Source of the DNA: a virus
IMG/VR virus record: IMGVR_UViG_3300011114_000277
Span: 1-30,475 of that record
DNA: 30,475 bases
Strand: one strand, 5' to 3'
Shown here: positions 1 through 30,475 of the stretch, one piece after another
Layout of the letters: each line of letters begins with the position of its first letter
Numbering within the stretch: position 1 is the stretch's first letter
Position numbers and translations under genes: made by a program
The notes under the pieces: model-generated
What the model saw: only the letters and a program-made list of their open reading frames with translations
Database searches by the model: none
Told to the model about the DNA's origin: nothing

Positions 1-2
1 CT

Positions 3-992
3 TCTAATATTCCTGAATACGCTAAGCCATTCTATGAACAGGCAATGGTGGAGTCTGCTAAGAATGTTTTTAATACCGACTCATCAGGCTCAGTTACAGG
101 CGTTAAACCAATGCCTACTTATACAGGTGAAAGAGTTGCAGGATTTACTCCAGGTCAAACAGCTGTTCAAGGACAAATAGCAGGACTGACTCAACCTGGT
201 GGTTTTGCAACTGCTGATACAGGTTTAGGTATAGGTTCTGGTATGGGTTATGGTACGGCAGGAGCGGGTTTATCAAAAGCATTGGGGTATACTCCTACTT
301 CAGTTTATGGTGGTACATTTACTCCAGGTATGGCTGATTATTATGGTGATCCATATCAACAAAAGGTTACCGATATTGCTTTAAGAGAGGGTCGTCGTCA
401 AGGTGATATTGCTAAATCAGAAGGTGCATTAGGTGCTATTAAGCGTGGTACATTTGGTGGTGCTAGAAATACTTTAATGCAAGCTGAACAAGAAAGAAAC
501 CTGCAACAAAATCTATCAGACATTCAAGCTAAAGGAAGTCAAGCTGGATTCCAATCAGCTCAACAACAGTTTAATGCAGATGCTGCAAGACAATTACAAG
601 CACAACAAGCTAATCAACAAGCACAACAAGGTGCAGCGCAGTTAGCTAGTCAAACAGGTCTTGGTGGATTATCAGCTGGACTTCAAGCTTCACATGATCA
701 AGCAGTTACTGCAGCGGCAGAGCAAACATCTAACTTACAAAGACTTCAAGCTCAAGCGGCTTCTGAAGGTGAGAAACAAGCGCTACAACAAAAAATTGAT
801 GATCTTCAATATCAAACAGCTATGGAACAAAGAGATTGGGAAAAGAAACAACTCGAGTTTTACAATGCTATGTTACACGGTACAGCAGGTTTGGCTCAAA
901 CACAAGTTCAATATGCTCCTACTCCCTCTGCTGCGTCACAACTTGGTGGACTTGGTTTAGGTGCATTAGGTCTTTCTAAAGCTTTAGGATAA
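3..992 (+). CDS. Virion-associated Gln/Ala-rich protein, 5'-truncated
   Basis: The frame is open to the left edge (it reads S-N-I-P-E-Y-A-K-P-F-Y-E-Q-A before the first ATG at 45), so the gene starts outside the window. The N-terminal half is Gly/Thr/Pro-rich. It leads into a segment around MADYYGDPYQQKVTDIALRE followed by a long Gln/Ala-rich stretch predicted to be helical or coiled coil. This mix, and its place directly before the giant internal-virion protein, is typical of podovirus tail or internal-core proteins that enter the cell at ejection. That role is inferred from composition and position; I see no catalytic motif. The next gene starts 9 bases downstream, so both belong to one late operon. 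Confidence 0.75.
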   Translation, partial: SNIPEYAKPFYEQAMVESAKNVFNTDSSGSVTGVKPMPTYTGERVAGFTPGQTAVQGQIAGLTQPGGFATADTGLGIGSGMGYGTAGAGLSKALGYTPTSVYGGTFTPGMADYYGDPYQQKVTDIALREGRRQGDIAKSEGALGAIKRGTFGGARNTLMQAEQERNLQQNLSDIQAKGSQAGFQSAQQQFNADAARQLQAQQANQQAQQGAAQLASQTGLGGLSAGLQASHDQAVTAAAEQTSNLQRLQAQAASEGEKQALQQKIDDLQYQTAMEQRDWEKKQLEFYNAMLHGTAGLAQTQVQYAPTPSAASQLGGLGLGALGLSKALG

Positions 993-1001
993 GGATAAAG
1001 T

Positions 1002-2468
1002 ATGAATCTTTTAAAAATACAAGATATGCTCAAAGGTGCTCCTGATCATGCATTAGTAGGCTATGTTCAAAATCCTACTGGTCAAGTTCCTACCTATTTA
1101 GCTTTAAGCGAATTACAACGCAGAAAAGAAATGCGTGCTTCATACCAAGAAAATAAACCAGAACAAAAATCAGTAGCTGAAGATTTAGTTCAAGAATCTC
1201 AACCTAAACTGGCTGGAGTAGCAGCTTTACCGGCAGGACAACCTATGCAACAAGCAATGCAACCCCCTGCAGAAATGCCTGTAGCGCAAATGGCACAAGG
1301 TGGACTAGCGGATTTAAGTATGAATAATCAAATGTTTAACGAAGAAAATTTTGCTACAGGTGGTATTGTAGCATTTGATGATGGTGGTGACGTTAAACAC
1401 TATGATGGAACATCAGGAAGCGCTGTAAATGCTTTTGGTTATCCAAGAGGTCAAAGTTTAATGGATAGAATATTTCCTTCTAAATTTAAAGATGCCTCTC
1501 CTGCAATTATTCCTCAGCTTATGGGTGAAAAAGCTAGATTAGAAAAAGAAATTCAAGCTGATCCAAGTAAAAGAGCTGTAAATTATCAACGCATGAATGA
1601 AATAGATACTCAAATAGCTGAAGCAAAAGCTCCTATAACAAATGGTTATGTTATGCCAACAGGTACTACACCTAAATTAACTGATGAAGAAGTAGCTGCT
1701 AAAGTTATAACAGATAATAAATTGCCAACAGTAGAAAAAAACCCTTTTGATACTTATAAATCTTCTAATGTACCTGTAGAAAAAATTGGAAGTCTTGCAA
1801 GTTATGCTGATGAATTTAAAAATTATGTTGGTACAGATCCAATGAAACAAAAATTAGCAGATCGTTTAGCTACAATGGAAGATAAAGCTACTAAACAAGA
1901 AGAACAAGCTCCATGGATGGCTTTAGCTAAAGCAGGGTTTGAAATGGCGAGCTCAAGACCTGAATATGGTAAAGGTCAAAGTGCTATAGCTGATATTGCT
2001 CGAGGTGCAGGTGTTGGTATTAAAGATTATGGTGAAGCTAAAGATAAACTTAATACTTTAGAAGAAAAAAGATTTAATATAGAAAATGAATTAGCTAAAG
2101 CACAACGTGCAGAAACATTTGCTACTGCTAAATTTGGTGCTGATAGTAGACAAGCTGCTGAAGCTCGTGCTCAAGCTGCTAGTTTACATAATTCATCTAT
2201 GGATACGCAAATGAAAATTGCACAAATGAATGCAACTATTAGTTTAGGTAACAAACAAGTAACTAATCGAGGAGCTGCTGAACAAAAAGCATTCCAAAGA
2301 TTTCAATTAGAAAAAGGTAAAGATGCTACTTTAGAAGATCCAGCTAATAAAGCAATATATTATCAAATTTTAAAAGAAGAATATGCTAGATTAGGTGTAA
2401 CTCCTGGTTCAGAAATTCCTACTTCATCAAATACTGATGTTTCTAAATGGACTGTTAAAACAAAATAG
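1002..2468 (+). CDS. Putative internal virion/tail protein
   Basis: 488 residues. The ATG follows a GGATAAAG ribosome site. The N-terminus (residues 1-45, around DHALVGYVQNPTGQVPTYLAL) resembles a motif seen in proteins next to internal-virion genes of aquatic podoviruses. A GGIVAFDDGG turn-rich patch follows near residues 118-128. The C-terminal half (about 290-430) is charged, Ala/Lys/Glu-rich and probably coiled coil. No enzyme motif is visible. It lies between the Gln/Ala-rich protein and the 1767-residue giant, so I infer a structural or ejection role. It could instead be a scaffold or chaperone for the giant protein. Confidence 0.7.
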   Translation: MNLLKIQDMLKGAPDHALVGYVQNPTGQVPTYLALSELQRRKEMRASYQENKPEQKSVAEDLVQESQPKLAGVAALPAGQPMQQAMQPPAEMPVAQMAQGGLADLSMNNQMFNEENFATGGIVAFDDGGDVKHYDGTSGSAVNAFGYPRGQSLMDRIFPSKFKDASPAIIPQLMGEKARLEKEIQADPSKRAVNYQRMNEIDTQIAEAKAPITNGYVMPTGTTPKLTDEEVAAKVITDNKLPTVEKNPFDTYKSSNVPVEKIGSLASYADEFKNYVGTDPMKQKLADRLATMEDKATKQEEQAPWMALAKAGFEMASSRPEYGKGQSAIADIARGAGVGIKDYGEAKDKLNTLEEKRFNIENELAKAQRAETFATAKFGADSRQAAEARAQAASLHNSSMDTQMKIAQMNATISLGNKQVTNRGAAEQKAFQRFQLEKGKDATLEDPANKAIYYQILKEEYARLGVTPGSEIPTSSNTDVSKWTVKTK

Positions 2469-2471
2469 ATC

Positions 2472-5400
2472 ATGGCAGATTACGAAGTTACCGACCCCTC
2501 AGGTAAAACTTATATTGTTACCGGCCCAGCAGGGGCGTCTAAAGAACAAGTCATTGATGTTCTACAACAAAAGTTAGCCATTCAAGAACAACAATATCAA
2601 GAAAATATGTCTAAGACAGGATTAATTCCTGGTCTTAAATCCGGTGCTCGTCAATTCCTTGCTGGTACAGAAGAAGCATTAGGTTTTAAAGAAGCTGGCG
2701 CTGAACAACGTAAAAAAGCTGAAGAAGCTTATCATGAAATAACTCCCGAAGATATACAACAAGCTAAAGAACATGGTGTATTAGATACTGTAGGGGCTTA
2801 TAAATCTAAATATTTAACGGGTCCTTTAGGTACTATTGCTGGTCGTTATGGTGCTCCTGTTGCTGCAAGTTTAGCGGCACCTTTAGTAGCTCCTGAAGCT
2901 CTAACTGGTTTAATAGGTGGTGCTGCCGTAAGAGGATTAGCAGGTACTGCTGTTGATATCGGTGCAGAAAAATCTGAAAATATTCAATCCCAAGTTGCTG
3001 CGGGACAAACACCTAATCAAACTAAGGCATGGATGGCAGCATTACCTCAAGCCGTATTAGCTGGGTTTGGGTTCCCTGGCACTAGTGAAATTAGTAAAGT
3101 ATTAGGACCTAGACTTGCGGCAGAAGCTGAAGCTATTGCTCCTAAAGTTCTTGCAGGGGATGTAACACTTGCAGATGCTAAAGCAGAATTAACAAGTAAA
3201 ACAGCCGCCTATTTACAAAACATGGGTGTTAATACTGTAACAGGTTCAGGCCTTATGATTGGTACTGAAGACATTCGCCGTGCTCAAGCAGGTCAAGGTT
3301 TAATGTCAGGTCAAGAAATGTTAGACTCAGTAATTCAAGCAGGTTTATTATCTCCTGTATTTGGATTATTACATCCATCAGAACGTCCTAAAGCAGAAGC
3401 TATTCTTAAAGAAGCTAGTGGTAAATATCAAAAGATTCAAAATGAATTAGCTGATTTACGTACTTTAGCTGCGGATAGAGAACTTACACGTCAAGAGAAT
3501 ATTAATAAAGCTAGACTTGAAGAAGAAGCTAAACAACTTGCTATAGATATGGAAAGACGTATACCATTAACTAAACAAGATACACTACCTTTTGAAACAA
3601 CTGCAGATGAAGTTAAAGCAGAACAACTCAAAGGACAAAAACAAAAAGATTTATTTACTGAAGCAGCTACTACAGAAGAACCTTTACCATCAGAAAAAAT
3701 AACAACTAAAACTTTAACTGATTTAGATATTGGTAGGTCAGCAAAATTACATAATGAAATTACAGGTTTAGATATTTATGAACCCGAACAAAATAGAATT
3801 ATTCGTGATAAACTACAAGAATATCTAAATAAATATGGTGTTGAACAACCTAAGATAGATAAAATTGAAAACTACATTAAACAGCTTGAAAGTATTGGAG
3901 GAAAAAATGTTCCCGCAACTAAAGTTGAACCAGCAGGAGATAGAGCTCGCATTCCAAGTGTTGATGTCGGACAACTTGAAGACACCACCGGAATTAAAAC
4001 AAGTGACACTGGAGGAGTGGACTCTACTGGGAATGATGCTAGACAATATTCTGAAGGAGATGGACAACAGTCCCTTGCATTAACCGAAGAAAAACAAGCC
4101 CCTGCATCTACAGAAGTTATAAAATCAGAAGCAGAATTAGCCCCTGAAGAAAAACCTACTGTAGAAGAAGCACCACCAGAAGAACAAGCTCCGCCCGAAG
4201 AACCTATTCCACTAGAGCAAGAAGCTAACAAAGTGGCCAATGAGTTAACTGCGTTAGATAGAACACACCCATTAATTGAAACACTTCGTGATCCTTTATC
4301 TGTCACAGAAAAAGATGTTCAACAAGCAAGAGCAGAAGTTGAAACATTAAAAGCCCAAAGAGAAGGAAAGCAGCCTACAACATTAGCAGAAGAAAAAGCT
4401 ACCGCTGCCATTGAAGCAGATCCGATTGTAGATGAATCTCGTGTTCCTGGTTCTAAACCTACAGGTCAAACTAAAGAATCTATTATGTACCGCTTGAAAG
4501 GTATATTTGGAAGTGGTATTGATAGTTTAACTAAACGTGGCGTATTGAACATTGTTAACTCCGTGGATGAATTACCAGAACATATTAGAACTGTTATGGG
4601 TGATAATGCTATTGGCGCACATAGTGAAGGTAAAGCTTATTTAAGAGCTGATCGTATCTCTCCTGAAAATATCCGTAAAGTAGTACTTCATGAAATTGGT
4701 GAACACTATTGTCTAGAAGCATTAGTAGGTGAACGTAACTATAAAGATATTTTACAAAGTGTTATGGCAGGTAAAGATAAAGATGCCATCATCAAAGCTG
4801 CATGGGAACATGTATCCAAAGTATATCCAGAATTAAAAATAGGTGAACGCCAATTCTTACGTGAGATTGTAGCTAAGATTGGTGAAGATGCACCATCACA
4901 TCCATTATGGCGTCGTATCATTAACGCTGTACGTAACTTCTTAAAAGTTAATAAGTATAAGAATATGTCTGGTGAAGACATTCAAGATATTGTTATGCAC
5001 TCTTTCAAAACTGCAATGAAGAGAGATATTAAACAACTTGAACGAAAAGGAGTTGAGTTTGCTAAAAAAGAATATGAACCGAATCCAGAGTTCAAGGCCC
5101 TCTATGAAAGAGCGGGCGGCGTATATGACAAGGTTGAAGAACCTACATTATTCCAGTCCCTCAAGGATGACCCTGTTAACTTCGTTAAAGAACAAGCTAA
5201 GGTTGCTCCTAAGTTTTTAGATAAATTTGAGACTATGTTCTTCTCATCAGATGCGTCATTACAAAATGCCATACGTAAAGGTATGGAAAGTATGGGCATG
5301 TCATTTGATAAAATGAAAGAAGTTCTATTTAGAGCATCCACTGCACAAGCCTTACATCGTGAAGCTATTGCGCATCAAGTATTAGAAAAAGGTGGACTAC

Positions 5401-7775
5401 AATATGATCCACGTACATATAAATACGTAGCCATAGATAAGAGAGGTAGCTGGAAAGGTGTTGTTGAAGCCCTTAAAGCTGCAGCTGATGAAAATGGTAT
5501 ATCTTATGAAGAGATGGAAAAGTACGCGCACCAAGCGTTAATTGCTAAACGTCTACGTGGTCTAAAAGAAACTATGACCGAAGCAGAGAAAAGATATGTT
5601 ACTGAACTAGCTGCTGCTAAAACTCCTGCACAACGCGCTGCTGCAGAATCTAAATTTGAAACCTCCCGTAAAGTGATTCACTTATCTGAAGCACAAATAC
5701 AATCAGGTGAACAGCTGTTTAGAAAAGTTAAAGGAATGCAAAAAGTTGTTGATGAGTGGAATCTAGCTCGTGATAATATTATGGACTTTGCAGTTGACTC
5801 AGGTCTTTATACTCAATCAGAAGCTCAAGCCTTATTAGATGTTATGGACTATGTGCCATTTTATCGTGTAGAGCAATTAGAAAATAGAGCAGGTCCTAAA
5901 GAATTTACACGTGGACTTCTTGATGTGGCTTCAGACAAACGCTTTATGGGTAGTAAACAACCTGTTAATAATGTCTTTGATAATATGGAACGTTGGATTA
6001 GTTACGTAGTTAGAAAAGGTATTGGTAATCAATCAGCTAAAGATTTAAATGAAGCCGCTATGAAATACTTACCAGAAGGAGAAGTTAAAAAACTAAGTCC
6101 TGGTGAAAAGGTTCCTCATGGTCAACAAGGTAACGTTATTGGTATTTGGGATAATGGTAGTGTAGATAGATATGTCTATGCTGACCCATTATTTGTTCAC
6201 GCCTTTACAGGTATGGAACCTATTGTTATTCCTGCATTAAAAGGTGCAGCTAAGTTCACTAATATATTACGTCAGAACATTGTATTAAACCCATTGTTCT
6301 CTCTAGGTCAGTTATCACAAGATGCATTTGGTGCTATGTTTGTATCAGGTGTTAAACATCCGTTTGCATTACCTCTACAAGTAATAAAAGAGTTTATAGG
6401 TACACTTCGTGGTACAAGTGAAGCTCAAGCAGAGCTTAAACAATATGGTGCTGTAGGCGTTCGTGACTATTCATCAGCAGTTAGCCGTATAGATGCCGAG
6501 ATTGCTGCAGGATTAAAAGAACCTAAACTTATAGATAAGATTGCTAAACCTTTCCGTGCTTTATCTATGGCATCAGATAACGCTGTACGTCAAGCTATAT
6601 ATAATCAAACATTAAAAGAAACAGGTAATAAAGCTCTTGCTATTGAACGTGCTTTTGAAGTAATTAACTTTAGACGTGCTGGTGCTAGTAGCTCTGTTAA
6701 CTTCTTAAGACAAACAGTTCCATTCTTTGGTGCTTACTTACAAGCTATGAATGTAGCAGCTAAAACAATTGCAGGTAAAGGTATTGCTCCAATAGAAAAA
6801 GCTGAAGCTAGAAAAATATTAGCTTCTACATTTGTTAAAGTTATGATTGCAGGATTTGTTTATAATGCTTTAATTAGTGAAGATGAAGACTATAAGAAAC
6901 TTGATCCATCTATTAGAGATAAGAAATTACTTATTCCTGGTACAGGCGGTTTAAGCCTACCTGTTCGTAATGATATCTTTACTTTTGCAGCAAAGATTTT
7001 ACCAGAACATATCTATCAAATGACTATGGCTCAAGCTACTGAAGATGGCACTAAAGCTAAGAAAGCTCTATCCGCTGCATTAACAAATGCTCTACTAGGC
7101 CCTAACGTATTACCACAATTTGGTAAACCTATTATTGAGGTAATGACTAATCATAACTTCTTTACTGATAGAGCTATTGTAGGTCAAGGTGTAGAAGAAC
7201 TAGCTCCTGAAAAACAATACTCTGTTAATACATCAGAACTATCTAAAGTATTAGGTAGTGCATCAGGTACATCGCCTATGAAGTGGGATCATTTACTTAA
7301 GTCATACTTTGGATATACTGCAGGGTTAGGTTTAATGCTTACAGATCATGTAATGTCTGCAGGTTCTAATAAGTCATTACCTGATAAATCATTCCAAGAT
7401 ATGATAGCGGCTATTCCTGGTATGTCAGCATTTGTATCTAAAGAGTTTGGTACTCGTGAAAAGAGTGACTTCTATGAACTTCGTGATTTAGTAAATGAAG
7501 CAGTTAAAACTTCTAACTATATGAAAACTTATAGCACTCCTGAAGAACGTAAGAGTTATAAAGAAGAAAATGAAAAACTTCTACAAGTTAAATCACAAGT
7601 TAATAATATTAATAGACAGTTGACTAGTATTCGTAAGGAAGAAAGACTTACCTATGAAGCACCTGATTCTAGAATGTCCCCTATTCAAAAACAAGCTAAG
7701 ATTAAAGAATTAAGGCTTAGAGAAGAAAGAGTACTTAAAAATATAAGAGAGCTAAGAGTAAAAGCAGGACTATAA
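2472..7775 (+). CDS. Giant internal virion (ejection-type) protein with HEIGEH motif and LPD38-like region
   Basis: 1767 residues, the largest gene here and in the position of T7 gp16-like ejection proteins. The first 35 residues carry a Y-E-V-T-D-P-S-G-K-T-Y motif common at the start of phage virion proteins. Residues about 110-165 are Ala/Gly-rich and hydrophobic. Residues about 545-585 are a Pro/Glu linker. H740-E741-I-G-E744-H745 resembles the HEIGxH motif of polyvalent-protein metallopeptidases, although the His spacing is one residue longer than classic HEXXH. The segment around 1340-1490 (INFRRAG, then TVPFFGAYLQAMN and a hydrophobic stretch) matches what I know of the LPD38 domain. 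The last 75 residues are coiled coil. I see no lysozyme or transglycosylase motif. It overlaps the opposing gene by 6 bases. Ejection function is inferred. Confidence 0.8.
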   Translation: MADYEVTDPSGKTYIVTGPAGASKEQVIDVLQQKLAIQEQQYQENMSKTGLIPGLKSGARQFLAGTEEALGFKEAGAEQRKKAEEAYHEITPEDIQQAKEHGVLDTVGAYKSKYLTGPLGTIAGRYGAPVAASLAAPLVAPEALTGLIGGAAVRGLAGTAVDIGAEKSENIQSQVAAGQTPNQTKAWMAALPQAVLAGFGFPGTSEISKVLGPRLAAEAEAIAPKVLAGDVTLADAKAELTSKTAAYLQNMGVNTVTGSGLMIGTEDIRRAQAGQGLMSGQEMLDSVIQAGLLSPVFGLLHPSERPKAEAILKEASGKYQKIQNELADLRTLAADRELTRQENINKARLEEEAKQLAIDMERRIPLTKQDTLPFETTADEVKAEQLKGQKQKDLFTEAATTEEPLPSEKITTKTLTDLDIGRSAKLHNEITGLDIYEPEQNRIIRDKLQEYLNKYGVEQPKIDKIENYIKQLESIGGKNVPATKVEPAGDRARIPSVDVGQLEDTTGIKTSDTGGVDSTGNDARQYSEGDGQQSLALTEEKQAPASTEVIKSEAELAPEEKPTVEEAPPEEQAPPEEPIPLEQEANKVANELTALDRTHPLIETLRDPLSVTEKDVQQARAEVETLKAQREGKQPTTLAEEKATAAIEADPIVDESRVPGSKPTGQTKESIMYRLKGIFGSGIDSLTKRGVLNIVNSVDELPEHIRTVMGDNAIGAHSEGKAYLRADRISPENIRKVVLHEIGEHYCLEALVGERNYKDILQSVMAGKDKDAIIKAAWEHVSKVYPELKIGERQFLREIVAKIGEDAPSHPLWRRIINAVRNFLKVNKYKNMSGEDIQDIVMHSFKTAMKRDIKQLERKGVEFAKKEYEPNPEFKALYERAGGVYDKVEEPTLFQSLKDDPVNFVKEQAKVAPKFLDKFETMFFSSDASLQNAIRKGMESMGMSFDKMKEVLFRASTAQALHREAIAHQVLEKGGLQYDPRTYKYVAIDKRGSWKGVVEALKAAADENGISYEEMEKYAHQALIAKRLRGLKETMTEAEKRYVTELAAAKTPAQRAAAESKFETSRKVIHLSEAQIQSGEQLFRKVKGMQKVVDEWNLARDNIMDFAVDSGLYTQSEAQALLDVMDYVPFYRVEQLENRAGPKEFTRGLLDVASDKRFMGSKQPVNNVFDNMERWISYVVRKGIGNQSAKDLNEAAMKYLPEGEVKKLSPGEKVPHGQQGNVIGIWDNGSVDRYVYADPLFVHAFTGMEPIVIPALKGAAKFTNILRQNIVLNPLFSLGQLSQDAFGAMFVSGVKHPFALPLQVIKEFIGTLRGTSEAQAELKQYGAVGVRDYSSAVSRIDAEIAAGLKEPKLIDKIAKPFRALSMASDNAVRQAIYNQTLKETGNKALAIERAFEVINFRRAGASSSVNFLRQTVPFFGAYLQAMNVAAKTIAGKGIAPIEKAEARKILASTFVKVMIAGFVYNALISEDEDYKKLDPSIRDKKLLIPGTGGLSLPVRNDIFTFAAKILPEHIYQMTMAQATEDGTKAKKALSAALTNALLGPNVLPQFGKPIIEVMTNHNFFTDRAIVGQGVEELAPEKQYSVNTSELSKVLGSASGTSPMKWDHLLKSYFGYTAGLGLMLTDHVMSAGSNKSLPDKSFQDMIAAIPGMSAFVSKEFGTREKSDFYELRDLVNEAVKTSNYMKTYSTPEERKSYKEENEKLLQVKSQVNNINRQLTSIRKEERLTYEAPDSRMSPIQKQAKIKELRLREERVLKNIRELRVKAGL

Positions 7776-7964
7776 GCGCCATACTCTAACACCTTTAATA
7801 CCTTCTTCAACTACTATTTTATGAACGCACTCAAACTCAAGGCGTTTACTTTCTTTTTCAATAGCAATTACTGCTGCCTTTGTATCAATAGCAGGAATAA
7901 ATATTGAAGTACCTGGTTTAAATTCAGACCATAATATTTGGTAATCTACACCGTTAGTTAACAT
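7770..7964 (-). CDS. Small conserved-type phage protein, unknown function
   Basis: 64 residues, basic, with a compact pattern (DYQILWSEFKPGTSIFIP, then a Lys/Glu helix, then IKGVRVWRL) that reads as a folded alpha/beta domain. The ATG lies inside the end of the primase-helicase gene (11-base overlap), so translation is probably coupled to it. The SD is weak (TTGGAT). The stop overlaps the end of the giant virion gene by 6 bases on the other strand. A helper or DNA-binding role in replication is possible from context only; I do not recognise a named family. Confidence 0.65.
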   Translation of the reverse strand: MLTNGVDYQILWSEFKPGTSIFIPAIDTKAAVIAIEKESKRLEFECVHKIVVEEGIKGVRVWRL

Positions 7965-10803
7965 GTCGTGGTATATCCAATGGTAAGTTATTAAGTTTTA
8001 TTTCATCAAAGCTTGAGTTATCAATCCATAAACATCTTCTACCAGAACCACTAATGTCTAGCCCTTTATGTAGTAATTTAGAATCTCCTGATTTACGATG
8101 CAGAACCTTTTGCTCTTTTAATTTAGCAACAAAATCTTCATAGTCAACATTACCCATGCTCTTTAGATGTGTACGCATTATATCGCAGGGAATATAAATA
8201 GTGTTAGTATCTGGCTCAATTCTTACACGTAACTCATTGATTGGTTTAAGTAAAGGAGCTTCTTCTAATCCTGAACGCGCATCTATTTTACTATTAATTA
8301 CTAAAGTGTTTTTTAAGTTTTCATGTAAGAAAGAAGATAATGTTTCCATAGCATCAAAGTCACGTTCTTTAAGCTCTACTCTAGACTTATCTAGCTCAGT
8401 CCTAACAGCTTCTTGAACGCGCCCTATATCAATATTATGGATGCCTAGTTTCTGTGCAATCTTAGCACCTAAAAATACAGCAGCTAATGTAGCAGAATAC
8501 TTGCGTTCTTCTCCTGTAATACCCCAAGCTTTGTCTATCTTAATTTGTGTATCTTTTAGAGCTACCTTAACTGATTCTAAATTAGCTATTAACCATTGAG
8601 AATATATTTCACCTGCATGTCCATAATTACTGAATAGATGTTCAAAGTATTCATCTGCTTGTTCTTTAGTTAAGGTTCTATCTTTATCAATTCTTATTTG
8701 TAAGAAGCGTGCCATTTCACCTGAAGCTTTAGCATTCTCTGAAAACATTACAGTTCTAAAATCTGTATTAGAAGATACAACGCATATAAGATTAAATACA
8801 GTATCGTTAGAACGTTCTTTATTCTTACCACTACTATCCATACGATTCTTACCACGACCTGTAGACATAAACTTTAAAAATTCATGCAATTGGTCTGGTT
8901 TAACTTTTGTAAATTCATCTACGGCGGCGGGTAAGTTATTCATATAACCCATACGATTAATAACTGCATTACCTGTATCACCCCAAACTTGAATAAGATT
9001 AGCATTCATTTCAGGATTACCATACACACTAGTCATTGCTTGTAAAATTGTAGATTTACCTTGTCCTGTTTCAGGATTATATAAATTTAATACAGCTGAC
9101 TTTTCTTTTGATTTAAAGAAAGGCATGAGGAGTGAACCAAATGCACAGAAGAATCCAAAAGCACGTAATTCCATACCAGGTCTTTCATATGCAGATATAG
9201 CTTTCTTCCATAACTCGTATGAACCTTTCTTTTGTAATGCAGGGTTCACATCATTCAATGCTTCAGAGACAGGAACAAACTTAACACCAAAGGCACTAAT
9301 TTCTCTATTACCTATCACTATCTTATTATATGCGGAGTTCCAACCATATTGTTTATACATAGGTGTTGACGGTTTTTGTTTTTGTTGAGCGTCTACAACA
9401 GCCATGATGTAATCAATAACATTATCTAGTTTCTTACCATTTCTAACTATACCTTTAGCCACTAGAATTTTACGAGCTTCATCTCTTGTTAGTAATTGTG
9501 TTAGAGGAGCTATGAATTCTTGAACACCATCTTGTGGAAGATGTATTTTAAACCAAGCACAGAAACCAGCAGAGTCTTTATCGTTAAGGATTTCTACAAG
9601 ATAGAAGTCATAGTCATAGACCATCATGCCTTCTTCCTCTTCACCTTCTATGGTTTTATAAACCCCACCATTTTTACCTCTAAAATATGGATATGGATAA
9701 TCAGGTATTTGATATGTTAATACTTCACCTAGTTCTTCTGATTTAGCTTGTATAACATTATCTGCGCCTTTAGAACGTAGGATAACGCGACCTAATTCAA
9801 TAGGAGAAGTAATCTTACCTTTATGTTTACATCCTTGACATCCTTCAGGACGCAAGCCTTCAAATTGTTTACATGTATGTGGACCTGGTATGCCATTAGC
9901 TTTCATTTCTGTTCTAGCATAATCATAGTCTGGATGACGTTTAGATATGTTATGTATCGCTGCTTCTGCATCTTCACAATATGCTGCAATAGATAAACCT
10001 GAACGCCATAAAGGTTCTTCAATTTCAGATTGTTTTGTAGCTATATAAGTTATTTGTGCACAGCCATCATCTTTACGGCAGCGTTCAATAATCTTCATAA
10101 ATTTAGAGGAGTTATTACCTAGAATAGCTTTAGTAGCTTCGTCTAATGGACGTTTAGCTTTTGGCTTATCTGATATATGTATAGGTATAAGTCTAGCTAA
10201 TTCATCAAAAGGTGTAGGGATACCTTCATTTAAAATAATTACATCAACAGGTTTTTTAATATCTTTAAAGTTCTTTGTATTAGGAACTCGAAGAATACGT
10301 GCCATATCAGCAGTGCAAGCACCATCAGCTTTAAGTCCATGTTTAACACACAGAAACTTTAATCCTTCTGCAACGGGCTGCCATATAGCTTTATCTACAG
10401 GTTCACTAAAAGGCCAATAACAATGAACGCCTCGTCCTGAATCTACAATAGTAGGTTCTGGTAATTGTGTTTTATCTGTGAATTCTCTTAGTGCTACAAG
10501 GGCTTGGTCTTTAGTTTCGTAGTCTTTCCATTTGCGTTTCTTATCATCATAGCCACAGTCAATATCTAACCATAAGATACGTTGTTCTTTTGCATTTAAT
10601 TTTTTACGTTCTGTTGGCTCAATATAAGTTGAACATGCAAAGTACACATCTTGCTTATCTGCTAAAAATTTTTCTGCTACTTCTAATGCTTCATCAATGG
10701 TTTCTACAAACTTTGGCATCACCACATTTTGTGGATCTTTACCTAAAATACAATAGTATCCTTGCTCAGGCCATACTTGTTGTAAAAATTGTTTTGTTTG
10801 CAT
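7954..10803 (-). CDS. Primase-helicase fusion (AEP-like primase plus SF3/DUF927-like ATPase)
   Basis: 949 residues. Residues 1-210 resemble an archaeo-eukaryotic-type primase: LWLD80-I-D82 gives the metal-binding DxD, and S122-G-R-G-V-H127 resembles the sxH nucleotide-binding motif, followed by ARILRVPNTKNFK. A Cys/His cluster (H309, C311, C322, C325, H327) could bind zinc. The C-terminal ATPase has Walker A NPETGQGKST (576-585) and Walker B AAVDE (D629-E630), followed by a sensor-like VVSSN stretch, as in helicase domains of the DUF927/D5 type. It would prime and unwind DNA at the phage fork with the family A polymerase at 17402. The ATG is preceded by a modest GAGAGAA site, and a hairpin terminator lies just upstream, so its expression may be reduced relative to the operon. 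The exact primase subfamily is uncertain. Confidence 0.88.
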   Translation of the reverse strand: MQTKQFLQQVWPEQGYYCILGKDPQNVVMPKFVETIDEALEVAEKFLADKQDVYFACSTYIEPTERKKLNAKEQRILWLDIDCGYDDKKRKWKDYETKDQALVALREFTDKTQLPEPTIVDSGRGVHCYWPFSEPVDKAIWQPVAEGLKFLCVKHGLKADGACTADMARILRVPNTKNFKDIKKPVDVIILNEGIPTPFDELARLIPIHISDKPKAKRPLDEATKAILGNNSSKFMKIIERCRKDDGCAQITYIATKQSEIEEPLWRSGLSIAAYCEDAEAAIHNISKRHPDYDYARTEMKANGIPGPHTCKQFEGLRPEGCQGCKHKGKITSPIELGRVILRSKGADNVIQAKSEELGEVLTYQIPDYPYPYFRGKNGGVYKTIEGEEEEGMMVYDYDFYLVEILNDKDSAGFCAWFKIHLPQDGVQEFIAPLTQLLTRDEARKILVAKGIVRNGKKLDNVIDYIMAVVDAQQKQKPSTPMYKQYGWNSAYNKIVIGNREISAFGVKFVPVSEALNDVNPALQKKGSYELWKKAISAYERPGMELRAFGFFCAFGSLLMPFFKSKEKSAVLNLYNPETGQGKSTILQAMTSVYGNPEMNANLIQVWGDTGNAVINRMGYMNNLPAAVDEFTKVKPDQLHEFLKFMSTGRGKNRMDSSGKNKERSNDTVFNLICVVSSNTDFRTVMFSENAKASGEMARFLQIRIDKDRTLTKEQADEYFEHLFSNYGHAGEIYSQWLIANLESVKVALKDTQIKIDKAWGITGEERKYSATLAAVFLGAKIAQKLGIHNIDIGRVQEAVRTELDKSRVELKERDFDAMETLSSFLHENLKNTLVINSKIDARSGLEEAPLLKPINELRVRIEPDTNTIYIPCDIMRTHLKSMGNVDYEDFVAKLKEQKVLHRKSGDSKLLHKGLDISGSGRRCLWIDNSSFDEIKLNNLPLDIPRHVN

Positions 10804-10839
10804 TATTCTCTCGAAATATGTTTTATTACTAAAATAGGT

Positions 10840-10859
10840 GGGGCAATATTATTTGCCCC
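10840..10859 (-). terminator. Hairpin terminator or attenuator between HTH gene and primase
   Basis: A perfect 7-bp stem, GGGGCAA/TTGCCCC, with a 6-base loop lies in the 62-base gap. On the - strand it is followed by CCTATTTTAG, a short U-rich run. This is a plausible intrinsic terminator or attenuator for leftward transcription, letting only part of the messages reach the primase. The U-run is weak, so leakiness is likely. Confidence 0.65.
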
Positions 10860-10865
10860 GAGGTA

Positions 10866-11096
10866 TTACTTTTTGCTTATACGTTCTGACAGCGCTTTAA
10901 TTACTTCATCAAAGCGGCGTGATGGTTTTGCTCTACCCGAAAACCAATCATACACCGTTTGTCTTGAAACGTTAAGCTCTTTCGCTACTTGACTTGCGGG
11001 GTACTTTAATGATATGCATAGCTTGCCTAAAAGAGTCCCTGCAGACTCTTTAGCCTTAGCATTAGCTTCCATTATGATCTGAGAATAACCACGCAT
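10866..11096 (-). CDS. Small helix-turn-helix regulator (Cro/CI-like)
   Basis: 76 residues from the ATG at 11096. An upstream TTG at 11108 and an internal ATG at 11072 are alternatives. The helix-turn-helix is clear: SQVAKELNVSRQTVYDWFSG (residues 35-54), with the Q-T-V-Y-D-W-F recognition helix typical of lambda-repressor-like domains. There is no oligomerisation or peptidase domain, so it resembles Cro rather than a full CI. It sits directly after the putative ssDNA-binding gene and before a terminator. Its likely targets are dyads such as the one shared by the three promoters in this window; that pairing is inference. It may also act on host promoters. Confidence 0.8.
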   Translation of the reverse strand: MRGYSQIIMEANAKAKESAGTLLGKLCISLKYPASQVAKELNVSRQTVYDWFSGRAKPSRRFDEVIKALSERISKK

Positions 11097-11098
11097 GA

Positions 11099-12016
11099 TT
11101 ATGCCCAATCTGATACTAAGTCATCTAAACTAACATCACCTTGATCTGTTTTAGGTGCTGCTGGTTTAGGTGGTGGAGCTACAGGTTTCTCAGCTGCACG
11201 AATTGTTGGTTCAGGAATATCATCTTCTGCTTTAGGAGCTTCTACTTGAGGACGTTGAATAGGTTGTTGTTTCTTTTGCTCAAACTCTTCACCATCTTCA
11301 TCTTTGTTGATATTCACAGATAATGTGATTGCACGTTTAGCTTCATCTGAGGTTGACTTCGTGGCACATACTCCATACTCTTCATCATTAAGAATACGAA
11401 TAGCTTTAAAACCAATCTTAGTGCTTGATGAGTCTTCATCAAAACTTACACGAGATACAACAGACATTAAGTTTTGATTATTAGCACGAACGTAATCTGT
11501 ATATTCATGTAAAGGTTTACAATCTTTTGTGCCGTTACCAAAGATAGATTGTGCAGGTAAAGTCATTTGATAAACATCACCATTCATATCATCAGCACGA
11601 ACGACAGCAATACGTCTACTAAAACGACATGCTTTAGTTCCATTAGCGCCTGAACCTTTAATGTTTTGTGGGCATGCTAAACATGTGTCTGCTTGCTTTT
11701 CTACAACAGCTTCATCAGGCTTTTGACTATCTGATGTCCAGCATGTTGGAGGCGGCATCTTTTCACCTGGCACATATGCTTTAGAAAAATACATTCTATG
11801 CACATGAGGCGATGCATTAACAATAACGACATCAAGCGCGTCTTGGTTTGACTTTTCAATTTCCTTACCATTAACCATCAATCTAAATTTACCACCACGT
11901 ATAGATATACGTTTAGCCGTAGATGAACTACCTGTAATATTAGCAGTAAAGCCATCATCTCTACGACTATGTGTTGCTACTGCGGTGCTACCAAATACAT
12001 CTAATTCTGTACTCAT
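11099..12016 (-). CDS. Probable single-stranded DNA-binding protein
   Basis: 305 residues with a strong SD (AAGGAGGAAGT-ATG). The N-terminal two thirds is beta-rich and contains Cys residues (TCLACPQN, then ACRFSRR) that could bind zinc. The C-terminal third is a long disordered Pro/Ala/Glu tail ending in an acidic tip, SLDDLVSDWA. An acidic, aromatic-ended tail after an OB-type core is the hallmark of phage and bacterial ssDNA-binding proteins, which use it to recruit partners. The gene lies between helicase and primase genes, which fits. I infer the function from architecture; a different DNA-scaffold protein is possible. It overlaps the preceding gene by 4 bases. Confidence 0.6.
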   Translation of the reverse strand: MSTELDVFGSTAVATHSRRDDGFTANITGSSSTAKRISIRGGKFRLMVNGKEIEKSNQDALDVVIVNASPHVHRMYFSKAYVPGEKMPPPTCWTSDSQKPDEAVVEKQADTCLACPQNIKGSGANGTKACRFSRRIAVVRADDMNGDVYQMTLPAQSIFGNGTKDCKPLHEYTDYVRANNQNLMSVVSRVSFDEDSSSTKIGFKAIRILNDEEYGVCATKSTSDEAKRAITLSVNINKDEDGEEFEQKKQQPIQRPQVEAPKAEDDIPEPTIRAAEKPVAPPPKPAAPKTDQGDVSLDDLVSDWA

Positions 12017-12417
12017 ACTTCCTCCTTAGTTCTACTTTTAGTTATTCTTACTGTATATTCACTTGTTGCTTGTAAACCTGGTGGTGCTTTGTCTGGATTT
12101 TGTTCTAAAAACTCTTTAACTGTTGATTGAACTAATCTCTTTTCAAAGAACTCAGGGATATCATTTTCTTTTATAAACTTGTACATTTCAGGCCAATCGC
12201 TTGTCCAATATCGTGTACGTAAAGTTCTTGATAATGTTCCAACTTTAGTTTTCAAACTAGTTACATTAAGTGTTCTACATGCTTCATTTAATGCTAAATC
12301 AACTTTGTCTTTTTGAGTTTTAATTTCAGTGATTTGATTTTCTAATTCATCAATCTTATCTCTCATATTGACAGAAGCTTGCATCATCTTTTCTATCTTA
12401 TTGTCATCTAATTCCAT
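12013..12417 (-). CDS. Coiled-coil phage protein, probably nucleic-acid metabolism
   Basis: 134 residues from the ATG at 12417, chosen because AAAGGAGAG lies 6 bases upstream; the longer frame would use a TTG inside this site. Residues 1-50 form a coiled coil (MMQASVNMRDKIDELENQIT). The C-terminal half has a folded pattern, RYWTSDWPEMYKFIKENDIPEFFEKR, then NPDKAPPGLQATSEYTVRITK. Similar C-terminal halves (two helices, then PPGL and an EY-x-V strand) occur in unnamed phage proteins encoded near recombination genes. It is the first gene after promoter P3 and overlaps the ssDNA-binding gene by 4 bases, so a replication-accessory role is likely but unproven. Confidence 0.7.
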   Translation of the reverse strand: MELDDNKIEKMMQASVNMRDKIDELENQITEIKTQKDKVDLALNEACRTLNVTSLKTKVGTLSRTLRTRYWTSDWPEMYKFIKENDIPEFFEKRLVQSTVKEFLEQNPDKAPPGLQATSEYTVRITKSRTKEEV

Positions 12418-12446
12418 ATACTCTCCTTTCAAAACTTAAGGATAAC

Positions 12447-12474
12447 AGTATAACACAGTTATTTACAATGTCAA
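12447..12474 (-). promoter_or_regulatory. Sigma70-type promoter P3
   Basis: On the - strand, TTGACA (12474-12469), a 16-base spacer, then TATACT (12452-12447). It lies across the 3' end of the HNH gene and about 30 bases before the SD of the gene at 12417. It shares TTGACA-W-TGT-A-AAT with the two promoters near 27068 and 30169, which suggests a common control protein. Confidence 0.7.
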
Positions 12475-12899
12475 CTAATTTCTTTATCAATTAAATGTCC
12501 ATAATTTAATAAAACCCAATAGGCAAATTGTAATAACTGTTCAGGAGTTGCACTATTTTTCATCGAATTAGCTTTAGAACTTATTACTTGTATATTTCCT
12601 TTTTCATATCCTTTAGTATTATCTATTCTATCTAATGAAGGCGCATAATCAGACGCACCACGTTTTCCTGTAGGTTTAAATATTTTTTCAAAAGGTTCAT
12701 TAAATACAGGACACGTTGCAGGTATTATTATGTCTTCTTCCGTAATATTAAACTCTGCTCCTTTCTTTTTGGCTCTATTCCTAGCACTTAATAGCAATAT
12801 TTTTTCAGGGTTTTTTACTGAATATTCATGAAAATATTTTCGTATGTGATCTCTTTTTCTATCTCTCCATTCTTTAGTCCATGCTTTTCTATCAAACAT
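12471..12899 (-). CDS. HNH/endonuclease VII-like nuclease
   Basis: 142 residues with a good SD (GAGGAG, 7 bases before ATG). The N-terminal helix is Lys/Arg-rich. Then comes SARNRAKKKGAEFNITEEDI, CPVFNEPF, and a signature SLDRIDNTKGYEKGNIQVIS plus KANSMKNSATPEQLL. The D-R-I-D, K-G-Y-x-x-G-N-I and N-x-x-K elements are typical of free-standing phage HNH-fold endonucleases related to endonuclease VII. Only one clear Cys is left in the zinc region, so metal binding may differ. It lies between the helicase (8-base overlap) and promoter P3. It may be a homing-type insertion or a recombination/packaging nuclease. Confidence 0.75.
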   Translation of the reverse strand: MFDRKAWTKEWRDRKRDHIRKYFHEYSVKNPEKILLLSARNRAKKKGAEFNITEEDIIIPATCPVFNEPFEKIFKPTGKRGASDYAPSLDRIDNTKGYEKGNIQVISSKANSMKNSATPEQLLQFAYWVLLNYGHLIDKEIS

Positions 12900-14451
12900 C
12901 GGTAAACTCCTCTTTATAAAGATCTACTAATTTAATATGATGATCAATTTTACCTTGTAACATCTTATAAATCTTTTGTTCAACAGGGCTACCTTGTAAA
13001 TGAACAACAGTCATAGGATTTCTTTGACCTGCACGATCAACACGTGCACAACATTGGATATAAGTTTCAACTGACATAACAGGTGACCAGAATACAACTA
13101 CGTTAGCTGCGTGGAGAGTTACCCCATGTGATGCAGCTTGAGGTTGAATGACTAGTACTTGAGGGCTTTTAGTTTCTTGAAAGTTTTTAAATATTTCTGA
13201 ACGGTTATTCATTGATACATCGCCATGTATGGCTGCGCATGGTATATGCTCTTTGTTTAGTTCGGTCATAATCTTTTCTATCGAATGGCGGAAAGGACAG
13301 AATATTAAAACTTTGTGGCTAGCTTCTTCAATGATTTCTTTGAGAGCCGTCATACGATTAGATATATCAAACTCTATGACTTCTGACTTATCTGAATAAA
13401 TAGCACCTGCACTTACTTGTAATAGTTTAGTGAGCATAACCCCTGCGTTGACCACAGTAATCTCTTCACCTGAAGCTTCCATATACATATCTTTTTTAAG
13501 CTTCTTGTAATACTTATCTTGTTGTGGTGTGAGGGGAACTTCACGAGTGGTGTAAAGAACGTCAGGCAAATCTAAACATTCTTCTTTAGTATAACGAATG
13601 GCAGGTTGTAATGTTTTAAATACAATATCCTGTGCGTTGAATCTAGGCACCCAGGTGAACTGGCTAACTTTTTGCATAACCATATCCTTAAATGTTCCTG
13701 CATATTTAGGTACGGATGCGGGGTTCACAAGTCTAGCCAGTCCATATGCGTCAGCTGGTGATTGAGCAGCGGGTGTTCCTGTCATAAGCCATAACCATGT
13801 CTGAGGTGTTACTACACGATTTAATGACTTCCAGCGACGTGTCGTGACAGTCTTGACATAGTTTGCCTCATCGACAACTATTAAATCAAAACCGCCAGAT
13901 TTAATTTCTTTCTCTACAATTTCTATGCCGTCATAGTTAATGATAACGACATCAGTATTTTCTGCAAATACTTTCTTTCTTTTCTCAGCACTACCATGAG
14001 CAATGCCTGCTGATCTATGCATAGCAGTCTTAAAGAAATCTGATTGCCATGCTGCCTGCATAATAGATAGCGGACATACTACAAGCATACGCTTAACCTT
14101 ACCTATATTCATAAGATAATCAGCTGCCCATATAACAGCCGAAGTTTTACCTGTGCCTGCTTCACTCAAACAATATGCACGTCTGTGTGCGGATAAGAAT
14201 TGAGCAGTGGTTCTTTGGTGGTCAAATGGTTTATGAATTCCTGGAAAGTTATAGTCACGTGTTATAGGTGATGGGGGGTTCTTAACTTTCATGTCAGATA
14301 AAGTTAGCACTTCATCTATTCCCCAATTTACTATGACTTGGCTTACACCATTATCATATTCTTTAACAACTCTACTTTTAGGTATCTTATCTAAAATAAG
14401 TTGTGGGCGTTTTGTATTAACAATTAACGCCTTATCTTTGTATACTTCCAA
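12892..14451 (-). CDS. SF2 DNA helicase, SNF2-like
   Basis: 519 residues. Motif I is EAGTGKT (97-103), motif II is DEAN (194-197), motif III TGTPA starts at 224, and motif VI is QCCARVDRAGQR (466-477). The order and the AGQ-type motif VI match SNF2/Rad54-like translocases of phages. It probably remodels or unwinds DNA during replication or recombination. The start is a TTG at 14451: TAGGAG lies 6 bases upstream and no better ATG exists before the helicase core. The gene overlaps the HNH gene at its end by 8 bases. A 145-base non-coding gap with GC-rich direct repeats precedes it. Confidence 0.9.
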   Translation of the reverse strand: MEVYKDKALIVNTKRPQLILDKIPKSRVVKEYDNGVSQVIVNWGIDEVLTLSDMKVKNPPSPITRDYNFPGIHKPFDHQRTTAQFLSAHRRAYCLSEAGTGKTSAVIWAADYLMNIGKVKRMLVVCPLSIMQAAWQSDFFKTAMHRSAGIAHGSAEKRKKVFAENTDVVIINYDGIEIVEKEIKSGGFDLIVVDEANYVKTVTTRRWKSLNRVVTPQTWLWLMTGTPAAQSPADAYGLARLVNPASVPKYAGTFKDMVMQKVSQFTWVPRFNAQDIVFKTLQPAIRYTKEECLDLPDVLYTTREVPLTPQQDKYYKKLKKDMYMEASGEEITVVNAGVMLTKLLQVSAGAIYSDKSEVIEFDISNRMTALKEIIEEASHKVLIFCPFRHSIEKIMTELNKEHIPCAAIHGDVSMNNRSEIFKNFQETKSPQVLVIQPQAASHGVTLHAANVVVFWSPVMSVETYIQCCARVDRAGQRNPMTVVHLQGSPVEQKIYKMLQGKIDHHIKLVDLYKEEFTDV

Positions 14452-14475
14452 TGCAATCTCCTAGTGATAAAAATA

Positions 14476-14506
14476 GACGCGCCACCGAGAGAGGTAGTGA
14501 CGCGCC
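14476..14506. repeat. GC-rich 8-bp direct repeat pair upstream of helicase
   Basis: GACGCGCC occurs at 14476-14483 and 14499-14506, 23 bases apart, in an AT-rich 145-base gap (14452-14595). Between them, on the - strand, CTACC and GGTGG can pair around a 6-base loop. Also in the gap, ACCGC/GCGGT forms a 5-bp stem around 14570-14590. The spacing of about two DNA turns suggests a protein-binding site. I see no gene, tRNA or clear promoter in this gap. Confidence 0.45.
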
Positions 14507-14595
14507 TATACTACTAACACACAAAGTTTTTTATTATCATGAGGTCTTTGTTATTAGTTGACGTGGTTTTACCGCACTCACGCCTAGCGGTTAAT

Positions 14596-14901
14596 CTATT
14601 TCTTTTTGTTCTTCTTGTTTTCTCTAGAAACAATTTTTTTATTAGCTACATTTTTCTTTAAAGAGTGATCGCTATTACGATCAAATGAATCATTAATGTT
14701 TTCATCTACAACTCGCATATTGCTTGGTATATTCTTACCACCTTTACTTAGAGGGACGATATGATCTACTGCTAATCCATCACCCTTATGTACTTTACCA
14801 GCTTTTAGCATCATTCGTCTAGCTTTATTTCTAGCTACACGTTTAGCAATTTGGTCTGGCTGCGCCTTGTATATATTTTCTTTCTTATAATCTCTTGCCA
14901 T
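14596..14901 (-). CDS. HNH endonuclease
   Basis: 101 residues from the ATG at 14901, which overlaps the preceding stop as TAATG with GGGGA just upstream. The frame can be extended by 7 codons, but this start is better supported. The core V-D-H-I-V-P-L-S-K-G-G (D-H pair), then NIPSNMRVVDENINDSF-R, is the classic HNH pattern with its second N and the final N/R residues. The N-terminus and C-terminus are Lys/Arg-rich. It probably nicks or cuts DNA. It may be a homing-type gene or act in packaging or recombination. Zinc-binding Cys pairs are absent. Confidence 0.8.
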   Translation of the reverse strand: MARDYKKENIYKAQPDQIAKRVARNKARRMMLKAGKVHKGDGLAVDHIVPLSKGGKNIPSNMRVVDENINDSFDRNSDHSLKKNVANKKIVSRENKKNKKK

Positions 14902-15575
14902 TATTTTCCCCAATGTGAACATGATTGAACAGGGCAGAACTTCCTACATGCGAAGTTAGGGCTTGCATTAAAAACCCCTGTCTGATGGGCAGTATCTATC
15001 CTATGTGTTATTTTACCCCATTCAGCAAACATTTCATCTACTTTGTCAATACTATAATCTTCTTTCAATATCTCTTTACTTACCAAGAATACCAATCCAG
15101 ACTTGACTTTTAACATATCTGGAAAGTGTTTAAATATAGCTACACTAAACAAAGATAGCTGTCTAGTATCTGCGTACTGACTTGACTTGCCTGTCTTATA
15201 GTCAATCAAGGTAGCTAACTTAGTCTCAGGGTTAATGACTAATAAGTCAACAACGCCACGCCACCATACATTCGATGCAAAGAAGTCACAAGGTTCTAAG
15301 TCTTTAGTTAAGCCTAGCTTATACTCACAATACTTATCCCCTGGAATTGATATTAACATATCAAGAGTGGGTTGAAACATATTAAACTTCTCAGGCAAAG
15401 GTGTTGCGCTCTTAACGTATAACTCACAAGCTTTGTGAACTTCGTTGCCATAAAGAAAATGCTCTACGTTCGGGTCTTGCTTAATATCTTTCGCTACATA
15501 CAGATGATAGTATTGCTTAGGACATTTCTCAAATGTTGTAGCACTTGAGTAAGACCACGTTTTTAACTCAGCCAT
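14901..15575 (-). CDS. PD-(D/E)XK nuclease, Cas4/RecB-like, possible Fe-S cluster
   Basis: 224 residues. It has the RecB/Cas4 order: G-x-x-x-H at 43-47 (GNEVH), R-G-V-V-D110, ID125-Y-K127-T-G-K, and Q139 in the next helix. C18 (FEKCPKQYY) and the C-terminal C210-x3-C214-x4-C219 are placed like the four cysteines that hold the [4Fe-4S] cluster of Cas4 and AddB-type nucleases. The expected activity is a DNA exonuclease, for recombination or end processing. It is encoded in the polymerase/helicase block and is coupled to the next gene by TAATG. Cluster binding is inference. Confidence 0.85.
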   Translation of the reverse strand: MAELKTWSYSSATTFEKCPKQYYHLYVAKDIKQDPNVEHFLYGNEVHKACELYVKSATPLPEKFNMFQPTLDMLISIPGDKYCEYKLGLTKDLEPCDFFASNVWWRGVVDLLVINPETKLATLIDYKTGKSSQYADTRQLSLFSVAIFKHFPDMLKVKSGLVFLVSKEILKEDYSIDKVDEMFAEWGKITHRIDTAHQTGVFNASPNFACRKFCPVQSCSHWGK

Positions 15576-15577
15576 TA

Positions 15578-15748
15578 TTAGTCTTCTTTCTTTTGGACTT
15601 CGCCTGTTGATTTATTAAGTTCATATTCTGCTAAAGGTTCTTTCTTTTTCTTACCAAAGATTAAGTCCCAATTCTTTTCGAATTGTTCATTGTTTGGTTT
15701 AGACTGTAACCAATCACCTGTTACATCATTACGTGCAGTCTTTTTCAT
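15578..15748 (-). CDS. Small conserved-type phage protein (RND-TGD motif)
   Basis: 56 residues from the ATG at 15748, which overlaps the preceding stop as TAATG. A longer frame from 15760 exists but lies inside the upstream gene. The sequence T-A-R-N-D-V-T-G-D-W-L-Q-S-K-P, then a NWDLIFGKKKK stretch, recurs in small phage proteins of unknown function. It is highly charged with a basic patch, so nucleic-acid or partner binding is possible. It is two bases from the nuclease start, in the same operon. Confidence 0.65.
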   Translation of the reverse strand: MKKTARNDVTGDWLQSKPNNEQFEKNWDLIFGKKKKEPLAEYELNKSTGEVQKKED

Positions 15749-16308
15749 TACCATACCCATGATACGAAACTATCTCGTATCCCTTTCGTCACTGGATTAA
15801 CTTTATGCGGATACAAAAAGTTAGACGGGAATATTAATATGTCCCCCTGTTTTAGTTTAATTTCCATGTCGTCAAACATGATAAATTCCCCACCTTCATA
15901 GTCATCATTAAGAAAGCCTACGATAGACAATGTAGGTATGCCTTTCATTTTACCATCAAACATATCATGAATATGATCGCAGTGTTTAGCCATGGTCTTA
16001 CCTTCTTTATAGCGATTAAATCTTATATGGGTAAAACCTTGCCATCCATTAAAGTAGTCATTCTTAAAGTCAGTTAAGATGTATTGACTGATAGCTTCCC
16101 ATACTTTTTGAGTAAGCTTATCGCGTGTAGCTATGTTATCCCACGATACATCAAGTTCTTGGTCACCACTTTGAGTAACATACTTACCATCAGCATTATA
16201 AAATACATGTTGTTTCCATGTAGCTTCATCTATTTCTTTTCTTATCTGGTCACATAACTCTTTATCAAGCCAAGGATATACTTTAATATAGTCTGTTAAC
16301 TTATCCAT
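15748..16308 (-). CDS. 2-oxoglutarate/Fe(II) dioxygenase, prolyl-hydroxylase-like
   Basis: 186 residues. The iron-binding triad is visible: H109-C-D111 and H168, with R178 (GIRDSFVSW) placed to bind 2-oxoglutarate. GFTHIRFNRYKEG and GEFIMF complete the prolyl 4-hydroxylase/PKHD-type double-stranded beta-helix. It would hydroxylate a substrate using O2 and 2-oxoglutarate. The substrate is unknown: protein, nucleobase or lipid are all possible. The SD is GGAG, 7 bases before the ATG. It is the last of three adjacent dioxygenase-like genes between polA and the Cas4-like nuclease. Confidence 0.82.
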   Translation of the reverse strand: MDKLTDYIKVYPWLDKELCDQIRKEIDEATWKQHVFYNADGKYVTQSGDQELDVSWDNIATRDKLTQKVWEAISQYILTDFKNDYFNGWQGFTHIRFNRYKEGKTMAKHCDHIHDMFDGKMKGIPTLSIVGFLNDDYEGGEFIMFDDMEIKLKQGDILIFPSNFLYPHKVNPVTKGIRDSFVSWVW

Positions 16309-16933
16309 TTTTAAACTCCGTCAATGACTTGTTATCGCCGAGTGTTCCTTTGATAAACGAATTAAATGCAAGACTTACTCGTACATCATCGGCTATTACA
16401 TCTTCTACATGATGCGTTAAGCTTGAAGGAAACATCACTATGCCACCCGTCTTAACATTGAACCACCACGAGTCAGAGTTGTATATGTCAAAGGTATCAC
16501 TAACTAATTGTAATTGTTTGTAACCTGCTCTATGAAAGGTAATCTTGTCTTTAGTGGAATCTGTAGATAGGTATAGCACACCTGATATAAAACTATTTGG
16601 ATGTTCGTGCTTATGATGGAATTCACCCTTCTTAGTCCAATTAAGCCATGACTGTGTAACAAAAGCTTCAGCAGGGAACTTAGGTTTGTATACTCGCTTA
16701 ACATATTCATTTAGCTGTTCAGTAACAAACTTATTCAAGTCTGCCATCTCAGGTTCATTAAGTATATAGTTGTTGTTAGATGTTACGTTACCTACATTAC
16801 GATTGGTAGATGTTGCATGGCTTTCTATGTATGCAAGTTCTTTTTTAGTAAAGTCTCTGCCAATGCTATTAAACATAACAGGGGTAGGAAATAGTAATTC
16901 AAAGTTTGGTTCATTCATAATTAGTTTGGACAT
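16301..16933 (-). CDS. 2-oxoglutarate/Fe(II) dioxygenase, TIGR02466-like
   Basis: 210 residues (a start at 16918 is also possible; neither has a clear SD). H107-x-H109-x-H111-P-N-S-F-I-S-G-V-L-Y-L matches the H-x-H-P-N-S-x-x-S-G-V-x-Y pattern of the TIGR02466 family of putative 2OG-Fe(II) oxygenases. The second half gives FPSSLTHHVE (H174/H175) and R185-V-S-L-A-F-N for iron and 2-oxoglutarate. The family is frequent in aquatic phages, but its substrate is not known to me. It overlaps both neighbours (8 and 23 bases), and the three dioxygenases probably are made together. Confidence 0.8.
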   Translation of the reverse strand: MSKLIMNEPNFELLFPTPVMFNSIGRDFTKKELAYIESHATSTNRNVGNVTSNNNYILNEPEMADLNKFVTEQLNEYVKRVYKPKFPAEAFVTQSWLNWTKKGEFHHKHEHPNSFISGVLYLSTDSTKDKITFHRAGYKQLQLVSDTFDIYNSDSWWFNVKTGGIVMFPSSLTHHVEDVIADDVRVSLAFNSFIKGTLGDNKSLTEFKNG

Positions 16934-17402
16934 CCTTTAATAAGTCATTGAAAGTTAATTGATCTTTATCTTTAGCAAATTCAACACTTAATAAATATCT
17001 TGTTGCTTCAAAGTTATATACTGTGTGAGGCGACTGAGTATTAAAAAGATAGTAAGTGTTAGGTTTATATTTTAACTCTTCTATTTTAAATACTAATTGA
17101 CTTGGGTCAACTCCGAACACACAAAAACTTCTAGTGTTAGGGGTCAATAACATATTAATACCTACACCACGTCTTGTATCTGTATGCCAATTGTAACAAG
17201 TGTAGGGGTCTAACTTTAATACACCTACTATAAAGTCATAACGTTGTGCTAACCAAACAAAAAACTTATCTTTTAAAACAAAATCTACAGGTAGTGGTTT
17301 AGCCTCAAAATTATAATAAGGCATCCATTCTGTAGGGGATATAGCAAAGTCAAACACTTCATTTTTAATAGTAGACTTAGTGCCTATTTCATAGTAGTTC
17401 AT
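16911..17402 (-). CDS. Dioxygenase-like protein (Asp/Asn hydroxylase-like fold)
   Basis: 163 residues. The pattern W-H73-T-D75-T-R-R-G-V-G-I-N-M, then F-N-T-Q-S-P-H126-T-V-Y, and R135-Y-L-L-S-V-E-F, gives the HxD...H...R set of a double-stranded beta-helix iron/2-oxoglutarate enzyme, closest in feel to aspartyl/asparaginyl hydroxylases. It begins as TAATG at the end of polA, so it is translationally coupled to the polymerase. Substrate unknown. The family call is weaker than for its two neighbours. Confidence 0.65.
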   Translation of the reverse strand: MNYYEIGTKSTIKNEVFDFAISPTEWMPYYNFEAKPLPVDFVLKDKFFVWLAQRYDFIVGVLKLDPYTCYNWHTDTRRGVGINMLLTPNTRSFCVFGVDPSQLVFKIEELKYKPNTYYLFNTQSPHTVYNFEATRYLLSVEFAKDKDQLTFNDLLKDVQTNYE

Positions 17403-19228
17403 TACTTAGCGTCCATATAGTTATCACCTACACCTACTTCGCAACCGAGTGGTAAGTCGCTACACCAATAAGGTGCAGTAGTCATACACTTCTCAACGTA
17501 AGCTTTACATTCATCTACTTCTTCATCTTTACATAGCATGACTAACTCATCATGCACAGCCATAACAACAGGATACCTTTTAGCTACTTGTATTAACTGT
17601 TCTGCTATTATATCACGCGCTAATGATTGTATGCAACGTTGAAAGGTTTTAGAGGGGTGAATATATTCGGGGATAATAGTTCGTCCCATAAGCTTGTCAT
17701 ATACCCATGACTCTCCTGTATCAGTCTTTAGTTTACGAAGATTAGGTAATCCTAACATCATACCATTAGGTTTCATCATACCTTCATGTGGAACGCTTTC
17801 TATGATGCCACCATTACCCATAGTATAGTGCTGACCCGCTCTAACAGATTCTAACATCGTGCCTGCATCTTGCCATGCCTCAACCAATTCGGGATTAGCC
17901 CGTCTGTAAGCATAGACAATATTTTTAACTTCGTGGAGGTCTTTATTAACACCACCTTGTTTTAATATAGAGTGCATCTTGTTAGCACCTACACCATAAA
18001 TACCCGATAAGTTAACTACCTTAAATATATAACGTAAGTCTTTTGTTACTTCTTTATAAGGTGTGCCTGTAATATCTGCAGCTGATTGAACATACAAATC
18101 TATTCCATCTTTAATCTGCTGTATCTTGCTGTGTGATTTAGCAAACCAATAGGCTAACCTTAACTCAATGTTACTTAAGTCAGAGGCTACTATCTTATAT
18201 CCTTTAGGCGCACATATAGCACGACGTAACTCAGATGATCGAGGTAAGTTCTGTAAGTTAATACCATCTACTCCACTCCATCTATGAGATACCACAGCAC
18301 CCGCATACTTTAACGGAACAGGTAGCTTACCCCTGTTGGCTATTTGAATAAAGTTTTCTGTACGCGTCTCTTCAATTGTCGACTTGTTACCGATACGAGC
18401 AGCAGCCAAAGCTTGAACGTATGGATTTTCATGCTCAAGTAAAGCTTTAAATTCTTCATCAGTCTTAGCAAATGCATAGGCTTCCTTTCCTGTTGTTTGA
18501 CTAATTTTCATGGGGGGAGTAACACCTTGTTCGATAAGTAACTCAGCGAACTTAGGATTACTCATAAGTAATTCTTTATCTACGGATACTGAAGCAAGTA
18601 GTTTTTCTTTAGCTTCTTTAACTTCGTGGAGATGGCGCAGCAGCAAACCTTTATTAAGTTCTAGCTTAGGTTCTGTATACATACGGATAGTTAAATCGAT
18701 AAGCTTCATCTCTGGTGCAGTGAACCTATCTTTTAATTCTGAAAACAATTCATAGGTAAGTTCTACGTCATTGATACAATACTCACCATACTTAGCTAAG
18801 TCATTATGTGTGAAGTCTAATCGTTTCTTACCTAAGGCATCAAGGACTTCTGTTCCCTTCTCACCCAACTGATAGAATTTTGATAGGTTAGCTAAAGATA
18901 CTGACTCAGTTAAACCATGTAGGATTTGAGCCATACTCATGGTATCAAATAAACCTAGTGGGTGTATATCAAATACCCATGAAAGAATAGCTGCATCAAA
19001 TCTCATGTTATGTCCTAACACAAAATGCTCATGCATATTATATGTATCTAGAAAGGCTTTGGTCTCAGCGTGTGTTCCTGTAAACCATTTAGTTACCCCC
19101 TTATCCTTAACAGCTACACCAATGACTTCAAACTTCTCATCACGTATATACTGTTCGGTAGTAAACTTTTTTAACCCATACTCTTTGTCATAGTATGTTT
19201 CAAAGTCAATCGTTATTAGTTTAGGCAT
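17402..19228 (-). CDS. Family A DNA polymerase with 3'-5' exonuclease (T7-like), Leu at the 762 position
   Basis: 608 residues. Proofreading domain: D8-F-E10 (Exo I), H73-N-M-R-F-D78 (Exo II), Y150-x3-D154 (Exo III). Polymerase: motif A A-S-D350-L-S-N-I-E-L-R, O-helix R399-x3-K403-V-V-N-L407-S-G-I-Y411-G, motif C H559-D-E561. There is no 5'-3' exonuclease domain, as in T7 and other phages. Aligning the O-helix with E. coli Pol I (K758...F762...Y766) puts Leu407 at the 762 site, where T7 has Tyr and E. coli Phe. AAGGA precedes the ATG by 5 bases. It is the phage replicase, working with the primase-helicase at 7954. Confidence 0.95.
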   Translation of the reverse strand: MPKLITIDFETYYDKEYGLKKFTTEQYIRDEKFEVIGVAVKDKGVTKWFTGTHAETKAFLDTYNMHEHFVLGHNMRFDAAILSWVFDIHPLGLFDTMSMAQILHGLTESVSLANLSKFYQLGEKGTEVLDALGKKRLDFTHNDLAKYGEYCINDVELTYELFSELKDRFTAPEMKLIDLTIRMYTEPKLELNKGLLLRHLHEVKEAKEKLLASVSVDKELLMSNPKFAELLIEQGVTPPMKISQTTGKEAYAFAKTDEEFKALLEHENPYVQALAAARIGNKSTIEETRTENFIQIANRGKLPVPLKYAGAVVSHRWSGVDGINLQNLPRSSELRRAICAPKGYKIVASDLSNIELRLAYWFAKSHSKIQQIKDGIDLYVQSAADITGTPYKEVTKDLRYIFKVVNLSGIYGVGANKMHSILKQGGVNKDLHEVKNIVYAYRRANPELVEAWQDAGTMLESVRAGQHYTMGNGGIIESVPHEGMMKPNGMMLGLPNLRKLKTDTGESWVYDKLMGRTIIPEYIHPSKTFQRCIQSLARDIIAEQLIQVAKRYPVVMAVHDELVMLCKDEEVDECKAYVEKCMTTAPYWCSDLPLGCEVGVGDNYMDAK

Positions 19229-19478
19229 CTGTATCCTTATTCATTGTATGAATATGCTTTTCTTTTGGTATAGTAAATGTTTCAAGCGGTATGTCTTTTC
19301 TTTTATAAGCATTATCACGACCTAATTTATATCCCACTTTCCATGCTTCCCACATCTTTTCATCGTCATATTTTAAAGCACATAATGAAGGGCTTTGTAA
19401 AAAGAATCTCTCATACCAAAATGTAAACTCGTCGGAAGGTTTCTCTTCGTGTAACTTTGTGGTGACTTCTTCATTCAT
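19221..19478 (-). CDS. Hypothetical small protein
   Basis: 85 residues from the ATG at 19478; a TTG 15 bases upstream opens a longer frame, but GGGG lies 9 bases before the ATG and it overlaps the preceding stop as ATGA. A central FTFWYERFFLQSP and W-E-A-W-K-V-G-Y-K-L-G-R segment suggests a small helical domain; the tail is Lys/Thr-rich. It overlaps polA by 8 bases. No family recognised. Confidence 0.65.
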   Translation of the reverse strand: MNEEVTTKLHEEKPSDEFTFWYERFFLQSPSLCALKYDDEKMWEAWKVGYKLGRDNAYKRKDIPLETFTIPKEKHIHTMNKDTDA

Positions 19479-19678
19479 TTTAAAATACCCCAACAGATTT
19501 GTAGCTTATTCCAAAACGTTAGTTTCTTTGAGTGTTCTACCATGTAATCTGCTAATGCTTTCTGAACACCTGCTTGCAATATAACTTCTCTGCCTGCTTG
19601 GTTCATATCAAGCGTTAACTTACATTCACCTGCTTTGGTATCTTTAATGCTTACTACTTTTATATATGGTTTAGCCAT
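19475..19678 (-). CDS. Hypothetical small protein
   Basis: 67 residues. Two ATGs stand side by side (19681, 19678); GGGGG lies 3 and 6 bases away, so the second is slightly favoured. Composition is balanced, with a beta-like K-V-V-S-I-K, an M-N-Q-A-G-R-E-V-I-L helix and a basic C-terminus (KKLTFWNKLQICWGILK). Start and stop overlap neighbours as ATGA. Unknown function, with replication-region context. Confidence 0.6.
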   Translation of the reverse strand: MAKPYIKVVSIKDTKAGECKLTLDMNQAGREVILQAGVQKALADYMVEHSKKLTFWNKLQICWGILK

Positions 19679-19872
19679 CATTTCCCCCTAACACGAGCCT
19701 TGACAGCATGCTCATAGATGGCAGCGATGTCAATAATTTCTTCTGACTTTAATCCTTTAGGTCTAATTTTGATAACACCATGATGTATGGTTACGATGAG
19801 GTTGCGTTCGCCACGATCAAACGTCGTAGCAGATGTTTCCCTAGTAGTAGGTTTAATTGATCTTGTAGCCAT
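19678..19872 (-). CDS. Hypothetical small basic protein
   Basis: 64 residues with a good SD (AAGGAGAG before ATG). It has the pattern R-E-T-S-A-T-T-F-D-R-G-E-R-N-L-I-V-T-I-H-H-G, then I-R-P-K-G-L-K, and a C-terminal helix. Similar small proteins with an LIV-V strand and RPKG turn occur in other phages, without known role. Ends as ATGA with the next gene. Confidence 0.6.
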   Translation of the reverse strand: MATRSIKPTTRETSATTFDRGERNLIVTIHHGVIKIRPKGLKSEEIIDIAAIYEHAVKARVRGK

Positions 19873-19884
19873 TACTCTCTCCTT

Positions 19885-20082
19885 TTATTTGCGTCTATTG
19901 ACGTTATAGTCCCAATCGTCAGCGCAATCTTTATCGCACCAACGTCTTGAGTCATTAAGTTTCGTGCCACAATTTAAGCAGTGACCTGTCCCTTTTAAAT
20001 ACTTAATACCGTCCATCTCCTTACGGCGAATGACGTCTTCTAATTCTAATCTATCTTGTGTTTTATCTGCATCATCTGACAT
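19885..20082 (-). CDS. Small zinc-finger protein
   Basis: 65 residues. The C-terminal half, G-H-C-L-N-C-G-T-K-L, then R-W-C-D-K-D-C-A-D-D-W, is a C-x2-C...C-x3-C treble-clef-type zinc site. The N-terminal half is a charged helix. The small size and Cys spacing resemble phage DksA/TraR-like or nucleic-acid-binding zinc proteins, but I cannot choose. There is no obvious SD; it overlaps the short membrane gene at 20072 by 11 bases, so translation may be coupled. Confidence 0.7.
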   Translation of the reverse strand: MSDDADKTQDRLELEDVIRRKEMDGIKYLKGTGHCLNCGTKLNDSRRWCDKDCADDWDYNVNRRK

Positions 20083-20221
20083 GTTTAATTTTCTGTACTA
20101 CCAATCTAATTATAAATAGGTCAATTACTAAAGAAAAAACATAAGGTGTGTCTTCCTCTAGAAACTTAAGTTCTAAGCCTACCATAACTCCAGATATCAA
20201 TGCAAGATGAAAAAACCACAT
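20072..20221 (-). CDS. Small membrane protein (49 residues)
   Basis: Read in the gap between the genes at 20224 and 19885. An ATG at 20221 opens a frame of 49 residues ending at 20072. Two hydrophobic segments, about residues 2-18 (W-F-F-H-L-A-L-I-S-G-V-M-V-G) and 27-44 (Y-V-F-S-L-V-I-D-L-F-I-I-R-L-V-V), are separated by an acidic L-E-E-D-T loop: a two-helix membrane protein. The preceding stop (TAA) is 2 bases away, as TAATAATG. No SD is visible. Function unknown. Confidence 0.6.
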   Translation of the reverse strand: MWFFHLALISGVMVGLELKFLEEDTPYVFSLVIDLFIIRLVVQKIKHVR

Positions 20222-20223
20222 TA

Positions 20224-20550
20224 TTATTTATTTTCTAGTCTGTCTGAGACTAATTTGGCATAGCCTGCAATATCAATCCAATGGTCAGCGTGATTTGGAT
20301 TACCATAAATAATTCTACTTAACTTAGATATAATCATATGGATAGATTCTTTTTGGTCTGCTGCCATACTTTTCCAAACATATAATCCAGAAATATCTTC
20401 CATGATTTCTTGAATAAATATAGCTTTCATTTCATAATCACCATGTGTTGTTTCACGTTCTTTTATTATATCACTTATTGATGGTATAGCGCCTGCGCCT
20501 TGTGTTGGTGTATCCATAGATAGCATCATTCTATGTTTTGGTTTTGTCAT
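20224..20550 (-). CDS. DUF6378-like phage protein
   Basis: 108 residues from the ATG at 20550, picked because AAGGAGCAAAC precedes it; the frame upstream has no SD. The pattern R-E-T-T-H-G-D-Y-E, a helix around W-K-S-M, then K-E-S-I-H-M-I-I-S-K-L-S-R-I-I-Y-G-N and D-H-W-I-D-I-A-G-Y-A-K-L matches the DUF6378 family of phage proteins (T-H-G-D-F start and D-x-W-x-D-I-A-G-Y end). These proteins are helical and unassigned. Found among replication genes. Confidence 0.75.
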   Translation of the reverse strand: MTKPKHRMMLSMDTPTQGAGAIPSISDIIKERETTHGDYEMKAIFIQEIMEDISGLYVWKSMAADQKESIHMIISKLSRIIYGNPNHADHWIDIAGYAKLVSDRLENK

Positions 20551-20591
20551 GTTTGCTCCTTTGTATTTGTTTAATATTGTTCTTAATCTTG

Positions 20592-20900
20592 TCATTTCCA
20601 TTTTCCCATTTCATCTAAAAAGTTTTGAAAGGCTACTAAATTATTTTCATTAACTACCATAGCTATGCCTTCATTATCTTGTATGTGTTGCAGGTTTTTT
20701 TCTTGTAATACGCTAGGTTTATTTGTGCCTGCTTTACATTCAATTCCCATGAATGCGCCTTTATAACATGCCACAATATCTGGTACTCCAATACTCATAT
20801 AACCACTTGCTACGGGATAGAAGTGATATGCACCCCTATCCTTTAGCATCTTAACAACTTGTTGCTTGACCCATTTTTCTAATACTTTTTTTTCTTTCAT
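20592..20900 (-). CDS. VRR-NUC domain nuclease
   Basis: 102 residues, the usual size for a phage VRR-NUC protein. G-V-P-D41-I-V-A, then G-I-E54-C-K56 and a helix with Q66 give the PD-(D/E)XK core. Preceded by a basic helix (V-L-E-K-W-V-K-Q-Q-V-V-K). It may resolve DNA junctions or process ends, as FAN1-type VRR-NUC domains do. Start overlaps the preceding stop as ATGA. The downstream gene begins 42 bases after its end. Confidence 0.9.
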   Translation of the reverse strand: MKEKKVLEKWVKQQVVKMLKDRGAYHFYPVASGYMSIGVPDIVACYKGAFMGIECKAGTNKPSVLQEKNLQHIQDNEGIAMVVNENNLVAFQNFLDEMGKWK

Positions 20901-21205
20901 TTAGGCATTTCCATAAAACGTTTCATAGCATTGGCTTTCTTGTAATTAAACTCTGTAGTCTTCTGATTTATCAATCTTAAATCTGTCTTCTTTGTAAACG
21001 CTACATTAATGTTATGCATCGCTTGTCTATAACCTAGATATATTTTATCTGATTCATCTTCGGGAATAATATAGAATTGTCCATCACGAATACCTACATC
21101 TTCTACATACTTACCTACATCTACTAAATCAAGAATAGCCATTTTTTCTTTAGTTTCTTTTGATACTATAGATGACGTTGCATCTATGGCATGGAATATT
21201 TTCAT
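20897..21205 (-). CDS. Hypothetical protein
   Basis: 102 residues with a good SD (GGAGAACAT-ATG). It reads as a folded alpha/beta protein (M-K-I-F-H-A-I-D-A-T, then YIIPEDESDKIYLGYRQA) with a basic C-terminal helix. It starts as ATGA in the DUF3150-like gene and ends as ATGA in the VRR-NUC gene, so it is made with both. No family recognised. Confidence 0.7.
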   Translation of the reverse strand: MKIFHAIDATSSIVSKETKEKMAILDLVDVGKYVEDVGIRDGQFYIIPEDESDKIYLGYRQAMHNINVAFTKKTDLRLINQKTTEFNYKKANAMKRFMEMPK

Positions 21206-22044
21206 ATGTTCTCCATAATTTGATTAACACGTGCAAGTATCTCGTCACGTGCGCCCTTACTCTGACGTAAATCATCAGCTGATACACCTACTAAAGTTCT
21301 TTCTAAAGCTTTACGTGCTTCTTCTAGTTTCGGGTCGTTTGTTACATTAAGCCTTGTTAATAGATTTGTCAACTCTAATGCATTATCTACTAAACTATTT
21401 CTAAATATTTTCTTATCATCACCACTTAACCTATCAATCATATGCTCTAAGGTTGTATGTAGCCTTGACCATGCATCAGACATTGCAGCTTCAACACGTC
21501 CTTCATAAGCCTGTTGATATTCTTTTTGCAATTGCTCTTTCATCTGCTCACCAATGTCAATACGGAAGTCATTTACTTCTGGCACAGGCATAATAGTATA
21601 ACGTAAGTCAAACTTAGATGCAATCTTATGCGCTTCGGGATATTCCCCTCGGTCGAACAGTTTGCCGAGTTTAAAAGCCATGACCGTAATGATGTTCGGA
21701 TACTCTGTAATGAACTTATTCACACGTTCTTTAAACTCAGTTTCATATTCGCTAAGTCTTTGTTTATAATCAAAGAAGTTACTCATAGGTAATAACCTTG
21801 TGCCTGTGTCTGACCATGGCAACGTCTGTCTTCCATGCCAATCACGGATTTCTCCAGAGAGTTTCGTGATAGCTTCGAGTTGGTCTGACCCTGCAAGGAT
21901 ATGTTTATTATAGTTACCTGCCTTGATGGTTGTGTTCTTATTAATGTCTATCTCTTTCGAGACTTGCTTATCTAATTTTCTAGCAGTCCATACTGATATA
22001 TTTAAATCAATTAAGACTGCACTACTCGCTATGCTGATACCCAT
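21202..22044 (-). CDS. DUF3150-like protein, partner of the MoxR/VWA pair
   Basis: 280 residues; SD GGGAGAAACAGC-ATG. Residues 9-70 (A-V-L-I-D-L-N-I-S-V-W-T-A-R-K-L, then K-A-G-N-Y-N-K-H-I-L-A-G) resemble the start of DUF3150 proteins, which in bacteria and integrative elements are encoded beside CobS-like ATPases and CobT-like VWA proteins. The rest is mostly helical (YETEFKERVNKFITEYPNI, REALR-type helices). The MoxR gene (25066) and VWA gene (23631) are within 4 kb, so I infer one complex. It overlaps the preceding gene by 16 bases. Confidence 0.65.
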   Translation of the reverse strand: MGISIASSAVLIDLNISVWTARKLDKQVSKEIDINKNTTIKAGNYNKHILAGSDQLEAITKLSGEIRDWHGRQTLPWSDTGTRLLPMSNFFDYKQRLSEYETEFKERVNKFITEYPNIITVMAFKLGKLFDRGEYPEAHKIASKFDLRYTIMPVPEVNDFRIDIGEQMKEQLQKEYQQAYEGRVEAAMSDAWSRLHTTLEHMIDRLSGDDKKIFRNSLVDNALELTNLLTRLNVTNDPKLEEARKALERTLVGVSADDLRQSKGARDEILARVNQIMENI

Positions 22045-22652
22045 GCTGTTTCTCCCTCATCATTAGTTATTGAATTTAAATCATTTGCTACTATACTTTC
22101 CCATACTGCTTCATCACTTGTCAGTGAATCATACTCGTCACTCAACTTGCTATACATCATACTACAAAGACTATCCACATCTTCATCTAAGTCAGACTCT
22201 AATCTTTCTATTTCTTTGTCTAACTCTGCATCCCATATATCTTTCAATGGATGGTCTTCACCATGTATCTGCCCAAAGCTTTCAGCTTCCATTTCTATTT
22301 CACTCCTATGGTTGTTACGCCATTGAGTTTCCCACGAACATTTCACATACCCACCATCGTCAATGAGTTTGTATAACATAGGATATTTTTTTTCTGCTAC
22401 ATATTTTTTAAAGTCTTGGTTTCTAATAGAGCCACCAAACGCAAAGCCATCACCTTGCGACCAAAAGCCAGACCAAGTCATATCACGTGAACGAACACTA
22501 TTATTTTTACCACTCCACGTGATTCCACGTTCAGCTAGATGTTCTTCAAACCAATCGTAGATATGTTCAGCCCATTCATCGTAGTCAACATTCATGGTGC
22601 GATGTTCCTCTATGAGTTCTTGTTTCATCTGTTCTGCACTAGGTTGATTCAT
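22029..22652 (-). CDS. Phage protein with FWSQGDG motif
   Basis: 207 residues. R-D-M-T-W-S-G-F-W-S-Q-G-D-G-F-A-F-G-G-S matches the S-G-F-W-S-Q-G-D-G signature found in many uncharacterised phage and plasmid proteins. It is preceded by a helical E-W-A-E-H-I-Y-D-W-F-E-E-H segment and followed by a very acidic coil (ERLESDLDEDVDSL). The acidic, DNA-mimic-like composition could suit an inhibitor of a host nucleic-acid enzyme, but no activity is established. AAGGGG lies just upstream of the ATG. Confidence 0.7.
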   Translation of the reverse strand: MNQPSAEQMKQELIEEHRTMNVDYDEWAEHIYDWFEEHLAERGITWSGKNNSVRSRDMTWSGFWSQGDGFAFGGSIRNQDFKKYVAEKKYPMLYKLIDDGGYVKCSWETQWRNNHRSEIEMEAESFGQIHGEDHPLKDIWDAELDKEIERLESDLDEDVDSLCSMMYSKLSDEYDSLTSDEAVWESIVANDLNSITNDEGETAWVSA

Positions 22653-22654
22653 GA

Positions 22655-23185
22655 TTACCCCTTAAATTCCATATCAAAGTATTGAAGCTTGCGAGTTAAT
22701 ACATTTTCTAAATAGTCATTAGCCTCTGTAGATAACTCATGCTTGTATGTTGCCATTGAACTTATTTGTTTCTTAACTGACTCATCTATTAAATCACCAT
22801 ACATATAAATTTGTCCTATGGTATGTTTACCTTCAATAGCTTCCTTTGTATGTTTAAGTCTATCAGCATACCACCACCCATTATTAGATTCGGGTGTTAG
22901 TAGTGCTACTGTAATAGCCCTATGCATAGCTTCAAAGATAGGGTGTTCATGGGGTATGTGATGCCATGAAATCCAATCCTCTCTTGTTTTAAAGTATGGC
23001 ACTTTCAAATAACTAATCAGACCTTGTGCTACATGAGACGTAGCTGAATTAGTAGAAGGCACGTTTAGATTTTTAACATACTTAGCAATATTCTTTAACT
23101 GTCTATCGCTAAACTTACTCATGTCAATAGCTACCTTAACTCCTCTTGATACATTTAGTAAACTTTGTGGGACGTTGATACTCAT
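22655..23185 (-). CDS. Hypothetical protein downstream of hairpin repeat A
   Basis: 176 residues; SD GAGGAG, 8 bases before ATG. Mostly helical, with an aromatic W-I-S-W-H-H-I-P-H-E-H-P-I-F-E-A-M-H-R stretch of His and acidic residues (73-91) that could bind metal. Its SD is directly preceded by the 30-base dyad at 23207, which lies inside the end of the upstream gene. No family recognised. Confidence 0.7.
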   Translation of the reverse strand: MSINVPQSLLNVSRGVKVAIDMSKFSDRQLKNIAKYVKNLNVPSTNSATSHVAQGLISYLKVPYFKTREDWISWHHIPHEHPIFEAMHRAITVALLTPESNNGWWYADRLKHTKEAIEGKHTIGQIYMYGDLIDESVKKQISSMATYKHELSTEANDYLENVLTRKLQYFDMEFKG

Positions 23186-23631
23186 TTTTGTTTCTCCTCA
23201 TGTTGTGAACTTTCTCCCTGTGTAGGGATTTTGTTCGTTCTTGGTAATTGATTAACTATCTCACTAATGGTGTGAGCTTCTATTGGTATTTCACTTGCCA
23301 TAGGTTCATTGTCTTGGTCGCCTTGATATTCTATTACTTCGACATCATCATACTCTTCACCAATACGAACAAACTTAGCAGCTATACCTTCCATTGTTTC
23401 TTCTTCAATAGAGGTAAGCATATCCATATGCCATTTAACATCGTCAAATGATTCATACCATTTAACATGGTTAGCTTCATATATTATGAACAAGTTATCT
23501 GTATCTACTTCTTCACATTCTTCTAAAGCTTTTATAAAACATGGGTGTAGTTTGTTTAATGCTACAAACTTACGCTTAGTATCTAAGTCTTTAAACTCTA
23601 TGGCATAAGTAACATCACTTCGATAACCCAT
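23182..23631 (-). CDS. GYRSD-type phage protein
   Basis: 149 residues, starting TAATG after the VWA gene. M-G-Y-R-S-D-V-T-Y-A-I, a V-K-W-Y-E-S-F motif and F-V-R-I-G-E-E-Y-D-D-V-E match a family of unassigned phage proteins with a small alpha/beta domain. The last 20 residues are coded by the hairpin repeat A and its flank (around P-R-T-N-K-I-P-T-Q-G-E-S-S), which may therefore be a recent extension. It ends as ATGA with the gene at 22655. Confidence 0.75.
   Translation of the reverse strand: MGYRSDVTYAIEFKDLDTKRKFVALNKLHPCFIKALEECEEVDTDNLFIIYEANHVKWYESFDDVKWHMDMLTSIEEETMEGIAAKFVRIGEEYDDVEVIEYQGDQDNEPMASEIPIEAHTISEIVNQLPRTNKIPTQGESSQHEEKQK
23207..23236 (-). repeat. 30-bp dyad repeat, copy A
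   Basis: On the - strand: GAAC-AAAA-TCCCT-ACAC-AGGGA-GAAA-GTTC. Two stems (4 and 5 bp) separated by 4-base internal loops. It lies inside the end of the 23182 gene and ends about 8 bases before the GAGGAG of the 22655 gene, with which it shares a CAACATGAGGAG flank. See copies at 26132, 26986 and 30033. RNA hairpin or protein operator. Confidence 0.85.
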
Positions 23632-24788
23632 TATCTTTCTCCTATGTATACAGACTTACCATGTGGTGATGTAACATGTGCATAGGTAATTGCCCATAGC
23701 GTTGGATAATCCCATGCGCCACCCCAATCATCTTCAACACCACCATCAGTTAATATAATGATAGCTTCGGGGTGTATCTGTTTCTCTTTGATATACTCAT
23801 TGAGACAACCCACCCTAGTGCCACCTCCCCCTGCAGGTTTAGTCGTAGTCTTCAAGGCATTGTAATCCCCTTGATGATACGTCTCATGGTTCGCTACCTC
23901 AGCGTCCCAATAGATAAGTTCAATACTTGATGGTGATACATCATCACATATGGCAACGACTTCTGTTAAGAACTCATTGAGTTCCCTGTCACCAATAGAG
24001 CCAGACGTATCTATACCTATCACTACCTTACCTACTGATTCACCAATCATGCTAGGCATATAGATATCTTGTCCTATGAATCGTTTGTGTGGACGTTTCC
24101 ATGATGTCTTATCTTTGTTGCGACACGTGGCATTAACAAACTCACGCAACTGCTCGCGCCAATCTACCTTAGGTTCAAGTAACTCATTGATACTTCTATT
24201 CTTATTACCTGCCATCTTGCCACGTATGATTTCACCTTGACGTAGGGCTTGGTCTATTTGTTTAGCAGTTTCCTTAACCTCATCATCAGATAGTCCTTCT
24301 GCACCTTCCCAATCATGAGAATCATGTCCACTACCACCATCACCATTACCATCTCCCTTTTGTTTAAGTAAATCAAAGACTTGCTTTGTTGTCATGTTTG
24401 CATACTGCTTATCAAACAATGCACTCTTTGGTATTGTTGTTATCGCACCATGTATATCTGATTCATGGATAGTATTGTTGACAACATAGTCAGCTGCGAT
24501 ATTCGATAGCTGAGGATTTTCTTTCCACAACTTCTTCCACAAAAACATATGTTGAAATACTTTATGCAACGCTTCATGTAACACGACAAAGTTTAACTCC
24601 CTATCATCTAGGGTATCTATAAAGTCTGTGTTATATATAACATCACGACCATTGGTGCAAGCCGTAGGTATATCTTTAGAATAGATAACCTTGCCCACCG
24701 ATAACACACCAGAGAACATACAGAACTCCTTGCTTCTCATGATAGCTATGTGGGACTTCGTGACTCTTTGTTCACTCGTTAGTGCCAT
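23631..24788 (-). CDS. Metallopeptidase-like plus VWA domain protein (DUF2201-type)
   Basis: 385 residues from the ATG at 24788 (GGGAG upstream; an ATG 18 bases earlier is possible). H71-E-A-L-H75 is a full HEXXH, followed at a proper distance by N-I-A-A-D-Y-V-V-N-N, as in the N-terminal metallopeptidase domain of DUF2201 proteins. Residues about 145-162 are a Gly/Asp linker. Then a VWA domain: D260-T-S262-G-S264 is the MIDAS metal site and I-I-L-T-D-G the later Asp strand. VWA proteins of this type work with MoxR AAA+ ATPases to assemble, activate or degrade other proteins. Target unknown. Confidence 0.88.
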   Translation of the reverse strand: MALTSEQRVTKSHIAIMRSKEFCMFSGVLSVGKVIYSKDIPTACTNGRDVIYNTDFIDTLDDRELNFVVLHEALHKVFQHMFLWKKLWKENPQLSNIAADYVVNNTIHESDIHGAITTIPKSALFDKQYANMTTKQVFDLLKQKGDGNGDGGSGHDSHDWEGAEGLSDDEVKETAKQIDQALRQGEIIRGKMAGNKNRSINELLEPKVDWREQLREFVNATCRNKDKTSWKRPHKRFIGQDIYMPSMIGESVGKVVIGIDTSGSIGDRELNEFLTEVVAICDDVSPSSIELIYWDAEVANHETYHQGDYNALKTTTKPAGGGGTRVGCLNEYIKEKQIHPEAIIILTDGGVEDDWGGAWDYPTLWAITYAHVTSPHGKSVYIGER

Positions 24789-25056
24789 CTTCTTTCTCCC
24801 AATCATAAATGTAATCTAAATATTCAACTATATAATCTTCATCAGACATCTTTCGATTGTCATGCCATTCACAAACTAAGTCCCATAAGAAGTCACCATT
24901 ATCTCTAGCATCTTCAAAGTCATGGTTCTTGACTGCTTCTTTAACTAATTCTATTGGCATGGTTGTCTTAATTTTAAATTTAGCAAACTCTTCTAGACGT
25001 TGTCGTTCTATTATTTGCTTTTGATTTTCTGCGTATACTTCAGCATCAAAACTCAT
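24772..25056 (-). CDS. Hypothetical acidic protein
   Basis: 94 residues, with AGGAG before ATG. Helical, acidic and rich in aromatic residues (F-L-W-D-L-V-C-E-W-H-D-N-R-K, then VEYLDYIYDWEKED). It lies between the ATPase (9 bases away) and VWA genes, overlapping the latter by 17 bases. It may be an adaptor for that pair, by position only. Confidence 0.7.
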   Translation of the reverse strand: MSFDAEVYAENQKQIIERQRLEEFAKFKIKTTMPIELVKEAVKNHDFEDARDNGDFLWDLVCEWHDNRKMSDEDYIVEYLDYIYDWEKEDGTNE

Positions 25057-25065
25057 AACTATCTC

Positions 25066-26112
25066 CTAGAAATATTGGTTATTATTAACTGCCCAATCAA
25101 CGAACGACTTGTTAGTCGCAGCTAAAGACTTCTTACTAGATGCCATGATGTTGACTGCGAACAACGCTTGCAACTCCATAGGTAATCGTTGTAAGTATGT
25201 AAGCCACGCATCAAAGTGTTCCTCTGTGATACTCATGAGTTCACGCATCACTAGAATAACCTTAGCTGCAGGGTCGGTTGGTAGCATAGCTTCCATAGGT
25301 TTGTTGTAGATAGATTCCTTAGTCGGTAGTCCATCAGCTAGACTAAAGTATGCTGACATATCTCTCGCAGCTGATTCACCAATAGTTCCTGCGAGTGCAG
25401 TCAAGGTAGTATCATCACCTAAAACTTGTCTAGACTTAACGATAGGTGATGCCTTTGCTAACGAACGAGGAGATACAAACGCTTCCTGTTGCTTGCGAGG
25501 ATTGTATATATACATATTTTCTTTCTGTGATTCATCTGTATAACACGCAAGAGCATGTGGGAATTGTTTAACCCAAGCCACAATCTCTGGTGCTATCTCA
25601 TTATCAATCGCCCAATTTATCCACTCGTCATCATTAGGGTTCCTAACTGTGACGGCAGTCAAACGATTCTTGGCATGCGCTTTCATGGTATCGCCTACAC
25701 CATCTGTTATTAGATTCCCTGTGGAATACACGATAGAGTCGGGGTGAAACTTAACTGCACCCAATCTTCTCTCTAACATAACAGGCAATAACATATTCTT
25801 AACAGGCTCACTTGCCTTGGTGATTTCGTCTAGCATAATAATCACAGGCTTGTTGTCATGTATGGCAAACCTTTCATTCGGATAGAATGTTGTGGTCTTG
25901 CTCTCATGGTTCATGGCAGGCATAGCTAAGTCACCTAAGTCTAAGTCTGCACAATCTATATACACAGGAGTATGGTCGGGAAACCTACTTGCCAATGCTT
26001 TAAGAATGGAAGACTTACCAATGCCAGGTTGTCCACGTAAGTGAACAGTTACTTCTTTACCTACTGTTGCAATTAACTCTTCTGCTTGTTTCAAATTAAT
26101 TTCTTGTTGCAT
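25066..26112 (-). CDS. MoxR-type AAA+ ATPase (CobS-like)
   Basis: 348 residues. Walker A is G27-Q-P-G-I-G-K33-S; Walker B is I-I-M-L-D95-E96-I-T; sensor 1 is S-T-G-N133; R150 is in the place of an arginine finger (A-K-N-R-L-T-A-V). This is the MoxR/CobS class, which forms rings and acts with VWA proteins as chaperone or metal-insertion machines. The VWA gene (23631) and the DUF3150-like gene (21202) lie downstream in the same direction. The SD AAGGAG is 8 bases before ATG, and hairpin repeat B fills most of the 51-base gap ahead of it. Confidence 0.92.
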   Translation of the reverse strand: MQQEINLKQAEELIATVGKEVTVHLRGQPGIGKSSILKALASRFPDHTPVYIDCADLDLGDLAMPAMNHESKTTTFYPNERFAIHDNKPVIIMLDEITKASEPVKNMLLPVMLERRLGAVKFHPDSIVYSTGNLITDGVGDTMKAHAKNRLTAVTVRNPNDDEWINWAIDNEIAPEIVAWVKQFPHALACYTDESQKENMYIYNPRKQQEAFVSPRSLAKASPIVKSRQVLGDDTTLTALAGTIGESAARDMSAYFSLADGLPTKESIYNKPMEAMLPTDPAAKVILVMRELMSITEEHFDAWLTYLQRLPMELQALFAVNIMASSKKSLAATNKSFVDWAVNNNQYF

Positions 26113-26131
26113 GATACTCTCTCCTTATGAT

Positions 26132-26161
26132 GAACTTTCTCCCTGTGTAGGGATATTGTTC
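26132..26161 (-). repeat. 30-bp dyad repeat, copy B
   Basis: On the - strand: GAAC-AATA-TCCCT-ACAC-AGGGA-GAAA-GTTC. It starts 2 bases after the stop of the 26164 gene and ends about 7 bases before the AAGGAG of moxR. With the SD it makes up almost the whole intergenic region, so its role must bear on the junction of these two genes: processing, attenuation or translational control. Confidence 0.9.
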
Positions 26162-26163
26162 GG

Positions 26164-26964
26164 TTAATAAACTACATCTAATACTTCGGGGTGATTGAAC
26201 TTTATCTCAACGTCCATATACTGAACCATATCTTTATAATTCTTAACATATGATTTATTTAATTGCCAATCCATACGTGACATATGATTAGCTAATAACA
26301 TATAGAGATTCCACCAACTCTTTTCTTCACGTGCCATGTTTAGTATCTCACTACGATTATTTCTTATCGTAAATTCTGGTGGCTTTTCTGGCACTTCACC
26401 ATTCGTTAAGCCATGCATAGTCTTAAGGTAATCAAAGAATTTTTGATATGGTTTCCTTACTTCGTTCATGCGCTTACGATTGATTTTATATTTCTTAACT
26501 TCTATATGCACACTCTCATCTACTGCCTTGTGAGTATAGTAGTTAAACTTATATCGGTGCATGCCTGTTTGAATACCATACCCATTGAAGAACTTACTTA
26601 TGTTAGGCTCGCTAGGTGGATTGAACCCACGTGGCACGTAGCTATCACGACTATAGTGCTTGATGTCTGCCATGATTACTTTTTCTAAAAACTTACGTGT
26701 GCTTATGGTGTCCCAATTACCTAGCGTTATCTCGTAGTGTGTTGGATAATAATAAATAAGACCTGTTGAATGTAGCCCTGCAACATAGACTTCAACACCA
26801 TCTATCATCTCTTGCATGAGCCACTTGTTTTCCATCTTCCTATCACCTAGTCTGCGATAGGCTTTATGTTCACCTCTGACCATTGTCGTTGAATGAAAAC
26901 GATTGCGCGCTTCATCATATGACATAAGTCTAGGTAAGTCTGACGTGCTGATATGAAATGCCAT
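26164..26964 (-). CDS. Hypothetical protein, first gene after promoter P2
   Basis: 266 residues. GAGGAG precedes the ATG by 8 bases. It has a beta-rich N-terminal half (Y-V-A-G-L-H-S-T-G-L-I-Y-Y-Y-P-T-H) and a basic helical C-terminal half (K-K-Y-K-I-N-R-K-R-M-N-E-V-R-K). No catalytic motif seen. It heads the MoxR/VWA transcription unit, about 105 bases downstream of P2, with hairpin repeat C in its leader. It may belong to the same functional set. Confidence 0.7.
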   Translation of the reverse strand: MAFHISTSDLPRLMSYDEARNRFHSTTMVRGEHKAYRRLGDRKMENKWLMQEMIDGVEVYVAGLHSTGLIYYYPTHYEITLGNWDTISTRKFLEKVIMADIKHYSRDSYVPRGFNPPSEPNISKFFNGYGIQTGMHRYKFNYYTHKAVDESVHIEVKKYKINRKRMNEVRKPYQKFFDYLKTMHGLTNGEVPEKPPEFTIRNNRSEILNMAREEKSWWNLYMLLANHMSRMDWQLNKSYVKNYKDMVQYMDVEIKFNHPEVLDVVY

Positions 26965-26985
26965 GATACCTACTCCTCATGTTAT

Positions 26986-27015
26986 GAACTAAATCCCTAC
27001 GTAGGGAGAAAGTTC
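26986..27015 (-). repeat. 30-bp dyad repeat, copy C (core inverted)
   Basis: On the - strand: GAAC-TTTC-TCCCT-ACGT-AGGGA-TTTA-GTTC. The 14-base centre TCCCTACGTAGGGA is a perfect palindrome. It lies in the leader between P2 and the 26164 gene, ending just ahead of ATAACATGAGGAG. The outer flanks (CCGAAC and ATAACATGAGGAG) match copies A and B, but the inner spacers match the opposite strand of A and B. Confidence 0.9.
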
Positions 27016-27067
27016 GGTTGATATAAACAACATTTACTACACTTACTATTTCTACTACTGAAATAAC

Positions 27068-27096
27068 ATTATAGCATAACTAATTGACATTGTCAA
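27068..27096 (-). promoter_or_regulatory. Consensus sigma70 promoter P2
   Basis: On the - strand, TTGACA (27096-27091), a 17-base spacer and TATAAT (27073-27068): a full consensus. The -35 sits in TTGACAATGTCAA, a 13-base near-palindrome, with further ATAAC/GTTAT symmetry outside, so a repressor operator overlapping the -35 is likely. It faces the 26164-moxR-VWA block. Confidence 0.9.
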
Positions 27097-27114
27097 GTTA
27101 TTAGTCAAAAAAAT

Positions 27115-27312
27115 TTATCTACTTTTATGTGAACTATTAAGTCCTTTTAATAACTCTAAGTCAGTCACCACGATATAGTTTGACTTCGGCATAGGCACGA
27201 TACAATGTTTATAGTTAAGGGCTTCTTTCTCACCACACTCTAAACAAGTTTTATATCCTAGCTTATACCTACCATCAGCAACATCATCACCACAATGGTT
27301 ACACTTACGCAT
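27115..27312 (-). CDS. Small zinc-ribbon phage protein
   Basis: 65 residues. C4-N-H-C7-G-D and C23-L-E-C26-G make a two-knuckle zinc ribbon; then H-C-I-V-P-M-P-K-S-N-Y-I-V-V-T-D-L-E-L-L-K-G-L-N. This arrangement is common in small phage proteins of unknown role. It overlaps the preceding gene by 8 bases and is the last gene before P2. Confidence 0.75.
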   Translation of the reverse strand: MRKCNHCGDDVADGRYKLGYKTCLECGEKEALNYKHCIVPMPKSNYIVVTDLELLKGLNSSHKSR

Positions 27313-27574
27313 TATGGAATTCCCTCCAAATTAAAAACACAATGTAAGCCACCATAAAACCATAAACAAGTAGCGTTGTTATATCCTCTTGTCTTCGGTC
27401 ATCATTAGCTTGTGTTCGGTATGTCCCACCCCACGCTTCACGAGCAGACCTAGGTGTAGGTAGCGACACAGTATCGGGTTGAAAGAAACGATATCCTTTT
27501 CTTGCGTTACGCGCAAATTTATTCATCTGCCATGTCTGAAATTTGCGTATGCTTTTCTTTTGTTCTTTGTTCAT
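27305..27574 (-). CDS. Small protein with C-terminal membrane helix
   Basis: 89 residues with a strong SD (GAGGAGAAGTT-ATG). A basic N-terminus (M-N-K-E-Q-K-K-S-I-R-K) leads to a T-P-R-S-A-R-E-A-W-G-G-T-Y-R-T motif, then one membrane helix at about 67-83 (L-L-V-Y-G-F-M-V-A-Y-I-V-F-L-I-W). It may be an anchored small phage protein. It overlaps the upstream gene by 56 bases. Function unknown. Confidence 0.65.
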   Translation of the reverse strand: MNKEQKKSIRKFQTWQMNKFARNARKGYRFFQPDTVSLPTPRSAREAWGGTYRTQANDDRRQEDITTLLVYGFMVAYIVFLIWREFHNA

Positions 27575-27746
27575 AACTTCTCCTCGTATGTTGTATGTTA
27601 ATAAGTCCTACCTTGTGTAGATAGTTTAATCGTGCATCACAAAGTCCTATCACACTACTAATATGTTTTTTGGTAGCAGTAGGTTCCTTTAATAATACTT
27701 CGTTAACTTTGTGGGCATGACGCCAATCATCTAGCTTGGTATACAT
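27519..27746 (-). CDS. Possible winged-helix/HTH small protein
   Basis: 75 residues. The ATG follows directly on the TAA of the 27747 gene (TAAATG), which supports re-initiation; no own SD is seen. Residues 14-50 (V-N-E-V-L-L-K-E-P-T-A-T-K-K-H-I-S-S-V-I-G-L-C-D-A-R-L) fit a helix-turn-helix followed by a wing-like G-L-I-N-I. The last 19 codons overlap the next gene. It could be a DNA-binding regulator; the fold is inferred from pattern only. Confidence 0.5.
   Translation of the reverse strand: MYTKLDDWRHAHKVNEVLLKEPTATKKHISSVIGLCDARLNYLHKVGLINIQHTRRSYEQRTKEKHTQISDMADE
27696..27714 (-). repeat. 19-bp repeat, copy 1
   Basis: TACTTCGTTAACTTTGTGG on the + strand. Same motif (TAYTTYGTTAACTTTGTGG) at 29480-29498 and 30432-30450. 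Here it is coding (H-K-V-N-E-V). Confidence 0.7.
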
Positions 27747-27926
27747 TTAAAACAAACACTCCCCTACTAATGACATAACATCTTCTTTAACTTCCTTAAT
27801 GACTTCTAACTTAATGACATTACTCCCTTGTTCTTTATGCCATTTAGCTTCTCGGACATTCCATCTATACTTGCGTAAGATTTCTCCGTCATCATCTACA
27901 ATAGCGTAAGTAAAAGGTATAGACAT
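27747..27926 (-). CDS. Small protein (59 residues) in the early cluster
   Basis: Read in the gap: ATG at 27926 with a strong SD (GGAGGGG, 6 bases away), 59 residues, stop at 27747 touching the next ATG. It contains T-Y-A-I-V-D-D-D-G-E-I-L-R-K-Y-R-W-N-V-R-E-A, like small phage proteins with a D-D-G-E-x-x-R-K-Y-R turn, then a Lys/Glu/Val C-terminus. Unknown function. Confidence 0.7.
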   Translation of the reverse strand: MSIPFTYAIVDDDGEILRKYRWNVREAKWHKEQGSNVIKLEVIKEVKEDVMSLVGECLF

Positions 27927-28060
27927 TTAATCACCCCTCCAATAAAGCATAGTGATGTAGCTACAATTATCCCTAAGACAACTACTTCTAATCTAGTAGG
28001 TGCGTTGTTCAAAGCATTCGAGATGTGATTTAACAAACATGTTAGTCCTAATCTCTTCAT
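27896..28060 (-). CDS. Small membrane protein, holin candidate
   Basis: 54 residues from the ATG at 28060, 7 bases after AAGGGG. A GTG 18 bases upstream is a weaker start. One long hydrophobic stretch, about 25-53 (L-E-V-V-V-L-G-I-I-V-A-T-S-L, then GGVIKCLYLLLTLL). It overlaps both neighbours, by 68 and 31 bases, which is unusual even here. The size and membrane helix would suit a holin-like protein near the cell-wall hydrolase gene, but nothing proves it. Confidence 0.45.
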   Translation of the reverse strand: MKRLGLTCLLNHISNALNNAPTRLEVVVLGIIVATSLCFIGGVIKCLYLLLTLL

Positions 28061-28187
28061 AGAGTTCCCCTTGCACACACTTTAAGTTCATCTTGTATTT
28101 CTTTTGAGTGCATTTATAAACACTTGTTGCCATGCCTATACATATACCTAATACAAATACACCTATCAATACCTTTTTATTTTCCAT
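27993..28187 (-). CDS. Small protein with N-terminal membrane helix
   Basis: 64 residues from the ATG at 28187 with a strong SD (AAGGAGGAAAAG). Residues 5-22 (K-V-L-I-G-V-F-V-L-G-I-C-I-G-M) are a membrane helix or signal anchor, then K-Y-K-M-N-L-K-C-V-Q-G-E-L-Y-E-E and a C-terminal C-F-E. Paired cysteines suggest an exported domain. It is next to the lipoprotein gene, so a lysis or surface role is possible. Confidence 0.6.
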   Translation of the reverse strand: MENKKVLIGVFVLGICIGMATSVYKCTQKKYKMNLKCVQGELYEEIRTNMFVKSHLECFEQRTY

Positions 28188-28308
28188 CTTTTCCTCCTTG
28201 ATGCGCATTATCAATGACTGTTTTAATGCCTGCCTGTATCGCTATGTTAGTAGCAACTTCGGCACACCCACTACAAGCCACTATGAGCATCAGCAAGACG
28301 CTTGGCAT
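28177..28308 (-). CDS. Small lipoprotein (43 residues), possible o-spanin-like
   Basis: Read in another frame across the end of the 28271 gene: ATG at 28308, 43 residues. It begins M-P-S-V-L-L-M-L-I-V-A-C-S-G-C, a short hydrophobic signal ending in the lipobox I-V-A-C, then a small helical tail. This is typical of small outer-membrane lipoproteins such as Rz1-type o-spanins. The SD is poor. It overlaps the ATG of the 28187 gene by 11 bases. The function is inferred from the lipobox and the nearby hydrolase gene. Confidence 0.5.
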   Translation of the reverse strand: MPSVLLMLIVACSGCAEVATNIAIQAGIKTVIDNAHQGGKDGK

Positions 28309-28519
28309 TATGATTCTTACGAACCTTAGCCATCTTATGCATATACTTTGCATACTCTTTATCTCCCATATAGTAAGCGAGCAAAGTTCTGAACGCTTGG
28401 TTTATCTCATAAAAGTTTGGCTCATCGGGAAAGTTACGGTTTACTGTATACCCACTCTTCAACGCCTCTACCAATACTTCATCTGCTTGGTCATCATTTA
28501 ATTCAATTAAGACTTGCAT
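28271..28519 (-). CDS. Hypothetical protein
   Basis: 82 residues with a strong SD (AAGGAGAG). Opens M-Q-V-L-I-E-L-N-D-D-Q-A-D-E-V-L-V-E-A-L-K-S-G-Y, an alpha/beta start, and ends in a basic helix (K-M-A-K-V-R-K-N-H-N-A-K-R). Overlaps the hydrolase stop by 17 bases. No family recognised. Confidence 0.7.
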   Translation of the reverse strand: MQVLIELNDDQADEVLVEALKSGYTVNRNFPDEPNFYEINQAFRTLLAYYMGDKEYAKYMHKMAKVRKNHNAKRLADAHSGL

Positions 28520-28889
28520 AATTACTCTCTCCTTGTTTATAAAATATTAAGTTCGCCCATTTTACAACGGGTTTTAAATTATACCATGACTTCGGTTTCT
28601 TAATGCTCGTGTCATGGAAGTTCGTTGCACCATAGCTATAATCTACCTCTAGCCTATGCAATACACGATACGCTATATCAAAGTATTGTTGCTTAATTAC
28701 CGAAGGTGGTTCTACATACCCATACCAACTGAATTGATATGGTCGTTTCATCTCGGTGCATACATTCTTTTTATTAAAGTCGGCTCGCCTCATCAATACG
28801 TAGCCCACAGCAATCTGCCCTTGTCGGGGTTCATGCGCTGACTCCATGTATATGGTCGTGGCGAGACAAAGTAAAGCTTGGTCAATCAT
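28503..28889 (-). CDS. SleB-like cell-wall hydrolase (Hydrolase_2), probable endolysin
   Basis: 128 residues; excellent SD (AAAGGAGGTCAGT-ATG). L-A-T-T-I-Y-M-E16-S-A-H-E-P-R-Q-G-Q-I-A-V-G-Y-V and Q52-F-S-W, then G-A-T-N-F-H92-D, match the Hydrolase_2/SleB family, where the first Glu is the probable catalytic acid cleaving peptidoglycan glycan strands. It lacks a signal peptide and a wall-binding domain, so it would need a holin-type exit. Small membrane and lipoprotein genes lie within 1 kb downstream. The likely role is host lysis, though an entry role is not excluded. Confidence 0.88.
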   Translation of the reverse strand: MIDQALLCLATTIYMESAHEPRQGQIAVGYVLMRRADFNKKNVCTEMKRPYQFSWYGYVEPPSVIKQQYFDIAYRVLHRLEVDYSYGATNFHDTSIKKPKSWYNLKPVVKWANLIFYKQGESNYASLN

Positions 28890-28926
28890 ACTGACCTCCT
28901 TTATATTTGTTTTTACGAGTTAAGTT

Positions 28927-28942
28927 ATAGCCGATAGGCTAT
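28927..28942 (-). repeat. 6-bp stem hairpin in hydrolase leader
   Basis: ATAGCC-GATA-GGCTAT forms a perfect 6-bp stem with a tetraloop in the 109-base gap 28890-28998. On the - strand it follows a 12-codon mini-frame (28942-28980, M-K-Y-S-I-I-V-G-I-T-T-F) which has its own AAAGGAG site; GTGG/CCAC symmetry lies within it. The hairpin may control expression of the hydrolase. No larger gene is in the gap. Confidence 0.5.
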
Positions 28943-28998
28943 TAGAATGTGGTAATACCCACGATGATAGAGTATTTCATAGATGTTTCTCCTTTTAG

Positions 28999-29247
28999 TT
29001 AGTCTTCACAACTGCCACCGACACAGGCGACATTGTTTAAGATTTCTTCTTCAAGTTGTGTAAGTGTATGATTTCGTTCAATTTCCAATGCCTTTAGATT
29101 AAGGTCGTGGTAAATGTCTGACTCATACAACTCATATCTTACAGGCACATTCCTTTCTTCGCAAGCTTTTATAAAGTCTTCGTAGAATGAAATGTTAGCC
29201 GATGGCGTATCAGGTATTGATACAATCATTGTTACTTTATTGCTCAT
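28999..29247 (-). CDS. Hypothetical acidic protein
   Basis: 82 residues, with AAAGGAG before ATG. Starts with a beta strand and turn (V-T-M-I-V-S-I-P-D-T-P-S-A-N), then helices rich in Glu, ending V-A-C-V-G-G-S-C-E-D with two cysteines. Overlaps the preceding gene by 11 bases. No family recognised. Confidence 0.7.
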   Translation of the reverse strand: MSNKVTMIVSIPDTPSANISFYEDFIKACEERNVPVRYELYESDIYHDLNLKALEIERNHTLTQLEEEILNNVACVGGSCED

Positions 29248-29509
29248 TGTTTTCTCCTTTATTTAAATATTCTCTACCCTTTGATGCTATTTCTATATGC
29301 CACAAAGAAATGTAATTGTTCTTTTCCTTTATGTTTATATAATGTTTGTTACTCGCATAGTTAAAATAAATATGCTCATCATAATCAGAGTTATCAACAT
29401 CATACTCGTTGGTCAACAACCACTTCGTCATATACTCATTCATACGAGTCCTAAAGATTGGCTTATCATACCACCTACCTATTTCGTTAACTTTGTGGTC
29501 TTCTGACAT
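29237..29509 (-). CDS. Hypothetical protein
   Basis: 90 residues from the ATG at 29509 (AGAGGAAGTTTT upstream); the longer frame from 29611 has no SD and lies within another gene. It contains H-K-V-N-E-I-G-R-W-Y-D-K-P-I, then a Tyr/Asn-rich region (YDEHIYFNYASNKHYINI) and a helical end. Its first codons cover one copy of the TAYTTYGTTAACTTTGTGG repeat. Unknown function. Confidence 0.7.
   Translation of the reverse strand: MSEDHKVNEIGRWYDKPIFRTRMNEYMTKWLLTNEYDVDNSDYDEHIYFNYASNKHYINIKEKNNYISLWHIEIASKGREYLNKGENNEQ
29480..29498 (-). repeat. 19-bp repeat, copy 2
   Basis: TATTTCGTTAACTTTGTGG on the + strand, coding H-K-V-N-E-I in the same frame as copy 1. Confidence 0.7.
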
Positions 29510-29798
29510 AAAACTTCCTCTCTCTGAGTGTTGTATCCTCACATTTAAGACAGTCAATACACGCATGGTCAATGAGTAGGTCTTCGTAATGTCTTTCTTT
29601 ATATAAGACATACCTAAACTTATCTAACTCCATGACTGCATAGTCAATCAGTCTGCGTTGTGTTTCCCAAGGTTTGCTAGGTGATATTTGGTTATACAGT
29701 TGCTTCCACTCGTTATCACTAAAGTTATCTAGGATAGTTTTAACCCTATACGACTTTAACTGCGTGGTGACATATTCTTTTACTTGGTCTATGTTCAT
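29487..29798 (-). CDS. Hypothetical protein with C-terminal cysteines
   Basis: 103 residues from the ATG at 29798, which overlaps the preceding stop as ATGA; the extra 19 codons upstream lie inside the 29795 gene. Helical, with W-K-Q-L-Y-N-Q-I-S-P-S-K-P-W-E-T-Q-R-R-L-I-D-Y-A and a C-terminal A-C-I-D-C-L-K-C-E-D that might bind zinc. No family recognised. Confidence 0.65.
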   Translation of the reverse strand: MNIDQVKEYVTTQLKSYRVKTILDNFSDNEWKQLYNQISPSKPWETQRRLIDYAVMELDKFRYVLYKERHYEDLLIDHACIDCLKCEDTTLRERKFYVRRPQS

Positions 29799-29959
29799 CT
29801 TAACACCATGACTAAAAGTAAAAAGATATTGATACCGAAAGATACAACTGCACAAATCCTTAGTCGTCTATGATGCTCTCTATTTATGGGTGTATATTCA
29901 CTCATATATATTTGTCTATCGTGTTCTTTCCATGATTTAAATATAGGTTTAGTTTTCAA
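29795..29959 (-). CDS. Small membrane protein
   Basis: 54 residues, probably starting at TTG 29959, since AAGGAG lies 7-8 bases upstream; an internal ATG at 29905 has no SD. The N-terminal half is basic (P-I-F-K-S-W-K-E-H-D-R-Q), and the C-terminal 19 residues are hydrophobic (C-A-V-V-S-F-G-I-N-I-F-L-L-L-V-M-V-L): a tail-anchored membrane protein. Unknown function. Ends as ATGA. Confidence 0.55.
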   Translation of the reverse strand: MKTKPIFKSWKEHDRQIYMSEYTPINREHHRRLRICAVVSFGINIFLLLVMVLR

Positions 29960-30098
29960 TTTGCATCTCCTTTTGTTGACATAAGTCAAAAAACATTAAC
30001 TGCCAAACTGCTTTACAAAGTAAATAATTACTGAACTTTATCCCTGTATCGGGAGATTGTTCTCGGTTCATATTGCCTGCGATTATCTTTATATCCAT
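29949..30098 (-). CDS. Small protein (49 residues), first gene after promoter P1
   Basis: Read in the gap: ATG at 30098 with a strong SD (AAGGAGAG, 4-5 bases away), 49 residues, stop at 29949. It runs M-D-I-K-I-I-A-G-N-M-N-R-E-Q-S-P-D-T-G-I, then C-K-A-V-W-Q-L-M-F-F-D-L-C. Codons 11-23 fall in hairpin repeat D. It overlaps the next start by 11 bases. It could be a real small early protein, or a leader peptide over the hairpin. Confidence 0.5.
   Translation of the reverse strand: MDIKIIAGNMNREQSPDTGIKFSNYLLCKAVWQLMFFDLCQQKEMQIEN
30033..30062 (-). repeat. 30-bp dyad repeat, copy D
   Basis: On the - strand: GAAC-AATC-TCCCG-ATAC-AGGGA-TAAA-GTTC, with one G-T wobble-type mismatch in the inner stem. 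The flanks differ from copies A-C and no SD follows directly, so it is the most diverged copy. It lies about 100 bases downstream of P1. Confidence 0.75.
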
Positions 30099-30168
30099 TT
30101 TTCTCTCCTTAACTATTGGTTATTAAATAAGCAATCATTACATCACACTTCTCTGACGCAACATTATA

Positions 30169-30197
30169 ATTCTACCATAAATGATTTACATTGTCAA
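30169..30197 (-). promoter_or_regulatory. Sigma70-type promoter P1
   Basis: On the - strand, TTGACA (30197-30192), a 17-base spacer and TAGAAT (30174-30169). It opens the rightmost cluster of small genes. It shares TTGACAATGT-A-AAT with P2 and P3. Confidence 0.8.
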
Positions 30198-30475
30198 CTT
30201 TATAGTCGGTCTTTTTTAGGGATTTATTAGGGCTTTTTTAAGGCTTTTTATAGCCACTAAGTTAATAGGGTTAAGGTGTTTTACAACACGTGTAAATAAA
30301 CCTATGTGTGTTTGGGAATTCCCGTGGGTTGGACTCGCCTACTTTGTTCGTTCGGTCATAGGTGTTCGTGTTCGTCTGGACATTGTCACGTAAAATTATC
30401 AAGTCATTGATTATAAAGGATTTATACTCACTACTTTGTTAACTTTGTGGGGGTAATTTTACGTTATAAGTCCTT
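30198..30475. other. Right-end non-coding region rich in repeats
   Basis: No gene seen in about 280 bases upstream of P1. It holds three tandem AGGG-type units (30218-30228, 30229-30240, 30241-30251; each AGG(G) then a T-rich run), TTACA/TGTAA (30281-30295), the palindrome GGGAATTCCC (30314-30323), ACCTATG/CATAGGT (30300-30363) and a perfect 11-bp inverted repeat ACGTAAAATTA/TAATTTTACGT (30388-30398, 30454-30464). This density fits an origin, control or genome-end region, but which is unknown. Confidence 0.6.
30432..30450 (-). repeat. 19-bp repeat, copy 3 (non-coding)
   Basis: TACTTTGTTAACTTTGTGG on the + strand, in the right-end non-coding region, between the arms of the 11-bp inverted repeat. 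Confidence 0.7.

Follow-up and report, generated by a model that had tools for sequence, protein, structure and literature searches.

The best-studied bacterial couple of an ATPase and a VWA protein is NorQ-NorD, in which a hexamer holds a VWA finger in its pore, twists the linker of its partner and inserts iron into NO reductase (PMC9976466, PMC13036017). ATPase-VWA couplings have also been proposed for midasin and RavA-ViaA (PMC7159879). Among phages, gp24 (an AAA+ ATPase) and gp25 of N4 are listed in the core-gene table of the N4-like group (PMC7650795), and jumbo phages carry a MoxR/metallopeptidase-vWA pair for which a role in virion assembly is proposed and, in the passages found, DUF3150 goes unmentioned (Iyer et al. 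2021, PMC7824862). On the conjugative plasmid pCAR1 an AAA ATPase, a DUF3150 protein and a VWA protein lie side by side, in a region shared with ssb, recT and lambda-exonuclease genes. ORF100-103 of this plasmid are conserved in R478, Rts1, SXT and R391 (PMC2642839).

Here we compare with these systems a locus of a 30,475-base IMG/VR virus record, the whole of which is called the window and which is probably a fragment; a DNA-level search of the annotated phage collection returned no close relative of it. Three genes had been picked out in an earlier note, made from the letters alone, as a MoxR-type ATPase, a metallopeptidase-VWA protein and a DUF3150-like protein, and all three stand where the note placed them, on the minus strand (Table 1). 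The genes around this trio are all on the minus strand as well, in a leftward run that stretches from about 30 kb down to 8 kb and includes a primase-helicase gene and, downstream of the trio, genes for a DNA polymerase, a helicase and an exonuclease.

The trio is not new. The full set is known on plasmids and the ATPase-VWA pair in N4-type phages; what the window carries is an ordinary relative of an already-known machine type, here in a new lineage. N4 gp24 and gp25 (Schitoviridae) belong to the same ATPase and metallopeptidase-VWA families and also lie near replication genes, but no DUF3150 is found in six N4-like records (N4, Pa2, pVa5, RG-2014, Presley and At2). The PHROGs label of the gp25 family, 'HNH endonuclease', is contradicted by its motifs. 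The jumbo-phage pair shows the same N-terminal metallopeptidase-VWA fusion beside a MoxR ATPase (PMC7824862). Betaproteobacterial plasmids (Simplicispira, Cupriavidus, Variovorax, Paraburkholderia) have all three families clustered on one strand, but in the order ATPase-DUF3150-VWA and with two members devoid of HExxH; neither the 266-aa gene, nor the Hjc-like gene, nor start-associated palindromes were detected with these plasmid trios. The VWA protein of pCAR1, by contrast, is NorD-like and 604 aa long, and the similarity of its set to the window trio is distant only. Since the same trio also occurs on plasmids, the 'dedicated phage machine' of the earlier note is not supported.

Table 1. 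Positions of the features of the locus, in window coordinates
Feature	Position	Strand	Remarks
Hjc/VRR-Nuc-like nuclease, 102 aa	20592..20900	-	Pfam Hjc 4e-6, above cut-off; 63/63 loci with enough flank
Small gene, 102 aa, conserved on the downstream side of DUF3150	20897..21205	-	62/63 loci with enough flank
DUF3150-like third component, 280 aa	21202..22044	-	mainly helical
Variable gene, 207 aa	22029..22652	-	phrog_5162; in 10/90 trio loci
Variable gene, 176 aa	22655..23185	-	palindrome often upstream; in 57/90 trio loci
Variable gene, 149 aa	23182..23631	-	in 21/90 trio loci
Palindrome before 176-aa gene	23207..23236	-	within 3' end of 149-aa gene
Metallopeptidase-VWA protein, 391 aa (385 aa from internal ATG)	23631..24806	-	DUF2201_N + DUF2201
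Small gene, 94 aa, variable, separating the ATPase and VWA genes	24772..25056	-	in 10/90 trio loci
MoxR-type AAA+ ATPase, 348 aa	25066..26112	-	phrog_1297, AAA_5, invariant motifs
Palindrome before ATPase	26132..26161	-	core, read on the minus strand: GAAC-N4-TCCCT-N4-AGGGA-N4-GTTC
Conserved upstream gene, 266 aa	26164..26964	-	no known family; 46/56 loci with enough flank
Palindrome before 266-aa gene	26986..27015	-	
Sigma-70-type promoter TTGACA-17-TATAAT	27068..27096	-	12/12 match, extended -10, ahead of operon
Fourth palindrome copy	30033..30062	-	imperfect

The three protein families

The ATPase falls in phrog_1297 of PHROGs ('ATPase', E 1.5e-57), and its match to Pfam AAA_5 exceeds the cut-off. 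An alignment of 30 diverse relatives from phages and plasmids shows no change in Walker A, Walker B, the sensor-1 Asn or either of two Arg residues (G30, G32, K33, D95, N133, R150 and R216). Among solved structures its profile is closest to midasin (7.8e-42), with NorQ at 1.7e-7. The term 'CobS-like' first applied to this protein is a loose one: the PHROG labelled porphyrin biosynthesis matches at E 0.066 only, and the best relatives among solved structures are those just named.

The metallopeptidase-VWA protein matches DUF2201_N (E 2.8e-31; 109.6 bits for a cut-off of 23.2) and DUF2201 (E 2.8e-15; 57 bits for a cut-off of 26.4). Its HExxHxxxxH motif is intact, and so is its full MIDAS, as had been noted for the latter. 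Both are conserved in relatives: in an alignment of 31 of them the MIDAS DxSxS...T...D is invariant and the HExxH plus further His is nearly so, and across 121 related VWA proteins the MIDAS is found in 121/121 and the HExxH in 118/121. Two of the three proteins without HExxH are plasmid members that lack the motif in the alignment.

For the third component, the score of the window protein alone lies under the gathering cut-off of DUF3150 (PF11348; E 1.9e-4, 21.3 bits for a cut-off of 24.9). The DUF3150-like assignment is nevertheless supported, as more than one line leads from the family of this protein to DUF3150. Matches to DUF3150 with E no higher than 0.01 (3.7e-8 for the best) come from 11/17 phage family members, a plasmid member found with the same iterated profile (L138) scores above the cut-off with 35.3 bits, and the top structural match among viral models, itself a predicted model, is named 'DUF3150 domain-containing protein' (E 4e-17). 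The structural model of the window protein has a pLDDT of 78 and a pTM of 0.50, and its top five viral matches, one of them named DUF3150, have query TM values of 0.70-0.80. Solved structures returned only common helical bundles, so that no relationship is shown and a new fold is not proven. DUF3150 by name was not mentioned in the literature that we searched.

Linkage of the trio and its neighbours

The IMG/VR contigs come from related viruses, so that co-occurrence counts among them are not independent events: both partners are present in 59/59 DUF3150 loci with 5 kb of upstream sequence, and both other genes in 48/49 VWA loci with enough flank, L117 being the exception. The genes stand as ATPase-VWA-DUF3150 on 88 contigs, while 2 have DUF3150-ATPase-VWA and phage MinM2 has ATPase-DUF3150-VWA. 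That the genes remain together while their order changes is good evidence that they are functionally linked. This linkage supports the earlier view of the three genes as one functional set related to bacterial and mobile-element loci.

The picture is different outside the lineage. About 500 annotated phages match the ATPase or the VWA protein, and only 4 have a match to DUF3150. When 12 pair-bearing phage records were searched whole, DUF3150 was present in MinM2 only; in the 11 others no match with an E of 1 or lower was obtained with a 25-member DUF3150 profile, which rules out, to that value, a hidden DUF3150 in these N4-like and other phages. Conversely, DUF3150 stands with no VWA partner in Tunturi_3 and on a Manganitrophus plasmid, each of which has a different AAA ATPase nearby. 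Because DUF3150 is missing from most pair-bearing phages and is found elsewhere without the VWA protein, its distribution indicates that it is no strict subunit of the ATPase-VWA pair. The earlier note had held that independent occurrence of the three genes across phages would speak against the grouping; such independence is not seen within the lineage (59/59), but it is seen in the 11/12 pair phages without DUF3150, in Tunturi_3 and in one plasmid.

As had been remarked, other genes are mixed in with the trio, and in the lineage these interspersed genes are variable cargo. The genes on either side are conserved (Table 1). The model of the 266-aa upstream protein is confident (pLDDT 92), and no solved structure matched it above Z 4.0; this shows no relationship, nor does it prove a new fold.

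Proposed function of the trio

We consider that the trio is probably a single MoxR/VWA remodelling machine of the RavA/NorQ kind, with DUF3150 as adaptor, early or mid expression and, as the likelier target, a host or DNA-metabolism complex. We favour remodelling because the ATPase profile reaches midasin and NorQ, the latter a part of the best-studied bacterial couple. The ATPase is predicted to assemble into a hexameric ring, in or on the pore of which the VWA domain would dock by its MIDAS face, and the docked VWA domain would harness ATP hydrolysis to exert force on whatever substrate is bound. Holding the target or, in most members, possibly cutting it would fall to the N-terminal zincin-like domain. 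From its linkage and its mainly helical model, DUF3150 would most likely be the adaptor that chooses this target.

Expression of the operon would start at the host-type promoter and fall early or mid infection, alongside that of genes for replication and recombination. An Hjc-like nuclease gene lies beside the trio in 63/63 loci with enough flank, and in the window replication genes come next and the sigma-70-type promoter stands ahead. The strong promoter of the window is present ahead of the operon in just 6/29 relatives, and a search of the relatives for a T7-type RNA polymerase gave 0 matches, as did the control search, so that this result does not establish absence. It is because of this presumed early or mid expression alongside replication and recombination genes that a host or DNA-metabolism complex seems a likelier target than a virion part alone.

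A role as virion assembly chaperone, in which the trio would mature or process a structural protein, is unlikely, though it has precedents. It agrees with what is proposed for the jumbo-phage pair by Iyer et al. 2021 (PMC7824862), and in ATV the MoxR protein p618 binds virion proteins as well as its VWA partner p892 (PMC4124505). ATV, the Acidianus two-tailed virus, is archaeal, and a tail role has been shown there in part. However, plasmids carry the same trio and make no virion, with which a virion-only role fits poorly; furthermore, in the window and in N4 the genes lie among replication and not structural genes, the distant trio of pCAR1 shares its region with the ssb, recT and lambda-exonuclease genes, and a strong host-type promoter precedes the operon of the window. 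The virion part named in the earlier note as one possible target is thus possible but disfavoured by the plasmids and by the replication-gene setting.

MoxR-vWA ternary conflict systems exist in bacteria (PMC7159879), and the trio is carried by mobile elements; still, we find it improbable that it serves against the host or a rival, or in counter-defence. The bpMoxR domain match of the ATPase stays below the cut-off (16 bits for 27), PADLOC gives no match for the ATPase or DUF3150 and a marginal one only for the VWA protein, and the near-universal conservation of the trio in the lineage is unlike that of patchy conflict genes. A reading as a defence system was likewise rejected, for want of any meaningful PADLOC or NCBIfam match. 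Lastly, iron loading of a phage or host metalloenzyme, such as the products of the two nearby 2OG-Fe(II) oxygenase genes that share the operon direction (15748-16933), would follow the NorQ-NorD precedent of iron insertion into NO reductase but appears very improbable, as in N4 and on the plasmids no oxygenase of this type is annotated next to the pair or trio, and these enzymes are not known to require a loader.

For the remodelling machine that we prefer, the tie of DUF3150 to the ATPase-VWA pair on virion-less elements too points to a target common to phages and plasmids, and the search for this target is therefore narrower.

Palindromes ahead of start codons

Hairpin repeats had been noticed ahead of several genes, and they are indeed there: a 45-nt repeat with the core GAAC-N4-TCCCT-N4-AGGGA-N4-GTTC precedes the 266-aa gene, the ATPase gene and the 176-aa gene and, with one imperfect copy, has four copies in the window and none in shuffled sequence. 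The palindromes are about 30 bp long, usually lie 15-25 nt before start codons and have phage-specific arms, relatives having palindromes of the same design with different arms. The 13 sequences in which an arm pair was recognised contain 66 copies (0 in shuffled sequence), 48 of which end at most 60 nt from an SD-bearing start, mostly at 15-25 nt (random 340/3900), figures that describe and do not test, because some of the sequences are related or overlapping and the arm pairs were picked after looking. In a separate scan of the loci only the symmetry was fixed and the arm sequence was left free. A palindrome was found before the ATPase gene in 28/78 loci (random 8/830; 19 distinct sequences), nearly always 20-24 nt from the start, and before the 176-aa gene in 26/59 (random 6/590). 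The same scan gave 1/95 for the VWA gene and 5/113 for DUF3150, and no palindrome before the small gene (0/100) or the nuclease gene (0/36).

Repeats ahead of genes are known from mycobacteriophages, as the SAS and ESAS of Cluster K, the ESAS being inverted and having some genome-specific positions (PMC3203893), and as the 17-bp palindromes of Cluster O (PMC4351075). The palindromes of the window lineage share the start-associated placement of SAS/ESAS, and the 13-bp asymmetric SAS GGGATAGGAGCCC is unseen among the aligned copies, which consist of palindromes followed by a plain SD. They differ from the Cluster K and O repeats in that the arms at orthologous sites are not the same from phage to phage and, in two nearly identical genomes, show a symmetric switch.

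This switch, which is the clearest evidence, is apparent between two phages about 95% identical (L020/L093 vs L023/G004). At an orthologous site with near-identical flanks, the core TGACATTGTATCA-AAAA-TGATACTTTGTC is replaced by TGACATTTGCGTA-AAAA-TACGCAATAGTC, both arms being altered; a second site has undergone a similar switch, and a third is unchanged. In the compared stretch one strongly diverged gene stands out, which encodes a protein of about 230 aa with 43% identity between the two phages. Other small genes of the same stretch are diverged or missing. Several of the 30 ORFs in the family of the 230-aa protein are duplicates from a single contig; genes of this family are often directly beside palindromes, as in L116 (gene 2403-3080; palindromes 2383-2412 and 3086-3115) and L097 (gene 3110-3817; palindromes 2997-3026 and 3818-3847). 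No clear relative of the protein was found in Pfam, PHROGs or solved structures. Diverging fast and encoded next to the sites, it is a candidate cognate regulator.

Mismatches in paired columns comprise 2 G-U against 21 others, three more G-T pairs (L124) falling in a column omitted from the sum. Wobble pairs are therefore not favoured, and we rejected a palindrome acting only as RNA hairpin. Though the RNA folds, sites in double-stranded DNA would be at least as likely.

Tentatively, and with somewhat less than even confidence, we propose that the palindromes are sites for a fast-diversifying phage factor, the hypervariable 230-aa protein found alongside, in a heteroimmunity-like circuit that switches specificity over the remodelling operon. 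Sites of this factor would be the palindromes ahead of the ATPase gene, of the 176-aa gene and of the genes upstream. The arm sequence would be particular to each phage, and a change would rewrite the two arms and many of the sites at once. The changes of arms from phage to phage suggest an undescribed control system. These switching palindromes are more surprising than the trio and are the most unusual part of the locus. Phages that are nearly identical but have switched arms, and in which one gene is strongly diverged, amount to a natural experiment, in which the putative regulator-site pair is directly testable.

Palindromes and a candidate regulator

When the two phages that are about 95% identical were compared, both arms of a palindrome were found to have switched symmetrically (L020 12110-12270 in one phage versus L023 12120-12280 in the other), within nearly identical flanks. 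A second arm-switched site lies at L020 4280-4440. Beside the palindromes lie genes for a family of hypervariable proteins, each roughly 230 aa long and listed below, for which no clear relative was found in Pfam, PHROGs or solved structures. This protein is a candidate for the cognate regulator of the palindromes. A small separate palindrome, TTGACAATGTCAA, contains the -35 box of the sigma-70-type promoter match ahead of the trio operon (window 27068-27096; also L020 4280-4440), and is possibly a second operator.

Members of the hypervariable family of about 230 aa (L093, same phage as L020; G004, same phage as L023; the others, related sequences)
Sequence	Coordinates
L093	2055-2744
G004 (L151)	6397-7077
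L116	2403-3080
L097	3110-3817
L113	4369-5100
L089	1596-2297

Other genes of the window

Ahead of the ATPase, a conserved gene (26164-26964) encodes a 266-aa protein whose predicted model is confident (pLDDT 92); its comparison with solved structures gave nothing above Z 4.0. Elsewhere, the window carries an adjacent pair of 2OG-Fe(II) oxygenase genes (15748-16933), a cell-wall hydrolase-like gene amid small early genes (28503-28889; Pfam Hydrolase_2, 1.1e-9) and, on the strand opposite to the replication genes, a gene whose product, at 1767 aa, is very large and has the zincin-like motif HEIGEH (2472-7775).

The trio elsewhere and its annotation

DUF3150 is found near a different AAA ATPase, without the VWA partner, in phage Tunturi_3 (L129 8108-12762) and on a Manganitrophus plasmid (L138 7854-10876), where DUF1257 and DUF2997 genes are also present. 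One Cloacimonadota genome bin (G001, contigs C144 and C148) carries the trio twice, with the VWA reading frame split in one copy. The metallopeptidase-VWA family (phrog_1314), to which N4 gp25 belongs among others, bears the name "HNH endonuclease" both in PHROGs and in the RefSeq entries of many phages, an apparent misannotation.
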